The notes below the pieces were generated by a model. The model searched no databases. It was not told where the DNA came from and saw only the letters and a list, made by a program, of their open reading frames with translations. The position numbers and the translations under genes were made by a program. Positions 1 to 64,000 of a stretch of 64,000 bases of DNA are shown here, piece after piece. The DNA is from Actinomycetes bacterium. Lineage in GTDB: Bacteria; Actinomycetota; Acidimicrobiia; Acidimicrobiales; Microtrichaceae. The stretch covers positions 186,001 to 250,000 of the forward strand of contig JAAEPF010000025.1 in NCBI GenBank assembly GCA_024222295.1, given 5' to 3'. The first letter of the stretch is position 1; each line of letters starts with the position of its first letter.

Positions 1-999
1 TCGCACGTACGCCTCGACGGCCCCGGCATCGGGGTCGCCGGCCCCTGCGAGCGCTCCCTCCATCGCACCGGACAAGGCATCCAGATCGCCGACCGGAACC
101 ACGGCACCAAGGCCGGCCACCGTGTCGGGCAGTGCGCCCGCGTCGGTGGCGACGACCTGGCATCCACCGGCCAGTGCCTCGATGACGGGAACACAGAAGC
201 CCTCGTGGTGTGAGGCGATGACGAAGACGGCATTCTCGGCGTACGCACCATCACGCGCCTTCGCCGGCACGTCGACCAGCAGCCTTAGCTGGTCGGCGAT
301 GCCGACGGACTCGCCGAGGGACAGCAGTTCAGATGGATGGCCGGGCTCGGATTCAGTCCGGCGCCCGATGATCGTCAGGGGGTTGCGTGCCCGTACCTGC
401 TCGCCAAGGGACGCGTACGCGCGGATCACGTCTGCGTGGCACTTGGCCCGCACCAACCGGCCGACCGACAGGACGCCCGAGCGCGGGGATGCCCCACCGA
501 GACCGGGTCCGTCGACTCCCCCGACCAGCAGCGGCACGACGCGCGTGTCCGCCAGACCGACGGCGGCGTGCATCGCCAGTACATCTGCGTTGTGCTGCGA
601 GTCGCACCACGCGAGGTTGGCCATTGCCGCGGCGGCGAGCTGGTCCAAACCTTCTGATGCTGCCCGTGCCGCCGCGCCGGACAGCAGCGCAGGCGGCGTG
701 ATGTTGTGGAAGTGCACCACGACCACCGCGTGGTCGTGGCGGAGCTGCAGGGCGTTGAACAGGTCATAGTGGATTCCGTGGTGGAAGATCACCAGGTCGG
801 CACCCGCGTAGTCCGGATGCGCGCCCATCCACCATGGATCGGCCGTCTCCACGATGGCCCCGGCCGGCAGCGCACCACCCCCCTGGGCGAACACCATGAC
901 CTCGTGACCGGCGTCCACGAGCACCGATCGCTGCGCAACCACCGAATCCGATATCGCATCGAGTTCGATGCACAGGCCGGTGACGATCGCGACCTTCAC
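1..999 (-). CDS. GT-B glycosyltransferase, C-terminus cut by window edge
   Basis: About 333 residues are visible and the frame runs open off the left edge. The protein opens KVAIVTGLCIELDAISD, typical of a nucleotide-sugar glycosyltransferase N-terminal Rossmann half. A later stretch near residues 260-285 (HHEGFCVPVIEALAGG) is the GT1/GT4 nucleotide-sugar binding signature with the E-x7-E type acidic pair. The start is a GTG at 997-999 that overlaps the stop of the upstream gene as GTGA, so the two are translationally coupled. It is the last visible gene of a minus-strand run that begins at the ABC exporter, so it probably adds a sugar to the exported glycan. Donor and acceptor cannot be told from sequence. 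Confidence 0.85.
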   Translation of the reverse strand, partial: MKVAIVTGLCIELDAISDSVVAQRSVLVDAGHEVMVFAQGGGALPAGAIVETADPWWMGAHPDYAGADLVIFHHGIHYDLFNALQLRHDHAVVVVHFHNITPPALLSGAAARAASEGLDQLAAAAMANLAWCDSQHNADVLAMHAAVGLADTRVVPLLVGGVDGPGLGGASPRSGVLSVGRLVRAKCHADVIRAYASLGEQVRARNPLTIIGRRTESEPGHPSELLSLGESVGIADQLRLLVDVPAKARDGAYAENAVFVIASHHEGFCVPVIEALAGGCQVVATDAGALPDTVAGLGAVVPVGDLDALSGAMEGALAGAGDPDAGAVEAYVR

Positions 1000-3197
1000 G
1001 ACTGCCTCCCCGCCACCTCGCCGAGGAGCGACTCGAACGAGTCGGCCATCGCTCCGACCGAATAGTGCTGCTCGTAGCGGTCCCGTCCGGCCCGGCCCAT
1101 CGCTTCTGCAGTACCTCGATCGGCGCAGAGCTCGATCACGGCGGAAGCCAGGTCAGCCGGGTCTGCAGCGACGAGGCGTCCCGTGGCGCCATCCACAACC
1201 ACCTCGCGGGCTGCCCCACTGTCGAGGGCCACCACGGGGCGGCCGGCCATCATTGCCTCGACGTACACGAGGCCGAACGACTCGAATCGAGACGGCGCCA
1301 CGAACACGGTGCAATCCCGGTAGGCGGCCCAGAGCTCGTCGTCGTCGACCATTCCGCAGAACTCGACCCTCCCGGCCCAATCCGCGTCGCCGTGGGCGTC
1401 CTCGAAGTCCAACCGTGGTGGCCGGCCCGACTCGCCGGGAATGTCATCCCGGCCGACTATCACCAACCTGGCCCGTTCGTCGGCGGACAGGATCTGCGGT
1501 GCCGCGTCCAGCAGGAGGTCGATGCCCTTGCGCTTCTCGAGGCGCCCGACGAACAGCACGACCGGCGCGGAGTCCGCGCTGGTCGACGGAGGGCCGAGGT
1601 GGTCCGGCACTCCGAGAGGGCTGACGACGGCCCGACCCGGATCGAACCCCGCCCCGGAGACCGAGATGGTCTCCTCGAGCACCGCGTCAGAGATCGCGTG
1701 CACGAGATCGCTGCGCTCGATCACCTGCCGCTCCAGCGCCAGCAAGGGTTCCACGAAGTCCGACATAAACGCCGGGTCGGAGGTCCATTCCGGCTTCGTC
1801 GGCAGCGTGATCCCCAGGGTGGTCACGAGGGTGGTGACCACGGGCACCTCGCCATCGAGCAGCCGCAGTGTCTCCACGTCCCACATCGCTCCGAGCACGG
1901 CGTCCACCGGCCTGCGGCCGTGGATGCGGTTGACCTCCCCTGCCACCGACGATGCGTTCCCCCAGATCCGTGCGGGCACACCATCGGGTCGGTCCGGAGC
2001 GTCGGGTGCCTTGGTGACCCGGTGGATCCAGACTCCCTCCTCCAGGTCAACCGTGTTGTGGCCGTGACCGGTGGTCACGATCCTGACCTCGTGACCCCTG
2101 CGGGCCAGCTCCCGCGCGGTGTCGAGCATGTACCTGCCGATTCCCCCGGTGTCGTCGGGTGGCAGCGACTGCGACACAAACACCGCGTGCCGCCGTCCAC
2201 CGGCCGGTGCCGCAATGGTCGGGAACGGCAGCAGGGTCGGCTCCGACGGGTCGGAGTCCTCCAGCATGGAGACCCGACCGCGGTAGCCGACCTCCAGCCC
2301 GGCCGGCCATGCCTCCTCCAGGCGCGTGAGCCCGAACTCGAGTTCTCCGTCGGAGATCCGCCCGGCGTCACCGTGGGCCAACAGGTCCTCGCGGAGCTCG
2401 GCTGCGAACCGCGAGTTGTCGGCCATCAGCTGGTCCGCGGGTGTCTCGCCGAGCCCGTTGACCAGTGAGAAGTAGATCTTGTTCTTCACGACCGCGAACA
2501 GGTCGACGGTCACGCGGTCGGAGGTACGCCGGGAGCTGGGCATGAACTTGTGGTGGACCTCGGCACCGTCCAGCTGGCGCAGCACGTAGCCGGCATCGAT
2601 GAGACGGAGGCACACGTCGGTCTCGTCGAGGTAGAACTCGATCTCCTCATCGAAGCCGCCGACCTCCACGAGCCGGTCACGCCTGAAACTCGAGTTCGTG
2701 CCGATCAGGTACGGGAACTGCCAGGTGCCGGGGAAGCACAGGTCATCGAGCGGCACCTCCGACGTCGAGTCGGATCGGCCCAGGCGGTCTGCGCTGTTGA
2801 AACGGCACTGGAAGGCGTAGCCCGTGTGGTCCCGAACGACCCCGCCGACACCAGCGACCTCGTCGTCCGCGTAGGCGGCGTCCAGTTCGTCGAGCCAGGT
2901 GGCCTCGGGTATCCCGTCGTCGTCAATGAACGCCACGACCTCGCCGGCTGCGGCGGCGGCCCCAAGGTTCCTGCTGCGCGAGAGATTGGCCTCGGGGTTG
3001 CGCACAGCCTTGATCTCGCTGGCATGGCGCTCGAGGACCGCGTCGGTCGAGTCGGTGCAGGGCCCCGCCACGACGACCACCTCGAAACAGGGGTGCGTCT
3101 GCTGGCGCAGTGCCACGAGGAGTTGCTCGAGGGACTCGGCGCGGTCGAGGGTGCACACCACAACCGAGAACGCGCGACGCATGGGACTGCCGGTCAC
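996..3197 (-). CDS. Bifunctional glycosyltransferase, GT2 domain fused to GT4 domain
   Basis: 733 residues. Residues 8-280 form a GT2 (GT-A fold) domain: FSVVVCTLDRAESLEQLL, then FIDDDG near residue 89 as the metal-binding acidic motif. Residues 335-733 form a GT4 (GT-B) domain: SQSLPPDDTGGIGRYM, GRLEKRKGIDLLLDA near 550, and ESFGLVYVEAMMAG near 639. It probably makes two successive linkages of the surface glycan in the cytoplasm. Start is GTG 3195-3197, overlapping the methyltransferase stop (GTGA); an ATG five codons later is possible. Both ends overlap neighbours by 4 bp, so it sits inside a tight operon. Confidence 0.9.
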   Translation of the reverse strand: MTGSPMRRAFSVVVCTLDRAESLEQLLVALRQQTHPCFEVVVVAGPCTDSTDAVLERHASEIKAVRNPEANLSRSRNLGAAAAAGEVVAFIDDDGIPEATWLDELDAAYADDEVAGVGGVVRDHTGYAFQCRFNSADRLGRSDSTSEVPLDDLCFPGTWQFPYLIGTNSSFRRDRLVEVGGFDEEIEFYLDETDVCLRLIDAGYVLRQLDGAEVHHKFMPSSRRTSDRVTVDLFAVVKNKIYFSLVNGLGETPADQLMADNSRFAAELREDLLAHGDAGRISDGELEFGLTRLEEAWPAGLEVGYRGRVSMLEDSDPSEPTLLPFPTIAAPAGGRRHAVFVSQSLPPDDTGGIGRYMLDTARELARRGHEVRIVTTGHGHNTVDLEEGVWIHRVTKAPDAPDRPDGVPARIWGNASSVAGEVNRIHGRRPVDAVLGAMWDVETLRLLDGEVPVVTTLVTTLGITLPTKPEWTSDPAFMSDFVEPLLALERQVIERSDLVHAISDAVLEETISVSGAGFDPGRAVVSPLGVPDHLGPPSTSADSAPVVLFVGRLEKRKGIDLLLDAAPQILSADERARLVIVGRDDIPGESGRPPRLDFEDAHGDADWAGRVEFCGMVDDDELWAAYRDCTVFVAPSRFESFGLVYVEAMMAGRPVVALDSGAAREVVVDGATGRLVAADPADLASAVIELCADRGTAEAMGRAGRDRYEQHYSVGAMADSFESLLGEVAGRQS

Positions 3198-4180
3198 TTG
3201 GCCCTTCGGGCGACCAACTGCATCTCGAGCGCGTCGCCGTTCTCGCGGCCCTCGGCCTCCACCTCGACGTCAGTCAGCCCTGCTTCTGCGAGCAGACCCG
3301 CCAGGGTCTCAGAGGAGTACATGTTGAAGTGGAAGTCCCCCTCGTACTCCTGGTCCCCGTACAGCACACGCCGCAGCTGTTCCCAGGGGATGTCGCCCTC
3401 GGAGAACGCCGCGAGCATCGAGGCGGCGTCGGGCACGACCATCCGCAGCACTCCGTCCGGCCCCAGCAGCGAGATCCAGTACGGGAGTATCTCGCGCTGG
3501 AGTTGCTCCTGCGGGAAGTGCTCCACGAGGTGGGCGCTGAACAGCTCGACCAGTTCACCCTCGCCGAACGGTAGCTCGGTGGCGGTGGCGATCACGTCCA
3601 CGCCGGGCAGGTCGCGCATGTCGGCGTTGACGTACCCGTCGAGCGGCAGGTGGCCGCAGCCGAGGTTGACCCGCAACCCCTCGGCGCGCGCGGAGTCGAC
3701 CTTCGCGGCATCGATGATCTTCGCCTCCACCGCCGGCGCCGCCCCGCGTGAGTCGCCGTAGCGCAGCTCCACCATCAGCTCGTGGCGGATCGTCTCCATG
3801 CGCTGCCAGAGGTCGTTGATCGACTTCGCGTGCTCGGTCTGGGTGTGCCACGTGCGACCCAGTGCCTCTGACCGCTCCGCCTCGCCGGCCCACACCTCGC
3901 GCACCTGCTGCTGGGCCTCGGCCATGTGGCGCTCGAGGCGCCTCGCAGCTCCCGAGAACGAGGTGATCGCATTGAGCACCGCCGGCATGTGCTTCTCGAG
4001 GCGGTTCAACCGGACGCTGTTGTCGACCGTGGCGGGATGTATGTCCGCGACGGCCTGTTCGACCTGGGCGAGCCTAGGACCCGTGCCCTCGATCCGCAGT
4101 AGTACCCGGCGCAGAAGCAGCCCGAGCCTGGTGAGCCCCGGAATCTGCTTGAGCCGCCCTACCAATCCCGTTGCAGTCAT
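3194..4180 (-). CDS. SAM-dependent methyltransferase with N-terminal coiled coil
   Basis: 328 residues in two parts. Residues 1-160 are basic and helical, rich in heptad-like Leu/Val and Gln/Glu, and predict a coiled coil; they open with LKQIPGLTRLGLLLRRVLL. Residues 165-328 are a class I methyltransferase: LNLGCGHLPLDGYVNADM is motif I, followed by ATELPFGEGE and HLVEHFP. The gene overlaps the wzt-like ATPase gene by ATGA. In ABC-dependent O-antigen systems a methyltransferase on a coiled-coil scaffold can cap the chain and set its length (WbdD paradigm), so a chain-terminating role is plausible here; that role is inference from position and architecture only. Confidence 0.85.
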   Translation of the reverse strand: MTATGLVGRLKQIPGLTRLGLLLRRVLLRIEGTGPRLAQVEQAVADIHPATVDNSVRLNRLEKHMPAVLNAITSFSGAARRLERHMAEAQQQVREVWAGEAERSEALGRTWHTQTEHAKSINDLWQRMETIRHELMVELRYGDSRGAAPAVEAKIIDAAKVDSARAEGLRVNLGCGHLPLDGYVNADMRDLPGVDVIATATELPFGEGELVELFSAHLVEHFPQEQLQREILPYWISLLGPDGVLRMVVPDAASMLAAFSEGDIPWEQLRRVLYGDQEYEGDFHFNMYSSETLAGLLAEAGLTDVEVEAEGRENGDALEMQLVARRAK

Positions 4181-5424
4181 CGTTCCTCCGGAAGGCTCCA
4201 GGTTGCGTCCAGCTCGACCAGTCCGGCACCGACGGCGTCCTCACCTCGGTGGACGGTCAGCACATAGCGTCGCACGTGGCGGTCGTACACGTGCTGAACC
4301 CATCGGTCGTTGACCGCGATGGTGAACTCGTACTTACCGGGGAGCAGCCGCAGCTGCCCCAGCTCCAGGAGCACCGATCCCGGCCCTTCCAGCGTGCCGG
4401 TGGACGTGCCATCCAACTTCGTGTTGGACCCGGAGACGTGAACCCCGGATTCGGTGTGGATGCCGTACCCGAAGACAGGCTCCTCCACCCGCTCGTGCGC
4501 CATGTAGTCGATCTTGATGGCGAACCGCTCGCCGGGCTCCAGGGTGTTCACGGGCTCGTCTCCGGGCCCGAGAAGCGCCACCTGGCGTATCTCGATCTCC
4601 TCACCGAAGTCAGCCTCGCGGGTCCAGTCGAAGTCGACCTTCACCCCTTCTGACTCCTCCGCGGCCCGCGCCTCGGCTCGCTCCTCCCGCTCGGCGGCGT
4701 TCACCTTCTTCAGGTAGGCGCCGGCGACCTCGGCGGCCGGCCCCTCGAGCTGAAGCTCGCCGTGGTCGAGCCAGGCCGCCCGGTCACACATGGTCTCGAC
4801 CGTGTCCATGCCGTGTGTCACCACGACCACGGTCACGCCCTTCTTGCGCAGGTCGTACAGGTGCTCGAAGCAGCGCCGCATGAACTGCTCATCGCCGACC
4901 GCAATCACCTCGTCGATGATGAGGATCTCGGGGTCGACGTGCACGGCCACGGAGAACCCGAGCCGCACGTACATGCCCGAGGAGTAGATCTTCACCGGCG
5001 AGTCGATGAACTCCCCGACTCCGGCAAAGTCGACGATGTCGTCGAACACCTTGTCGATCTGCTTGCGGTTCATGCCCAGGATCGTGGCGTTCATGTACAC
5101 GTTCTCGCGGCCGGTGAGGTCTGGGTGGAATCCGGCGCCGAGTTCCAGCAACGTCGAGATCCGGCCGGTGGCGGAAACCTGCCCCTCGGTGGGGCGGTAG
5201 ATGCCGGCAATGCACCGCAGCAGCGTGGACTTGCCACAGCCGTTGTGACCGATGAGCGCGTACATCGAGCCTTCGGGTATCTCCAGGGAAACATCCCTGA
5301 GTGCCCAGAACTGATCTGTTCCGGCACTGCGGTCCCGGCGGGTCACCAGTTCCTTCACCGAGCTGGCGCGGTCGGTCTGCAACCTGAACTTCTTCGAGAC
5401 GTTGTCGACGATGATCGCGCTCAT
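4177..5424 (-). CDS. Polysaccharide ABC exporter ATP-binding protein, Wzt/TagH type
   Basis: 415 residues. The ATPase covers roughly residues 1-240: Walker A GHNGCGKST near 61-69, signature YSSGMYVRLGFSVAV near 147, Walker B ILIIDEVIAVGDE near 165, and a switch His in VVVTHGMDT near 203. Residues 260-415 form an extra beta-rich region like the Wzt C-terminal carbohydrate-binding domain, which in O-antigen systems recognises the capped chain end. It pairs with the permease gene upstream (1 bp between them). Product: the motor that drives export of a lipid-linked glycan across the membrane. Confidence 0.93.
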   Translation of the reverse strand: MSAIIVDNVSKKFRLQTDRASSVKELVTRRDRSAGTDQFWALRDVSLEIPEGSMYALIGHNGCGKSTLLRCIAGIYRPTEGQVSATGRISTLLELGAGFHPDLTGRENVYMNATILGMNRKQIDKVFDDIVDFAGVGEFIDSPVKIYSSGMYVRLGFSVAVHVDPEILIIDEVIAVGDEQFMRRCFEHLYDLRKKGVTVVVVTHGMDTVETMCDRAAWLDHGELQLEGPAAEVAGAYLKKVNAAEREERAEARAAEESEGVKVDFDWTREADFGEEIEIRQVALLGPGDEPVNTLEPGERFAIKIDYMAHERVEEPVFGYGIHTESGVHVSGSNTKLDGTSTGTLEGPGSVLLELGQLRLLPGKYEFTIAVNDRWVQHVYDRHVRRYVLTVHRGEDAVGAGLVELDATWSLPEER

Positions 5425-5425
5425 C

Positions 5426-6220
5426 TCACAGCTCCTCGATCACTTTGGGTGCGTTGCGCGAGAAGATCCACCAGCCCAGCACGAGGCTGGCGACAGCAGA
5501 ACCCACCATGACCGACCAGTTCACCGCGGTCGGCATCGAGTGGAGGTAGAAGGCGTTGCGCATGCCGTCTGCGTAGTGCGTCAGGGGGTTCAGGCGGATG
5601 AGCGTCTGCCATCCATCGGGCACGATGGAGAGCGGGTAGACGATCGGGGTCGCGTAGAACATGACCTGCAGTCCGATTCCGACCAGGTAGCCGACGTCCC
5701 GGAAGCGGATGTTCCCGAGGCCCACGACGAGGCCCAGGCCGTAGGCGAACAGCGCCAGGAGGATCAGCACGGGCAGCCCGATGACGAAGGTCCAGCTGAC
5801 GTTGCCGACCAGCACCATGAAACCCATCAGGATCAGCGTCTCCAGACCTGCCTGCAGTGCCGTCGTCATCAGGCCGGAGACCATCGGGCACTCGGGCGGG
5901 AAGTAGGTCCTGGTTAGCAGCCCTCCGGCAGAGGCGAAGTTGGCGATCAGGGTGTTGATGGTCCCGGAGAAGAAGTTCCAGGCCACCAGGGCGCTGAACA
6001 GGTAGAGCGCAAAGCTGCTCGTCGTACCATTGCCGGCGACCGGGGGTTCCGCCCGCAGGAACACGCCGAACACCACCGTGAACACCGCAAGGGTCACGGC
6101 CGGGTTGATCAGCGACCACAGCCACCCGAGAACGCTCTTCTTGTATCGGGATTTCAGGTCTCGCTGGGCGAGGTTGCCGATCAGCGTGCGGTACTGCCAG
6201 ACCTGCGCGGGCGTGGACAA
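5426..6220 (-). CDS. Polysaccharide ABC exporter permease, Wzm/TagG type (ABC-2)
   Basis: 264 residues with about six hydrophobic helices, an N-terminal cytoplasmic segment (NLAQRDLKSRYKKSVLGWLW) and the R-Y-K-x-S-x-LG-W-x-W motif of ABC-2 polysaccharide permeases. The start is TTG at 6218-6220, chosen because AGAGGTG lies a few bases upstream. A TACCGT hexamer further upstream near 6250 could be its -10. First gene of the minus-strand export operon (permease, ATPase, methyltransferase, GTs). Confidence 0.92.
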   Translation of the reverse strand: MSTPAQVWQYRTLIGNLAQRDLKSRYKKSVLGWLWSLINPAVTLAVFTVVFGVFLRAEPPVAGNGTTSSFALYLFSALVAWNFFSGTINTLIANFASAGGLLTRTYFPPECPMVSGLMTTALQAGLETLILMGFMVLVGNVSWTFVIGLPVLILLALFAYGLGLVVGLGNIRFRDVGYLVGIGLQVMFYATPIVYPLSIVPDGWQTLIRLNPLTHYADGMRNAFYLHSMPTAVNWSVMVGSAVASLVLGWWIFSRNAPKVIEEL

Positions 6221-6321
6221 AGAACACCTCTGGTAGGGGGAGAACCAACGGTACCAGTGGCGCCACTCAGGGCCGGAAACCCTCCTACAGTGATGACCGT
6301 CACCGCGACGGAGGTACGCAC

Positions 6322-6642
6322 GTGGGTCTCAAGGACAGGTTCAGGGCGACATTGGGCGCCCTCAAGCAGCTCCCCGACGTGCATCGTCGCGTGCTGCGCC
6401 TCGAGGAGCAGGCCGCCCATGACACGGCCCTGCTGGCCGAGGTCAACCAGCGCACGCTGGCGCTCAGCCACCAGGTCGAGCACATCGAGTCGCTGCTCTC
6501 GCAGGTCGACCCGCAGGCAACCAACGACATCGCGATCGGCGTTCGCGACTCGGTACGCGAGCTGAGCATCGAGCTCACCGAGCAGGCCAACCGTACATCC
6601 GAGCTGCTGGCCCAGCTGTCGGAGCGCGCCGAATCCACCTAG
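6322..6642 (+). CDS. Small coiled-coil protein of unknown function
   Basis: 106 residues, almost entirely predicted alpha helix with heptad spacing (VLRLEEQAAHDTALLAEV, VEHIESLLSQV). There is no signal peptide and no membrane segment. The start is GTG 6322 with a strong GGAGGT six bases upstream, which argues that this short gene is real; a TACAGT hexamer near 6283 may be its -10. It diverges from the exporter permease. Its N-terminus (LKQLPDVHRRVLRLEE) resembles the N-terminus of the coiled-coil methyltransferase at 3194-4180 (LKQIPGLTRLGLLLRRVLL), which suggests a shared scaffolding role with the export complex. That is inference. Confidence 0.7.
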   Translation: MGLKDRFRATLGALKQLPDVHRRVLRLEEQAAHDTALLAEVNQRTLALSHQVEHIESLLSQVDPQATNDIAIGVRDSVRELSIELTEQANRTSELLAQLSERAEST

Positions 6643-6669
6643 CCCGCGGACTGGCGAGCCTACGCCCGC

Positions 6670-8031
6670 CTACTCGGCGGCTTCGGTGAGGGCTTCGGAC
6701 AACGCGGGGTGCACGAATATGCACTCGGCGATGTCGTTGACCGTGAGGCCGTTGGTGACAGCCACCGCGATCACTGCGATCAGCTCTGCTGCCGCGCTGC
6801 CCACGATCGAGCCGCCGAGCACCACCCCGGTCGCGGGGTCCGAGATGATCTTCACGAACCCCCGGGGGTCGTTGTTGATCAAGGCCTTCGCGGAACTGGC
6901 GAAGGGCACCTTGGTTACCCTCACCTTGCGACCCTCGGCGAACGCGTCGGCCTCGGCGAGGCCCACATCCGCGATCTCGGGCTCGGTGAAGATCGCCGAG
7001 GCGGCCTTCTCGTAGTCGAGGTGGCGGTGGTCGACCTTGTGCAGGCCCATCACGTGCTCGGCGATCTTGCGGCCCTGCATCGAGGCCACCGAGCTGAGCG
7101 GCAGCTTGCCCGACACGTCGCCGGCCACGTAGATGTGCGGCACGTTGGTGCGCATGTGGTGGTCGACCTCGGCCACCCAGTCGCCGTCCATCTCCACACC
7201 GGCTGCCTCGAGGCCCACACCCTCCACGTTGGGCACCGACCCGATGGCGAGCAGTACATGGCTGCCCTCGGCCACGCGCCCGTCGTTGCAGCGAACCGAC
7301 ACGCCGCCCTCTGTGCGGTCGACGCCCACGGCGCGAGCGCCCTTGAAGAGCTGCACGCCGCGACCGAGGAAGTCGTCCTCGAGCACGGCTGCGACCTCCG
7401 GGTCCTTGCCGGGCAGCACCTGCTGGCGGCTCACGATCAGGGTCACGTCCGAGCCGAGGCTCGAGAACATGTGCACGAACTCAACACCGGTCACACCGGA
7501 GCCCACCACCACCAGGTGTGACGGCAGCTCCTTCGGTGGGTAGGCGTCTCGGGTTGTGAGCACCCGGTCGCCGTCGGGCTCTGCCCAGTCGGGGATGCGG
7601 GGGCGGCTGCCGGTGCTCACCATCACGGCGTCGGCTTCGAAGTTGAGCTCGCCCTCGGTCGTGTCGGCCACGACCGTGTTTGCGTCGACCAGCCGGCCGG
7701 TGCCGCGCACGATGTCGACGCCCTGGCTCTCCAGCAGGGAACGGCCCTGTTCCTCCAGCCGCCCGGTGATCGTGTCGATCCGGGAACGGAGCGCGTCGAG
7801 GTCGAGCGCAGCCGGAGTGACCGAGAGGCCCATTCCCGACGCAGCCGACACGTCGTCGAGCGCCTCCGCCGTGGCGATCATCGCCTTGGATGGCACGCAG
7901 TCGAGCAGGTGGGCAGCGCCACCCACGATGTCGCGCTCGATCAGGGTCACCTGGGCCCCGAGGCGGGCCGCGGTGGTGGCGGCCTGGGTGCCAGCGGGGC
8001 CACCGCCGATGATCACGAAGCTAAGCGACAT
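6670..8031 (-). CDS. NAD(P)H:quinone dehydrogenase, LpdA-type flavoprotein disulfide reductase homologue
   Basis: 453 residues. FAD-binding GGGPAGTQAA at the N-terminus, NAD(P)-binding VVGSGVTGVEF mid-protein, and IYVAGDVSG as the second FAD motif, followed by a dimerisation domain. The redox-active site reads GGAAHLLDCVPSK: the second Cys of the usual C-x4-C is present but the first is Ala, so no active disulfide can form. The same change marks the mycobacterial LpdA-type quinone reductases, so I call this a quinone reductase and not a lipoamide dehydrogenase. The start at 8029-8031 is favoured because a TAGCCT -10 lies 7 nt upstream (leaderless). It is not obviously linked to the glycan genes around it. 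Confidence 0.88.
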   Translation of the reverse strand: MSLSFVIIGGGPAGTQAATTAARLGAQVTLIERDIVGGAAHLLDCVPSKAMIATAEALDDVSAASGMGLSVTPAALDLDALRSRIDTITGRLEEQGRSLLESQGVDIVRGTGRLVDANTVVADTTEGELNFEADAVMVSTGSRPRIPDWAEPDGDRVLTTRDAYPPKELPSHLVVVGSGVTGVEFVHMFSSLGSDVTLIVSRQQVLPGKDPEVAAVLEDDFLGRGVQLFKGARAVGVDRTEGGVSVRCNDGRVAEGSHVLLAIGSVPNVEGVGLEAAGVEMDGDWVAEVDHHMRTNVPHIYVAGDVSGKLPLSSVASMQGRKIAEHVMGLHKVDHRHLDYEKAASAIFTEPEIADVGLAEADAFAEGRKVRVTKVPFASSAKALINNDPRGFVKIISDPATGVVLGGSIVGSAAAELIAVIAVAVTNGLTVNDIAECIFVHPALSEALTEAAE

Positions 8032-8038
8032 GGCTCCA

Positions 8039-8044
8039 AGGCTA
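8039..8044 (-). promoter_or_regulatory. Putative -10 (TAGCCT) for leaderless quinone reductase gene
   Basis: TAGCCT read on the minus strand ends 7 nt before the ATG at 8031, and no usable Shine-Dalgarno is present. Confidence 0.55.
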
Positions 8045-8094
8045 CCGGTGCACGGCTGCGGCACATGTCGGCGACGGGCAGCGTCACCGGCGGT

Positions 8095-8349
8095 TCAGCC
8101 TTCGGCGGGCTCAGGGCGGCGAAGCACCTTGCGCCGAACCTTCAGTGCGGCCTGCACACCCGGCAGGGTCAACAGCTTGCCGACGTACTGCTCGAGTTGG
8201 TGGTTGCGGCGCCGCAGCTCGTGGATGTCGGCGTTCTCGTCGACCATCGCCTCGATCAGGCGATCCTGCGCGGCCACGCGGAGGCGAAGTTCCTCGAGCT
8301 CCGACGGCCCATCGGCTCCGGTCGGCTCGCTGATCCCACTGCTCGACAT
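8095..8349 (-). CDS. Small coiled-coil protein of unknown function
   Basis: 84 residues: an acidic N-terminus, a helix ELEELRLRVAAQDRLIEAMV running into HELRRRNHQLEQYVGKLL, and a basic C-terminal stretch VQAALKVRRKVLRR that could lie on the membrane. GGAG precedes the ATG by 4 nt. It stands divergent from the large glycosyltransferase gene at 8511 and carries a LLTLPGV segment similar to the LKQIPGL/LKQLPDV segments of two other helical proteins in this locus. Function unknown. Confidence 0.65.
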   Translation of the reverse strand: MSSSGISEPTGADGPSELEELRLRVAAQDRLIEAMVDENADIHELRRRNHQLEQYVGKLLTLPGVQAALKVRRKVLRRPEPAEG

Positions 8350-8390
8350 CGGACTCCATCCAGACCACGGCCACCCAGCCGTGTTGTGTT

Positions 8391-8407
8391 CGACCCCGTC
8401 GGGGTCG
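8391..8407. promoter_or_regulatory. Inverted repeat in divergent intergenic region
   Basis: CGACCCC and GGGGTCG form perfect 7-bp arms around a GTC centre, between the divergent genes at 8349 and 8511. It could be an operator or a short hairpin. No regulator is identified. Confidence 0.35.
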
Positions 8408-8510
8408 TGTCAACGGGGGCCAGCAGGGCCGCTGGTACCGTTTCGGTGTCGATCCTACCGGCCCACTCCCCCATGACCCGACTGCCGATGACAACCCACT
8501 TGAGCACCGA

Positions 8511-11459
8511 ATGACCGCCACCGAGCTGGCGGTCCTGCACCGCAGCATCCCCGGCCCGCGCTCGGCCGACCCACGCGACAGACAGGTGTTCCGCCGCATC
8601 CTCGAGCTGGCAGACCTCGGGTTCGCGATCACCCTCGTGCCGGCCGAGTTGTTGCCGGAGGGCGGCGCGCCAACGGCGTTGCGCTCGGCGGGGGTCACCG
8701 TCGACGTCGCCTACCGCGAGGGTGTGCCCAGGCGCCTCGCCCGACTCGACAGCCCTGGCGCGTGCCTCGTCACAACCTCCCTGTTGCTGCCGCGTGCGCA
8801 CCGCGAAGCGGTGCTCGGATGGACCGGCCCCGTGGTGGTGGATCTCGATCACCTCCCCAGCCAGGAACGTCTGCTCGGACGCACGACCATGCGAGATGCG
8901 GAGCAACCGGGCATCGACACCGAGATCGAGCACCTGGTCGCGATCGAGTCGGAGCTGTTGGAGCGCGCCGACCTTGTGATGACTCCCACGGCCGAAGTCG
9001 CTGCGACCGTCCCGCTCGGTGCCGCGGTCGTACCGCCCGCCGCTCTGCCCGAGCCGGCACGCAGCAGCGATGTCGCTGCGCATGTGGTCATGCCGGCCCG
9101 GCTCACCGACGAGTGGGCAACGCCCGACGAAGGTGCTCTCCCGGCGCTAGACCAGGTGATCTCGGGGTTGGGCATCGACCAAGGCGTGCTGATCACGCCC
9201 GAGGACACCGTCGCCCGACTTCGCCACAACGTGCGCTGCAGCGCCCCAATCGCGGCGCTGCGCGAATCCGCCGATGCGACCTCAGCCTCCGGGATCGCGC
9301 TCGACCTGCGTTCCTACGGAGTCCCCACCTTCACAAGGCGCTTCGAGCTCTCAGCCGCAGGGGTCCCCTGGGTCGCCACGTCCACCGCACTGGGAATCGA
9401 CGACCCGGCCATGGCCCGCCTCGACTTCGGTGAACTGGCTTCGCTGTTCGTGGCGGACGACCCCGATGGCCAGGCTGCCGCGGTCCGGGCGCTGCTGGCC
9501 GAGGAGGAACTGCGCGACGAACTGGTGAAGGTGCAACGGGCACACATGCTCAGCGATGTCGACGGCACGGCGTCGGCCCTGCTGGCAGCCGAACTGGCCT
9601 CGGCCGGCATCATCGCAGCACCGGGCAGCCGCAGCACGGGACGCACCGAAGCAGCGCTCCAAACCACCGAGTACCTCGTGGTGCCCAACGAGGGCACCCT
9701 TGCTGCGGCCGACCCCCGCATCGAGGCCCTCGAAGCCGAGATGCTGCCGATCCGGCTCCACGATCGCGACACGTCGATCAACCTCCAGAGCACCGTCGAC
9801 GCGGATGCCCGCTACCGGGTGTTCGCCCGCACCCACCTCGAAGCACCGCCCGCATCCACTCCAACGCAGACACCCGAGTCGACGGCAGTGCGCTTCAGCG
9901 TGCTCGTGCCCACCTACGACACCGATCCCGACCTGCTGGATGAGTGCATTGCGTCGGTGGCGGCCCAGCAGCACGACAACTGGGAGCTGTGCATCGTGGA
10001 TGACGGCTCCCCGTCCGACGCCCACCACGAGGTGCTGCGCCGCTGGGAGGAAGCCGACGATCGCATTCTGGTGCAGTTCAACCCGTGGAACCAGGGCATC
10101 GGGCTCGCCAGCAACGACGCCCTCGCCATGGCTGCCGGCGACTGGATAGTGCTGCTCGACCACGACGACGTGCTCAAGCCCGACGCGCTTGCCTGGTGCG
10201 CCCGCTACATCACCACCTGCCCCGAATACGACATGTGGTACTCCGACGAGGACAAGATCCTGCTCGACGGCCAGCTCGGCATGCCGTTCTTCAAGCCCGA
10301 CTGGTCGCCCGACTTCGTGCGCGGCGTCAACTATGTGTGCCACCTGCTGTGCGCCCGCGCCGAGGTGGTCGACGAAGTGGGTGGGTTCCGGCGCGGGTTC
10401 GACGGTGCCCAGGACTACGACCTCGTGCTCCGCCTCACCGAGCGGATCGCGGAGCGGGGCTCGTCGGTGGGCCACATCGCAAAGCCGCTGTACTCGTGGC
10501 GGATGATCCCCGGCTCCACCGCCCTCGCCACATCCGAGAAGCCGGCCGCGCACCACGCCGGGCAAAGGGCGCTGGAGGAGTCGATCGTGCGCCGATTCGA
10601 GCCGGCGACCGTTAGTGACGGGGAGTACGACACGACGCACCGGATCCGCTACAGCGTCGACACCTCAGAGCTGCTCACGATCATGATCCCCACCCGCGAC
10701 CGGGTGGATCTGCTCGCCAACTGCATCAGCCGGGTGCGGGAGACGACGGGCGGCATCGACTACGAGCTGCTGATCGTCGACAACGACTCGGAGGACCCGG
10801 CCACTCTCGCCTACATGGACGAGCTCGTGGCCGAGGGCCACCAGGTGGTGCGCTACCCCCACGAGTTCTCGTTCGCCCGGCAGGTAAACCTCGGAACGCT
10901 CCACGCCCGCGGCGACCTGCTGTTGATCCTCAACAACGACACGTGGGCCCGCAACGACGACTGGCTGTTGCGGATGATGGAGCACGCCCAGCGTCCCGAG
11001 GTCGGAATGGTGGGCGCCAAGTTGATGTTCCCCGAGGGCATGCGCGGCGATCGGCCCCAACACGAGGGGATCGTGATGGGCATGGCCGGGCTCGCCTACA
11101 ACATCGACCTCGGCGGCTACATGGGCATGGACCAGTTCGTGCGCGACACCTCGGGGGTCACCGCTGCGTGTGCGATGGTGCGGCCTTCCGTGTTGCTCGG
11201 CGTCGGCGGCATGGAAGAGCGCCTCCGCGTGGCCTACAACGACGTCGACTTCGGCCTTCGGATCGGCGAGTACGGCTACCGGGTCGTCTACACACCACAT
11301 GCCGTGCTGGAGCATCCCGAGTCGGCATCGCGCGGCAGCCTGCACCCCGGTGAGGACGAGCTCTGGCTGCTCGACCGCTGGGGCGACAAGGGCTCGGTGC
11401 GGGAACCATTCATCAGCCCCCAGCTCGAGTGGTGCATGCCGGTGTTCTACCGGCTCTGA
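8511..11459 (+). CDS. Large multidomain glycosyltransferase with two GT2 domains
   Basis: 982 residues. Residues 1-360 look like a degenerate GT-B-like region. Residues 460-690 form a GT2 domain (FSVLVPTYDTDPDLLDECI, LLDHDD near 547, DMWYSDEDK near 575). Residues 720-982 form a second GT2 domain (LTIMIPTRDRVDLLANC, LILNNDTWAR near 807, NDVDFGLRIGEYGY near 905). Tandem GT2 enzymes of this build make repeating or two-step linkages in O-antigen-like and rhamnan-type polymers. A TACCGT hexamer upstream near 8437 may be the -10. First gene of a short plus-strand pair with the beta-helix protein. Confidence 0.9.
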   Translation: MTATELAVLHRSIPGPRSADPRDRQVFRRILELADLGFAITLVPAELLPEGGAPTALRSAGVTVDVAYREGVPRRLARLDSPGACLVTTSLLLPRAHREAVLGWTGPVVVDLDHLPSQERLLGRTTMRDAEQPGIDTEIEHLVAIESELLERADLVMTPTAEVAATVPLGAAVVPPAALPEPARSSDVAAHVVMPARLTDEWATPDEGALPALDQVISGLGIDQGVLITPEDTVARLRHNVRCSAPIAALRESADATSASGIALDLRSYGVPTFTRRFELSAAGVPWVATSTALGIDDPAMARLDFGELASLFVADDPDGQAAAVRALLAEEELRDELVKVQRAHMLSDVDGTASALLAAELASAGIIAAPGSRSTGRTEAALQTTEYLVVPNEGTLAAADPRIEALEAEMLPIRLHDRDTSINLQSTVDADARYRVFARTHLEAPPASTPTQTPESTAVRFSVLVPTYDTDPDLLDECIASVAAQQHDNWELCIVDDGSPSDAHHEVLRRWEEADDRILVQFNPWNQGIGLASNDALAMAAGDWIVLLDHDDVLKPDALAWCARYITTCPEYDMWYSDEDKILLDGQLGMPFFKPDWSPDFVRGVNYVCHLLCARAEVVDEVGGFRRGFDGAQDYDLVLRLTERIAERGSSVGHIAKPLYSWRMIPGSTALATSEKPAAHHAGQRALEESIVRRFEPATVSDGEYDTTHRIRYSVDTSELLTIMIPTRDRVDLLANCISRVRETTGGIDYELLIVDNDSEDPATLAYMDELVAEGHQVVRYPHEFSFARQVNLGTLHARGDLLLILNNDTWARNDDWLLRMMEHAQRPEVGMVGAKLMFPEGMRGDRPQHEGIVMGMAGLAYNIDLGGYMGMDQFVRDTSGVTAACAMVRPSVLLGVGGMEERLRVAYNDVDFGLRIGEYGYRVVYTPHAVLEHPESASRGSLHPGEDELWLLDRWGDKGSVREPFISPQLEWCMPVFYRL

Positions 11460-11464
11460 CCCCG

Positions 11465-11470
11465 TAGCGT
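11465..11470 (+). promoter_or_regulatory. Putative -10 (TAGCGT) for leaderless beta-helix gene
   Basis: TAGCGT ends 7 nt before GTG 11478, and only 5 nt after the upstream gene's stop, so the gene may have its own promoter. Confidence 0.45.
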
Positions 11471-11477
11471 GGGAAGC

Positions 11478-12179
11478 GTGAACCGCATCCACGAGAGCGC
11501 AGTCATCGGACCGGGTGTCGAACTGGGAGACGACAACGTGGTCGGTCCCGGCGCGGTGATCCTCGGCCCGGCAACCGTTGGCAGCGGCAACTGGATCGGC
11601 CCCAACGTGGTGATCGGCACGCCGGCGGAGATGCGAGATGCGCCGCACCCCGCGGCGTGGGAGGAGCCGGCAGACCATGGCGGACTGCTGATCGGCGACA
11701 ACAACGTGCTGCGTGACGGTGTGGTTATCCACGCCCCCCACTTCGGCCAGACGAGGATCGGCAGCGACTGCTACGTGATGAACAACTGCTACGTGGGCCA
11801 CGACGGCAACGTCGCCGACGGCGTCACGATGGCGAGCACGGTGGTGATGGGTGGCCACTGCCGCATCGGTGAGGGCGCCAACCTCGGCCTCGCCGCAGTT
11901 CTCCACCAGCGCACGGTTGTCGGCGAAGGGGCCATGGTCGGGATGGGTGCCGTGCTCACACGCAACGTGCCACCGTTTGCCAAGGCGTTCGGCAACCCAT
12001 GCCGGGTTCAGGGCGCCAACGTCGTCGGCATGGAGCGCCTCGGCATCAACGAATCGGTCGCGAAGGAGCTCGACTCCGCCTACGCCGACTGGCCCGGCCC
12101 ACCCGCCGCGTTGCCGGTGCCGCCCGACGGGCTGCAGGGCGCCTTCGAGCGCTACGCCGAGGCAACCAGCGCCGACTGA
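11478..12179 (+). CDS. Left-handed beta-helix acyltransferase, LpxA-like
   Basis: 233 residues. Hexapeptide repeats run through residues 5-165 (VIGPGVELG, VVGPGAVILG, IGPNVVIG, LIGDNNVLRDGVVIHA, IGSDCYVMNNCYVGHD), and the layout, including the HxxQ-like GLAAVLHQRT, resembles UDP-GlcNAc O-acyltransferase (LpxA). A Gram-positive actinomycete has no lipid A, and no other lpx gene is visible, so it more likely acylates a UDP-sugar or sugar intermediate of the surface glycan. GTG 11478 is chosen over GTG 11469 because of the TAGCGT -10 spacing. Convergent with the next gene. Confidence 0.8.
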   Translation: MNRIHESAVIGPGVELGDDNVVGPGAVILGPATVGSGNWIGPNVVIGTPAEMRDAPHPAAWEEPADHGGLLIGDNNVLRDGVVIHAPHFGQTRIGSDCYVMNNCYVGHDGNVADGVTMASTVVMGGHCRIGEGANLGLAAVLHQRTVVGEGAMVGMGAVLTRNVPPFAKAFGNPCRVQGANVVGMERLGINESVAKELDSAYADWPGPPAALPVPPDGLQGAFERYAEATSAD

Positions 12180-12194
12180 ACCCCGGCCGGCCGG

Positions 12195-13382
12195 TCAGGT
12201 GCCGGTGATCCGCTCGAACGCCTCGAGGTGCTTTGCAGCCACGGCCTCGATCGTAAAGTACTCGTGAATCAGCTTCTGGCCCTCTTCGGCCACGTGCTGT
12301 GCGGCGTCGGGGTTGGAGAGGATCTTCGACAACGCCCCCGAGAGCTCGGCGGGCCGGCCCTCCGACACGAGAACCACGTTGTCGCCGTCGCGCAGCTCGA
12401 TGCCGCGGAAGTTGTCCACGTGCACCGCCGCCACCACGGGCACACCCGCGGCCATCGCCTCCAGGCTCGCTGTGCCGAACCCCAGGCCTTCCAGGTCGTG
12501 TGCCTCCACCTGCGCCGCAGCTAAGTAGTCAGGGATCTCGTCCTTCGGCACAGCACCGGTCGTGATGATGTTGTCGCGCACACCGAGTTCCTCGGCCCGC
12601 TCGAGGAAACGGGGGAAGTGCACATTGCCCACAACCATCACAGCCACGTCGGGGAACTGGCGCACCACACCCGGCAGTGACTCCACCAGCAGCATCCGGT
12701 CGCGCAGTGGGATCACATGGCCGAGCGACATCACCACCGGCCTGTCACCGAGATCCCACTTCTCGCGCACCCGGCCGCCGTCTCCGGGCCGTGCGAAGCG
12801 CCCGACCTCGATGCCAACGGGAATGTCGACCATCCGTTGCTCCCGGGTGAAGTACCGGGACCGGATGTACGCGTCCATCTTGCGATCCATGACCACCATG
12901 TACGGGTCATAGGAGTTGACCAGCGGCCGCACGATGCCGTAGTCGAGTAGCGCGAAAGCGAGCGCATAGAGCCGGTTGGGGTTCTCCAGGCGCGTGTGCA
13001 CGCTCAACAGCACGGGGACGTCGTGGCGCGCTGCCCAGCGGCCGGTGAGCCATGCAAGGTCGAGGAACTGACCGTGCTGGTGCACGATCTCGGGCTGGAA
13101 CTCGCCCAGCAGCTTCGAGATCCGCCTGATGTTGGACGGCCTCGATGCGAACGTGATGTCGAAGTCGATCGACAGGCCGAACTTGGGCAGGTTCCACGCA
13201 GGCAGGCGCACCACCCGGTAGCCACGGTCCGACTCCTCCTCGGCGGGGGCATCGCCGAACGCTGCGGTGAGCACCAGCACCTCGTGGCCCTCCAGCGCGT
13301 ACTGGTGCGCGAGCGACTCCGACAGGTGCGAGCTGCCGCCCACCCTCGGCGGGAAGAAGTTGTTGACCACGAGAATCCTCAC
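12195..13382 (-). CDS. GT4 family glycosyltransferase
   Basis: 395 residues, single GT-B protein. N-terminal acceptor half MRILVVNNFFPPRVGGSSHL with the Gly-Gly donor loop, then HQHGQFLDL. The donor half has VMSLGHVIPLRDR and GLGFGTASLEAMAAGVPVV, the E-x7-E type region. ATGA overlap with the stop of the downstream acyltransferase gene places it first in a run 13382 to 13379 and below. Probably a glycan assembly enzyme in the cytoplasm; sugar unknown. Confidence 0.88.
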   Translation of the reverse strand: MRILVVNNFFPPRVGGSSHLSESLAHQYALEGHEVLVLTAAFGDAPAEEESDRGYRVVRLPAWNLPKFGLSIDFDITFASRPSNIRRISKLLGEFQPEIVHQHGQFLDLAWLTGRWAARHDVPVLLSVHTRLENPNRLYALAFALLDYGIVRPLVNSYDPYMVVMDRKMDAYIRSRYFTREQRMVDIPVGIEVGRFARPGDGGRVREKWDLGDRPVVMSLGHVIPLRDRMLLVESLPGVVRQFPDVAVMVVGNVHFPRFLERAEELGVRDNIITTGAVPKDEIPDYLAAAQVEAHDLEGLGFGTASLEAMAAGVPVVAAVHVDNFRGIELRDGDNVVLVSEGRPAELSGALSKILSNPDAAQHVAEEGQKLIHEYFTIEAVAAKHLEAFERITGT

Positions 13383-13834
13383 GAGGGCAGCTCCCCTTCG
13401 TGGCGCAGTGTCACGTCGCCGCCGTCGACCTCTACCTGGCCGATGACCACCGCAGGCACACCCGCCACGATCGTGCCGGCCGCCACGTCGCGCGTGACCA
13501 CCGCACCTGCGCCGATCACGGCACCATCACCCACTGTCACGCCCATGTTGACCACTGCGTTGGCCCCGATGAACACGCGGTTGCCGATCGTGGTGGGAGC
13601 GCGGTCGACCTCTGGATACTCCCTGCCCGACACGCACCGCTTCGTAGTCGAATGCGTGTACACCTGCGATCCGGCAGACAGGTCACATCCGCTTCCGATC
13701 GTGAGGCCGCCGGAGCCGTCAACCACACAGAACGCGCCGATCCAGGTTCCCTCGCCAATCTGGGGCTCCCCCACGATCCATGCGAGGGGGTGGAAGGGAT
13801 TGTCGGGCAGCCCCGTGGTGGGGTCGGTTGTCAC
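13379..13834 (-). CDS. Hexapeptide-repeat sugar O- or N-acetyltransferase
   Basis: 151 residues of left-handed beta helix (IGEGTWIGAFCVVDGS, TIGNRVFIGANAVVNMGVTV, VIGAGAVVTRDVAAGTIVAGVPAVVIG). The family is the WbbJ/VatD-like acetyltransferase group using acetyl-CoA. The frame is open further upstream, but the start is set at GTG 13832-13834 because it overlaps the upstream epimerase stop as GTGA and because the fold begins right there. It sits with aminotransferases and an epimerase, so acetylation of an amino or deoxy sugar nucleotide is likely. Note that this gene ends by overlapping the ATG of the downstream-numbered GT4 gene's neighbour, as tightly packed genes here often do. Confidence 0.82.
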   Translation of the reverse strand: MTTDPTTGLPDNPFHPLAWIVGEPQIGEGTWIGAFCVVDGSGGLTIGSGCDLSAGSQVYTHSTTKRCVSGREYPEVDRAPTTIGNRVFIGANAVVNMGVTVGDGAVIGAGAVVTRDVAAGTIVAGVPAVVIGQVEVDGGDVTLRHEGELPS

Positions 13835-14769
13835 CGTCCCAGAGCTTCCTTCACCAACTCGGCCATTCCGTCCTCGACCGCGATGGTGGGGTTCCACCCG
13901 AGCACTTCCTGCGCCCTGGTGATGTCGGCGGCACGGCGGCTCACCAGAACGTCTCGCGGGTTGAAGATCGGCTCCACGTCCGAACCCACCGCATCGATCA
14001 GGATCTCGGCGAGGCGGGCAACCGACGTCTGGATCCCTGTGCCCACGTTTATTGCCATGTTGGAACGGTCGGCCTCTAGTGCAGCAACCGCGGATGCGGC
14101 CACATCGTGCACGTGCACGAAGTCCATCGACTGGTCGCCCTTGCCGTCGATCACCGGCGGCTCGCCCGCCACGATGCGGTTGACGAAGTGGTTGATGACC
14201 GATGTGTAGTACGCCTGCGTCTTCTGGCCCGGGCCGTACACATTGAAGAATCGGAGCGCAATCCATGACAGGTCGGCCTGGCGCTCGTAGAAGCCGCAGA
14301 GCAGCTCCCCTGTGTACTTGCCGATGCAGTACGGCGTGAGCGGGTTCAGCGGCCCGTCCTCGGCCATGGGCAGCGACTCCGGCTCGCCGTAGACCGAGGC
14401 GCTCGAGGCGAACACGAGGCGCTTCACGCCCTGCTCGGCTGCGGCAGCGATCACGTTGTGGTTGCCACGCATGTTGATGTCGACCGATTCGTCGGGGTCG
14501 GCCACGGACTTGTTGATCGAGACCGTCGCGAAGTGGATCGCGTAGTCACATCCCTTCATCGCCCGCTGGACGGCTCCGCCGTAACGCACATCGTTCTCGA
14601 CGAGCTCCACGTCATCGCCGAGCATGGCCTCGACCTGCTCGCGGTTGCCGCGGTAGGTCATCGAGTCGAGGATGCGCACGCGGTAGCCACGCTCGAGCAG
14701 CATCGGCAGCACGTGCATCCCGATGAAGCCGGCGCCGCCGGTGAACAGGACTGTGGGCTTGTCAGGCAT
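13831..14769 (-). CDS. NAD-dependent sugar-nucleotide epimerase/dehydratase
   Basis: 312 residues, extended short-chain dehydrogenase. TGGAGFIGMH at the N-terminus binds NAD; FASSASVYGEPE supplies the catalytic Ser/Thr region, and PYCIGKYTGE gives Y-x3-K. The C-terminal substrate segment has FFNVYGPGQ. Closest in feel to UDP-glucose/UDP-GlcNAc 4-epimerases (GalE/WbpP group); the exact reaction cannot be assigned. ATG 14769 is preceded by AAAGGA about 10 nt upstream. It lies between the acetyltransferase and an aminotransferase. Confidence 0.87.
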   Translation of the reverse strand: MPDKPTVLFTGGAGFIGMHVLPMLLERGYRVRILDSMTYRGNREQVEAMLGDDVELVENDVRYGGAVQRAMKGCDYAIHFATVSINKSVADPDESVDINMRGNHNVIAAAAEQGVKRLVFASSASVYGEPESLPMAEDGPLNPLTPYCIGKYTGELLCGFYERQADLSWIALRFFNVYGPGQKTQAYYTSVINHFVNRIVAGEPPVIDGKGDQSMDFVHVHDVAASAVAALEADRSNMAINVGTGIQTSVARLAEILIDAVGSDVEPIFNPRDVLVSRRAADITRAQEVLGWNPTIAVEDGMAELVKEALGR

Positions 14770-14809
14770 GTCGGGGGGGTTCCTTTTCTGGGTGTTGCCG
14801 GGCCGGCGG

Positions 14810-15949
14810 TCAGCGGATGCAGTCCGCAGCAGTGTCGAGCACGGCCTTGGCCACCCGCTCCACATCGGACTCGGACAGCTCGCCATGCATCGGGATCGCC
14901 AGATGCCGCTCGAAGACGTCAGCTGAAGTCTCACAGACGTCGTCGCTCTCGTACAACGGCTGGAGGTGGCACGCGAAGGTGCCGATATTGCAGCCGATCC
15001 CCTGCTCGCGCAGCCGCATTGCCAGCCGGCCACGGTCGACCTCCCGGGCGACCGTCACTGCGTAGGTCTGCCAGGGGTGTGTTCGACCGGGCGCGACCAC
15101 CGGAAGCTCGAGCAGCTCCGTGCCGCCCAGCAGCTCGGCGTAGCCGGCCGCAGCCCTCGACCGGGCAGCGAGGATGCCGTCGAGGCGGCCGAGCTGCACA
15201 TGTGCAATCGCACTCGCGATGTCGGACATCTTGTAGTTCCACCCGAGGTTGGCGAACACGGGTATGGGCAGGCCACCCGCGCCGGAGCGGCTGAGTGCCG
15301 ACTCCACCCCGAACGACAACCGGGTGCCCACGAACGCATCGACGTCGTCACGGCCGGTGGTGACCACGCCTCCCTCTCCGGATGTGATCCCCTTGCGTCC
15401 GTGGAGGCTGAACGTGGCGGCGTCGGCCAGGCCAGGGTGGCCCGCCGGGCGGCCGCCATAACTTGCTCCCGCGGAGCAGGCTGCGTCTTCCACGAGCCAC
15501 AGGCCCTTCGCCTCCGCTATGCGTCCCAACTCGTCCCAGTCGGCGGGCTGGCCGAGGGTGTCGACGCCGACTATCCCCACAGTGCGCTCGCCAACGAGGG
15601 CCTCCACCGACGCGGGGTCGACGAGGCCGGTGTTGGGCTTCACATCGGCAAACCGCGGCGTGGCCCCGCAGTAGAGAACGGCATGGGCGGTGGCCGGGTA
15701 GGTGTAGTCGGCGACGATCACCTCGTCGCCCGGCCCGGCGCCCAGCGCCAGGTACGCGAGGTGCAAGCCGGCGGTGCAGTTGTTGACCGCTTTGGCATGC
15801 GGAGCACCAACGGTTGCGGCGAATGCGGCTTCGAAGGCGCGCCCGGCCGGCCCCTGACCGGCCACCCAGCCCGACTCGAGGACCTCCCGCACCGCCTCCA
15901 CTTCCTCGTCGCCCGTGGTGGGGCGTCCAAGTGGGATCTCGTCGCTCAT
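14810..15949 (-). CDS. DegT/DnrJ/EryC1/StrS sugar aminotransferase (PLP)
   Basis: 379 residues of the type I-fold sugar aminotransferase family. The PLP-binding Lys is predicted at 186 in SLHGRKGITSGEGG; GWNYKMSDIASAIAHVQL is the conserved downstream motif. It would convert a keto-sugar nucleotide, made by a dehydratase or dehydrogenase, to an amino sugar. The ATG at 15949 is preceded by TACACT 9 nt upstream and no ribosome binding site. Divergent from a second, distinct aminotransferase gene. Confidence 0.9.
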   Translation of the reverse strand: MSDEIPLGRPTTGDEEVEAVREVLESGWVAGQGPAGRAFEAAFAATVGAPHAKAVNNCTAGLHLAYLALGAGPGDEVIVADYTYPATAHAVLYCGATPRFADVKPNTGLVDPASVEALVGERTVGIVGVDTLGQPADWDELGRIAEAKGLWLVEDAACSAGASYGGRPAGHPGLADAATFSLHGRKGITSGEGGVVTTGRDDVDAFVGTRLSFGVESALSRSGAGGLPIPVFANLGWNYKMSDIASAIAHVQLGRLDGILAARSRAAAGYAELLGGTELLELPVVAPGRTHPWQTYAVTVAREVDRGRLAMRLREQGIGCNIGTFACHLQPLYESDDVCETSADVFERHLAIPMHGELSESDVERVAKAVLDTAADCIR

Positions 15950-15958
15950 GTAACCGAC

Positions 15959-15964
15959 AGTGTA
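15959..15964 (-). promoter_or_regulatory. Putative -10 (TACACT) for leaderless aminotransferase gene
   Basis: TACACT on the minus strand, 9 nt before ATG 15949, in the 77-bp divergent gap. Confidence 0.5.
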
Positions 15965-16012
15965 GGGGTGGCCCGCGCGGCGGCGAAGAATGGCAGCGGG
16001 AGGGCGATCACC

Positions 16013-16018
16013 TAGCAT
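16013..16018 (+). promoter_or_regulatory. Putative -10 (TAGCAT) for leaderless aminotransferase gene
   Basis: TAGCAT ends 8 nt before ATG 16027. It faces away from the -10 at 15959-15964, giving back-to-back promoters. Confidence 0.55.
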
Positions 16019-16026
16019 CGCCCCCG

Positions 16027-17124
16027 ATGATTCCCATCTCCACAGTGGCCCTGCCCGAGGGCACCGAAGAGACCGTGGTCGAGGCGCTCCGGTCAGGGCA
16101 GGTGGCCCAGGGCCCGCTGGTGGCCGAGTTCGAAACCGGCTTCGCTGCGCTCACCGGGGTCCCGCATGCGGTCGCGGTCAACAACGGCACCACAGCGCTG
16201 ATCGCCGCCATCCAGGTACTCGAACTCGAGCCCGGCGACGAGGTGATCACGTCACCCTTCACCTTCGTGGCCACCCTCAACGCGATCCTCGGCGCCGGTG
16301 CCACGGTGCGGTTCTCCGACATCAGCGACGCCGACTTCAACATCGACCCCACCGCGGCCGATGCCGCTGTGAACGACCGCACCCGCGTGATGATGCCGGT
16401 CCACCTCTACGGCCAGTGCGCCGACCTCGATGCGATCGACCGGATCGTCGAAGCCAACGACCTGGCACTGGTGGAAGACGCTGCGCAGGCTCACGGAGCC
16501 ACCATCGGTGACCGCGCGGCCGGCTCCAGCGGACTCGGCTGCTTCTCGTTCTACGCGACTAAGAACCTCACCACAGGTGAGGGCGGAATGGTCACCACCA
16601 CCGACGACGCTCTCGCCGACAGGCTGCGCCTGCTCCGCAATCAGGGCATGCGTGCCCGTTACCAGTACGAGATGGCGGGCAACAACTACCGGATGACCGA
16701 CGTGGCCGCTGCCATCGGGCTTCCGCAGCTGGCCGGCTACCACGCCAACGTGGAGGCGCGCCGCAGGAATGCCGCCGCTCTGACCGACGCGCTGGCCGGC
16801 ATCGAAGGGCTGGTGACGCCGCGTGTCGCTGAGGGACGCGGCCATGTGTGGCACCAGTACACGGTGCGCGTCACCGACGATGCCGCACTCAGCCGCGACG
16901 AGCTTCACGACAACCTGCAGGCCAATGCCGTGGGCTGCGGGATCTACTACCCGAAGCTCGTGCACGACTACGACTGCTACAGGGACCATCCCCTGGTTAG
17001 AACGGACAACACCCCGGTCGCGGCGCGGGTCTGCGGAGAGGTCCTGTCGCTGCCCGTGCACCCCGGACTCTCCGATGGCGACCTCGACAAGGTCGCCTCC
17101 ACCATCAGATCGGCGCTTTCCTGA
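16027..17124 (+). CDS. DegT/DnrJ/EryC1/StrS sugar aminotransferase (PLP), second copy
   Basis: 365 residues. PLP Lys predicted at 179 in FSFYATKNLTTGEGGMV; AGNNYRMTDVAAAIGLPQL follows. It differs clearly from the aminotransferase at 14810-15949 (different Lys context, FYATKN versus LHGRKG), so the two probably act on different keto-sugars or positions. The start at 16027 removes a long open extension that has no coding look. Its stop TGA shares a base with the ATG of the dehydrogenase gene (TGATG), so the two form one operon. Confidence 0.9.
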   Translation: MIPISTVALPEGTEETVVEALRSGQVAQGPLVAEFETGFAALTGVPHAVAVNNGTTALIAAIQVLELEPGDEVITSPFTFVATLNAILGAGATVRFSDISDADFNIDPTAADAAVNDRTRVMMPVHLYGQCADLDAIDRIVEANDLALVEDAAQAHGATIGDRAAGSSGLGCFSFYATKNLTTGEGGMVTTTDDALADRLRLLRNQGMRARYQYEMAGNNYRMTDVAAAIGLPQLAGYHANVEARRRNAAALTDALAGIEGLVTPRVAEGRGHVWHQYTVRVTDDAALSRDELHDNLQANAVGCGIYYPKLVHDYDCYRDHPLVRTDNTPVAARVCGEVLSLPVHPGLSDGDLDKVASTIRSALS

Positions 17125-18095
17125 TGACCCCGGTGCGCATCGGCCTGATCGGCGCCGGGTCCATGGGCTCGCTGCACGCCCGGGTGATTTCGCAGTCGGA
17201 CCGCGCCGAGCTCGCGTGGGTGGCCGACCCCAACCGCGAGGTCGGCGAGGAGATCGCCGGTCGTTTCGGCTCGAGCTGGGTCGAGGGCCCGGACTTCGCG
17301 TCGGTCGATGCCGTGTTCGTGGCCGCCGCAACGCAGTTCCACCATCCGATCGCACTTGAAGTGCTCGACGCCGGCAAGCCGATGCTGGTCGAGAAGCCCC
17401 TCGCCGACACCCTCGAACACTCGACCGAGATCGTGAACCGCTCGGCCGAACTCGGACTCCCCCTGATGTGTGGCTTCCTCGAGCGCTACAACCCGGCAAT
17501 CCTCACCGCGATGGAGTTCGTGGAGAAGCCGATCCACGCCGCCGCCTCCAGGCACTCGCCCTATGTCGCCCGGATCCGCACCGGTGTCGCCTCGGACCTG
17601 CTCATCCACGACCTCGACGTATTGTTGCGGGTGTTCAACGAGGAGCCGACCGCAGCGGAGGGCCACCTCGGCTTCTTCCACCCCGACAGCGCAGAGGGCG
17701 CCGAGGACATGGCCGACGCAATCGTCGACTTCCCATCAGGTGGCATCGGCATGGCGACTGCCAGCCGCACCTCACAGCGGAAGATCCGAACCCTCACCAT
17801 CACCGAGCTCGACCGGCAGATCGAGCTCGACCTCGTTCGGCAGGACATCACCATCTACCGACATGTCGGCAATGCCCCGGTCGAGGACTCCGGCCTCGGC
17901 TACAGCCAACAGACCGTGATCGACATCCCGGTGATCCGCCACCAGCGCGAACCTCTCGCAACGCAGCTCGACCGCTTCATCGACATCCTTGACGGCTCCA
18001 TCGACGCAGATGTCGAGCGTGACTCACTGCTACCGCCACACCTGCTTCTCGAGGTGGTCAGGCGCTCGGCGAGCCGCCAGAACCAGCGTCGCTGA
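17124..18095 (+). CDS. Gfo/Idh/MocA family NAD(P)-dependent sugar dehydrogenase
   Basis: 323 residues. N-terminal Rossmann domain IGLIGAGSMGSLHARVI, then VEKPLADT near residue 90 with the conserved EKP Lys, and LIHDLDVLLRVF near 160 carrying the family His. This family oxidises or reduces a hydroxyl on sugar nucleotides, often C3 of UDP-GlcNAcA (WlbA type), producing the keto-sugar used by DegT aminotransferases. Its coupling to the aminotransferase at 16027 fits that two-step scheme, although the substrate is not proven. Convergent with the secreted-protein gene (3 bp gap). Confidence 0.88.
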   Translation: MTPVRIGLIGAGSMGSLHARVISQSDRAELAWVADPNREVGEEIAGRFGSSWVEGPDFASVDAVFVAAATQFHHPIALEVLDAGKPMLVEKPLADTLEHSTEIVNRSAELGLPLMCGFLERYNPAILTAMEFVEKPIHAAASRHSPYVARIRTGVASDLLIHDLDVLLRVFNEEPTAAEGHLGFFHPDSAEGAEDMADAIVDFPSGGIGMATASRTSQRKIRTLTITELDRQIELDLVRQDITIYRHVGNAPVEDSGLGYSQQTVIDIPVIRHQREPLATQLDRFIDILDGSIDADVERDSLLPPHLLLEVVRRSASRQNQRR

Positions 18096-18098
18096 CCG

Positions 18099-20210
18099 CT
18101 ACTTGACCACCACGGTGCGACATCCCATGCCCGTGTGAGCGCCGTGCCCGAAGTTGATCGCGTAAACACACACGTCGTGAGCCCCCGGAGCGGCAGGGAT
18201 CTGGCGGTCGAAGCCATGCCATGGTCCGGCGTCGGTCCGCATGAGACCGATTCCCAGGTGCGCCTGGTTGGCCGGGCCCAGGTCGATGCTGTGACCATCA
18301 ATGCTCACGTGCACGTCGGTGGGGTCACGCACCCAGCTCGGGTCGATGCTCCAGCCACGAAGGTAGATGTAGCCCTTGCGACCCTCGACGGCCTCAAGTG
18401 TGCCGAAGGGTGACCACTTGGCCGGGTCAGGCAGGTCCACCGGACCGGTTGACGTATGCGTTCGGCGGTTGCCGAGGGGGTCGGTGATCTTCACATGGAC
18501 CCAGTACCGAGCCGGTGGGAAGTCGGCACCAGACCAGTGCACGGTGTTGACACCGGGAGCAACGTTGACGTTCGCGATGTTGCTTGCCCCGTTGCCAAGC
18601 CAGGGGTCGGTGTCGACGAACACCTCAGCGGTCGACCCGGCCTGGTGCGCCCGGTCCTCGAAGCGGATGGGGAAGCTGCCCCCGTAGGGAATGCGGTCGT
18701 CGTGGGCAATCCGGATGTCGTCCAGGTGCCAACTCCTCATGCCCGGATCCTCATGCGGGTCGAACCGCAGCAGATGGACCCAGCGGCTCAGCGGGCCGCC
18801 GAACCCGAGACCGGACTGACCAACGTTCTCGACATCTGCCGGGTTGGCCGTCTTGAGATCCACTGAGTACGTCTGTGGCCCGAGCACCGGGAACACGTCC
18901 TTGCTGCACGTGGCCGGTCCGTTGGCGAGGAACCAGCAGAACCGGGTGTCGAGGCCCTCTCCGGGCACCTGATTGGTGCCCCAGGTGCCGTCGTAGGTGA
19001 TCCGCCACGTGATCCGGTGCCACTCCTCTGCATCGAGTACGGGCCCGTTCCAGAAGGCATCCGTGAGGTACACCTGCGGGTCATCGAACAGGCCTGCCGA
19101 ATGTGCATGAAGCTGCCCACCGAACACCCCGAATTCCGCATTGCGGACATTCGGAAGGCCATCGAACATGGTGAACGTGTCGGCGACGTTGGAGTAGTCG
19201 TTGCCTTCGCCCCGCGTTGCCTCGAACCAGTCGCCTTCGCCTGCCACGTCCGGGTCGAGCACGACGGGCCGGGGTGCCGGGTCGATCGTCACGGCGGGTG
19301 ACGGCGCCGAGAAGTCGCCACCGATCTCGAAGTCGAGGTGGTATGCCCCCGGGACCAACGCACCAAGGTCGACGGTGGACTGGCCGGGACCAAGGTTGTG
19401 GCGGAGCACACCCGCCCCCGACCCCTGATTGGTCGCGGTGCCGTTGTCTGCGGTGTTGGAGTTGTTGTCGTGCCACAGGTTGGCGGTGGCACCGGAGTTG
19501 GTGACGCCCACCGTCGCCGTGCCCGGCTGGTACACCCGTACGCTGTCGATGACTCCCTGAACGCCGGACACGCCCGCTGCCGATGGCTGCCAAGCGAGCC
19601 GGACTATCGGCCCCTGCGTCCAGGGCGTGCCCGCGATGCTGTTGGGCTGGCCCGCATCGGTGTAGCTGTCGGAATCGTTGGCGCCCGTGAGGTCGAGATC
19701 GTATGTGTGCCAGCCCGCCCTCAGGTTGAAGGCCTTGGTGCCCTGGCAGGCCCCGCCTGGCACCTGCCCCGCGCAGTGGTCCCAGACGATGAAACCCGTG
19801 ATGTTGCGGTCGGTGTAGGCACGCACCGCCAGCCGGGTGTACCGCGAGGAGTCGATTGGGCGGTGAGTGGCCTCGCGGTGCTCGAGTACGACCAACTCAT
19901 TTGGAGCCGAGTCCGTGAAATAGAGGCGCCCCGCTCCCCACCACTGGTGGTAGTTGAGTACTCCGTTGGCCATGGAGGTGTTGATGCCCGGGCTCCGGCG
20001 GTGTGGAGTGGTGTCGAAATCCTCCGGATTCGACATGTCCATGGGATCGGCCCACACATCCGTGAAGTACTCAGCTGCCTCAGGGATCGTCACCCGACTG
20101 AGAACGGGCGCCGGTGGAGCCGAGGCAACGGCGGCCTGCGCTGAGGGCACAAGCCCGAACGCGAACACAGCCAACGCTGCAAACACCCCAGTTGCGAGCC
20201 GCGTCTTCAT
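18099..20210 (-). CDS. Large secreted beta-rich protein with C-terminal GCRTVVVK domain
   Basis: 703 residues. Signal peptide MKTRLATGVFAALAVFAF ending near AQAAVA. The body is Gly/Asn/Asp-rich and aromatic with many predicted beta strands, with possible carbohydrate-binding or laminin-G-like folds, but I recognise no catalytic motif. Residues 602-703 form a separate domain with GWSIDP, VCVYAINFG and a terminal GCRTVVVK, matching the last domain of the amidase at 27870-29888. ATG 20210 is chosen for GGAGGA 4 nt upstream and because the signal peptide starts there. Probably surface-located; role unknown. Confidence 0.8.
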   Translation of the reverse strand: MKTRLATGVFAALAVFAFGLVPSAQAAVASAPPAPVLSRVTIPEAAEYFTDVWADPMDMSNPEDFDTTPHRRSPGINTSMANGVLNYHQWWGAGRLYFTDSAPNELVVLEHREATHRPIDSSRYTRLAVRAYTDRNITGFIVWDHCAGQVPGGACQGTKAFNLRAGWHTYDLDLTGANDSDSYTDAGQPNSIAGTPWTQGPIVRLAWQPSAAGVSGVQGVIDSVRVYQPGTATVGVTNSGATANLWHDNNSNTADNGTATNQGSGAGVLRHNLGPGQSTVDLGALVPGAYHLDFEIGGDFSAPSPAVTIDPAPRPVVLDPDVAGEGDWFEATRGEGNDYSNVADTFTMFDGLPNVRNAEFGVFGGQLHAHSAGLFDDPQVYLTDAFWNGPVLDAEEWHRITWRITYDGTWGTNQVPGEGLDTRFCWFLANGPATCSKDVFPVLGPQTYSVDLKTANPADVENVGQSGLGFGGPLSRWVHLLRFDPHEDPGMRSWHLDDIRIAHDDRIPYGGSFPIRFEDRAHQAGSTAEVFVDTDPWLGNGASNIANVNVAPGVNTVHWSGADFPPARYWVHVKITDPLGNRRTHTSTGPVDLPDPAKWSPFGTLEAVEGRKGYIYLRGWSIDPSWVRDPTDVHVSIDGHSIDLGPANQAHLGIGLMRTDAGPWHGFDRQIPAAPGAHDVCVYAINFGHGAHTGMGCRTVVVK

Positions 20211-20255
20211 GACTCCTCCAGCATCCCTACCCATCGGCATGCCGCGGACCCGACA

Positions 20256-21818
20256 TTAGGCTTCGTTGGCGGCCTCCACCGACGCTTTCGGCGCCTCGCG
20301 GCGGGCAGCGAAGAGCACCGCAATCGGCCACAGGGCCGCCGCCAGTGCCACAAGCAGGAGCAAGAGCTTCGGGATTGGGGGGTTCCATCCATCGGCGCCG
20401 ATGTAGTTCTGTATCTGCGCGGGGCCTTCAAGGATCCCGGTCACGTACCGCTGCATGCTCACGATATGGGCCACAACCAACGCCGCCCCGGTGGACACCA
20501 GCACGAGGCCCCCGAGACGCCTGAGTGGAAGCCGGCTGGCCAGCCCCGGATCGTCGGCCGTGAGCATTGCCATCAGGGGGATCCCGACAGCGACCGGCAA
20601 CAGGTAGCGCCCCTGCCATGCGATCCCGTGCTCCGCCGCCACCGGTGCCTGGATCACAACGGGCAACACAAGCGATCCGAACACGAGGCACGCCAGGCCC
20701 GCAACCCTCCATGGGCGGCCCCACATCGCCCCGAACACCACCAGAGCCACGACCACGGCCAGCCAGAGGGCGAGGGTGATGACCACGGGCCCCGTATCGA
20801 GCCAACCGAACACGCTGATCATCTGCCGCACCCAGTCATCAATTCCTGCGGAGAGCCAGATGATGATGTTCTCATTGTCGGGTGCGTAGCCACCCGATAT
20901 CGAGCCGACCTGGTCGGCGGCGCGGGCCCACAACAGGGTGAGTAAGGCCACAACCCCGACCACGGCGGCACCCACCCACACCATTTTCTGGCGCACCAGG
21001 AACCTCACGGCATCGAGCCCGCTGAATGCGGCCGCTGCAACCACCGCCACCAGCAGGTACGCGGGCGAGAGCGTGCGTGAAGGCACCAGCACCACAGCGG
21101 CGCCCACGAACGACCAGAGCGCAAACCTGTCGAGTTCTCCTGAGGCCGCCTTCGTGAGCAACGCCAGAACAGCCGCCCAGGCTGCAATCGCGGCGCATGT
21201 CTCCAGACCGTTCGGGTTCACACTGCCAGCCAGGAAGTGCACCATCGGCGTGGCCGCCACCCACACAGCAAGCAAGGCCAGCTTCGGGTCGAGGATTCGT
21301 CCGAGCGCAGCGACCGCCAAGGTGACCAGTCCGGCGCAAAGCAGTGCAGACGTGATCCGCATCAGGTACACCCCGAGCCCTGATGCAGTGAGCTGTGAGG
21401 GCCATCCGACGAGGGAGTAGTACAGCGGCGTGTACACGCCCGCAGTGGTGACCGAGTCAACCAGGTCGTCGTCTGCTTCCACCTCGGGCGCGCAGTCAGC
21501 GCCTATGGAAGGCTGACCCGCCCAACACCCGGGGATCTCCCCGGAACGGGCGTAGTAGCGAGGAACCTCGACCTCGGTGGCGTATATGTCAAGGCCCGGA
21601 GCTGCCGGGTCCGGGGGCAACAACACCTTCGGCCCGCCCCACTGACCGTGCCACACCGAGGCGGCCCGGATGATGTGGGCAGGTTCATCAGGCGAGCTCA
21701 TGAGCGGGCTGGCAAACACCCACGTGCAGAAACTGAGGGCGAAGCCTGCAAACACGGCCCACAGCCACCACTTCGGCATGGTTCTGGTCGCCGTCAGCGC
21801 GGGCGCCGGGTCCGTCAC
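20256..21818 (-). CDS. Polytopic membrane protein, DUF2142-like
   Basis: 520 residues with about 12 hydrophobic helices. An early extracytoplasmic loop reads SSPDEPAHIIRAASV, the hallmark S-P-D-E-P-x-H motif of DUF2142 proteins, which resemble GT-C polyprenyl-phosphate-dependent glycosyltransferases. It follows rmlD with only 3 bp between, so it is co-transcribed with the rhamnose genes and may transfer a sugar on the outer face of the membrane. That activity is inferred from fold resemblance only. Confidence 0.75.
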   Translation of the reverse strand: MTDPAPALTATRTMPKWWLWAVFAGFALSFCTWVFASPLMSSPDEPAHIIRAASVWHGQWGGPKVLLPPDPAAPGLDIYATEVEVPRYYARSGEIPGCWAGQPSIGADCAPEVEADDDLVDSVTTAGVYTPLYYSLVGWPSQLTASGLGVYLMRITSALLCAGLVTLAVAALGRILDPKLALLAVWVAATPMVHFLAGSVNPNGLETCAAIAAWAAVLALLTKAASGELDRFALWSFVGAAVVLVPSRTLSPAYLLVAVVAAAAFSGLDAVRFLVRQKMVWVGAAVVGVVALLTLLWARAADQVGSISGGYAPDNENIIIWLSAGIDDWVRQMISVFGWLDTGPVVITLALWLAVVVALVVFGAMWGRPWRVAGLACLVFGSLVLPVVIQAPVAAEHGIAWQGRYLLPVAVGIPLMAMLTADDPGLASRLPLRRLGGLVLVSTGAALVVAHIVSMQRYVTGILEGPAQIQNYIGADGWNPPIPKLLLLLVALAAALWPIAVLFAARREAPKASVEAANEA

Positions 21819-21821
21819 GGG

Positions 21822-22670
21822 TCAGGCCCCCAGCCTCGCAACGACTTCCGCGAGCGGCTCGCGGAAGTCGCGGCTCTGCTCGAAGCCGTGCATGCGCCAG
21901 GCCATGTTGTCGAGCACCGAGTTGGCGGGCCGCTTCGCCGGGCGGGGCGGCTGCAGCTCCCCGGTGGAGATCGGACTCACCCGCCCGGGGTCATGGCCGG
22001 CTGCCTCGAACACCGCCTGAGCGAACTCGTACCAGCTCACAGCGCCCTGGTTGGTCGTGTGGAACACGCCCGGCACTCGTTCGACCGCGAGCTTGGTGAC
22101 CATGCGGGCGAGATCGCCGGCGAAGGTGGGATGGCCGATCTGGTCGTCGACGAAGCTGACCGTGTCGTGCTCGTCTGCGAGGCGCAGCAGGGTTTTGACC
22201 ATGTTGTTGCCGTGGTAGCCGCACACCCAGGAGGTGCGGGCGATCGACCAGCGCGGGTCGATCTCCATCTCGCCGCCGAGCTTGGTGCGGCCATAGACCG
22301 ACTGCGGGTTGGGGGTGTCCCATTCCACGTAGGGGGAATCCTTGGTGCCGTCGAACACGTAGTCGGTCGACACGTACACCACGTGTGCGCCAACACGCCG
22401 GGCACCGTCGGCAACGAACCGGGTGGCCGCACAGTTGACCTGGTAGGCGAGGTCGACCTGCTCCTCGCAGGCGTCGACGGCGGTGAACGCGGCGCCGTGG
22501 ATGATCGCGTCGGGCTGGTTGGACGTGATCACCCCGAGCACGTGATCGCGGTCGGTCAGGTCGTGGTCGGGCAGGTCGAGGCCGATCACCTCGTGCTGGC
22601 CCTGAGGCGACAGCAACTCCATGACCTCAGTGCCCAGCTGGCCGTTGCAGCCGGTGACGATGATCCTCAT
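21822..22670 (-). CDS. rmlD: dTDP-4-dehydrorhamnose reductase
   Basis: 282 residues. NADPH-binding IIVTGCNGQLGTEVM at the N-terminus, VYVSTDYVFDGTK with catalytic Thr and Asp region, then YGRTKLGGE giving Y-x3-K. It makes the last step of dTDP-L-rhamnose synthesis, reduction of the 4-keto group. GGAG lies 8 nt before ATG. Gene order rmlA-rmlC-rmlB-rmlD on the minus strand supplies the full pathway. Confidence 0.95.
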   Translation of the reverse strand: MRIIVTGCNGQLGTEVMELLSPQGQHEVIGLDLPDHDLTDRDHVLGVITSNQPDAIIHGAAFTAVDACEEQVDLAYQVNCAATRFVADGARRVGAHVVYVSTDYVFDGTKDSPYVEWDTPNPQSVYGRTKLGGEMEIDPRWSIARTSWVCGYHGNNMVKTLLRLADEHDTVSFVDDQIGHPTFAGDLARMVTKLAVERVPGVFHTTNQGAVSWYEFAQAVFEAAGHDPGRVSPISTGELQPPRPAKRPANSVLDNMAWRMHGFEQSRDFREPLAEVVARLGA

Positions 22671-22692
22671 CGGTCTCGCTCCACGCGGGTGT

Positions 22693-23661
22693 TCACCGGT
22701 TCTTCACCCGGGCCTTGAGCCGCTCCCACCAGTCGCGATTGTCGACGTAGAAGGCGACGGTCTGCTCGAGTGCATCCTCGAACGACGTCTCGGGCCGCCA
22801 TCCGAGTGCCGCGACCTTGTCGTGGGTGATCGAGTAGCGGCGGTCGTGACCCTTGCGGTCCTCCACATACTCCACCGACGACTCGTCCTTGCCGAGCATC
22901 GCCAGCAGGCGGTCGGTGATGTCGCGGTTGGTGCGCTCGTTGCCGGCGCCGATGTTGTACACCTCGCCCAGCTGCCCGTCGCGCAGCACGAGGTCAACGC
23001 CACGGCAGTTGTCGGACACGAACAGCCAGTCACGCACGTTGAGTCCGTCGCCGTAGAGCGGCACCGTGTTGCCATCGAGCAGGTTGGTCACGAAGAACGG
23101 GATCAGCTTCTCGGGGAACTGGTAGGGCCCGTACTGGTTGGACGACCGGGTGAGCACGACCGGCAGGTCATGTGTCTCGTAGTAGGCCAGTGCGATCAGG
23201 TCGGAGCCCGCCTTGGCTGCGCTGTAGGGAGAACGGGGCTGGAGGATGTCGGTCTCGGAGAACGAGCCGTCCTCGATCGAGCCATACACCTCGTCGGTGG
23301 AGATGTGCAGGAACCGCTCCACCTCGGCATCGACGGCCACGTCGCAGAGCACGTTGGTGCCCATGCAGTTGGTGCGCACGAACACGTCGGGATCAAGCAG
23401 TGACCGGTCGACGTGGCTCTCGGCTGCGAAGTGCACCACTGCGTCGTGGCCGGGCAGGTTGGCCCGCACCGAATCGCGGTCGCAGACGTCGCCGTGCACG
23501 AAGCTGAACCGCGGGTTGTCGTCGAACTCGCGGAGCGTCTCGCGGTTGCCGGCGTAGGTGAGCGCATCGAACACGGTTACCGAGTCGTCGGTGTTGGCCA
23601 GGATGTGGCGGACGTAGTTGGAGCCGATGAACCCGGCTCCACCGGTGATGAAGATCCTCAT
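22693..23661 (-). CDS. rmlB: dTDP-glucose 4,6-dehydratase
   Basis: 322 residues. FITGGAGFIGSNYVRH (NAD), AAESHVDRSL, ISTDEVYGS with the catalytic T-D-E triad, PYSAAKAGSDL with Y-x3-K, and RSSNQYGPYQFPEKLIP. All are diagnostic of RmlB. AAGGGAA precedes the ATG. Produces the keto-intermediate for RmlC/RmlD and possibly for the aminotransferases of the locus. Confidence 0.96.
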   Translation of the reverse strand: MRIFITGGAGFIGSNYVRHILANTDDSVTVFDALTYAGNRETLREFDDNPRFSFVHGDVCDRDSVRANLPGHDAVVHFAAESHVDRSLLDPDVFVRTNCMGTNVLCDVAVDAEVERFLHISTDEVYGSIEDGSFSETDILQPRSPYSAAKAGSDLIALAYYETHDLPVVLTRSSNQYGPYQFPEKLIPFFVTNLLDGNTVPLYGDGLNVRDWLFVSDNCRGVDLVLRDGQLGEVYNIGAGNERTNRDITDRLLAMLGKDESSVEYVEDRKGHDRRYSITHDKVAALGWRPETSFEDALEQTVAFYVDNRDWWERLKARVKNR

Positions 23662-23726
23662 TCGTTCCCTTCTCTCAGGTCAGCGCGTCAAGGGCGTACA
23701 GAAACAGTGGCGACAGGTCCCGGCAC

Positions 23727-24302
23727 TCAGGTGCGAAGCGACGAATGGGGCTGCCACATGGGCTCGATCTCGGTGCGCCTCGGGTTCGACCGGTCGCGGT
23801 CCGACAGGATCGGCTCACCATCGATGCCCCAGTCGGCTGCGATGTCGGGGTCGTCCCACGCCACTCCGAGCTCATCAGCCGGGTTGTAGTAGCCGTCGAC
23901 CAGATAGGTGATTGCCATGTCGGTGATCGAGGCGAACCCGTGCGCCACGCCCGGCGGGATGTAGCACCCGAGGTGCTCGTTGGGGCCACCGTCGACCTCA
24001 CCGAGGTCAATCATCTGTGTGGCGCCGTCTGTCGGGCTGCCCTGGCGCAGGTCGTGGAGAACGACCCGGGCGTGACCGAACGGCACATACCAGTAGTCGG
24101 CCTGGTGCAGGTGGTAGTGCAGGCCCACAAGGCAACCGGCCACGCGGTTGCCCCGGTTGCCCTGGATCATCTCGCGCCCACCGGGGATCCACTCGCGCCG
24201 GTAGGTCTCCACGAAGTAGCCGCGGTCGTCGCCGAACACCTTCGGGCGCACGATGTGCACACCGTCGATCAGCTCGCTTGCGGTCACATCTGCCATTGAC
24301 AC
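23727..24302 (-). CDS. rmlC: dTDP-4-dehydrorhamnose 3,5-epimerase-like protein
   Basis: 191 residues, cupin. DDRGYFVETYRREW, then VGLHYHLHQADYWYV (usual RGLHYQ, here V-G-L-H-Y-H), LHDLRQGSPT and CYIPPGVAHGF. The active-site His and the C-terminal Y/H motif are retained, but the RG to VG change and the long tail (residues 165-191) make it a divergent RmlC. Context between rmlA and rmlB supports the assignment. GTG 24302 has AAAGG 6 nt upstream; the ATG two codons later is the alternative. Confidence 0.85.
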   Translation of the reverse strand: MSMADVTASELIDGVHIVRPKVFGDDRGYFVETYRREWIPGGREMIQGNRGNRVAGCLVGLHYHLHQADYWYVPFGHARVVLHDLRQGSPTDGATQMIDLGEVDGGPNEHLGCYIPPGVAHGFASITDMAITYLVDGYYNPADELGVAWDDPDIAADWGIDGEPILSDRDRSNPRRTEIEPMWQPHSSLRT

Positions 24303-24390
24303 GGGGGGCCTTTCGGATCGGGGGCGGCGTGGCGCGTGCCCACGCTAGGTCGAAACACCGGGCGAGTCCCGCCCGACGGGTTTCGGCTCG

Positions 24391-25497
24391 CTACTGGATG
24401 TCGACGTTGCAGTGGTCGCCGATCATGAGCCGCGTGGCAGCGGGACGCTGCTGGGAGCGGCGAACCTCGGTGTCGCGGCCTATCAGCGAGTCGGCAAGGC
24501 GCGGGACGCCTTCAATGATCGAACGGCGCAGGATCACCGAGTGCTCGATCTCGGAGTCGGTCACCCGGCAGTCGTCGCCGACCGCAGTGAACGGGCCGAT
24601 GTAGGAGCGCTCGATCACCGCACCCGACCCGATGACCACCGGACCGCGGATGTGTGAGTCGACGATCTTGGCGCCCGGCTCCACCACCACCCGGCCATCC
24701 ATCTGGCTCTGCGAGTCGATGTCGCCCTCGAACCGGGGCTCGAGGGTCTCGAGAACCCGACGGTTGCTCTCGAGCAGCGGGTCCTTCTTGCCGGTGTCGA
24801 GCCACCAACCCTCGAGCTCGTCGTGACGCACCCGCTGGCCATCATCGATCAGCCACTGGATCGCATCGGTGATCTCGAGCTCACCGCGGTCACTCGGCTC
24901 GATCGACTCCACTGCCTCGTGGATCGCCGCGGTGAACAGGTAGACGCCCACCAGCGCGAGGTTGCTCGGCGGGTTCTCCGGCTTCTCGACCAGCTGCACA
25001 ACGGCGCCCTCGGCGTCGACCTCGGCTACGCCGAAGCGCTGCGGGTCCGGAACCGGGCAGAGCAGGATCTGGGCGGCGGGAGGAGCGGTGTCCTCACCGA
25101 GCCGCTGGCTGGCAGATGCGTGCTTGTCGGCCTCGAACCGGCCGACGAAGTCACCCAGGCCCTGCTGGAGCATGTTGTCGCCCAGGTACATCACGAAGTC
25201 GTCGTCGCCGAGGAACTCGCGTGCGATCAGCACGCAGTGGGCCAGCCCGAGTGGGGCGTCCTGGGGGATGTAGGTGACATTGGCAGCGAATCGCGAGCCG
25301 TCGCCGACGGCCTCCACGACCTCGGGGCCGGTCTCGCCGGTGATGATCCCGATCTCGGTGATGCCCGAGGCGACCATGGCCTCGATGCCGTAGAACAGGA
25401 TCGGCTTGTTGGCCACGGGCACCAACTGCTTGGCGCTCGTGTGGGTGATCGGCCGCAGCCGCGTGCCGGCTCCGCCGGAGAGGATCAGTCCCTTCAC
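24391..25497 (-). CDS. rmlA: Glucose-1-phosphate thymidylyltransferase, long form
   Basis: 368 residues. GGAGTRLRPITHTSAKQLVP is the nucleotidyltransferase signature, with GLAHCVL and VMYLGDNM following and FGVAEVD, VEKP further on. After residue 250 a left-handed beta-helix tail appears (SHIRGPVVIGSGAVIERSYI). Tails of this kind mark the actinomycete long-form enzymes (StrD-like), longer than the 290-residue enteric RmlA. Starts with GTG at 25495-25497. Confidence 0.92.
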   Translation of the reverse strand: MKGLILSGGAGTRLRPITHTSAKQLVPVANKPILFYGIEAMVASGITEIGIITGETGPEVVEAVGDGSRFAANVTYIPQDAPLGLAHCVLIAREFLGDDDFVMYLGDNMLQQGLGDFVGRFEADKHASASQRLGEDTAPPAAQILLCPVPDPQRFGVAEVDAEGAVVQLVEKPENPPSNLALVGVYLFTAAIHEAVESIEPSDRGELEITDAIQWLIDDGQRVRHDELEGWWLDTGKKDPLLESNRRVLETLEPRFEGDIDSQSQMDGRVVVEPGAKIVDSHIRGPVVIGSGAVIERSYIGPFTAVGDDCRVTDSEIEHSVILRRSIIEGVPRLADSLIGRDTEVRRSQQRPAATRLMIGDHCNVDIQ

Positions 25498-25544
25498 GTG
25501 ACCCAGTTCTACCAGCTTCGGGCTGTTTCCACGCGAACGAAGCG

Positions 25545-27833
25545 TCAGGGTGCGGTCGACTTCCAGGCCTCCAGAAGGGCCGATTCGGCCACCTTGCCGA
25601 CCTTGTCGTAGGAGAACTCGGCCAACGCTGCCGCAGCGGCCAACTCGAGGCCCGCTGACAGTCCCGGTTCCGAACGCACGCGATGCATCAGGTCAGCGGC
25701 TGCGTCGAGGTCAGGCTCGGCCCAGTGCCCATGCGCCGGGTAGTACTGGCCCGGGCCGACCTCCACCTCGGTTGCGGGCACCATCAGGGCACTGTCGGAC
25801 GACATGAAGTCGAGGTTGCCCGAGTAGGCGGTGGCGATCACCGGTGTGCCCACGGCCATCGCCTCGGCCATGGTGAGCCCGAGCCCTTCGGAGCGGTGCA
25901 GCGACACATAGCAATCGGCCGCGGCCACCAGCGCCAGCCGATCGGCTGCCGGCAGGAGTTCGTCGCGCACGATGATGTCGGCGCGGTCGGAGGTCTCGTG
26001 CACGAGGCGCTGGTGGTCCTCGGCGAAGATGTGGCCGTTGATCGACTTCAACAGCAGGGCGGTGCCACCGTCGGGGTCGGGGAACGCGCGTCGGTATGCC
26101 TCGGCCAGCCCGAGGGGGTTCTTGCGCTCCGACACCGACAGGTGGTCGAAGGAGAACAGGAACGTGAACCGGTCATCGAGGCCCAGCCGCGTGCGGTCGA
26201 CGAGCTCCGGGGCGGGGCGGTCGAACACCAGCGGTGAAGGCACCACGCGCACCGGGGTGCCTTCGTGGCCCGAAAACGCCTTGGTGAGGTAGTGGGTGGC
26301 CACCCAGATCTGGTCGACCAACCCGAAAGCTGCCTCCTGTTGGGGCGCGACCGCGTCGCTCTCCCAGTACCAGAGGCCGATGTTGTGGTGGCCGGCCAGG
26401 AACCCCTCCCCCACGTCCTCCACGAACAGGGGCAGCTGGTCGGGCGTGATCAGCAACAGGTTGAAGTGGTACGGAGCGGTGGTGTCGCCGGTCGCGCCCA
26501 CGCGCAGGTTCGACGACGTGCGGTCGTAGCTCACCGCTGCGTGCGGGATGCCGGCGGCGTCGAAGGCCCGTTGCATCCGCCGGGCCGCCACGCCGAGGCC
26601 GAGGTCGGCGCCGAGGTACCCGACCAGGTTCACACCGAAAGGCCGGCGCGCACCGGCGTTTACCACCGGCGCCAGCGGGGCCGGTGGATCCGGCAACGTG
26701 AGAAGCGAGCTGTCGCCCTCGCTCAGGCCATGACTCCAGAGCCATCGGCCGAAACGGGGCCGGTCCTGCCAGCGTGCATGGGGGAACGCGTCGAGCAGGT
26801 CCTCCCTGCGGTCGACCAGCAGGTCCACGTGGCGGTTCACACCCGTGCCATCAGCTTCGCCGGGGGCATCGAGCAGCTCCACGAACGTCCGCACCTCGCC
26901 CGGCACGAGTGGGTTGGGGGGCAACTCCCCACCGGTGGCCGCTGACTCCGCGAGCAGCCCGCGATACCAGGAGCGCAGTTCATCGGTGGCCCGGACACCC
27001 GGCAGGAGGAGATCAGGCTCGCTGCCGCCAGTTGCGCTCCATCCGGCCGCCAACAGGCGCTCGGCGTGCTGGTCACACAGCCTTGCCAGCGCGGGCACCT
27101 TGTCGAGTGCGACCGTTGGCTCTCCTCCCGGTGGCGAGAACCACCACGGCTGGCAGGGATCGAAGCCTGCAAAGTCGACAAGGAGCGGCTGTGCCCCGGT
27201 TGCGCCGATTCCACCGGAGGCATCCAGGTCGATCTGGCCAGCGGTCCACGGCGATAGGCACAGCGCCGGGTCGGTGATGGTGCGTGCGTCGAGTGGGAGA
27301 TCCCACCAGGGGTCCGCCGTCGTGCCGGCGGCGCCGCGCACGCGGTCGAGCGCACGGTCCTTCCACCAACCCACCCACGACTGCGGTCCTGGCACCACGG
27401 CAAGTCCGGGTGCGAAACCCCCCCATGCGCCCAGCCGGTCATCGACATGGCGGGCGCGTGCTGCGATGGCTCCGTCGGCTGCAAACAGCGACTCGAGGCT
27501 TCCGAGTACGGCGAACGAATCGTCGAGCACCGCCACCGAGTCCGCCTCATCGAGCTCTCCCTCGACGGCCAGCCACTCCAGCACCCAGGGCAGCGCAGCC
27601 CAACCGGCACGCCTCTGACCAAGCGCCAACACGAAGTCGGCCCAGCGAAGGCCCCCGAAGTCCACCTGCGGAACGGCCCCGTCGCCGCCGGCCATCAACC
27701 TTGGCGAGCGCAGGCCGGCCTCCAACACCACAGCCCGGGCGTGCGGGTTGTGGTCAGCCAGACCGGCAGCAAGCACACGCGTGGTGGCGCTCGTATGGTC
27801 GGTGGAGACCAGCAGGAACTTCATTGCCGCCAT
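25545..27833 (-). CDS. Large GT4-type glycosyltransferase with unassigned N-terminal half
   Basis: 762 residues. Residues 395-762 form a GT-B domain: GVNLVGYLGADLGLGVAARR, FDHLSVSERKNPLGLAEAY near 575, and SLHRSEGLGLTMAEAMAVG near 655. Residues 1-390 resemble a degenerate GT-B or Trp-rich accessory region with no motif I recognise. ATG 27833 is kept; the ATG three codons later is equally possible because neither has a clear ribosome binding site. Upstream of the rmlACBD run on the same strand. Confidence 0.82.
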   Translation of the reverse strand: MAAMKFLLVSTDHTSATTRVLAAGLADHNPHARAVVLEAGLRSPRLMAGGDGAVPQVDFGGLRWADFVLALGQRRAGWAALPWVLEWLAVEGELDEADSVAVLDDSFAVLGSLESLFAADGAIAARARHVDDRLGAWGGFAPGLAVVPGPQSWVGWWKDRALDRVRGAAGTTADPWWDLPLDARTITDPALCLSPWTAGQIDLDASGGIGATGAQPLLVDFAGFDPCQPWWFSPPGGEPTVALDKVPALARLCDQHAERLLAAGWSATGGSEPDLLLPGVRATDELRSWYRGLLAESAATGGELPPNPLVPGEVRTFVELLDAPGEADGTGVNRHVDLLVDRREDLLDAFPHARWQDRPRFGRWLWSHGLSEGDSSLLTLPDPPAPLAPVVNAGARRPFGVNLVGYLGADLGLGVAARRMQRAFDAAGIPHAAVSYDRTSSNLRVGATGDTTAPYHFNLLLITPDQLPLFVEDVGEGFLAGHHNIGLWYWESDAVAPQQEAAFGLVDQIWVATHYLTKAFSGHEGTPVRVVPSPLVFDRPAPELVDRTRLGLDDRFTFLFSFDHLSVSERKNPLGLAEAYRRAFPDPDGGTALLLKSINGHIFAEDHQRLVHETSDRADIIVRDELLPAADRLALVAAADCYVSLHRSEGLGLTMAEAMAVGTPVIATAYSGNLDFMSSDSALMVPATEVEVGPGQYYPAHGHWAEPDLDAAADLMHRVRSEPGLSAGLELAAAAALAEFSYDKVGKVAESALLEAWKSTAP

Positions 27834-27869
27834 CTTGACCGCTGTCGGCGACGTCAGGAGGAATCCGAA

Positions 27870-29888
27870 CTACTTGACTGTGACCGTTCGACAGCCGAGC
27901 AGCGGGTTGGCACCCCAACCGGTGTTGATTGCGACGGCGCACAGCGTGTGGGTGCCCTTGGACATCCGCATCTCGAACTCGTAACCGTGGTTGGGGCCGT
28001 AGTCCGGGTATATGGCTGCCACATCAGGCCTGGACCTGTTGGCGGGGATCGCCCAGGACGTACTGCCGTCGTAGATCATGTGGACCGACAGCGGACCCTT
28101 GGTTTCCGGATCGATGACCCAACCACTGACCTTGACGTAGTCGCCATCCTGGAAGAACCCATCGAAGAAGCCGAAGGGCGATGCGCCCGGGATGTCAACC
28201 CACTTGCAGTCGAACCGGGTGTTGACACCCGCACCCACGTTGTCGGCGATCATGCAGATCCTGCGGCGGCCGGCCGTTATGCCGATCACGCGGGCGAGCC
28301 ACAGGTCCCCGGAAGGCAGGGCCGCTTCAGCCACGATCGCGCCGTCGATCTCGACCTTGACGGACTGGACCCGTCCATTCGGGTCCCGGACGGTGCCGCC
28401 GAGTTCGACTCCACCGGTGAGCGGATTCGCAGCCGCTATGGACCCGGTCGGGCTGGTTCCGGCCGGATCACCGACGTTTATCCACTTGCAGGGGAACGTC
28501 AGGTCGTTGCCGTAGTTCTGGTTGATCGCGCGCACGCACATGTTGTTGTAGCCCGGAGGTACCCCCGTGACCTCCACATTGAATCCCGTGTTGGCCGGGT
28601 ATCCGGGGTAGGCACCCTGCACGTCGGGACGAGGGCCGTTGGCGGTGGTTGTGGCCGACCTACCGGCGGCGTCGAGTCTGACCTGGACCGGGTTGTCGCC
28701 ATCAAGGTCGTGCGTCCAGCCAACCGCCGTCACCGTGGATCCCGAGGAACCCAGATACTCGAGGTTACCGACCGGCCCGGAGACCTCGCGGGTGTAGACG
28801 AACCACTCTTGGGCGCGCTGGCGGATCGCACCGAGCGCAGCGTGCACGCTTCCGGGGCAGGCGGTGGACCCCACGTCGGAGTGACCGACGATGTTGGGGA
28901 GGTTCACGACGGTGCCGGCAGGGAATCTCGGCCCGCCGCCGGAGGTGAAGTTGGACGTCGCCAGCGGCTCCTGGTTGCCGAGGAACAGCTTCCAGCCCGC
29001 CACACGGGCGACGGCCTCGTTGGATGCAGCAGTGGGGCTGGTCTGGGTGTAGTCGCCGATCACCGAAACGCCCACGGTGTTGGTGTTGAACCCGGCTGCG
29101 TGGGCGCCGATCACCGGTCGATCCATGCCGCCGGCCCGGCCCTCCCAGATGCCGCCGTACTTGTCGACGAGGAAGTTGTATCCGATGTCGGACCAACCGC
29201 GGCCGTCGAGGTGGTACGCCTGGATGCCGGCGATGATCCCGGGCACCTGCGCCTGGGAGTAGCTGTTGCCCGACACCGTGTGGTGCACCACGGCCTTCTT
29301 GATCGTGCTGCCGTAGCTCATCGAGCCGACGGCGCGGGCGTTCCATGCCGAACGCGGGTTGATGCCGAACGGGGCCTGTGTGGACGCGCCCGCTACCTCT
29401 TCCTGCACGGTGATGGCCCGGCGGGTCTCGTTGCGCACGAGGACCACTCGCGCAACCTCGGCATCGTCGGCATCCAGGTTCAGCTCATAGGCCTGGCCGG
29501 CACCCACCCAGAACGGCACGGTGCCCCAGTTGGTGGGGTTGTCGGGTCCTTCGTTGGGATCCGCGTGGAGCTCTGCCCACCCGGTCCAGGATCCGTCGGT
29601 GTTCTGCACCCTGAGCATCACCGGCTCTTCGGTGGGCTCGTCGAACACGACCGCCATGAGGGAGAACTCCTCGACCTGCTCGTCGACGGCCTGCACGCGC
29701 GGCGTGTCGAGGGGTTCGTCGGCGGCGGCCTGAACCTCAGCCATCTCCTCGGCGGTCGCCTCATCCGGTGGCGGCAGGTCGACCGTGGCCGCGACCGCCT
29801 GCTCGGTGAAGGACAGCTGTGGCAACGGCGCCATCAGCAACAACAACGCCATCGCGCCCAATACGGCGAAGCGACGAAGAAGCTTCAT
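27870..29888 (-). CDS. Secreted peptidoglycan-recognition amidase with three C-terminal repeats
   Basis: 672 residues. Signal peptide with LLRRFAVLGAMALLLLMAP, then an acidic linker and an amidase_2/PGRP domain around residues 175-345. Zinc ligands are predicted in AVVHHTVSG and GHSDVGSTACPG; GWSDIGYNFLVDKYGGIWEGR is the family core. Expected to cleave or bind the MurNAc-L-Ala bond of peptidoglycan outside the cell. Three related repeats follow at about 372-470, 481-566 and 571-672; the last ends GCRTVTVK, matching the secreted protein at 18099-20210. Confidence 0.88.
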   Translation of the reverse strand: MKLLRRFAVLGAMALLLLMAPLPQLSFTEQAVAATVDLPPPDEATAEEMAEVQAAADEPLDTPRVQAVDEQVEEFSLMAVVFDEPTEEPVMLRVQNTDGSWTGWAELHADPNEGPDNPTNWGTVPFWVGAGQAYELNLDADDAEVARVVLVRNETRRAITVQEEVAGASTQAPFGINPRSAWNARAVGSMSYGSTIKKAVVHHTVSGNSYSQAQVPGIIAGIQAYHLDGRGWSDIGYNFLVDKYGGIWEGRAGGMDRPVIGAHAAGFNTNTVGVSVIGDYTQTSPTAASNEAVARVAGWKLFLGNQEPLATSNFTSGGGPRFPAGTVVNLPNIVGHSDVGSTACPGSVHAALGAIRQRAQEWFVYTREVSGPVGNLEYLGSSGSTVTAVGWTHDLDGDNPVQVRLDAAGRSATTTANGPRPDVQGAYPGYPANTGFNVEVTGVPPGYNNMCVRAINQNYGNDLTFPCKWINVGDPAGTSPTGSIAAANPLTGGVELGGTVRDPNGRVQSVKVEIDGAIVAEAALPSGDLWLARVIGITAGRRRICMIADNVGAGVNTRFDCKWVDIPGASPFGFFDGFFQDGDYVKVSGWVIDPETKGPLSVHMIYDGSTSWAIPANRSRPDVAAIYPDYGPNHGYEFEMRMSKGTHTLCAVAINTGWGANPLLGCRTVTVK

Positions 29889-30000
29889 TCGTTATGAGTC
29901 CCGACCTCGTCGCGGGCCGAGGGCGCCCGCACTGACGGTGAATACGCTAACACCGCGCGGGGCAATGTTGCGATGACTGTAACGAATTCTCAACAAAGTC

Positions 30001-32697
30001 TCAGGCGTCGCCCGGGCGGAACCTGCCGAGCAGGGCGTCCGCCACGGCCGCTGCAGTGCTGTCCCAGGTCTCGCCGTCGAATCCCTCCGAGGCACTACGT
30101 GCCCTCTGGTGCGCTTCGGGGTCCGACAACAGTCGCGACACCGCCGCGGTCCAGCCATCGACGTCGCGGGGGTCGAGGTGCTCCACGGCGTCGCCACCCA
30201 GCTCCGCCAGCGCACCGCCCGTGGAGGCGAGCACCGGTACTCCCCTGCCGAGGGCCTCGGCGAGCGGCAGGCCGAACCCCTCCGACAAGCTGGGCACGAG
30301 CACGAGCCGTGCGTTGCGGTAGAGCGCGTCGAGTTCCTCATCGTGCACGTCGTCGAGCCAGCGCAACCGACCGCCACGGTCGGGGTGGCCCTCGATTCGG
30401 CTGATGAGTTCGTCGTTGCCCCAACCTGGCCTGCCCGCAAGCACGAGCTGCAGGTCGGGGAACTGTCCGGAGAGGCGGTCGAACACGTCGATGGCGAGCG
30501 CGTGGTTCTTGCGCGGCTCGAGGGTGCCAACGACCAACAGGAACTCGCCGGCCCGCACACCAGCCGGCAACACGGCCCCCTCGCCACTCGTCTCCGTCCG
30601 ACCCGTGGTGTTCCAGTCTTCGGTGGCGAGCGGCACCACCGACACCGGTGACGGTTGGATGCCGGCGTCGTCCGCGACCCGCTGGATCTGCTCGCGGGTG
30701 GCGGCCGAGGCACAGACCAACAACTCGGACTCACGGAGCTGGGCAAGGGCCGCCGGGTCGAAGATTCTGCGCAGCTTGGGCGCGAACCAGTCGGGGTTCT
30801 CCACCGGCAACAGGTCGTGGATGAACGACGCGACATGCACCCCGGACCGGCGCAGGTCCGCAAGCAGCGCCCCGCGGTCGACCTCGAGCTCGTTCCACAC
30901 AGCGTCGACCTCCAGCAGCACCGCTCCCGGCTCGAGGCGGTTGAGCATCAGCGAGTCCTCGAGCTCACGCTGCTGCTTTCCGAAGACCTGCTCGCGGCGC
31001 CGCCGGACCGCGCCCAGGACTCCGAGTCGCCCAAGCCCCGACCGCAAGGCGGCCTTGACCCCCGCAACGGCGGGCGGTTCGTCGGGCAACTCAGGGCTTC
31101 CTCCGGCGCGCAACAATGACTCGTACTCCTCCGCCGTGACGCGACGGAACCCGCCGTTGCGCTCGTTCCAGCGGATGGGCACAACCTCGAGCTGGTTGCT
31201 CGCTGCCGGAAGGTGAGTCACCAGCGCGCATACGACGCGCTGGATGCCGGCGCGGTAGCCGGCCTTGATGGTCTCGCCCACGTCGACGTAGACGACCAGG
31301 GGCCCGCCGGGCCACGGCTCCGGTGCCTTCGGGGAGCCGCCCGGCTGGAACAGGCCACGCACCCGGTCGCTCTCGCTCCAACCCGGCCGTCGTTGGCGTC
31401 GTGCGCCGGGGATACGCAACGACGCGGCAATGGCTGCTTTCTTCCAGGTCCAGAACGGCTCCACCTGGATGCGCTGCCCTCGTCGTGCCTTGCCGAAGAT
31501 GTTGACCCGGAACAGCCGCCACGCCCCCCGCCACAGCCAGCCCAGCGCACGCTTGACTGCGCGCCCGTCGCCGTTGCGGAAGTTGGTGACCAACCAGTTG
31601 CGCCGGTCGAGGAACAGGTGCCAGCGAGATCCTCCCCCGCCGGATGCACCGAACGCGTGGTGGGCGACCGATGCGGGCGCCGTGCGCACCTCCCAGCCGG
31701 CGTTGCGCAGTCGCCACGAAAGATCGGTGTCCTCGTAGTAGGCGAAGAACGCCGGGTCGAACAGGCCGACCTGCTCCAGTGCGTCGACCCGCAGGAGCGC
31801 CGAACCACCACAGAAACCGTCAACCACTTCCGAGTGCGCAGCGTCGGGCGGCGTCGGCCGTGCGGCCCAGGGGTCGGGCTCGGCGTAGCCGATGTCGAAC
31901 CCCTCACCCGACTCGTTGATGCCGGTGCCCAAGCCGTTGAGCAGCGTGGTGCGCCCCGCGCCAACCGAGCGTTCGAAGTCGACATCGGGTCCGCCGGGCT
32001 CGGCAACGGTGACCCTGGAGGCGGTCTGCGCCGGACCTGCCGGCAGCCAGACTGTCCCGGAACTGCCGGCTGCAAGCTGCCAGATTCGCCGAGCCGGCCA
32101 CTCGAGCGCGCCTTCGTCGGAGAACCCGTCGGTGCGCACCCGGTCGAGTACATCGAACGAGCCAGTGCCGTCGGGAGCCGCAACCCGGGCTCCCTTGAGC
32201 TCGATCCGGCCCGGCGGCGAGTCGACCTCCACCGCAGCGAACCCGGGCTCGAGAAGCAGGCGCGACGAAACCGCCGCGCAGTTGTCGTAGGCCTCCATCA
32301 CCTCGACCAGCGCGCGCAGCCAGCCCGGCTCGGCCCAAGCGTCGTTGTTGAGCAGTGCTACGTGGTCGACTCGTGCGACGCCTGGCTCCAGAAGGTGGCG
32401 AATGGCCCGGTTGCACCCCTCGGCGAACCCGAGGTTGGAGCCGTTGTCAATCAGCTCCACATCCGGCGAGCCAGGGCGGGCCAGCCACGCCGCGAGCTCC
32501 TCGCGGGATCCGTCGACCGAACCGTTGTCGGCCAGCACGACCCTCATCCGGTCGGCCGGGTAGTCCTGGGCGGCGAGAGAGCGTAGGCAACGGCGCGTGA
32601 ACCACGCGGAGTTCCAGTTGAGGACCACGACGCCCACCAGGGAAGTCTGCGGTGGTGGGGGCGAAGCCGCGTCCACCTCTGGGGCCGGGGGTACCAT
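30001..32697 (-). CDS. Bifunctional glycosyltransferase, GT2 domain fused to GT4 domain
   Basis: 898 residues. The GT2 domain covers about residues 20-390: VGVVVLNWNSAWFTRRCLRS, ADNGSVDGS, CGGSALLRVDALEQVGLFD and FAYYEDTDLSWRLRNAGW near 317, the rhamnosyltransferase-like (WbbL) pattern. The GT4 domain covers about 500-898: GTLEPRKNHALAIDVF near 722 and SLSEGFGLPLAEALGRG near 802. A WbbL-like GT2 plus nearby rml genes suggests that one half uses dTDP-rhamnose; that is inference. ATG 32697 has TAAGAT 7 nt upstream and leaves 12 bp to the divergent flippase gene. Confidence 0.88.
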   Translation of the reverse strand: MVPPAPEVDAASPPPPQTSLVGVVVLNWNSAWFTRRCLRSLAAQDYPADRMRVVLADNGSVDGSREELAAWLARPGSPDVELIDNGSNLGFAEGCNRAIRHLLEPGVARVDHVALLNNDAWAEPGWLRALVEVMEAYDNCAAVSSRLLLEPGFAAVEVDSPPGRIELKGARVAAPDGTGSFDVLDRVRTDGFSDEGALEWPARRIWQLAAGSSGTVWLPAGPAQTASRVTVAEPGGPDVDFERSVGAGRTTLLNGLGTGINESGEGFDIGYAEPDPWAARPTPPDAAHSEVVDGFCGGSALLRVDALEQVGLFDPAFFAYYEDTDLSWRLRNAGWEVRTAPASVAHHAFGASGGGGSRWHLFLDRRNWLVTNFRNGDGRAVKRALGWLWRGAWRLFRVNIFGKARRGQRIQVEPFWTWKKAAIAASLRIPGARRQRRPGWSESDRVRGLFQPGGSPKAPEPWPGGPLVVYVDVGETIKAGYRAGIQRVVCALVTHLPAASNQLEVVPIRWNERNGGFRRVTAEEYESLLRAGGSPELPDEPPAVAGVKAALRSGLGRLGVLGAVRRRREQVFGKQQRELEDSLMLNRLEPGAVLLEVDAVWNELEVDRGALLADLRRSGVHVASFIHDLLPVENPDWFAPKLRRIFDPAALAQLRESELLVCASAATREQIQRVADDAGIQPSPVSVVPLATEDWNTTGRTETSGEGAVLPAGVRAGEFLLVVGTLEPRKNHALAIDVFDRLSGQFPDLQLVLAGRPGWGNDELISRIEGHPDRGGRLRWLDDVHDEELDALYRNARLVLVPSLSEGFGLPLAEALGRGVPVLASTGGALAELGGDAVEHLDPRDVDGWTAAVSRLLSDPEAHQRARSASEGFDGETWDSTAAAVADALLGRFRPGDA

Positions 32698-32704
32698 CGC
32701 CCCG

Positions 32705-32710
32705 ATCTTA
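32705..32710 (-). promoter_or_regulatory. Putative -10 (TAAGAT) overlapping the divergent start codon
   Basis: TAAGAT on the minus strand ends 7 nt before ATG 32697, and its first base pairs with the first base of the plus-strand ATG at 32710. Confidence 0.5.
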
Positions 32711-34041
32711 TGAACAGAGACCCGGAATCCCCTGACCAAGCACCCGGGACCTCGCCGGCGGGGCTTCGCGAGCGCCTCGAGTCAGCTGGTCCGCTGGCCA
32801 TGGGCATCGGGCTGGGCATCAACGGCCTGGCCGCCTACATCTTCCTGGCCGCTGCCGGACGCGCACTTGGAGCGGAGGACTCCGGACAGGTCTCGGTGCT
32901 CTGGGCCAGCCTCTACCTGGTCGGCACCGGCCTGTTCCTGCCGATCGAGCAGGAACTCTCGCGATCCATCTCGGCACGACGCGCCCGCGGAGAGCCATTC
33001 GGTGCCCTGGTCAGCCAGGTATCGAGGATGGGCGCGGTCCTGTTCGGGGGGCTGGCAGTGCTGGTGCTGGCACTGAGTCCGGTGCTCGCGAGCGCCCTGT
33101 TCAGGGGCAGCTTCTCGTTTGTGCTGGCCCTGCTCTACGGAATCCTCGGTGTCGGGCTGTCGTATGTGGTGCGGGGCCTGTTGGCTGGATCGGGGCGCTA
33201 CTACGGATACGCGACGTTCTTCGTGGTCGACGCATCCATCAAGGCCATACCCGCATTGGTGCTGGCGCTCGCCGGTGTGGCGTCACCGATGGCGTTCGCG
33301 ATCGTGGTGACGTCGTCGGCCTTCATCGGCTCGGTCGCACCGATGGTCAGGGGCACCCAGATTGGAGGCAAGGGCGAGCCCGCGCCTTGGGGCCCACTGA
33401 GGCGCAGCTTCGCCCACCTGCTGCTAACCGCCCTGCTGACTTCGGTCATCCTGAACTCGGGCACCATTGCGGTGGAGGTGCTCGCCAGCGACGCCGACGG
33501 CGACAAGGCATCGATCTTCCTGTCGGGCCTGGTGATCGCGCGGGTTCCGCTGTTCTTCTTCCAGGCCGTACAGGCGTTCATCCTGCCGCGGCTCTCGCAC
33601 CACGCCGCGTCGGACGAGATGACTGAATTCCGCGGGTTGATGCGTCTCCTGCTCATCGGAATCGCCGGGCTCACGGTGGTGGCTGTGGCCTTCTCCGCCG
33701 CTGTCGGTCCGTGGCTGGTGGAGCTGCTGTTCGGCTCCGACTTCGTGTTGAGCGCCCGCGACATGGGACTGCTCACACTGGCATCGATGCTGATGATGAC
33801 CGCAATGACGGTCAACCAGGCCCAGATCGCGCTCCACCACCAGCACGAGACCGGCTGGCCCTGGGGTGTCGCGGTGGTGGTCTTCCTCCTGGTGACAGCC
33901 GTGTCGAGCAGTGACCTGTTGCTGCGTGTGGAACTCGGCATGGTCGCTGCAGCCGCCACGGTTGTCGCCCTGGCCGGGACACTGCTGGTGAAGGAACTGC
34001 GCCATCCCGACGAACACCGGGACCCGCAGGTGACCCTCTAG
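32710..34041 (+). CDS. Polysaccharide flippase-like membrane protein (MOP/PST superfamily)
   Basis: 443 residues, about 12 hydrophobic helices (LGINGLAAYIFLAAAGRALG, VLFGGLAVLVLAL, LLLIGIAGLTVVAVAFSAAV), without charged catalytic loops. The pattern matches Wzx-type oligosaccharide flippases. It would flip a lipid-linked repeat unit, an alternative route to the Wzm/Wzt exporter in the same locus. ATG 32710 is the listed start; Met 31 (MGIGLGINGLA) is possible because no ribosome binding site is seen at either. Starts 12 bp from a divergent glycosyltransferase gene. Confidence 0.83.
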   Translation: MNRDPESPDQAPGTSPAGLRERLESAGPLAMGIGLGINGLAAYIFLAAAGRALGAEDSGQVSVLWASLYLVGTGLFLPIEQELSRSISARRARGEPFGALVSQVSRMGAVLFGGLAVLVLALSPVLASALFRGSFSFVLALLYGILGVGLSYVVRGLLAGSGRYYGYATFFVVDASIKAIPALVLALAGVASPMAFAIVVTSSAFIGSVAPMVRGTQIGGKGEPAPWGPLRRSFAHLLLTALLTSVILNSGTIAVEVLASDADGDKASIFLSGLVIARVPLFFFQAVQAFILPRLSHHAASDEMTEFRGLMRLLLIGIAGLTVVAVAFSAAVGPWLVELLFGSDFVLSARDMGLLTLASMLMMTAMTVNQAQIALHHQHETGWPWGVAVVVFLLVTAVSSSDLLLRVELGMVAAAATVVALAGTLLVKELRHPDEHRDPQVTL

Positions 34042-34072
34042 TCGGCGCCCTCCGTTTGGTGGCCCCCGACCC

Positions 34073-34840
34073 TCAGGTGGCCAGGTCTTCCACCGAACCG
34101 GCGACCTCGTCCATGTCGATTGCGACCTCGTCGAACCGGCGGATCTCGCGGTAGGTGCGATCGCGGCCCCGGTCATCTACGAAGTGACGATGCAGCGCGT
34201 CGAGCACGAAGTCGCGCAACTCGTCAGGCGCAGTGTTGACCTCGGCGGCGCCAACTGCTCCCACCAGCAACCTCGCCAGGTCATACAGGTCGCTCGCCTT
34301 CTTCTCGGGCTTGGAAGACGCCCGCAAGGGCACGGTCGTTGCCTTCATGGCGACCAGGCCCGCCGTACTCGCCACGAGCCGGTCGACCCGCCCGATGAGC
34401 GGTGAGCCATCTTCGTCGACCACCGCGATCGCCACGTCGGTGGCGGTGTCATGTGCCCAGGTGTGGGCGATCACGTTCAGCTCGAGGTCGCTCAGCTCGC
34501 CCTGTGCGGACAGGTCTGCAATCACGTCCTCGGCGCTTTCGGTGGCGACATCGATCACGTCCAGGTCCAGGCGACCCGGCATCACGTACTGGCCACCGCC
34601 GCTGGATGACAGCGCCAGATGCTGGAGTTCCGGATGGAATCCCTCGAGGTTGCGGGCGAGCGTGTCCAGATCGACAGTCGCCCTGTGCGGGACCCCGACG
34701 CGGCAGAGGACGGCCAGCCCACCGATGAGAACGAACTCCTGGGGCAGGGTTGCGAGGGCCTCGACCGCCAGGTGTGTGGTTCCCCCCGGGCGGCCTGTGA
34801 GCACCACGGTCGCCGGGGCGTTGTGGGGTGTGTCGTTCAT
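34073..34840 (-). CDS. AbiEii-like nucleotidyltransferase, putative type IV toxin
   Basis: 255 residues. VLIGGLAVLCRVGVP with Gly-Gly at 40-41 and D-L-D at 57-59 is the DNA polymerase-beta-type nucleotidyltransferase motif. KPEKKASDLYDLARLL near 175 matches the K-x-x-x-x-x-D-x-x-D segment of AbiEii proteins. Upstream is a winged-helix gene whose stop overlaps this ATG (ATGA), the standard AbiEi-AbiEii arrangement. Toxins of this class add nucleotides to tRNA or other targets and are neutralised by AbiEi. Activity here is untested; a non-toxic nucleotidyltransferase remains possible. Confidence 0.72.
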   Translation of the reverse strand: MNDTPHNAPATVVLTGRPGGTTHLAVEALATLPQEFVLIGGLAVLCRVGVPHRATVDLDTLARNLEGFHPELQHLALSSSGGGQYVMPGRLDLDVIDVATESAEDVIADLSAQGELSDLELNVIAHTWAHDTATDVAIAVVDEDGSPLIGRVDRLVASTAGLVAMKATTVPLRASSKPEKKASDLYDLARLLVGAVGAAEVNTAPDELRDFVLDALHRHFVDDRGRDRTYREIRRFDEVAIDMDEVAGSVEDLAT

Positions 34841-35814
34841 TCAGGAACTACGCCCCAGTCCTCGACGATCTCGCGACCGCGGGCTTCGTCGGTCGCGAGC
34901 CGCAGGGCACACACGATCGGGTGAGCGATGCGCCACGGGTGGGCTTCGTCAGGTTCGAAACCGGCCAGCTCCGGGATCCAGGTGACGGGCGCCAGGCGAA
35001 CCCATGTGCGTGCCGGCTCGTCGGTGCGGCTGTGGGGACGAAGCCTTCGCACCGCAGCCTTCGGGGCGTAGCAGCGCGCAGGCAGGTCGGCCGCAGCGGC
35101 GATCCGGGCACCGCCGAGTGTGGCGGCACGTTCGTCCACCCGCACCAGCTCATCGGAGCCGGCGATCCACGCGGCTTCCTCCATGGCGATGGGCAGGGGC
35201 ATCCAGCCATCGTCGGGCCAGTGCGACGCCGTCTCCCAGAACAGGTCGGGCAGCAGCGGCAGTCGGCTCTGTGAGCCGATCAACCCCTCGGACACGAAGC
35301 GGTTGAGGATCTCCTGCGTTCCGCCTGCGCTACGCCCGGTGTCGCGTGCGACGCTGCGGGCCGACACCTCGAGCTGGGGGTGCAGCAGCGCATGCAGGGC
35401 TATCTCCAGTCCGACCGGGGTCCACGGCGAGGTGACGGCGCTGCGGGTGTCCTGGCCCAGCCCGATGGGAGCGTCGATGCGCAGGCCGGGCAGCCACAGC
35501 CGCATGTGCCCGCGTCGGTCGAGCCAGGACCAACCGGCATCGCGCAAGACCTGCCGAGCGCTCTCGGAGAGCCGGTCGGCAACCATCAGCCCTGGGTACT
35601 CGTGGTCTGCCACCAGGCCGGCAACGACGCCCGGGTGCGGGTGGGCACGTTCGGTGACGGGAAGGGTTATCGCAGTACCGTCGGCGACTACATGGTCCCC
35701 GTGCACCCAGACGTCGAGCCCCAGGGCTTCGATGGCCTCGCCGAGTTCGCGGGAGTACTCAGCAGTTGTTGCCCCACTGGGACCTTCAGACTCTGATCGT
35801 GCCGCCACGAACAC
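34837..35814 (-). CDS. AbiEi-like winged-helix antitoxin/transcription repressor
   Basis: 325 residues. Residues around 70-110 (GLMVADRLSESARQVLRDAG, SWLDRRGHMRLWLPG) resemble the AbiEi_2 family core, in which a residue string like L-R-x-A-G-x-x-x-x-D-x-x-G is followed by a short beta hairpin. Residues 149-178 form a helix-turn-helix (VSARSVARDTGRSAGGTQEI). AbiEi proteins bind repeats in their own promoter and repress it. The listed start is GTG 35812-35814, which lies inside the first 24-bp direct repeat; a downstream start is also possible. Reads into the nucleotidyltransferase gene. Confidence 0.7.
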   Translation of the reverse strand: MFVAARSESEGPSGATTAEYSRELGEAIEALGLDVWVHGDHVVADGTAITLPVTERAHPHPGVVAGLVADHEYPGLMVADRLSESARQVLRDAGWSWLDRRGHMRLWLPGLRIDAPIGLGQDTRSAVTSPWTPVGLEIALHALLHPQLEVSARSVARDTGRSAGGTQEILNRFVSEGLIGSQSRLPLLPDLFWETASHWPDDGWMPLPIAMEEAAWIAGSDELVRVDERAATLGGARIAAAADLPARCYAPKAAVRRLRPHSRTDEPARTWVRLAPVTWIPELAGFEPDEAHPWRIAHPIVCALRLATDEARGREIVEDWGVVPE

Positions 35815-35820
35815 CGAACA
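35797..35820. repeat. 24-bp direct repeat, copy 1, at antitoxin start
   Basis: Begins TCGTGCCGCCACGAACA on the plus strand and matches the copy at 35853-35876 at 23 of 24 positions. It covers the predicted translation start and part of the -10 (TATGTT at 35817-35822), so binding here would block transcription. Candidate AbiEi operator. Confidence 0.65.
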
Positions 35821-35852
35821 TAATGCGAGTCAGCTTGCTTCACAACCTGCGC

Positions 35853-35876
35853 TCGTGCCGCCACGAACATCGAACA
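35853..35876. repeat. 24-bp direct repeat, copy 2, upstream of antitoxin gene
   Basis: Same sequence and orientation as copy 1 except for one T/C change; the two copies start 56 bp apart. This copy lies upstream of the predicted -35 (TTGTGA), so the two would bracket the promoter. Confidence 0.65.
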
Positions 35877-35949
35877 CAGCTACCTCAGGGAATAGGCGCG
35901 TCAGACTGATGGGCTCGGAAGCTCCCACTGGCCGGGCCCAGTGGCCGGC

Positions 35950-37122
35950 TCAGTCGGCAGCTGCCAGCGGTGCGGGCATGCAGTGGCCGTCGAGCGGCAC
36001 GACCTGGACGCGGTCGCGGTTCTCCCACGTGATCTCGTTGGCAGGATCCTTGCGGATCTTGAACTCGCGGAACTCCATGTCCTGTGCGTCGAAGGTCAGG
36101 TAGCGCCCCACGAGCGTGTCGCCGAGCCCGAGGATCAACTTGATCGCCTCCAGCGCCTGGATGGACCCGACGATGCCGGGCAGCACACCCAGCACGCCGG
36201 CCTCGGCGCAGCTCGGGGCGAGTTCCGGCGGCGGGGGCTCCGGCAGCATGTCCCGGTAGGTGGGTCCGTTGCGGGGATCGAACACCGTGATGTGGCCCTC
36301 GAAGCGGAAGATCGAGCCATGTACCACAGGCACGCCCAGCTTCACCGAGGCGTCATTGAGCATGTAGCGCACCGGGAAGTTGTCGGCGCCGTCGACCACG
36401 ATGTCGAACTGGCTCACGATGTCCTCCATGTTGGAGGCATCGAGGCGCACGTCGAAGGTGATCACGTTCACGTCGGGGTTGAGCAACGTGAGGGTCTTCT
36501 TGGCCGAGTCGACCTTGCGGTCACCCACGCGGTCCACGTTGTGCAGGATCTGGCGCTGCAGATTGGAGTCGTCGACCACGTCCATGTCGACGATGCCGAG
36601 GGTGCCCACACCTGCCGCAGCGAGGTAGAGCGCAGCCGGTGATCCGAGGCCGCCGGCGCCGAGCAGGAGAACCTTGGCGCCGAGCAGCTTCTGCTGGCCT
36701 TCCTCGCTCACCTCGGGCAGCAGGAGGTGGCGGTGGTAGCGGTTGCGCTGTTCGGGGGTGAGCACCTCGGGCACCCGCCAGTCGCGGCCCTCGTCCTTCC
36801 AGCGGTTGAAGCCGCCGATCATCGATACCACGTCGTCGTAGCCGAGTTCGGCCAGGGTGCGGGCGGCGAACGCGGAGCGCACCCCGCCGGCGCACATCAC
36901 GACCACCTGGGTGGACTTGTCGGACAGCTTGCCCTCCACCTGGCTCTCGAGGTGGCCGCGCGGCAGGAAGACCGAGCCGGGCACTGCGCCCTGTTCGAAC
37001 TCGTCGGCCTCGCGGACGTCGAGCAGGATGGCGCCGGCGTCGACGAGACCCTCGGCCTCAACGGGTTCGACCTCGCGGATCTCGGACTTGGCTGCATTCA
37101 GAAGGTCACGGAAACTGGGCAT
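35950..37122 (-). CDS. Rhodanese-ThiF/MoeB fusion, sulfur-carrier adenylyl/sulfurtransferase
   Basis: 390 residues. Residues 10-110 form a rhodanese domain: AILLDVREADEFEQGAVPGS and active loop CAGGVRS with catalytic Cys. Residues 125-370 form a ThiF/MoeB E1-like domain: LLLGAGGLGSPAALYLAAAG (ATP binding) and APSCAEAGVLGV with the E1 Cys. The usual MoeZ/MOCS3 order is ThiF first and rhodanese last; here the order is reversed. Zinc C-x-x-C pairs of E. coli MoeB are absent (YRDMLPEPPP in place of YRCLFPEPPP), as is usual in mycobacterial homologues. It activates and sulfurates sulfur-carrier proteins for molybdopterin, thiamine, cysteine or thionucleotide synthesis. Confidence 0.9.
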   Translation of the reverse strand: MPSFRDLLNAAKSEIREVEPVEAEGLVDAGAILLDVREADEFEQGAVPGSVFLPRGHLESQVEGKLSDKSTQVVVMCAGGVRSAFAARTLAELGYDDVVSMIGGFNRWKDEGRDWRVPEVLTPEQRNRYHRHLLLPEVSEEGQQKLLGAKVLLLGAGGLGSPAALYLAAAGVGTLGIVDMDVVDDSNLQRQILHNVDRVGDRKVDSAKKTLTLLNPDVNVITFDVRLDASNMEDIVSQFDIVVDGADNFPVRYMLNDASVKLGVPVVHGSIFRFEGHITVFDPRNGPTYRDMLPEPPPPELAPSCAEAGVLGVLPGIVGSIQALEAIKLILGLGDTLVGRYLTFDAQDMEFREFKIRKDPANEITWENRDRVQVVPLDGHCMPAPLAAAD

Positions 37123-37214
37123 CTATCTGGCTTTCGGTTCGGGTGCTCCCGGGCGCCGGCCGGGTTGTCCGGGTGGTGGCAGAGCTGCGGGGAGCTGTCA
37201 GCTCCATAAACCCT

Positions 37215-37225
37215 ACCAACTTGGT
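37215..37225. promoter_or_regulatory. 11-bp palindrome upstream of rhodanese-ThiF gene
   Basis: ACCAA-C-TTGGT, perfect 5-bp arms, about 93 bp upstream of the ATG at 37122. A candidate operator or sulfur-responsive site; no regulator is recognised. Confidence 0.3.
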
Positions 37226-37269
37226 CAACATTCCCGAAAGCCGGAAAGCCGCTGGCCCGGCGAACCTGG

Positions 37270-38052
37270 TCAGCCGGCGAGCAGACGGGGCAGCACGTCG
37301 CTGATCGATTGCTCGACCTTGGCTGCTGCAAACGAGTCGGCCGCCGTGTCGCCCTTGTTGACCACCACCACCGGCAGGTCGAGCTGCAGCGCCCAGAAAG
37401 CCATCTGGTTGACCGGACTCACCTCGAGTGTGGTGCCGACGGCCAGGAACACGTCGGCCCGCTCGATCGCCGCCCGGCACTGCTCCATCGCGCCGTCGGG
37501 CAGCATCTCTCCGAACATCACAACAGTCGTCTTCTGGATGCCCCCACAGTCATCGCATCTGGGATCGTCGTCACCCGCACGGACCTTGTCGAGGATCGGC
37601 CCCACCTCGCTGTGGCTGCCGCAGGACACGCACACGATGCCGTCGACCGAACCATGCACCTCGGTGAGCAGGTCTCGGCTGGTCCCTGCCTTCTGGTGCA
37701 GTCCGTCGATGTTCTGGGTCGTCAGGTGCGTGAGGCGACCCTGCGTCTCGACATCGACCAGGGCATGGTGCCCAGCAGTGGGTTGGGCGTCCTGCACCCT
37801 GCCATCCATGCGCATCCGCCACGAGGCACGGCGAGCCTCTTCGTCAGCCAGGTAGTTCTGGATGGTTGATGCGCGCTCTGCCGCCGGGTTCTTCGTCCAG
37901 AGGCCTTCGGGACCGCGGAAGTCGGGAATCCCCGCATCGGTCGATATCCCGGCGCCGGTCAGAACCGCTATCGCCTCCGCATCGGCGAGGATCCGCCGAG
38001 CCGTGTCGAAGGGGCCAGTGGCGTCGCTTGTCGAGGTGTCGCTGCCAGTCAT
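37270..38052 (-). CDS. Sirtuin, NAD-dependent protein deacylase
   Basis: 260 residues. LTGAGISTDAGIPDFRG is the NAD-binding signature; TQNIDGLHQKAGT supplies the catalytic Asn/Asp/His region, and zinc Cys pairs occur as CVSC and CDDC. The long insertion in ASTIQNYLADEEARR is typical of actinobacterial sirtuins. It removes acyl groups from Lys using NAD, and could act on acetyl-CoA-linked or central metabolic enzymes. The frame continues upstream, but the ATG at 38052 is chosen because the upstream part has no homology and crosses the divergent gene. 24 bp from the LhgO gene. Confidence 0.93.
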   Translation of the reverse strand: MTGSDTSTSDATGPFDTARRILADAEAIAVLTGAGISTDAGIPDFRGPEGLWTKNPAAERASTIQNYLADEEARRASWRMRMDGRVQDAQPTAGHHALVDVETQGRLTHLTTQNIDGLHQKAGTSRDLLTEVHGSVDGIVCVSCGSHSEVGPILDKVRAGDDDPRCDDCGGIQKTTVVMFGEMLPDGAMEQCRAAIERADVFLAVGTTLEVSPVNQMAFWALQLDLPVVVVNKGDTAADSFAAAKVEQSISDVLPRLLAG

Positions 38053-38060
38053 CGTTCCAA

Positions 38061-38066
38061 TAGAGT
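38061..38066 (+). promoter_or_regulatory. Putative -10 (TAGAGT) for leaderless LhgO gene
   Basis: TAGAGT ends 10 nt before ATG 38077 in the 24-bp gap to the divergent sirtuin gene. Confidence 0.4.
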
Positions 38067-38076
38067 GCCACCCGGT

Positions 38077-39285
38077 ATGGCACAGCGTTGCGACGTGGTC
38101 GTGATCGGAGCAGGCATCGTGGGGCTGGCCACGGCCCGTGCGCTCATGCTCGACGACCCGACGTCGAAGGTGACGGTGCTCGACAAGGAGCATGGCATCG
38201 CCCGCCACCAGACCGGCCACAACAGTGGCGTCGTCCACTCCGGCATCTACTACCGGCCAGGCAGCCTGAAGGCCCGGCTCTGCATCGCCGGCAGCAAGTC
38301 GGTGGTGCAGTACGCGAGTGAGCACGACATCGCCGTCGAGGTGACCGGCAAGCTCATCGCGGCGACACGCCCCGAGGAGATGGTGGGCCTGCAACGGTTG
38401 CACGACCGCGGGGTGGAGCATGGGCTCGACGTGAAGCTGCTCGACGCCGCGGGCGCCCGCGAGTACGAGCCCAACCTGGCAGCGATGGCGGCTGTCCATG
38501 TGGCGAGCACCGGAATCATCGACTTCCCGGCTGTGGCCGAGGCCATGGCGGATGACATCGGTGACCTCGGCGGCGAGATCCGCACGGGCGCCCGCGTGCA
38601 GCGGATCGACCGTGGCCCCACCGGGCTGCGCCGGCTCTCGACGACCGCTGGGGAGTTCGAGGCCGGCACCGTCGTGAACTGCGGTGGCCTTCACAGCGAC
38701 GAGCTCGCCCGCATGGCCGGCGCAGAGCCGAAGGCACGGATCGTGCCATTCCGCGGCGAGTACTACTCACTCCGCGACGAGGCGGCCGAACTCGTCAACG
38801 GCCTCATCTACCCCGTACCCGACCCCGACTTCCCGTTCCTCGGAGTCCACCTCACCCGCGGTGTCGACGGGTCGGTTCACGCAGGGCCCAACGCCGTGCT
38901 CGCCTTCAGCCGCGAGGGATACCGGTGGCGCGACCTCAACCCCCGAGACCTGCTCGACACCCTGCGCTACCCCGGTTTCCGTGCCCTGGCACGGGACAAC
39001 CTGCGCCAGGGGCTCGCCGAGATGCAACGGTCGGCGGTGAAGGCGCTCTTCTTGCGTGAACTCCAGCGACTCGTGCCGGACATCGGCTCTTCGGACCTGC
39101 ACCGTCACCCTGCCGGCGTGCGCGCACAGGCAGTATCAGAAGACGGCTCGCTCGTGGACGACTTCCTGATTGAACGCAGCGGTGATGCTCGCTCACAGGT
39201 GATGCATGTGCTCAACGCACCGTCACCAGCGGCGACGGCGAGCCTGGAGATCGGCGCCGAGATCGCCCGACGACTGCGCAGCTGA
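38077..39285 (+). CDS. lhgO: L-2-hydroxyglutarate oxidase
   Basis: 402 residues, FAD-dependent. VVVIGAGIVGLATARAL, then ARHQTGHNSGVVHSGIYYRP, which is the diagnostic LhgO motif (FAD cover and substrate residues), and GVDGSVHAGPNAVLA near 270. It oxidises L-2-hydroxyglutarate, a side product of 2-oxoglutarate metabolism, passing electrons to the respiratory chain or oxygen. The ATG at 38077 is preferred over the upstream GTG at 38065, which falls within the -10 spacer. Next to a sirtuin gene whose substrates may include 2-oxoglutarate-linked enzymes; that link is speculative. Confidence 0.92.
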   Translation: MAQRCDVVVIGAGIVGLATARALMLDDPTSKVTVLDKEHGIARHQTGHNSGVVHSGIYYRPGSLKARLCIAGSKSVVQYASEHDIAVEVTGKLIAATRPEEMVGLQRLHDRGVEHGLDVKLLDAAGAREYEPNLAAMAAVHVASTGIIDFPAVAEAMADDIGDLGGEIRTGARVQRIDRGPTGLRRLSTTAGEFEAGTVVNCGGLHSDELARMAGAEPKARIVPFRGEYYSLRDEAAELVNGLIYPVPDPDFPFLGVHLTRGVDGSVHAGPNAVLAFSREGYRWRDLNPRDLLDTLRYPGFRALARDNLRQGLAEMQRSAVKALFLRELQRLVPDIGSSDLHRHPAGVRAQAVSEDGSLVDDFLIERSGDARSQVMHVLNAPSPAATASLEIGAEIARRLRS

Positions 39286-39310
39286 CGCCACGGGCAAGGG
39301 CCGTCGGACC

Positions 39311-39333
39311 GATCCCGGCGACGGACCGGGATC
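39311..39333. terminator. Hairpin between convergent genes
   Basis: GATCCCGG and CCGGGATC form a perfect 8-bp stem with a 7-nt loop, between the stop at 39285 and the convergent stop at 39332. It has no T tract, so it would be a non-canonical bidirectional terminator. Confidence 0.4.
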
Positions 39334-39712
39334 AGGTGCGATCGACCGGTGACAGTCCCAGTGAGACGTCGCGGCACCGTCTGGCCAGCATCATGGCTCC
39401 GCCTGCGAGCATCGCCACGGTCGCCATGCCCAGCAAGGGCACCGCCGGACCCGAGACGAGCCAGCCGTCAGCGGTCGGCAGCGGGCCTCGCCGGCCGAAG
39501 GTGACCGGGATGTCCGCTCCGGCGGACACCACCTCCTGTGCCGGTTCAGTGGCGGAGATCGGATACAGCGGCCCGATCGGGATTTCCTCGGCACCGGCCG
39601 GTGCCGCACCCCACAACGACACGATGGCCACGATCACGACCGCCAGGAAGGGACGCGCGACCCGACAGGTCGCGCGCAGCCAGAGCGAGGGGTATGTGTC
39701 GGCGGGGGGCAC
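39332..39712 (-). CDS. Small secreted or membrane-anchored protein of unknown function
   Basis: 126 residues. Signal-peptide-like FLAVVIVAIVSLWGAAPAGA, a short Pro/Gly-rich extracellular stretch, and a C-terminal hydrophobic helix VPLLGMATVAMLAGGAMML followed by RRCRD. The GTG start has TAGGGT 8 nt upstream. No family recognised; the layout suggests a type I membrane protein with a roughly 50-residue exposed segment. Confidence 0.6.
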   Translation of the reverse strand: MPPADTYPSLWLRATCRVARPFLAVVIVAIVSLWGAAPAGAEEIPIGPLYPISATEPAQEVVSAGADIPVTFGRRGPLPTADGWLVSGPAVPLLGMATVAMLAGGAMMLARRCRDVSLGLSPVDRT

Positions 39713-39720
39713 CGCCGCAG

Positions 39721-39726
39721 ACCCTA
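39721..39726 (-). promoter_or_regulatory. Putative -10 (TAGGGT) for leaderless small membrane protein gene
   Basis: TAGGGT ends 8 nt before the GTG start at 39712. Confidence 0.45.
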
Positions 39727-39805
39727 CTGGTGCCCCGAGTCTGCACCGCGAACCGTCCGGTGCAACCGGGTCGCGCGACCCGGTGACGAACGAGCGCAGG
39801 TTTCC

Positions 39806-39811
39806 TACCGT
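39806..39811 (+). promoter_or_regulatory. Putative -10 (TACCGT) for leaderless gene at 39820
   Basis: TACCGT ends 8 nt before ATG 39820; it faces the divergent -10 at 39721-39726. Confidence 0.5.
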
Positions 39812-39819
39812 CGACAGCC

Positions 39820-40233
39820 ATGGATGAACCCGGGGAGAACGAAGCAGTCACGATCACGGTGCGGCCATGGTGGGACCCGCGACTCGCCATCGAGGGCCAC
39901 GACGTGCTCGGCGGATACGCGGAGCAGTACTGGCTTCCGGTGCTCGGTCCCGCCGCCACGCTCGCCCACCGCTCGTTCGTTCGGGCACTGCGCGATGCGC
40001 CAGAGGGCTTCGACATGGACCGCGCCGACCTGGCCCGCAGGCTTGGCCTTGGTCGGCGATCGGGAGCACACGGCCCAACAGCGCGCGCCGTGGATCGGCT
40101 GTGCTATTTCGGACTGGCCCGCGACGGTGAGGTACTGGAGGTGCGCACCCACTTGCCGTCCCTGCCCCCACACCTGCACCGTCGACTACCACGCGATGTG
40201 AGCGACCGGATTGGCGAGTCCGCTGCAGGGTGA
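39820..40233 (+). CDS. Conserved-looking hypothetical protein with winged-helix character
   Basis: 137 residues, soluble. ITVRPWWDPRLAIEGHDVLG and YWLPVLGPAATLAHRSFVRAL read as a well-formed fold, and MDRADLARRLGLGRRSGAHG plus RAVDRLCYFGLAR resemble a short helix-turn-helix with wing. No family recognised. It could be a small DNA-binding protein, but no catalytic residue is visible. Confidence 0.65.
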   Translation: MDEPGENEAVTITVRPWWDPRLAIEGHDVLGGYAEQYWLPVLGPAATLAHRSFVRALRDAPEGFDMDRADLARRLGLGRRSGAHGPTARAVDRLCYFGLARDGEVLEVRTHLPSLPPHLHRRLPRDVSDRIGESAAG

Positions 40234-40253
40234 CCGGGTCGGCAGGCCACGGG

Positions 40254-40276
40254 CCGGGTGTTGCTCAGCCACCCGG
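40254..40276. terminator. Hairpin between convergent genes
   Basis: CCGGGTG and CACCCGG form a 7-bp stem with a 9-nt loop that contains the stop codon of the minus-strand acyltransferase gene. No T tract. Confidence 0.3.
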
Positions 40277-42787
40277 GTAGAGCTCGGCGAGCTGCGGGTA
40301 CAGCCATTCGGCTATCAGCCCCGCGCCCTCGCGGCTGTAGTGCACCCCGTCGGGACGCAGTTCCGGCGAGCCGCAGTCCGGCGTGCAGACCGCCTCCGCC
40401 GCGTCGAGTACAACCACGTCGCCACGGAGGCGCCCGGCCGCACGCGCAGCCTCCAGCACCGCCGCCATCCTGCGGGGTGACTCCTCTGGACGCGTCTCGA
40501 ACGGTTTGCCCGGAGCGGTCTCCGAGGCGGGCGCCTGGATCACCGACACGACGACCGCTCCCCCGGCTGACAGGACACCGTATGCCTCCTCGAACTGCTG
40601 GCGCTGCAGGGCGGACCACTCGGGTGACCCCGCCTCGATGCGGCGGCCGTCGACCTGGCGGTCATAGCTCTCCCAGGTGCCCGTGTGCAGGACCACGACA
40701 TCGGGGTCCCACTCGGCCACATCCGCCGTCCAGTCCTCGCGCCAATCACATACCGGACCCTTGTTGTCCACACCGGAGTTGTGCGACACCTGCCTGCCCG
40801 CCGCGGTGTTGCAGCCATGCTGCGAGCGATCCCACACCACTGCACCATCGGGCGCGAAGCGGGTGGCCAGCGACCATGCCACCGAATCACCGACGAGCAT
40901 GACCTTCGTCTTGGCCGCCCCCTGGGTCTGGGCTTCCAGGCGCTCGGCCAGCTCGCCCGGCCACTGCGTGGGATCAGCGCCGAACACGAAGTTGGCCGGA
41001 TCGTTACCCGCATGGTGGCGCAGGTGCAGCACCTCACCGAGGCTCTCGCGCTCGTCGGGTGGGGTGAGAAGGCCGACCGGAACGTCGCCGAACGCCACCG
41101 ACAGCTCGGCCCAGAGTCTGGCGGCACCACGCTCGGGAGCCGATACGTCGTACGGGTTCGAAGGCGGGCTGTGGAACGCTTCCGGACCGCCGATCGCGAG
41201 CACCACGAGGTCGAATCCCTGTGCTTCAGCGCCCGGGCGAACCGTTCTGCAATCGCCGGGGTTCACGCACTGCGGATGCGCAACGACTGTGAGGTCCGCA
41301 GCGGTGTCGGCCAGAGCGGCGCCTGCAATCGTGGCGAATGAACCACCCCAGACCAACACGCGTTGCGGGGTTCGGCTGATCGAGGTGGTCGGCTCACCGT
41401 CGGGCCCGCCTGACTGCGCCCGTTCACGGGCTGTCGTTGCGGCATCGGGGGCGGGTGCCGGGTCGCCACCGGCCTGGGTTGAACTCTCGGGTGGCGGATC
41501 GTCGCCGCGGAACGTGCTCCCGGAGGCAACCTCCTCGGGCACCGGCTCATCGGAAGCGGACAGGTACGTCATCGCAACCAGCACCACGCTGGCCCCGATC
41601 ACCAGCATCACGAATGAGCGGCCGGACACCCTGTTGCCGCGAAACGGCGACTCGACGAAGCGGAACGACAACTCGGCGGCGGCAATCGTGGCCAGCACGG
41701 CGACGCCGCTGCGCAACCAGCCGCCGGCTTCCGCGATCAGCACCACCAGGGGCAGGTGCCACAGGTAGATCCCGTAGGACCGGGTGCCGGCCCATCGCAA
41801 CGGTGCGAGGCGGGTGAACGCCCCCGGCTTCGTGGTGCGCACCGCCAGCACGACCAACAGGGCACACAGGAGGGACGACACGAGCCATCCGCCCGACGCG
41901 AACCTGTCAGACGCGATGGAGGAGCCCACCACCGCCGCCACCACCAACACGGCCACGAGGGCCAGGCCGGCCGCGCGCGCCGCTCGCATCGGGCCCGACT
42001 CCGAACTCCAGCGGCGCCACAGCAACACCGCCAGCAACACGCCCACGCAGAGGGCGACAGCACGGGTGTCGAATCCCATGTAGATCCGGTTGGAGTCAGC
42101 ACCACCACTGACCAGGCCCCGCGACCGCAGCGTTGTGAGCGCCATGGCCAGCACGGCTGCCACGGCGAGCACGAGCCGCGCCGAACGAGTGGTGCGGCAG
42201 GCCAGCGCCAGGAGCGCGGTACCGATCGCCAGGGCCAGGTAGCCCTGTTCTTCCACCGCGAGGGTCCAAAGGTGCTCGAGCGGGTTCCGCTGGCCGAACG
42301 CCGAGAAGTAGTCGCCGCCGAACTGCACGATGTTGCCGGCATAGAACACCGAGCCCCGCGCCGTGCGGGCCACCTCGGTCGACTCGTACACGCCGAGCGC
42401 CGAGGCCACCACGACCACACCGAGCATCACGTACAGACCAGGGATCAGCCGGCGGGCCCGACGCATCCAGAACCCGCGCAGGTCGACGCCGGTGCTGCGG
42501 CCGGCGTCATCGATCTCGGTGAGCAACAGCGTGCAGATCAGGAAGCCGCTGAGAACCAGGAAGACGTCTATCGACGCGACGCCCAGGGGCACCTGATGCG
42601 GTGCGAGGTGGTACCAGAGGATGACGGCCACGAGGATTCCCCGCAGCGCATCGAGGCCGGGGCGGTGACCGAACCGACCGGAGCTTCCGACGGCTTCGGG
42701 CGCGCCCGGCCCAGAATCGCTGGTCGTCCCCGTCAGGCCGGCTGTTGCCACCCCGGCGCGGTCACGACTGCGGTGCCCCTCCAGCAA
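40265..42787 (-). CDS. Membrane acyltransferase with C-terminal SGNH domain (OafA type)
   Basis: 840 residues. Residues 40-410 form an acyltransferase_3 domain of about ten hydrophobic helices (RPGLDALRGILVAVILWYHL, IDVFLVLSGFLICTLLL, FWMRRARRLIPGLYVML). Residues 580-840 form an SGNH esterase-like domain with VMLVGDSVAWSL and a terminal DGVHYSREGAG supplying Asp-His. Enzymes of this build O-acetylate or O-acylate surface glycans at the outer membrane face. TTG 42787 is the listed start; GTG 42751 is an alternative. Probably modifies the glycan made by genes at 1-34 kb. Confidence 0.9.
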   Translation of the reverse strand: MLEGHRSRDRAGVATAGLTGTTSDSGPGAPEAVGSSGRFGHRPGLDALRGILVAVILWYHLAPHQVPLGVASIDVFLVLSGFLICTLLLTEIDDAGRSTGVDLRGFWMRRARRLIPGLYVMLGVVVVASALGVYESTEVARTARGSVFYAGNIVQFGGDYFSAFGQRNPLEHLWTLAVEEQGYLALAIGTALLALACRTTRSARLVLAVAAVLAMALTTLRSRGLVSGGADSNRIYMGFDTRAVALCVGVLLAVLLWRRWSSESGPMRAARAAGLALVAVLVVAAVVGSSIASDRFASGGWLVSSLLCALLVVLAVRTTKPGAFTRLAPLRWAGTRSYGIYLWHLPLVVLIAEAGGWLRSGVAVLATIAAAELSFRFVESPFRGNRVSGRSFVMLVIGASVVLVAMTYLSASDEPVPEEVASGSTFRGDDPPPESSTQAGGDPAPAPDAATTARERAQSGGPDGEPTTSISRTPQRVLVWGGSFATIAGAALADTAADLTVVAHPQCVNPGDCRTVRPGAEAQGFDLVVLAIGGPEAFHSPPSNPYDVSAPERGAARLWAELSVAFGDVPVGLLTPPDERESLGEVLHLRHHAGNDPANFVFGADPTQWPGELAERLEAQTQGAAKTKVMLVGDSVAWSLATRFAPDGAVVWDRSQHGCNTAAGRQVSHNSGVDNKGPVCDWREDWTADVAEWDPDVVVLHTGTWESYDRQVDGRRIEAGSPEWSALQRQQFEEAYGVLSAGGAVVVSVIQAPASETAPGKPFETRPEESPRRMAAVLEAARAAGRLRGDVVVLDAAEAVCTPDCGSPELRPDGVHYSREGAGLIAEWLYPQLAELYPGG

Positions 42788-42814
42788 GCCGCTGTCGTTG
42801 ATCCCACAATGGTA

Positions 42815-44308
42815 CTAACCCTCCTGTGGGGCCTGCACGTCAGCCGGATCATCCAACCAGTCGGAGATCAGCCGCACGAGCGTGCGGACGCCGAAGCCGG
42901 TGCCACCCTTCGGGACCACTTCCCACGCCTCGTTGCCCATGCCGGGTCCGGCGATGTCGATGTGTGCCCACGGAATGCCCTCGCCCACGAACTTCTTCAG
43001 GAACAGCCCTGCGGTCAGCGTTCCACCGAAGCGGGTGCCGATGTTCTTCACGTCCGCGATGTCGGACTCGAGCTGCTTGGCATAGTCGTCGGGCAACGGC
43101 AGCGGCCACACCCGCTCCCCCGCCTCGTCGGCCGCTCGCGCGATCCGCTCGCTCAATTCGTCGTCGTTGGACATGAGGCCGGCGATGCGGTCGCCGAGTG
43201 CCACCAGGCAGGCGCCGGTGAGGGTGGCCAGGTCGATGATGGCCGCCGGCTCCTCCTCCGAGGCCAACGCCAGAGCATCACCGAGGATGAGACGGCCCTC
43301 GGCGTCAGTGTTGAGCACCTCGACCGTCGTGCCGTCGCGAGCGGTGTAGACGTCGCCGGGGCGCTGGGCATCGGGGCCGGTCATGTTGTCGGTCATCGGC
43401 GTGTACGACACGACCCGCACGGGCGCACCGACTGCCGGCAGTGCGCACATTGCGCCCAGCACCGCTGCCGCTCCACCCATGTCCATCTTCATGCCGATCA
43501 TGCCGTCCGGTGGCTTCAGGCTCAGCCCGCCCGAGTCGAACGTGATGCCCTTGCCGACCAGGGCGACGGTCTCGCCGCCCGCGGCGACCTCGTCGTCGGG
43601 TGTGTAGGTCAGCTTCACCAACCGGGCCGGATGCTCGGAGCCCTTGTTGACGGCAATGACGCCGCCGAGCCGTTCGTCCACGATGGCCGTCTCGTCGAGG
43701 ACCTCGACCTGGAGGCCGGCCGCCTCGGCGCGTTCCGCAGCGAGGCGGGCGAATCGCTCCGGGGTCAGGTCGCCACCGGGCAGGTTCACCATGTCCCGGG
43801 CGAAGCACACGCCGTCGGCAACCGCGACAGCCTTCGCGACCGCTGCCCGGACGCCTCGCAGGTCACCTTCGGTTGCGATCGTGAGTGTGCTGAGCGAGGG
43901 GCCCGCGTCGTCATCGGACTTCAGTTCGTCAAAGGAGTAGTTGGCAAGGATCGCACCCTCGGCCACCACCGCCGCCGCACGTTCCTCGTCGACCTCGAGG
44001 TCCACGTCGACGAGGTCCACCGCAGCCCTGCGGTGCTTCGAGACACCCCTAACGAACGCCGCAACGGCCGTCCGCAACTCACCCGCGCCCGCCTCGCCCG
44101 ATGGCCCCAGTCCGAGCACGACTCGGACCTTGTCGCCGTCGTTGAGCGTGAGCGTCGAGCCCGGCTTGCCGGTGAACCCGGCGCGCTCGGCCGCAGCCTT
44201 CTTGACCCCATCGATCTTGTTGAGGCGGTTGGAGAACGCGAACGTGGCCACCGCCGTCGCGCCGGCAGGCGCGCTGGTGGACACCTTCACCGCAAGCAGG
44301 TCTGTCAT
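42815..44308 (-). CDS. pepA: Leucyl aminopeptidase, M17 family
   Basis: 497 residues. The catalytic domain has VGKGITFDSGGLSLKP with metal-binding Lys and Asp, MKMDMGGAA, and NTDAEGRLILGDAL, the M17 signature. The N-terminal domain is a Rossmann-like regulatory half. Removes N-terminal residues from peptides, using two divalent metals. ATG 44308 is chosen because GGAGGT lies 7 nt upstream; the GTG three codons earlier lacks that spacing. Confidence 0.95.
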   Translation of the reverse strand: MTDLLAVKVSTSAPAGATAVATFAFSNRLNKIDGVKKAAAERAGFTGKPGSTLTLNDGDKVRVVLGLGPSGEAGAGELRTAVAAFVRGVSKHRRAAVDLVDVDLEVDEERAAAVVAEGAILANYSFDELKSDDDAGPSLSTLTIATEGDLRGVRAAVAKAVAVADGVCFARDMVNLPGGDLTPERFARLAAERAEAAGLQVEVLDETAIVDERLGGVIAVNKGSEHPARLVKLTYTPDDEVAAGGETVALVGKGITFDSGGLSLKPPDGMIGMKMDMGGAAAVLGAMCALPAVGAPVRVVSYTPMTDNMTGPDAQRPGDVYTARDGTTVEVLNTDAEGRLILGDALALASEEEPAAIIDLATLTGACLVALGDRIAGLMSNDDELSERIARAADEAGERVWPLPLPDDYAKQLESDIADVKNIGTRFGGTLTAGLFLKKFVGEGIPWAHIDIAGPGMGNEAWEVVPKGGTGFGVRTLVRLISDWLDDPADVQAPQEG

Positions 44309-44362
44309 GGTCGGCACCTCCGGTGCAGTCGGCTCAGGATGGTCAGTTGCCTGTCGTGCGGG

Positions 44363-44902
44363 TCAGTCGACTTCCTTGGCGGCCACCCAGCCGCCTTCCT
44401 GCCAGCGGGCCAGCACGAACATCAGATCGCTCAACCGGTTGAGGTAGCGGACGGCTTCGCTCCCCTCGACCCCGGCGGCCACAGCCGACCGCTCGGCTCG
44501 TCGCACAACAGTGCGGGCGAGGTCGAGGAACGCAGACACCTTCTCCTCGCCCGGCACCACGAACTCGCGCGGGGGCTCGTAGCGCGACTGGAACTGGTCG
44601 ATCAGCGGCTCGAGCCGGTCCACCATCCCGGCGGTGACCAGCGAGGTGCCGGCCTCGAGCTTGTGGCGATTGTCGGGGGCGGTCGCCAGGTCGGCCATCA
44701 GCACCCAGAGGTCCTTCTCGATGCCCACGAGCACGCCGTCGAGCTCGCCGCCGCGCTCCGCATGGGCCCTCGCCACCCCGATGGCGGCCTGTGCCTCGTC
44801 GACATCGCCGTAGGCGGCCGGGGCCGGATGGTTCTTCGCCACCCGGCCACCAAAGAGCAGCCCGGTCGTGCCGTCGTCTCCGGTGCGGGTGTAGATGTCC
44901 AT
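44363..44902 (-). CDS. Cob(I)yrinic acid a,c-diamide adenosyltransferase, PduO type
   Basis: 179 residues, helical bundle. YTRTGDDGTTGLLFGGR is the ATP-binding signature; VDEAQAAIGVARA follows, with RRAERSAVAA and YLNRLSDLMFVLARW near the C-terminus carrying the conserved Arg and cobalamin-facing residues. It adenosylates cobalamin to coenzyme B12. Divergent from metH, 114 bp away: both handle cobalamin, although MetH uses methylcobalamin and not the adenosyl form. Confidence 0.93.
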   Translation of the reverse strand: MDIYTRTGDDGTTGLLFGGRVAKNHPAPAAYGDVDEAQAAIGVARAHAERGGELDGVLVGIEKDLWVLMADLATAPDNRHKLEAGTSLVTAGMVDRLEPLIDQFQSRYEPPREFVVPGEEKVSAFLDLARTVVRRAERSAVAAGVEGSEAVRYLNRLSDLMFVLARWQEGGWVAAKEVD

Positions 44903-44912
44903 CTGGCGGCGC

Positions 44913-44918
44913 AGCCTA
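44913..44918 (-). promoter_or_regulatory. Putative -10 (TAGGCT) for leaderless adenosyltransferase gene
   Basis: TAGGCT ends 10 nt before ATG 44902; no ribosome binding site is seen. Confidence 0.4.
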
Positions 44919-45001
44919 CCGCCGCCAGCACCCATCTGATGGCCGCGCAAGAGCGGGCACGGCTGCGCAATTCCGACTGTGGGTGCCCGCGGCGGCGGCA
45001 G

Positions 45002-45007
45002 TACCGT
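45002..45007 (+). promoter_or_regulatory. Putative -10 (TACCGT) for near-leaderless metH
   Basis: TACCGT ends 9 nt before ATG 45017. Only about 100 bp separate this from the divergent adenosyltransferase promoter, and the gap is too short to hold a usual cobalamin riboswitch of about 200 nt. Confidence 0.5.
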
Positions 45008-45016
45008 TTGGGAACC

Positions 45017-48000
45017 ATGTCTTCTGAACTCCCCTCAGGCGCGCCCGGCTACCTGGACCTCGTCGCGCGCAAGGTCGTCGTGTTCGACGGCGCCGCCGGC
45101 ACCTGGCTCCAGGAGCAGGACCTGACCGCAGAGGACTACGGCGGCGAGGAGTTCGAGGGCTGCACCGACATCCTCGTCGACACCCGGCCCGACGTGATCG
45201 CCCAGATGCACCGCGAGTACCTCGAGGCCGGTGCCGATGTGGTCGAGACAGACTCGTTCGGATCGTTCGCAGTCCCGCTGGGCGAGTACGGCATCGCCGA
45301 GCGGGCGAGGGAGCTGTCGCGTAAGTCAGCCGAGGTGGCCCGGGCGGTGGCCGATGAGTTCTCCACTGTCGACCGCCCCCGCTTCGTAGCCGGCTCGATG
45401 GGCCCCGGCACCAAATTCGCATCACTCGGGCAGATCCCGTTCGACGAGCTGCGGGACATGTACGCCGACCAGGCGCTGGGCCTGCTCGAGGGCGGGGCCG
45501 ACCTGTTCATCATCGAAACGCAGTTCGACCTGCTCGGACTCAAGGCCGGCATCGCCGGGTGCCGTGCTGCCATGGCCGAACTGGGCCGCGAGATCCCGAT
45601 CCAGACACAGGTGACCATCGAGCTCACAGGCCAGATGCTCCCAGGCACCGAGATCGGTGCCGCCCTCGTGGCACTCGACGCCATGGCCCCCGACGTGATC
45701 GGCATCAACTGCGCCACCGGCCCCGAGGAGATGAGCGAGCACCTGCGCCACCTCTCCGCACACAGCCGGGTGCCGATTTCGTGCCTGCCGAACGCGGGGC
45801 TGCCGTCGGTGGTCGACGGCAAGATGCACTACGACCTCTCTGCGGAGGACTTCGTGGCCCACCACGTGCGCTTCGTGGAGGAGTACGGCATATCGATCGT
45901 GGGCGGGTGCTGTGGCACCACGCCCGAGTACATCCGCCAGCTCGCCGAGGCTGTCGGCGACCGCGAGCCGGCGCAGCGTGAGGCCGACTTCGAACACGGC
46001 GCCACCTCGATCTACTCCCCCGTCACGTTCCCGACCTCCACAGAAGGCGACAAGGCCGGGGCGACCAACCTCCTGATCATCGGCGAGCGGACGAACACCA
46101 ACGGGTCCAAGGCGTTCCGAGAGGCAATGATCGACGGGGACTGGGACACCTGCGTGCAGATGGCCAAGGACCAGGTGCGCGAGGGCTCTCACATCCTCGA
46201 CGTGTGCGTGGACTACGTGGGCCGAGACGGCACCGTCGACATGCACGAGATCGCCAGCCGGTTCGCCACGCAGTCCACTGTGCCGCTGGTGCTCGACTCC
46301 ACCGAACCCGAGGTCATGGAGGCCGGGCTGCGCTGGCTCGGCGGCAGGGCGATTCTCAACTCCGCCAACCTCGAGGACGGCGAGGCCGAGGGCTCCCGGC
46401 TCGACCGGGTCTTCAAGCTCGCCAAGGCCTACGGCGCTGCGGTCATCTGTCTGCTCATCGACGAGGAGGGCCAGGCCCGAGACGTCGAGTGGAAGATGCG
46501 GGTCGCACACCGCATCTACGACCTCGCCACCGGGCGCTACGGGATGGAGCCCGAGGACCTGATCTTCGACGCGCTCACCTTCCCGCTGTCCACCGGCGAC
46601 GACGACCTTCGCGGTGACGGCATGGCCACGATCGAGGCGATCCGGCGCATCCACTCCGAGTTGCCGGGCGTGCACACCACCCTCGGGGTGTCCAATGTGA
46701 GCTTCGGGCTCAAGCCCGCTGCACGCCATGTGCTCAACAGCGTGTTCCTGCACGAATGCACCCAGGTGGGGCTCGACTCGGCGATCGTGCACGCAGCCAA
46801 GATCGTGCCGCTCAACCGGATCCCGGAGGACCAAAAGAACGTGTGCCTCGACCTGATCTGGGACCGGCGCGGCACCGTGGGGGCACTGTCGGATGGCGAC
46901 GCCGACTACGACCCCCTTAAGACCCTGCTGGCCCTGTTCGAAGACGTCACCGTCGACGACGGACCTGCCGAGGACCGCTCCGACTGGCCGGTCGAGAAGC
47001 GGCTCAGCCAGCGGATCATCGACGGCGACCGCAACGGCCTCACCGACGACCTCGACGAGGCGCTTGCCGACGGCATGGCGCCGCTGCACATCATCAACGA
47101 GGTGCTGCTGTCGGGCATGAAGGTGGTCGGGGAACTGTTCGGCGCCGGCGAGATGCAGCTGCCGTTTGTTCTCCAGTCCGCCGAGACCATGAAGACGGCC
47201 GTTGCACACCTCGAGCCGCTGATGGAGGTAGACGACGACACCGGCGGCAAGGGCCGCATCGTGCTCGCGACCGTGAAAGGTGATGTGCACGACATCGGCA
47301 AGAACCTGGTCGACATCATCCTGTCGAACAACGGCTACGAGGTCCACAACCTCGGCATCAAGATCTCGATCACCGAGATGATCGACAAGGCCCTCGAGGT
47401 GAAGGCCGACGCGATCGGCATGTCGGGCCTGCTCGTGAAATCGACGCTCATCATGCGCGAGAACCTCGAGGAGCTGAACTCCCGCGAACTCGAGCACATC
47501 CCGGTGCTGCTCGGCGGCGCCGCGCTCACCCGCACGTACGTGGAGCGTGACCTGCGCGAGGTCTACGAGGGCCGCGTGTTCTACGGCAGGGATGCCTTCG
47601 AGGGCCTGGCTGTGATGGACCGCCTCGGCGAGATCAAGCGCACCGGCGAGGACGACCCCGGCTTCGGCCGCGACCCAGGGGGCCGTGACATCCCCCGCCG
47701 TTCCGAGGTCGACGACTCCGACGTGGAGCTGCCGGCCCGCTCTCCCGAGGCGGCCACCGACAACCCGGTGTTCGTACCGCCCTTCACCGGCTCCAAGGTC
47801 GTCAAGGGCATCCCGATCGACGACATAGCCGAGTGGATCAACGAGACCGCGTTGTTCCGCAACCAGTGGCAGTTCCGCCCCGAGAAGCTCGCCGACGGCT
47901 CCACCGAGACCGACGACCATTTCAAGGAGAGGCTGCGCCCGCTGCTGCGCGAACAGCTCGCCGGCGCCAAGGCCGAGGGCCTGCTCGTACCCCAGGTGGT

Positions 48001-48616
48001 CTACGGGTTCTTCCCCGCCAACTCCGATGGCAACGACCTGGTGATCTGGACCGACGAGAGTCGGACCAAGGAGGCGGCACGGTTCTCCTACCCCCGCCAG
48101 CGCAAGGACCCGTTCCTCTGCATCGCCGACTTCTTCCGCCCCGCGAAGGGCGCAGATGGTGACGGCGAACTCGACTACGCGGCATTCCACATCGTGACGA
48201 TGGGCGAAGCGGTTTCGCAGCGTTGCGCGGAGCTGTTCGCCGCCGACAAGTACCAGGACTATCTGATGCTCCACGGCCTCGGCGTCGAGATGGCCGAGGC
48301 ACTCGCCGAGCTGTGGCACCGCCGCATCCGCGAGGAATGGGGCTTCGTCGATGAGGACCCCGACGGTTCGAGCACATCACCCAGCCGCGAGGCGCTGATC
48401 GGACTCTTCCGCCAGAAGTACCGCGGGGGCCGCTACTCCTGGGGCTATCCGGCCTGCCCGGATCTCGAGGACAACATGACGGTCGCCGAACTGCTCGATG
48501 CATCACGCATCGGCGTCGAGGTCTCCGAGGAGACGGGGTTCCAGTACCAGCCCGAGCAGACCACCTCGGCGCTGATCTGTCACCACCCCCGCGCCAAGTA
48601 CTTCGTCGCCCGCTGA
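45017..48616 (+). CDS. metH: Cobalamin-dependent methionine synthase
   Basis: 1199 residues. Order: homocysteine-binding barrel (residues 1-330, zinc Cys motif GGCCGTT near 296), pterin-binding barrel (residues 355-620, LLIIGERTNTNGSKAFREA), cap and B12 domain (residues 660-890, GDVHDIGKNLVDIIL near 754 with the lower-ligand His), and AdoMet activation domain (residues about 910-1199, RYSWGYPACPDLEDN). It methylates homocysteine from methyltetrahydrofolate. Length equals typical full MetH. The frame is open for over 3 kb upstream, but that part reads as antisense to other genes. GGGAA lies close to the ATG. Confidence 0.97.
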   Translation: MSSELPSGAPGYLDLVARKVVVFDGAAGTWLQEQDLTAEDYGGEEFEGCTDILVDTRPDVIAQMHREYLEAGADVVETDSFGSFAVPLGEYGIAERARELSRKSAEVARAVADEFSTVDRPRFVAGSMGPGTKFASLGQIPFDELRDMYADQALGLLEGGADLFIIETQFDLLGLKAGIAGCRAAMAELGREIPIQTQVTIELTGQMLPGTEIGAALVALDAMAPDVIGINCATGPEEMSEHLRHLSAHSRVPISCLPNAGLPSVVDGKMHYDLSAEDFVAHHVRFVEEYGISIVGGCCGTTPEYIRQLAEAVGDREPAQREADFEHGATSIYSPVTFPTSTEGDKAGATNLLIIGERTNTNGSKAFREAMIDGDWDTCVQMAKDQVREGSHILDVCVDYVGRDGTVDMHEIASRFATQSTVPLVLDSTEPEVMEAGLRWLGGRAILNSANLEDGEAEGSRLDRVFKLAKAYGAAVICLLIDEEGQARDVEWKMRVAHRIYDLATGRYGMEPEDLIFDALTFPLSTGDDDLRGDGMATIEAIRRIHSELPGVHTTLGVSNVSFGLKPAARHVLNSVFLHECTQVGLDSAIVHAAKIVPLNRIPEDQKNVCLDLIWDRRGTVGALSDGDADYDPLKTLLALFEDVTVDDGPAEDRSDWPVEKRLSQRIIDGDRNGLTDDLDEALADGMAPLHIINEVLLSGMKVVGELFGAGEMQLPFVLQSAETMKTAVAHLEPLMEVDDDTGGKGRIVLATVKGDVHDIGKNLVDIILSNNGYEVHNLGIKISITEMIDKALEVKADAIGMSGLLVKSTLIMRENLEELNSRELEHIPVLLGGAALTRTYVERDLREVYEGRVFYGRDAFEGLAVMDRLGEIKRTGEDDPGFGRDPGGRDIPRRSEVDDSDVELPARSPEAATDNPVFVPPFTGSKVVKGIPIDDIAEWINETALFRNQWQFRPEKLADGSTETDDHFKERLRPLLREQLAGAKAEGLLVPQVVYGFFPANSDGNDLVIWTDESRTKEAARFSYPRQRKDPFLCIADFFRPAKGADGDGELDYAAFHIVTMGEAVSQRCAELFAADKYQDYLMLHGLGVEMAEALAELWHRRIREEWGFVDEDPDGSSTSPSREALIGLFRQKYRGGRYSWGYPACPDLEDNMTVAELLDASRIGVEVSEETGFQYQPEQTTSALICHHPRAKYFVAR

Positions 48617-48653
48617 GCACTCGCTCTGTCGATGGCCACTAGTTCTGTGGGGG

Positions 48654-48678
48654 CTGGATCAGGCCCTGCGTGATCCAG
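48654..48678. terminator. Hairpin after metH
   Basis: CTGGATCA and TGATCCAG form a perfect 8-bp stem with a 9-nt loop, 38 bp after the metH stop and 40 bp before the convergent lipoprotein gene stop. No T tract. Confidence 0.4.
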
Positions 48679-48717
48679 CACCAACGAAACCCACGACGAG
48701 GGCCACCACTGGGGCGG

Positions 48718-49659
48718 CTACTTGGGGATTCGGAAGATGCGCAGAGCGGGCCAGAGGCCCGGGGACGTGCTGGCATCGTCGTACAGGCTGCCGCCGATGG
48801 AGTGCGTGTCGTTGATCGCCCGCCACATGTTCACGATGTCCTGATCGGACAGGTACGCGGCCTCGCCGCCGATCGGGTGCACGGGAAGCCACGGCACGCC
48901 GGTGAGCCGGCGCAGCATCTCGATGTTGCGCACGTTGTAGGCGTAGGCGTCACGCAGGCCGGACCCGGGGGTGCGGTAGCTCCAGTAGTTCTGCGGCATC
49001 CACACGTCGAAGTACGGGGCCAGTTCCCGGTAGGGGAAGTTGGGCCACCACGTGGCGTTGAGTTCCTCCCACACCACCGGCGCGACCGGAATGGCTGCCA
49101 GTGGCAGGCCGGGATGCTGGGCGCGCAGCCGCTGCACCTGTGAGATCAGAATCGCATTGCGGGCCGCCTCGTCCACGTTGCGGCGCGACTCGATGTCGAT
49201 CCCGAATCCGTCGAAGCCCATCGCGATGGCGGCATTCATGCGGCGCATGTCGAGGCCGTCGTCGACGTGCTCCGGCAGGTACCAACCGACCACCCGCATG
49301 CCCTTGGCGCGGGCCCGCGAGATGATCCGGGCAAGCAGGTCGCGGTCGAGCACATCGTCGGGGTGACGGTAGGTGGCTGTCTGGATGTAGAGGGTCTGCA
49401 CCCCGGCGTTCGCCAAGCGGTCCACATCGGACAGGTCGAGCTTCTGCCTGCCGCTGGTGAACGTGGGCGACCAGTCCCACACGTCCCACCAGGCACCGAG
49501 CCCCATGAACACGGTCGCCCGCACGATGTTGGGCCCCTGACCCGCAGCGAACTGCTCGGGGCGGAACGTGCCGGGGGGCATCGGGATGCACGCAACGGCG
49601 AACGCACCGACCATGAGCGCAACAGCCGCCAGGGTCCGATGCCTCTTGGTCTCACTCAT
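48718..49659 (-). CDS. Lipoprotein with TIM-barrel glycosidase-like domain
   Basis: 313 residues. Lipobox in ALMVGAFAVAC with Cys at about residue 24, so it is exported and anchored. The rest follows a TIM-barrel order of strand and helix: LYIQTATYRHPDD, MRVVGWYLPEH, MGFDGFGIDIESRRN (possible catalytic Asp/Glu on a strand end), PFFDVWMPQNYWSY, and VPWLPVHPIGG. No family is assigned with certainty; resembles glycoside-hydrolase-like proteins of unknown substrate. TAGCCT lies 8 nt before the ATG. Confidence 0.75.
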   Translation of the reverse strand: MSETKRHRTLAAVALMVGAFAVACIPMPPGTFRPEQFAAGQGPNIVRATVFMGLGAWWDVWDWSPTFTSGRQKLDLSDVDRLANAGVQTLYIQTATYRHPDDVLDRDLLARIISRARAKGMRVVGWYLPEHVDDGLDMRRMNAAIAMGFDGFGIDIESRRNVDEAARNAILISQVQRLRAQHPGLPLAAIPVAPVVWEELNATWWPNFPYRELAPYFDVWMPQNYWSYRTPGSGLRDAYAYNVRNIEMLRRLTGVPWLPVHPIGGEAAYLSDQDIVNMWRAINDTHSIGGSLYDDASTSPGLWPALRIFRIPK

Positions 49660-49667
49660 ATGACAAC

Positions 49668-49673
49668 AGGCTA
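49668..49673 (-). promoter_or_regulatory. Putative -10 (TAGCCT) for leaderless lipoprotein gene
   Basis: TAGCCT ends 8 nt before ATG 49659. Confidence 0.5.
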
Positions 49674-49741
49674 GGAGTGCACCAGCACACTGAACAGCCA
49701 GCTTTCAGATTCTCGTCCTGGCGGAACAGCTCGCTTGATCG

Positions 49742-51286
49742 TCAGGCAGCGCCACGTCGGGACAACACCGCCGGAACCGTCCTCAGCACGATGCCGAGGT
49801 CGGTCAACATCGACCAGTTGTCGATATAGAACAGGTCGAGGCGCTGGTACTCGTCGAATCCGGTTTCGCTGCGGCCGCTGACCTGCCACATTCCTGTCAT
49901 CCCAGGCCTCACCCTGAGTCGAGTGCCGAGATCGTTGTCCCAATGCTGGGTCTCGTTGGGAAGCGCCGGGCGCGGACCGACAATGCTCATTTCGCCTCGC
50001 AGGACGTTCCACAGCTGGGGTATTTCGTCGATGCTCGTGCGCCGCAACAGTTTGCCCATGCGTGTGATCCGGGGATCCTCGGCGATCTTGAATAGCGGAC
50101 CGCTGGCCTCGTTGCGGTCCTGCAACTCGATGAGCTGGTCTTCTGCTTCATCGACCATGGTGCGCAGCTTGAGGATCTCGAAGCGCTTGCCGCGCCACCC
50201 GACCCGTTCCTGGCGGAACAGCACGGGGCCGGGGCTGTCGAGCTTCACGGAAATCGCCGCAACAAGAAGCACCGGACACAGCAGGATAAATGAGAACCCG
50301 GCGATCACGATGTCGAAGAGCCTCTTGGCCGCCGCTCGCCAACCACCCCGGTGGCCGGCGTCGATGAACAGCATTGGGAACCGACCGAGTGCGTGCACCG
50401 AGACCCGGTCGTTGGCCACGCCGGTGAGTGCCGAGGTCATCTCGATCTCGATACCGCGATCTAGGAAGGAGCGGAGCATTGATGCCGGAGCAGCGGAGTC
50501 GAGGGATGTAGCGGCCATCACGACGATTGATGCACCCAGGTTCTGGGCCGCGGCAGCCGGAGATGTGGAGTGAACCACGGGAAGGCCCATGAGCTCCGGC
50601 TCTGTAGGCTCCTCGGTCGAGATGAACGCGACCACCTGGCGGCCGAGCACAGGGTTCTTGAGCACCCCCGCCAGATCCAACGCCTCAGAGTTGGTTCCGA
50701 GGATCACGACCGGCTTCATGCCACGTCCGGCGCGGCGCCTGCGCCGCGTCACCATACGGATCAGTTGGCGCTCTACGAGCATGGCGGGCACCAGCACGAC
50801 CACCAAACCCAACACAACTCCACGGGGCACCGGCAACTCCACCGGCCACCCCATCAGGATGAAGCCGACAGCGCCAAGGCCAACAGCGGTCACCACCGGG
50901 CGAACGTCGGAGATCAACCGGACGTCGTCGCGCTTGCGGTAGAACCCCTGCCAGTTGAACACGAAAAGCCACATCGGCAGCGAAACAACACCGAACAACA
51001 TGTATGTCCGGAGGTCGCCCACAGAGCCGCCCCAGTTGGAGATCCACACCCCGACACCGACGGCGACGGAGGCCATGACCAGGATCGCGTCCAGCAGCAT
51101 GAATGCGGCCCGGGCTGAGGCGGCGCGGCCACACAGCAGGCACCAGCGACGACGGGCGGAGTCACTCGCTCGCCGACGCTCTCCACTCGGTGAAGACTCC
51201 GCATCGTGCCGCCTACGCTCCAAGGGCGCCGTGGGGATAGCACGAGATGGGTTGTCACTTGTCCTGACTCGTGTATCAGTTTCCAC
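49742..51286 (-). CDS. Undecaprenyl-phosphate sugar-1-phosphate transferase (exopolysaccharide initiator)
   Basis: About 514 residues. N-terminal part has four to five membrane helices (LLDAILVMASVAVGVGVWIS, FGVVSLPMWLFVF), a Rossmann-like CoA-binding-type domain (VVILGTNSEALDLAGVL), then the bacterial sugar transferase domain with KRLFDIVIAGFSFILL, ILKLRTMVDEAEDQ and SIDEIPQLWNVLRGEMSIVG. It transfers a sugar-1-phosphate from a nucleotide sugar to polyprenyl phosphate, starting glycan assembly. Start is uncertain: GTG 51286 has GGTAGG 4 nt upstream; ATGs at 51397 and 51424 would add up to 46 residues. Confidence 0.9.
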   Translation of the reverse strand: METDTRVRTSDNPSRAIPTAPLERRRHDAESSPSGERRRASDSARRRWCLLCGRAASARAAFMLLDAILVMASVAVGVGVWISNWGGSVGDLRTYMLFGVVSLPMWLFVFNWQGFYRKRDDVRLISDVRPVVTAVGLGAVGFILMGWPVELPVPRGVVLGLVVVLVPAMLVERQLIRMVTRRRRRAGRGMKPVVILGTNSEALDLAGVLKNPVLGRQVVAFISTEEPTEPELMGLPVVHSTSPAAAAQNLGASIVVMAATSLDSAAPASMLRSFLDRGIEIEMTSALTGVANDRVSVHALGRFPMLFIDAGHRGGWRAAAKRLFDIVIAGFSFILLCPVLLVAAISVKLDSPGPVLFRQERVGWRGKRFEILKLRTMVDEAEDQLIELQDRNEASGPLFKIAEDPRITRMGKLLRRTSIDEIPQLWNVLRGEMSIVGPRPALPNETQHWDNDLGTRLRVRPGMTGMWQVSGRSETGFDEYQRLDLFYIDNWSMLTDLGIVLRTVPAVLSRRGAA

Positions 51287-51513
51287 GTCGCCTACCTGAT
51301 TCAGTGAAGTACTGAACTTAGCCGAGGCTGAACCAGATTCGCACTCTGGCGTCCTTGCGGTGCTCACAAATTCGGGAGGAGTCGATGCCGTCGCCATACT
51401 GATTTTGATGGTACGCAGAGCCATGACATACCCAACTGAGTAGATCCCCCAGCCCGATCGTCCCGCCTGCCGTCCAGTCGCCCCAGCCCTGGAATTCGAA
51501 CCCTGCCGGACGC

Positions 51514-52428
51514 TCAGCCGCGCGCGGTCGGCAAGTGCTGCACGAGGCCGAGCACCGATGCGAAGAGGTCCCCGTGTGCGGCCACTCGAGCGAGTACGTC
51601 CGGTGCCTCGAATACCAGTGGCTCGGCACCATTGGCTCCCGCCGCCACCTCGTTCCAACGGAGCGGGGTGGAGACGGTCGGCTGCGGCTTTGCGCGCAGT
51701 GAGTACACGCAGACCGTGGTCTTGTGGAACGCGTTCTGTGACCAGTCGACGAAGACCTTGCCCGGCCGCTGGTCCTTTGCCATGTCCGTGGTGACTCCCC
51801 GGGGGTGGCGCTGCTCCAGCAGGGCACCGACCGCGTGCGCGAAGTCCGCGCAGTGGTCGTGTGAATGGGCATCCTCGCCCGTCGAGTTGAGCGGCACGTA
51901 GACCTGCATGCCCTTGGATCCGGAGGTCTTGGCAAAGCAGTCGAGGTCTGCCGCGGCAAGTATCGAGCGGATCTCCAACGCGAGTTCCGCACACTGCGGA
52001 ATTCCGGTGCGCGGACCCGGGTCGAGGTCGAACACACATGCCCTCGGATTCGCCTGGTCGTCGGCAAGGGCCATGGGCGTGTGCAACTCGAGTGCCGCGA
52101 GGTTCGCGGTCCACACGAGTGCCGCCGGCTCGTCGAGGCGGCAGTAGTTGACCTCACCGCGGCTGCGGCCCGGTCCGACGGCCGTCTCCACCCAGTCGGG
52201 TCGGTGCTTCGGACAGTTCTTCTCGAAGAAGCTCTGGCCCTCCACCCCATCGGGCCAACGACGCAGGGTCACGCAACGCCCGGAGGTGTGGGCCACCATC
52301 GCTTCGCTGATGCGCGCGTAGTAGTCGATCACCTCCGCCTTGGTGAACCCGGTGAACGGATACAGCACTTTGTCGAGGTTCGACAGCTTCAGCTGCCGCT
52401 GCCCGACCCGAACCTCGGTGTCAGCCAC
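51514..52428 (-). CDS. LigD-type DNA repair polymerase domain protein (end joining)
   Basis: 304 residues. The fold is the archaeo-eukaryotic primase of LigD: LSNLDKVLYPFTGFTKAEVI at the N-terminus, VFDLDPGPRTG with metal-binding D-x-D, SGSKGMQVYVPL, and DWSQNAFHKTTV. No ligase or phosphoesterase domain is attached, so it is a stand-alone LigPol. GTG 52428 lies 4 bp after the Ku stop. The frame is open further upstream, but that part is Ku antisense and unlike the family. Fills and primes DNA ends for joining with Ku. Confidence 0.92.
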   Translation of the reverse strand: MADTEVRVGQRQLKLSNLDKVLYPFTGFTKAEVIDYYARISEAMVAHTSGRCVTLRRWPDGVEGQSFFEKNCPKHRPDWVETAVGPGRSRGEVNYCRLDEPAALVWTANLAALELHTPMALADDQANPRACVFDLDPGPRTGIPQCAELALEIRSILAAADLDCFAKTSGSKGMQVYVPLNSTGEDAHSHDHCADFAHAVGALLEQRHPRGVTTDMAKDQRPGKVFVDWSQNAFHKTTVCVYSLRAKPQPTVSTPLRWNEVAAGANGAEPLVFEAPDVLARVAAHGDLFASVLGLVQHLPTARG

Positions 52429-52432
52429 CTGA

Positions 52433-53464
52433 TCACGCGGACTTGCGGGGTTTCCTCGCGGGCGACTTCTTGGCCTGCGATTCCTTCGAGGCCGGCTTGC
52501 CGGCAGCCTTCTTGGCCGACGACTTCGCGGCCGCGGACTTCGCCGGCTTGCGGCGCGACGGTGACTCGGAGGCCGGGGCGGCTGCCTGCGGAGACCTGGC
52601 CGCATCGTCGCCACCGTCCCCGGATCCAGGCGACGCCTCTTCACCGGCGGCGCCGCTCGCGCTCGGGTGACGGGTCCGCGCCTCGCGAGCCTCGGCCACC
52701 GATTTCTCCAACGCCGCCATCAGATCGACAACCACGTCACCGGCGGGTGCCTGCGGTCCTTCGAGCGCCGGAGCCGCACCCGACGCCTTGGCGTCGATCA
52801 GGCCCAGCAAATCCTCGCGGTAGGCGTCGTGGTAGAGCTCCGGCTCGAAGTCCGCGCTGAGCGACTCGATCAGCTGCTCGGCCATCTCGCGCTCGCGGTC
52901 GGTGAGCTCCACTCCGGACAGGTCGTCGAACTCGGGAATGTCGCCCGGCGCATTCAGTTCGTCGGCATAGACCATCATCGAGAGCAGCAGCCTGCCGTCG
53001 ACCGGCCTCATCAGTGCCACGTACTGCTTGGAGCGCATCACGAACCGGGCCACGGCCACACGGCCCGACTCCTCGAGTGCCTCGACCAACAGGGTGTAGG
53101 GCTTGGCGGCACCCGGGCCGGGAGCGACGTGGAACGCTCCATCGAAGTAGATCGGGTCGACCTGGTCGAGCTCCACGAACTCCTCGAGGTCGATCGTGTG
53201 GGTCGAGCGCGGTTGCAGCGCCGCGAGCTCGTCGTCGCTGACGATCACGTAGTTGCCCTTCGACACCTCGAAGCCGCGCACCAGCTCGGCGGCGTCGACC
53301 ACCTCGCCGGTCTCCGCATTGACCTTCTGGTTCCGGATCCGTGCGTTGTTGGACGGATCGATCTGGTTGAAGCGCACCGACCGTTGCGACACGGCTGAGT
53401 ACAGCTTCACAGGGATGTTGATGAGACCGAAGCTGATCGCTCCGCTCCATATGGCACGTGCCAT
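52433..53464 (-). CDS. ku: Ku protein, non-homologous end joining
   Basis: 343 residues. Core residues 1-250: WSGAISFGLINIPVKLYSAV, then GNYVIVSDDELAAL and IYFDGAFHVAPG, which mark prokaryotic Ku. From about residue 260 the tail becomes Ala/Lys/Pro/Ser rich (SAAAKSSAKKAAGKPASKES), the DNA-binding, low-complexity C-terminal extension seen in several actinobacteria. ATG 53464 has GAGGAG six nt upstream. Forms one operon with the LigPol gene. Confidence 0.95.
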   Translation of the reverse strand: MARAIWSGAISFGLINIPVKLYSAVSQRSVRFNQIDPSNNARIRNQKVNAETGEVVDAAELVRGFEVSKGNYVIVSDDELAALQPRSTHTIDLEEFVELDQVDPIYFDGAFHVAPGPGAAKPYTLLVEALEESGRVAVARFVMRSKQYVALMRPVDGRLLLSMMVYADELNAPGDIPEFDDLSGVELTDREREMAEQLIESLSADFEPELYHDAYREDLLGLIDAKASGAAPALEGPQAPAGDVVVDLMAALEKSVAEAREARTRHPSASGAAGEEASPGSGDGGDDAARSPQAAAPASESPSRRKPAKSAAAKSSAKKAAGKPASKESQAKKSPARKPRKSA

Positions 53465-53615
53465 TGCGCACTCCTCGGCTGTGCTGCCTCTACCCCAGTC
53501 GTCTTGTCCCCAGTTATCCAAGTATCGGCCGTGGCACCCCGTTGCGAAAGGGAACCCCTCCCGAAAGTGGCAACTTGATTCGCACAGCAACGATGCCGGG
53601 AAGAGCCCCCGACCG

Positions 53616-53635
53616 CTCACTGGGTGTGTCCCTAT
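53616..53635 (+). repeat. Left terminal inverted repeat of IS element
   Basis: CTCACTGGGTGTGTCCCTAT; pairs with 54970-54989. Mismatches at positions 3 and 8. Confidence 0.7.
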
Positions 53636-53671
53636 GTTGAGAGCCATGCGCGGCCGCATCGTCGGTGACGA

Positions 53672-54040
53672 CTAGCGCTCGTTTCTCCTTGGGCTTGCTG
53701 TCCGTTGATTGATCGAGGCGGGTTCGATAGGGCGGTGTCGGCGCGTGCGGCGCCATAGGACCGCCGCGGTCGCAGACGAGGCAACACAGCACCAGGCTGT
53801 GATGAACCGTGCACCTGGGAACATGAACGGCAACGCGGTTAGCAAGAGCGAGAAGAGCGCTATCACAAGCAGTGACGGCACCACCTTGGGAGACGGTGGC
53901 GCAGGGATCGGCTGCTGGGGTCTGCCTCTGCCGAGACCTGCTGAGACGGCGATCGCCACCAGGTAGCCCGTGAGACCAATCGCAGCGACAGCACTCCACA
54001 CGTAGAGCATCAGGACGATGACGGTGAGCAGAGCTCGCAA
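53672..54040 (-). CDS. Small membrane protein inside the IS, possible passenger gene
   Basis: About 122 residues with three hydrophobic helices (VIVLMLYVWSAVAAIGLTGY, SLLVIALFSLLLTALP, ITAWCCVASSATAAVLW) and a basic C-terminus. Start chosen as TTG 54038-54040, six nt after GAGGAG; the frame is open to 54175, so an earlier start is possible. Same strand and downstream of the transposase. No family recognised. It may be an IS passenger or an older chromosomal gene caught between repeats. Confidence 0.55.
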   Translation of the reverse strand: MRALLTVIVLMLYVWSAVAAIGLTGYLVAIAVSAGLGRGRPQQPIPAPPSPKVVPSLLVIALFSLLLTALPFMFPGARFITAWCCVASSATAAVLWRRTRRHRPIEPASINQRTASPRRNER

Positions 54041-54123
54041 CAGGTGCTCCTCTTCGTGGTCGGCTGCGGCCCAACCGGTTGGCAGCGTAGCTTCGGCCGG
54101 CCCGGTTGGGTGACTGAGACCAT

Positions 54124-54921
54124 CTATGCGGCCAGGTGCCCTAGCAGGAGAGAAACACAGCTGATCTGGAGCCATGCCGTGGCCGATGACCGGGTGTTCT
54201 CGAAGCTCTTGGCGAGGCGCCGGTGGCGGCCGATGAGCCCGTGGGCAACTTCCACCCGCCAGGCGTGACGGATCGGTCGGACCACCCTGTTGCCTTCTGC
54301 GTCAACGGGTTAGTCATCCCAACCGACCCGCTGTACCTCAACCCCGTGGGTTGCCGCTATGCGCCGCTGCGCAACTTGGCTGACGCCCCGGTCCACCATC
54401 ACGACTTCGAGTCGGCCACCCAGGTTGTTCGCATCCAGCAGCTCTTCGACCGCCACCCCATCAGATGTCCCAGCTGGGACCACGGAAGCCGCAACGGGTA
54501 GTCCCGTGACATCCACAGCGACGACATGCTTGGCGCCGTTGGTGCGCCCATAGGGTCCACCACGACTGTGAAACGTCGCACCCCCATGACTGGCACCGCG
54601 CACAACAGCCGGGTCTACAACCACCAGCGAGGGGTCCGGGTCACGCCCGGCGCCGGCACGGGCCTGGCGATGCAACCCAGCCAACACGCGGGTCCAGGTT
54701 CCATTGGCCCGCCAACGACGGAACTGTGACCACACCCTTGTCCAGGGCGGGAAATCACCAGGCAGCATCCGCCACTGGCAGCCCGTGCGAGCCACATACA
54801 GCATCGCATCGACTACCCGCCTCAAGTCAGCCGGATAGCGTCGGCCACGCTTGGGCTGTTCGCACAACAGCTCCCACACCCGGTCCCACTGGTCGTCATC
54901 AAGGTCAGTCCCGTAAGCCAT
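54124..54921 (-). pseudogene. IS5-family DDE transposase with one in-frame stop
   Basis: 265 codons. TDLDDDQWDRVWELLCE, RTGCQWRMLPGDFPPWTRV, VVVDPAVVRG (first Asp), VVMVDRGVS (second Asp) and, after a TAA codon at 54310-54312, HAWRVEVAHGLIGRHRRLAK with the third acidic residue (Glu) and a proper end at TAG 54124-54126. The reading frame is otherwise unbroken, so a single nonsense change has inactivated a recently functional transposase. ATG 54921. The stop could be a true mutation or a sequencing error. Confidence 0.85.
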
Positions 54922-54969
54922 AACCGCATCGTGCCTGTGCGCGTCTACCACGCAACCAACGCACACCGA

Positions 54970-54989
54970 ATAGGGACACACGCAGTCAG
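54970..54989 (-). repeat. Right terminal inverted repeat of IS element
   Basis: Complement of 54970-54989 reads CTGACTGCGTGTGTCCCTAT. It contains the TGA stop (54986-54988) of the flanking membrane-protein gene. Confidence 0.7.
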
Positions 54990-55849
54990 GCGGTGGCACC
55001 GGACAGGATTGCCCGGGCCACCAGGTCCGTGCCGAACGCCGTGAGGATCGCCAGGTAGAGCAGCCCCGTTGCCGCCATGACGGCCGAGTACTGGCGCTCC
55101 TTCAGGGCCAGCCGGGTGACCGCCACCAGGCCGATGGTCGTGACAGCGCACGCCAGCCAGAACCAGCCCAGCATCCCGTCGTAGCCGTCGTCGATCGACC
55201 CGGTCAGCACCTGGATCATGCCCGGTCGGATCAGCAGCAGTGCCACTTCGACAGGCCAGATCCAGGCGAGGTGCCTGACCAGTTCGAGCAACGGTGCGCG
55301 TGGAAGACCCGGCTGCGTGAGGTACCAGTGTCCGAGCAGCATGGCGTCGCTCACACACCCCAGAAAGGCTGCGCCAACAAGCGTGCGCGCGACCGACAGC
55401 CACACCGGGTCACCCGCCGCCATGCCACCCGCCAACAGGCCTATCAAGCCGACCGCCGGGGCGATCAGGTCCAGCCGCGGGTCGAACTCCCCGACCGATG
55501 TGTCGAACTCCTGGGCCTCGCGCTCGATGCCCGTCATCCCGCTCACGCGCGCCGAGCGCACCTGCACCCGCTCCCGCTGGCGCTGCACGCCCGCGGCGCG
55601 GTGGACCCAAGAGCTCCACAGGGCGAAGCCGGCCGCGAGCGCCACGCCGATCGCGGAGATGTCGCGCACTGGCGTGGACCCATACCGCAAACCCACCACC
55701 GCCGACCCGAGGGCCATGAGACCGAACGTGGCGCGCATCAGCCAGCCATAGCCGATCGACACCTCGCGACGGCGGGTCGTGACCCACAGGTAGGCGAGAC
55801 CGCCGACCGCCCACTGCAAAAGGAATGTCGCTATGTCGAGGCTGATCAT
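54986..55849 (-). CDS. Multi-pass membrane protein of unknown function, C-terminus ending in the IS repeat
   Basis: 287 residues with seven or eight hydrophobic helices and a cytoplasmic basic/acidic loop (VQRQRERVQVRSARVSG). No family recognised. The stop codon lies inside the IS terminal repeat, so insertion probably cut or replaced the original C-terminus. TAGCCT lies 9 nt before ATG 55849. Divergent from another membrane-protein gene that starts 47 bp away. Confidence 0.7.
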   Translation of the reverse strand: MISLDIATFLLQWAVGGLAYLWVTTRRREVSIGYGWLMRATFGLMALGSAVVGLRYGSTPVRDISAIGVALAAGFALWSSWVHRAAGVQRQRERVQVRSARVSGMTGIEREAQEFDTSVGEFDPRLDLIAPAVGLIGLLAGGMAAGDPVWLSVARTLVGAAFLGCVSDAMLLGHWYLTQPGLPRAPLLELVRHLAWIWPVEVALLLIRPGMIQVLTGSIDDGYDGMLGWFWLACAVTTIGLVAVTRLALKERQYSAVMAATGLLYLAILTAFGTDLVARAILSGATA

Positions 55850-55858
55850 CGAGCCCAG

Positions 55859-55864
55859 AGGCTA
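55859..55864 (-). promoter_or_regulatory. Putative -10 (TAGCCT) for leaderless membrane-protein gene
   Basis: TAGCCT ends 9 nt before ATG 55849. Confidence 0.5.
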
Positions 55865-55895
55865 CGCGCCACCCCGGCGCAGGCACACTTGGAGG

Positions 55896-56783
55896 GTGCC
55901 CGCCCGGAAGCCACCACAACTACACCTGAGCGCACCCGCGGACTGGAGGGTCGTCCACAGAGCCGGGTTCGGGCCGTTCACGACGCTGGTCGACTACCTG
56001 CTCCCCGACGGTCGGCTGCGCCGTTGGACCAGCAGGCGGCAGCGAAAGGCCGACCTCGTGGCCGCCGAAAACGGCTTCCGACGCATACCCACCCGAACGT
56101 GGGCGATCGCATCGTGGTTCAGCATCGGGGCGAGCCTGTTCGCCCTCGGGTCATGGGAACCCTGGATCAGCGCTGTCTCGGGCCGCACGGACGCCAACAC
56201 CTATTTCATCGGATCGCTCTTCTTCACCGCCGCGGCCTACCTCTCGTTCACCGAGGTGACGGGCACGCCCGAGTCACTGGAGGCCGGCACCCGTCGGCAC
56301 GTGAGACTCCTCGCTTGGCGCCCGCACCGCATCGACTGGTGGGCAGCCGGGATCCAGCTCATCGGCACCGTGGCTTTCAACCTGTCCACCTGGGACAGCC
56401 GCCTCGCGCCGCAGCTGTCGACAGCGAGGGCCAACGAGCTCGTGTGGGCACCCGACGTATTCGGGTCGGTCTGCTTCCTCGTGTCGAGCTACCTGTCGTG
56501 GGCCGAGGTGTGCCACAGCGCCGGCAGGTTGCGGCTTCGCGACATCTCGTGGTGGATCGTGGCGATCAACCTGGTCGGGTCTGTGTTGTTCGGCATCTCC
56601 GCGATCGGCGCGTTCTACGTGCGCCGCGGCGTCGAGTGGAACCAGTCGCTGGTCAACACCACGACCCTGTGGGGTGCCTTCTGCTTCCTCGTCGCCGCGG
56701 TCATGCTCGTTCCCGAGTCGCGACGCGGGGTGGAGGCAACGCAGCCTGCGCCGGGTCAGTCGAGCTCGTCCAGCGCGCGGTAG
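55896..56783 (+). CDS. Membrane protein with YrhK-like paired helices, function unknown
   Basis: 295 residues. A soluble basic N-terminus (residues 1-70), then six hydrophobic helices in three pairs (AIASWFSIGASLFALGSW with FIGSLFFTAAAYLSFTEV; DWWAAGIQLIGTVAFNLSTW with FGSVCFLVSSYLSWAEV; DISWWIVAINLVGSVLFGIS with LWGAFCFLVAAVMLV). Such repeated W-x-x-x-x-x-G-S pairs resemble the YrhK family. GTG 55896 is chosen; the open frame upstream would overlap the divergent gene. The C-terminus ends in a Ser-rich tail that overlaps the end of the convergent gene by 28 bp. Confidence 0.7.
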   Translation: MPARKPPQLHLSAPADWRVVHRAGFGPFTTLVDYLLPDGRLRRWTSRRQRKADLVAAENGFRRIPTRTWAIASWFSIGASLFALGSWEPWISAVSGRTDANTYFIGSLFFTAAAYLSFTEVTGTPESLEAGTRRHVRLLAWRPHRIDWWAAGIQLIGTVAFNLSTWDSRLAPQLSTARANELVWAPDVFGSVCFLVSSYLSWAEVCHSAGRLRLRDISWWIVAINLVGSVLFGISAIGAFYVRRGVEWNQSLVNTTTLWGAFCFLVAAVMLVPESRRGVEATQPAPGQSSSSSAR

Positions 56784-57877
56784 ATACCGTCCACCAGGTT
56801 GATCCTGCGGAAGGTCAGCGCGGTGTCGGCATCGAGGCCTGCGTTGAACAGTACGGCGACCGCGACCTCACGCTCGGGGTCGGCCATCGCGAAACTGGTG
56901 CCACCTTGGCCGGCGTGTCCGAACGCACGTCCGGACGGACGGTCACCGAAGTAGTGCGACGAGAGGGGCGCCATGAATCCGAGGCCAAATCCAGCCTCGC
57001 GGTCGAGCGTGTGGTCCCAGGTGAGCGGCAGCCGGGCAGTCGTGGCTTCGGCCAGGAGCTCGGCGGGCAACACGCGCTGCGCTCCGTCGAGGTCACCGAG
57101 CAGGCCGTCATAGAAGGCCGCCATCGCCTGCATCGTGCCGTAGCTTCCGAAGGCCGGGTTCCACTCACACGCGGTGTCGTGGCCGACCTCGGCCAGTAGC
57201 GGCACCGGCTGGTGCAACGTCAGGTCGAAGGTGGCCGAGATGCGGTCGTGCAGCTCGTCGAAGCTCTGGTCGCCGAAGCGCACCACCAGCTGTGAGGGGT
57301 CGATGCCATAGCCCGCCACCACCCGCGACTCCACGAAATCCGCGTAGGGCTGCTCGGCGATCTCCTCGATGACCTGTCCGAGCAGGAACCAACCCCCGAA
57401 CTCCGCGTATGACCGGTCGAGGCCGAACCGCCAGCCCTCGGGAGGCGGCATCATGTGCATCCAGCTCTCGCGAAGGCTCTCCGGGAGGATCCGGGCGAGC
57501 ACCGTGTTGACCTGGTGCAGCCCCGCGGTGTGGCCGAGAACCTGCTCGATGGTGCGTTCGGCCATCCATGTGCCGCCGAGCGCCGGGACCACGTGGCCCA
57601 GCTGGTCCGAGAGGCTCAGCTCGTCGTCGGCCACCAGAGCGAGCACGGCCACGGACACCAGGGGCTTGGCCGTGCAGTACAGGGCGCTGAGCGTGTCCGC
57701 GCGGAACGGCTCGTGCATGTGGGTTCGCCCGAGTGCGACATCGAGCACCGTCTCGCCGCGCCGCAGTACCACCATCTGCGCCGCGGTGTGGAAGAACCCC
57801 TCGTCCGCCTCGCGTTCGATGCGCTCGACGAGTTCCGCAAAGGGCTCGGAGACGACCTGTGCTGCTGTGTCGGTCAC
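56756..57877 (-). CDS. Beta-lactamase-fold protein with Cys in place of the catalytic Ser
   Basis: 373 residues of the serine beta-lactamase/esterase family (COG1680-like). The S-x-x-K position reads LSALYCTAKPLVSVAV, so the nucleophile Ser is Cys with the Lys kept. The second motif reads SYAEFGGWFLLG where Y-x-N is usual (here Y-A-E), and the third reads FGHAGQGG (H-x-G). The triad is therefore altered at two of three sites; it might be a thiol hydrolase or a non-enzymatic relative. GTG 57877 has TAGCCT 7 nt upstream. Confidence 0.85.
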   Translation of the reverse strand: MTDTAAQVVSEPFAELVERIEREADEGFFHTAAQMVVLRRGETVLDVALGRTHMHEPFRADTLSALYCTAKPLVSVAVLALVADDELSLSDQLGHVVPALGGTWMAERTIEQVLGHTAGLHQVNTVLARILPESLRESWMHMMPPPEGWRFGLDRSYAEFGGWFLLGQVIEEIAEQPYADFVESRVVAGYGIDPSQLVVRFGDQSFDELHDRISATFDLTLHQPVPLLAEVGHDTACEWNPAFGSYGTMQAMAAFYDGLLGDLDGAQRVLPAELLAEATTARLPLTWDHTLDREAGFGLGFMAPLSSHYFGDRPSGRAFGHAGQGGTSFAMADPEREVAVAVLFNAGLDADTALTFRRINLVDGIYRALDELD

Positions 57878-57884
57878 CGCGTCG

Positions 57885-57890
57885 AGGCTA
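57885..57890 (-). promoter_or_regulatory. Putative -10 (TAGCCT) for leaderless beta-lactamase-like gene
   Basis: TAGCCT ends 7 nt before GTG 57877. Confidence 0.55.
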
Positions 57891-57921
57891 CCGGCCGCGC
57901 TGAGGTTGCCGGCCCCGGCGG

Positions 57922-59157
57922 TCAGTCGGTCAGCAGGTCGCGGGCGATCTGGCTCACCTGGATCTCGTCGGTGCCGGCGTAGATCTGCAGCACCTTGGAG
58001 TCACGGGCCAGCTGTTCGACCTCGTACTCGGCCATGTAGCCGTTGCCACCGAAGAGCTGCACGGCTTCCATCGCCACCTCGGTCGCGGTCTGGGCTGCGT
58101 AGAGCTTCGCTGCGGACGCCTCGGCGAAGCTCATGTCCTCGCCCTCGGCGGCCATCTCGATGAACCGGAACACGAGGTTCTGCAGGTTCATGCGCGCCAC
58201 TTCCATCCTGGCCAGCTTCAGCTGGATCAGCTGGAATCCACCGATGGCCTGGCCGAACTGCTCGCGTTCCTTCGCGTACTGAACCGACAGCTCGAGGCAG
58301 CGGTCCACAATGCCGAGGGCCATGGCTGCCACTCCGGTGCGCTCGATGGAGAACGTCGCCTTGGACGCCTCGCGGCCACCAGAACCGCGGAAGGCATCTT
58401 CGGATTCACCGAGCAGGCGGTCCTTGCCCACACGCACGTCGTTGAGGAAGAGCATGCCGGTGGGGCTCGAATGGATGCCCATCTTGCGGAATGGCCTGGG
58501 CTGCTCGAGGCCTTCCATCCCGGTGTCGAGCACGAACTGCAACACGGTGCGGTCCTCGGGCGGGTTGCCCTCGTCGAGCTTGCAGATGAACACGATCGTG
58601 TCGGCGTAGGGGCCGTTGGTGATGAAGGTCTTGGAGCCGTTGAGCACGTACTCGTCGCCGTCGCGCCGCGCCGAGGCCTTCATCGAGCCGAAGGCGTCAG
58701 ATCCGGAGTCGGGCTCGGTGATCGCCCACGCGCCCACCTTGTCCATCGTGAGCAGGTCGAGCGCCCAACGCTCCTTTTGGTCCGTGGTTCCCTTGGACAT
58801 GATCGACGAAGCGGTGAGGCCCATCGACACGCCCATAGCGGTCACCATGCCCGGGCAGACCCGGCACAGCTCGATGATCGGAATGAGGGAGAACGCCGCA
58901 TCGCGGGGTCGGCGCTCCGATGCGCCGGAGTCCTCGCGGGATTCCCCGGCTGCCTCTGCGCGTTCTCGGGCGATTCGCTTCGCGAACGAGTCGCGCGCCA
59001 TCGAGTCCATGCCGAACGTGGCGAACATCTTGCGCAGGAGGTCATAGGGCGGCAGGTCGCCGAACTCGAGCTCCTCACGGTGAGGCCGGATCTCCCGGTC
59101 GACGAACTCCCGGACCGCCTTGCGGACCATTTCCTGTTCCTCGGACCACTTGATCAT
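57922..59157 (-). CDS. Acyl-CoA dehydrogenase
   Basis: 411 residues. WAITEPDSGSDAFGSMKASA and FITNGPYADTIVF (FAD/substrate), SIERTGVAAMALGIVDRCLE, QFGQAIGGFQLIQLKLARM, VQLFGGNGYM and IYAGTDEIQVSQIARDLL are the family signatures. Catalyses alpha,beta-dehydrogenation of an acyl-CoA with FAD. Residues 62-92 hold an unusual charged insert (ERAEAAGESREDSGASERRP) in the helix bundle. GGTAGG lies just before the ATG. A TetR-type operator lies at 59196-59217, so it is likely repressed by a fatty-acid or steroid-type regulator not present in this window. Confidence 0.95.
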   Translation of the reverse strand: MIKWSEEQEMVRKAVREFVDREIRPHREELEFGDLPPYDLLRKMFATFGMDSMARDSFAKRIARERAEAAGESREDSGASERRPRDAAFSLIPIIELCRVCPGMVTAMGVSMGLTASSIMSKGTTDQKERWALDLLTMDKVGAWAITEPDSGSDAFGSMKASARRDGDEYVLNGSKTFITNGPYADTIVFICKLDEGNPPEDRTVLQFVLDTGMEGLEQPRPFRKMGIHSSPTGMLFLNDVRVGKDRLLGESEDAFRGSGGREASKATFSIERTGVAAMALGIVDRCLELSVQYAKEREQFGQAIGGFQLIQLKLARMEVARMNLQNLVFRFIEMAAEGEDMSFAEASAAKLYAAQTATEVAMEAVQLFGGNGYMAEYEVEQLARDSKVLQIYAGTDEIQVSQIARDLLTD

Positions 59158-59195
59158 GTGCCTACCCCTGGTTCGTGCCGGCCTCGGCCGGGGTC

Positions 59196-59217
59196 AACTT
59201 GACCGCTCGGTCAAGTT
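59196..59217. promoter_or_regulatory. TetR-type palindromic operator upstream of acyl-CoA dehydrogenase
   Basis: AACTTGACCG and CGGTCAAGTT form perfect 10-bp arms around a CT centre, 39 bp upstream of the start. The TTGACCG-NN-CGGTCAA core is a common operator form for TetR-family repressors of lipid catabolism genes. Confidence 0.7.
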
Positions 59218-59303
59218 ATGGCGACGTCACCCGGACAGGCAAGTGACACCGGTCGCAGACTCACCCCCACTCGCCCTCTCACGCGCCCGGACAGGGCCGC
59301 GGG

Positions 59304-60071
59304 TCAGCGGGGTGTGGCGTCAGAGGCCACGAACGGCGCGGCCTCGCCCCACCAGCCGAGTTCTGCCGGCAACACCGGCAACGACCGGTAGATGTCCACG
59401 TAGCGTTGCTCCTGCACGATGCCGTGGAGCAGCAGCAGCAGGGTCCAGCGCGTATCGACCACTCCCCCGCCATCCGCGATCGCCTCGAGCGATGTCTTCT
59501 CGCCGGTGCGCATGCGCAGGTAGTTGGCGAAACTCACCTCGACGTCGATCAGTGGCGCCTCGTGCGCCGGCTCAGCCGGGTCGGTGTCCTCGGGCCACTC
59601 GTCCACGACACGCCCGAGAGGGCGAAGGCCGTCCTGATAGCGGATGTCACACACGATGCGGCCCACGGGTGACCCGGTCACCGCGAAGCGCAGCCGCGCC
59701 GTGGCATCGGGCACCCGGACCAACTCGTGGAAACCCGGGTGTGGGAGGTCGTCGCGGGGCGGGAGCTCGAGCACCGGATCACCCACCCGTACCTTCACCG
59801 CCTCGACCTCACCTCGCGAAGCCCACGTGGTCGCGCACGGGTCGGTGGGAGCACCGGGGCGCACGAGCGCCCAGGGAGCGGGAGCGTCGTCGAGTGACCA
59901 TTCGGCCAGCCGGCCCTCCTCGAAACGCTGTGAGTGCCGTACCACCTCACCGTCGTCACCGACCGACTCGATGTGCACGGTGCCGGTGGCGTACGTGGGC
60001 GCACTGCCGAGCAGCTCGCCTCCGCCCTGCTGCACCGTCGATTGCTCGGGATTGCGTGCGACGAGACCCAT
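59304..60071 (-). CDS. Hypothetical protein linked to lipoate genes
   Basis: 255 residues, soluble, no signal peptide. HELVRVPDATARLRFAVTG, CDIRYQDGLRPLGRVVDEW and VEVSFANYLRMRTGEKTSLE are the clearest segments; none is a motif I know. GGAGGT lies eight nt before the ATG, and only 6 bp separate it from the LipB-LipA stop, so it is co-transcribed with the lipoate genes. It may act on lipoylation, lipid transfer or regulation; I do not assign a function. Confidence 0.75.
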   Translation of the reverse strand: MGLVARNPEQSTVQQGGGELLGSAPTYATGTVHIESVGDDGEVVRHSQRFEEGRLAEWSLDDAPAPWALVRPGAPTDPCATTWASRGEVEAVKVRVGDPVLELPPRDDLPHPGFHELVRVPDATARLRFAVTGSPVGRIVCDIRYQDGLRPLGRVVDEWPEDTDPAEPAHEAPLIDVEVSFANYLRMRTGEKTSLEAIADGGGVVDTRWTLLLLLHGIVQEQRYVDIYRSLPVLPAELGWWGEAAPFVASDATPR

Positions 60072-60077
60072 TCGTGC

Positions 60078-61799
60078 CTACCTCCGGGCGGCGGAGCCCG
60101 CGTGGTAGCTCGACCGGGTGAAGGGCGACGACTCCACGTGCTCGATACCGAGGCTACGGCCGACCTCGGCGAAGTCCTCGAAGTCCTGTGGTGTCCACCA
60201 GTGCGCCACCGGAAGGTGGTTGGTGGTCGGGCGCAGGTACTGGCCGATGGTCACGATCGACGTACCCACCGCTGCCATGTCGGACAACGCCACCTCGATC
60301 TCGTCGCGGGTCTCGCCCATGCCGACCACAAGTCCTGACTTGGTGCGCAGACCCGCGGCGGCCGAGCGGGCCAACACCGACAGCGAGCGCGCATATCCGG
60401 CGCTGGGGCGCACAGCCCGCTGCAACCTAGCGACGGTCTCGACGTTGTGGTTCATGACGTCGGGCCGCTCGGCAAAGATCAGCTCGAGGGCCTCAGAACG
60501 GCCGCGGCAGTCCGATATCAGCACCTCGACGCCCGTGTCGGGGCATCGCTCACGGATGGCACGGATCGTGGCGGCGATCTGTCCGGCACCCTCGTCGGGG
60601 AGGTCGTCGCGAGCCACCGTGGTGACCACGGCGAAATCGAGGCCCATGCGCTCGACCGCCTCGGCCACACGGCCGGGCTCGGACGCGTCGGGAGCCCCGG
60701 GCTTCCGGGTGTCGACCAGGCAGAAACCACAGGCCCGGGTGCACCTCTCACCGTTGACCATGAAGGTGGCGGTGCCCTCCGACCAGCATTCCGACAGGTT
60801 CGGGCACCCCGCCTCCTCGCACACGGTGACGAGGTCGAGCTCGGACACCGTGCGCTTGGTGCGCATCACGCTGGGGTCATGTCTCACCCGCGCACGCATC
60901 CAGTCGGGCTTCGGCTCGTCGATGGCAACACCGCCGGACACTCCCGCCTCGGCCAGGCGGCCCAGCAAACGCACCGACGTGCCGCCCTTGCGCGCGAGAT
61001 TGGACCCATCTGTGACCTGGCCGGGGCCCTCCCCTCGCGAAAAGGGTGACAGGTCGGAATCGTCACCGCGCCGGGAGCGGCGGACAACCGCTGCGTGGGT
61101 CACGGACTGCGGCTGCCACCGTTGCACGAATGCTTCGGCGAATGCCGAACCCACCTGCTCCAGGGAGACGTCAGCCCCTTCGGCAGCCATGGACGTGACC
61201 CCGAGGTCCTCGATCCCACAGGGCACGATGTGGTCGAACATCGCCATGTCAGGTGCCACATTGAGCGCCACGCCGTGGAGGGTCCGGCCGCGCTCGACCC
61301 GCACACCGATTGCGGCGATCTTCGCTGCCTGCGGCGTCCCCGCACGCATCCACACGCCGGGATACCCGGCCTGACGGCCAGCGGTCAGCCCGAAGCCGGT
61401 CAGCGTGTCCATGAGCGCTTCCTCGAGCAGGCACACCCATCCGACCGAGTCGGGCAACCCCCCGTCGGCTGCGGTACGGCCACTGCGGTCAGGAAGCGCC
61501 ACCAATGGGTAGGCGACAAGCTGGCCGGGGCCGTGGTAGGTCACGTCACCACCGCGGTCGACATCGACCGCGGTGGCGCCGACCGACTCGGGTTCCACCA
61601 GCACGTGTGACCGGTCCGCGTTGCGACCGAGGGTGTAGGTCGGTGGATGCTCCAGCATCAACAGGTGGTCATCCGCCGCGGCATCGGCAGCCAGGCGCGT
61701 GGACGCCACCTCGTGCAGCCCGCGCTGCAGCGCCCACCCGTCTGCGTAGCTGACGGTGCCGAGCCACCTGGTGTGCAGCGGCGCGCCGGTGCCCCGCAG
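60078..61799 (-). CDS. lipBA: Fused octanoyltransferase-lipoyl synthase (LipB-LipA)
   Basis: 573 residues in one frame. Residues about 1-235: LipB, with LEHPPTYTLGR, GDVTYHGPGQLVAYPL, AAKIAAIGVRVERG (catalytic Lys) and IVPCGIEDLGVTS (catalytic Cys). Residues about 275-573: LipA, with CEEAGCPNLSECWSE, CTRACGFCLVDT (radical-SAM C-x3-C-x2-C) and SPFTRSSYHAG (R-S-S-Y). No stop separates them, so a single protein would transfer octanoate to the E2 lipoyl domain and insert sulfur. No ATG/GTG/TTG lies in frame upstream of residue 31 except a CTG at 61799, 7 nt after AGGGGG, so the start is probably CTG. An internal GTG could also yield a separate LipA. Confidence 0.88.
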   Translation of the reverse strand: MRGTGAPLHTRWLGTVSYADGWALQRGLHEVASTRLAADAAADDHLLMLEHPPTYTLGRNADRSHVLVEPESVGATAVDVDRGGDVTYHGPGQLVAYPLVALPDRSGRTAADGGLPDSVGWVCLLEEALMDTLTGFGLTAGRQAGYPGVWMRAGTPQAAKIAAIGVRVERGRTLHGVALNVAPDMAMFDHIVPCGIEDLGVTSMAAEGADVSLEQVGSAFAEAFVQRWQPQSVTHAAVVRRSRRGDDSDLSPFSRGEGPGQVTDGSNLARKGGTSVRLLGRLAEAGVSGGVAIDEPKPDWMRARVRHDPSVMRTKRTVSELDLVTVCEEAGCPNLSECWSEGTATFMVNGERCTRACGFCLVDTRKPGAPDASEPGRVAEAVERMGLDFAVVTTVARDDLPDEGAGQIAATIRAIRERCPDTGVEVLISDCRGRSEALELIFAERPDVMNHNVETVARLQRAVRPSAGYARSLSVLARSAAAGLRTKSGLVVGMGETRDEIEVALSDMAAVGTSIVTIGQYLRPTTNHLPVAHWWTPQDFEDFAEVGRSLGIEHVESSPFTRSSYHAGSAARR

Positions 61800-61837
61800 G
61801 GTTGATCCCCCTTCGGGTCGGGCGCAGGTGGCCGTGT

Positions 61838-63244
61838 TCAGAACTCGGCACTCCAGTCGCGTGTCTCCATGATGTCGCGGACCCTCGAGAGGAATGCCGC
61901 CGAGTACGCGCCGTCGAAAGCACGGTGGTCCCAGCTCAGTGTGAGTATGCCGACCGGGTGGATCGCAATGGCCTCGTTGCCCTGGCCGTCATCGACCACG
62001 ACCGGCTTGCGGCTCACACCGTCGGTGCTGAGGATCGCAACCTGTGGCTGGTTGATGACAGGTGCCACCAGCAAGGAGCCGAATGCACCGGAGTTGGACA
62101 GTGTGAAGGTGCCGCCGGTGAGCTCGTCGGGGCCGAGCTGCTTGTTGCGTGCACGCACTGCGATGTCGTTGATGTCGTCCGCGATGGCCCGGAGCCGCTT
62201 CTCGTGGGCCTCGCGGACCACCGGCGCGAGCAGGCCTTCGTAGTTGAGGTCCACGGCCACCGAGAGGTTGACCTCGTTGTGCAGGATGATCTCGCCGTCG
62301 CCCATCGAGGCGTTCATGTGCGGGAACTCGCGCATTGCATCGACGACAGCGCGCGCGATGAACGGCAGATAGGTGAGCGAGAAGCCGTTCTCGGCCCTGA
62401 ACGCCTCGCGCATGGGCAAACGTGCTGCCTCGATCGCCGAGTAGTCGACCTCGACGGCGGTGATCACATGTGGCGACGTCGCCTTGGAAGCCACCATCAG
62501 ATCCCCGGTCATCTTGCGGATCCGGTTGAGCGGCTCGGCCACATCACCGGCACCCGGCCGCATCGGGGCGACCTGCGGCGCGGCGGGCTGGGGGCGCTGC
62601 ACCGGCGCGGCCGGCGCAGCGGTGGGCGCCACAGCACGTGCGCCGCCGCCCGAGGCCTTGGCGCCGACGCCTGCATCGATGGCATCGAGTACGTCTTCGC
62701 GGGTGATGCGCCCCCCGACGCCGGTCCCGGTGATGACGTTGGGGTCGAGTCCGTTTTCCTCGACGAGGCGCCTCACCAACGGCGATAGCAGCGCACCGCT
62801 GGCAGCTGGCGTCTCGGCCGCGGCCGGTTGGGGGGCAGCAGCCGGCGCCGAGGCGGGCGCAGGGGCTGGTGCACCAGCCGCAGCGGGCGGTGTGGCGGCT
62901 GGAGCAGGGGGTGGGGCGACCGCTGGGGGCTCGGGGGCGGGCTCCTCCGCCGGCGCGGCGGCGGGCGCGGCAGCGGGCTCCTGCGCCGGCGCGGCAGCGG
63001 GTGCGGCATCACCGCCGCCCATCACGGCGAGCACGGTTCCCACATCGACGGTCTCGCCTTCCTCCACACGAATCTCGCTCAGCACCCCTGAGGCCGGAGC
63101 GGGCACCTCGGTATCGACCTTGTCGGTGGACACCTCGAACAAGGGCTCGTCCTCGTTGACGGTGTCCCCCACCGACTTGAACCAACGGGTGATCGTGCCC
63201 TCGGTGACGGACTCGCCGAGCTGGGGCATCACGATGTCGGACAT
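61838..63244 (-). CDS. sucB: Dihydrolipoamide acyltransferase (E2) of a 2-oxoacid dehydrogenase
   Basis: 468 residues. Lipoyl domain 1-78 with FEVSTDKVDTEVPAP (lipoyl Lys), an Ala/Pro-rich linker about 80-155, peripheral-subunit-binding domain SPLVRRLVEENGLDPNVI, and the catalytic domain from about 230 with SWDHRAFDGAYSA (His and Asp of the active site). It transfers the acyl group to CoA. Single lipoyl domain. The name follows the succinyltransferase type; branched-chain or pyruvate E2 is possible. The lipoate-forming gene lies directly downstream and dihydrolipoyl dehydrogenase directly upstream. Confidence 0.93.
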   Translation of the reverse strand: MSDIVMPQLGESVTEGTITRWFKSVGDTVNEDEPLFEVSTDKVDTEVPAPASGVLSEIRVEEGETVDVGTVLAVMGGGDAAPAAAPAQEPAAAPAAAPAEEPAPEPPAVAPPPAPAATPPAAAGAPAPAPASAPAAAPQPAAAETPAASGALLSPLVRRLVEENGLDPNVITGTGVGGRITREDVLDAIDAGVGAKASGGGARAVAPTAAPAAPVQRPQPAAPQVAPMRPGAGDVAEPLNRIRKMTGDLMVASKATSPHVITAVEVDYSAIEAARLPMREAFRAENGFSLTYLPFIARAVVDAMREFPHMNASMGDGEIILHNEVNLSVAVDLNYEGLLAPVVREAHEKRLRAIADDINDIAVRARNKQLGPDELTGGTFTLSNSGAFGSLLVAPVINQPQVAILSTDGVSRKPVVVDDGQGNEAIAIHPVGILTLSWDHRAFDGAYSAAFLSRVRDIMETRDWSAEF

Positions 63245-63304
63245 TGGTTCTCCTCGGTCACATGGACCTGGTCTACGACCGGCGGGCCCCGATGCCCGCC
63301 GTGG

Positions 63305-63345
63305 TACTTGTATCTAACTTGTATTGTAGTTGCTCTCAGAGTCCT
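63305..63345 (-). promoter_or_regulatory. AT-rich promoter-like stretch before the E2 gene
   Basis: About 40 bp with TACAAGT repeated twice (plus strand ACTTGTA at 63306 and 63318) in an otherwise GC-rich window. It may be a promoter or binding site for sucB-lipBA; no clean -35/-10 pair is seen. Confidence 0.3.
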
Positions 63346-63360
63346 GCCGGGACCACCCAC

Positions 63361-64000
63361 TCAGTGAAGTGAACGCCCGGTGAGACCCAACACCGTTTCG
63401 CCAAACAATTCCGTGAGCGACGGGTGCGGCTGCACGAACGCCGCCACCTCGTCGACAGTTGCCTCCCAGTTCACCGCCAGGTAGCCGCCACTGAGCTGCT
63501 CGGTCACCCATGGCCCGACCATGTGCACGCCGAGCACCTGTCCGCCGGTCCCGTCGGGGCGCTTCTGCGCCACCACCTTCACGAGTCCGTCGGTCTCACC
63601 GATGATCATCGCCCGGCTGTTGGCCGCGAAGCGGTGCTTCGAGGTCACCACGTCAATCCCGGCGTCCTTGGCGGACTGCTCCGAATGCCCCGCGAAGGCG
63701 ACCTCGGGATTGCAGTAGATCGCCCACGGCACCCGCGAGTTGTCGACCGGTGAGGGGCCCTCACCGAGGACGTCCTTGACCGCCGAGATCGCCTCGGCAA
63801 ATCCCACGTGTGCAAGCTGCGGGGTGTCGATTGCATCGCCGATTGCCCAAACCGACGGCTCGCCAGTGCGGTACGCGTCGTCGACCTCGACGAATCCGCG
63901 CTCACCCACGACCACTCCCGTGCCGGCCGCGAGAAGGCCGGTTGTGTAGGGCGCCCGGCCGACCGACACCACCACGAGGTTGGCATCGATGGTCTCACCT
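63361..64000 (-). CDS. lpd: Dihydrolipoyl dehydrogenase (E3), N-terminus beyond window
   Basis: About 213 residues of the C-terminal part, running open off the right edge. ETIDANLVVVSVGRAP (NAD domain end), SVWAIGDAIDTPQLAH (FAD GD motif), then the dimerisation domain with VPWAIYCNPEVAFAGHSE and AFVQPHPSLTELFGETVL, carrying the H-P-x-L-x-E-x-x-x-E active-site His-Glu of E3. It reoxidises dihydrolipoamide with NAD. Promoter-like AT-rich sequence sits between it and sucB (63300-63345), so sucB may also have its own promoter. Confidence 0.93.
   Translation of the reverse strand, partial: GETIDANLVVVSVGRAPYTTGLLAAGTGVVVGERGFVEVDDAYRTGEPSVWAIGDAIDTPQLAHVGFAEAISAVKDVLGEGPSPVDNSRVPWAIYCNPEVAFAGHSEQSAKDAGIDVVTSKHRFAANSRAMIIGETDGLVKVVAQKRPDGTGGQVLGVHMVGPWVTEQLSGGYLAVNWEATVDEVAAFVQPHPSLTELFGETVLGLTGRSLH

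Follow-up and report, generated by a model that had tools for sequence, protein, structure and literature searches.

Does one gene in the 64,000-nucleotide stretch of DNA analysed here (the window) encode both an octanoyltransferase, LipB, and a lipoyl synthase, LipA, when the standard pathway assigns octanoyl transfer and sulfur insertion to different enzymes? The gene lies on the minus strand at positions 60078–61799 and reads as a single stop-free frame, 573 codons long and closed by a TAG stop (60078–60080), giving a protein with a computed mass of 61.0 kDa. Position, length and open frame are thus as originally predicted; the strand, which the prediction had left unstated, is minus, and a plus-strand reading of 60078–61799 was discarded as stops are present on that strand. 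The explanation that we regard as highly probable is a bifunctional octanoyltransferase/lipoyl synthase produced by loss of the stop between neighbouring genes in an acidimicrobiial ancestor and kept since. A first search covered 61 genomes, that of the window plus 60 relatives, and 56 of them, the window's own included, gave a match. Detailed reading covered 75 loci (L001–L045 and L064–L093), with a second search of 30 genomes that gave two matches, the loci of which were fetched; the 73 fused proteins from these loci form the basis of most counts below.

The two domains of the fusion protein

The first residue of the fusion is specified by a CTG codon (61797–61799, minus strand). This is probably the start codon, since two relatives (L006 and L007) carry GTG at the ungapped position matching it and the sequence AAGGGGG sits 7 bases upstream of it. 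No ATG, GTG or TTG occurs in the fusion frame before a GTG at 61709, initiation at which would leave the protein without the first LipB strand, and 38 bases lie between the end of the preceding E2 gene (61838) and the CTG. A CTG start is unusual and was counted against the preferred explanation.

The LipB octanoyltransferase domain comprises residues 8–228 (61116–61778, minus strand; PF21948, TIGR00214). Pfam LplA-B_cat matched residues 18–224 over its domain cut-off, and the protein exceeded the curated cut-offs of NCBIfam lipB TIGR00214 (135.9 vs 83.55 bits) and PRK14345 (191.4 vs 155 bits), while those of the other LipB models PRK14341, 14342 and 14343 were not reached. The Cys/Lys dyad (Cys194 and Lys160) is present, with both residues found in 73/73 aligned fused proteins; according to the available text of PMC9307952, LipB uses this dyad to form a thioester on Cys before transfer to the lipoyl lysine. 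The LipA lipoyl synthase domain follows at residues 297–573 (60081–60911, minus strand), with a TIGR00510 (NCBIfam lipA) score of 324 bits against a curated cut-off of 310.25 and a Pfam Radical_SAM match at residues 351–505 over the domain cut-off. All six cluster cysteines (CX4CX5C and CX3CX2C) are present in 73/73 fused proteins, and 72/73 have the Arg and the two Ser of RSSY, the remaining one having a gap; the window protein itself has RSSY. RSSH replaces RSSY in 11/73 proteins (L005, L007, L015, L016, L020, L021, L023, L024, L067, L068 and L093). In the part of PMC13232139 available, the motif is given as R-S-S-(Y/F/H), so that His is allowed at the Tyr position, a position studied in Escherichia coli LipA, and LipA chemistry is described as involving two SAM-derived radicals and the consumption of an auxiliary cluster in each turnover.

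An AlphaFold2 model built on 16 sequences (mean pLDDT 74.1, pTM 0.77) shows two folded domains joined by a disordered tether. Foldseek placed the LipB half of the model close to Mycobacterium tuberculosis LipB 1w66 (TMt 0.85) and the LipA half close to M. tuberculosis LipA 5exk_A (TMt 0.82). None of the 50 Foldseek matches listed was a PDB structure long enough to cover both halves, and a sequence search of PDB chains returned eight distinct sequences, each matching a single half. Both complete motif sets were found in one frame, in agreement with the original prediction of a single two-domain polypeptide, and these motifs suggest that both steps could be carried out by one chain.

The linker and alternative readings of the product

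The two domains are separated in the alignment by 68 residues (229–296; 60912–61115, minus strand), a linker longer than the roughly 40 residues first proposed. In the model, residues 231–277 have a pLDDT below 50 and a helix is present at 273–284. Across the 73 fused proteins the linker ranges from 25 to 172 residues (median 55), six being of just 25–30 residues, and its mean pairwise identity (0.35) is below that of LipB (0.51) and LipA (0.64); some linkers (L066, L067 and L074) contain short repeats. A recurring motif, DLSPFSRGEGPG, lies at residues 249–260 of the window protein (61020–61055, minus strand) and follows in relatives the pattern D[LM]xxF[ST]R, found in 45/73 linkers, with F[ST]RGxGPG in 27/73; an RLxxAGV patch stands just before LipA in 53/73. 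D[LM]xxF[ST]R was found in none of 66 non-fused or cut frames, the cut frame L092 having a close variant. An inserted repeat as the origin of the linker was rejected, the motif recurring as part of the protein in the linkers of relatives.

The recurring motif admits a more specific reading of the fusion, in which the DLxxFSRGEGPG segment docks the protein to the E2 core or to one of its own two domains, so that the octanoylated domain would be handed from LipB to LipA without release. We regard this as unlikely; if true, two-step lipoylation would become a single encounter on an on-site machine.

A second reading, which we consider improbable, is that the gene gives two products, the full-length fusion and a separate LipA made by internal initiation in the linker, which would supply extra capacity for sulfur insertion. 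Such a need is conceivable in that each LipA uses up its auxiliary cluster per turnover (PMC13232139, available part), and in the window genome a GTG at 60972–60974 stands at plausible spacing behind AAGGGCGG and could start a separate LipA. A start-like linker codon with a purine-rich stretch upstream was found in 33/73 loci, and such start-like codons made up 44/213 in linkers against 311/2159 in domains (p 0.02, with related sequences treated as independent). The excess in linkers is small, however, and the window GTG is not conserved, the Val codon of TSVRL being GTG in 6, GTC in 10 and GTT in 2 of 18 sequences. A conserved internal LipA start was accordingly rejected on the lack of conservation of the window codon, with the small linker excess remaining.

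Still less probable is cleavage of a full-length translation product within the exposed linker, giving separate working enzymes for which the fusion merely fixes production at 1:1. The variability of the linker and its disorder in the model of the window protein are compatible with such a cut, but conservation of the kind expected at a cleavage site was not seen, the recurring motif being present in only 45 of the 73 linkers, and six linkers offer just 25–30 residues.

Conservation and distribution of the joined frame

The two halves were joined in one frame across the junction in 56/56 matching genomes, that of the window and 55 relatives. In 41 of these the match was uninterrupted, and in 15 it consisted of pieces in one frame or was broken away from the junction by a contig end or a shift of frame; for G033 and G052 the joining was taken from equal open-frame lengths only. 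At the level of individual loci both halves shared one stop-free frame in 73/75, the other two (L080 and L092) being cut by contig ends, with each frame already running from one half into the other. A wider search of the class gave a match in 275/296 genomes, and all of the best matches listed were free of stops. That an assembly or sequencing error deleted the stop between two ordinary genes, for which the draft state of the window genome (115 contigs) and the often adjacent yet separate lipB and lipA genes of outgroups might speak, retains next to no probability and is refuted by the relatives, since all 55 that gave a match carry this fusion, among them the one-contig assemblies G004, G034 and G038, and by the one open frame of the 73 loci. 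As judged from the sequences, this is an inherited two-in-one gene and not a sequencing error, and chance is excluded, because the joined frame recurs in the 56 genomes and the 73 loci alike; the concern about a frameshift or a missing stop near 61000–61080 that accompanied the original prediction is answered by the same conservation.

A match to the fusion was absent in 5/61 genomes of the first search and in 21/296 genomes of the class; with the count restricted to genomes of 90% or higher completeness and no more than 5% contamination, these figures were 1/39 and 8/210, respectively. Four genomes showed other departures. Frame breaks elsewhere in the fusion gene of G013 and G024 are tentatively read as draft-genome errors. 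In G110, a fused copy is accompanied by a second, more distant copy carrying a stop. In G240, a bin with 6% contamination, a standalone LipB (L111, 570–1220, minus strand) lies beside the fusion remnant L080; on the tree this LipB groups among class members, and it may be a split, a duplicate or a contaminant.

The names on 15 fused loci were Ilumatobacter or Ilumatobacteraceae (5), Acidimicrobiaceae (5), Acidimicrobiales (1) and broad actinobacterial names (4), and from 11 of these 15 we infer that the fused gene belongs to the class Acidimicrobiia. Outside the class no fusion was found in 35 loci (L046–L063 and L094–L110), where the halves were in separate frames in 27 and LipA alone was present in 8. 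The premise that LipB and LipA are normally separate therefore holds for the outgroup loci and fails inside the class, where fusion is the rule. Searches of three phyla, each assessed on the best matches listed and each open to the escape of a divergent fusion matching in two pieces, agreed with this distribution. In the phylum of the window genome (396 genomes, 322 with a match), the listed non-class matches reaching well into LipB carried stops, with the exception of G517 (208–569, no stop), in which more than 440 residues upstream of LipA in frame gave no LipB match (L094). The match of G552 (234–571) reached only residue 234, its LipB being in another frame (L109). In the phylum of the Ramlibacter genome of L056, by inference Pseudomonadota (397 genomes, 395 with a match), and in that of the genome of L055, Dormiibacterota (301 genomes, 254 with a match), the spanning matches listed all carried stops. 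Long open frames containing LipA occur in another actinobacterial family at L101 (314–2401, minus strand) and L110 (668–2122, plus strand). The approximately 200–400 residues upstream of LipA there, which may be a real extension or merely open frame, matched no NCBIfam or Pfam domain, and for this reason the two loci were not called fusions.

Trees of each half were computed by a quick method from the loci read (L001–L113, of which L113 gave no match and L112, which repeats L080, was left out), with LipA matches below 100 bits and LipB matches below 60 bits dropped. In the LipA tree the 74 fused rows of 109 made up one side of a branch with an SH-aLRT value of 92, the single group that one fusion event would be expected to leave. 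By contrast, the tree for LipB, with long branches and weak forks, required four changes and did not place the fused rows in a single group. These counts (one change for LipA, four for LipB) were obtained with L080 and L092 labelled as fused, because in both the frame has entered the second half before the contig stops, and with L111 kept as separate; with L080 and L092 labelled as separate they become two and five. On the explanation preferred here, the stop between neighbouring lipB and lipA genes would have been lost in an ancestor of the class Acidimicrobiia and the fusion retained.

Gene neighbourhood, likely substrates and comparison with known systems

Directly upstream of the fusion, and presumably co-transcribed with it, is the gene for an E2, a dihydrolipoamide acyltransferase of the 2-oxoglutarate dehydrogenase type (61838–63244, minus strand; PF00364, PF02817 and PF00198), which scored 429.2 against 423.45 bits for SucB_Actino (TIGR02927). 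This is preceded by an E3, dihydrolipoyl dehydrogenase, that runs off the window (63361–64000, minus strand) and has TIGR01350 as its best match; the fragment reaches 189.6 bits against a full-length cut-off of 408.8 because it is cut by the window end, and on the extended contig E3 is a 466-aa open frame (L113, 862–2262). The placement beside E2 and E3 genes had been correctly anticipated. An E2 stands directly upstream in 65/73 fused loci. Among the eight loci without an adjacent E2, five have fewer than 500 bases available upstream, and the other three (L073, L086 and L088, with 606–813 bases) showed no E2 match next to the fusion. An upstream E3 was found in 14 fused loci, all but one of which belong to the 15 named loci. 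On the other side, a 255-aa protein (59304–60071, minus strand) that reached the cut-off of neither a Pfam nor an NCBIfam family follows the fusion in 20/73 loci, all in the window's own family, f1.

The original suggestion that the assembly could work directly on the adjoining E2 is not supported where it implies a dedicated enzyme. The window genome (97.31% complete) contains a single match to the whole fusion protein and one gene over the LipA cut-off, a second radical-SAM match reaching 30.7 against 310.25 bits, and its glycine-cleavage H protein, GcvH, is encoded on another contig, so that lipoylation by the fusion probably extends beyond the neighbouring E2 to unlinked targets. Five Biotin_lipoyl domains were found in this genome, one being the window E2 and one, by its reading frame, a biotin carboxylase-type protein. 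A second LplA-B_cat protein (C51; Pfam 27.5 bits, cut-off 27), which reached no NCBIfam ligase or LipB cut-off, is the one further candidate seen and may be a ligase-like relative.

In the mechanism that we propose, acyl carrier protein would donate octanoate to Cys194 of the LipB half, with Lys160 as partner, and the octanoyl group would pass from there to a lipoyl-domain lysine in E2 or GcvH, after which the radical-SAM LipA half would insert two sulfurs into it. The flexible tether would prevent the two sites from moving far from one and the same lipoyl domain, probably raising the local concentration, and channelling in the strict sense may be absent. The position of the gene behind E2 and E3 would keep the enzyme near its main client. 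Hassan and Cronan reportedly found in 2011 that E. coli LipB and LipA copurify with 2-oxoacid dehydrogenases, an association that the fusion would make permanent. A natural fusion present across a class lends itself to testing whether LipB and LipA cooperate on a single lipoyl domain. It could also be used as a lipoylation module encoded by one gene, and at the gene level it is a candidate marker for Acidimicrobiia. Annotation by the best-scoring family alone would conceal one of the two activities that the protein probably has.

Among the open-licence PubMed Central titles and abstract beginnings in the matches listed, no description of a natural LipB-LipA fusion was found, and the NCBIfam matches of the window protein included no model for one. 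The nearest NCBIfam design is NF053790, LplA_LipA_fuse (bifunctional lipoate-protein ligase/lipoyl synthase), in which an attachment enzyme likewise precedes LipA. Its N-terminal half is by name a ligase, whereas that of the window fusion is LipB, and the window protein falls outside this family (340.4 against the required 800 bits, covering only positions 332–604 of the 606 in the profile); NF053790 thus looks like a parallel design. Lipoate-assembly genes have also fused in the Lpl(AB)/Lpl(BA) ligases, which, unlike the present protein, join the catalytic and accessory domains of a ligase and not a transferase and a lipoyl synthase; the available part of PMC10332631, which describes them, makes no mention of a LipB-LipA fusion. 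M. tuberculosis LipB (1w66) and LipA (5exk) share the two folds and the catalytic residues of the fusion. In outgroup loci with both halves, lipB and lipA are found close together, within one short stretch. The separate LipB and LipA known from Actinomycetota are two polypeptides, whereas here a variable tether joins them into one. Ligase-LipA fusions are already modelled in NF053790, and what appears to be new is a class-wide fusion of two known enzymes, LipB and LipA.
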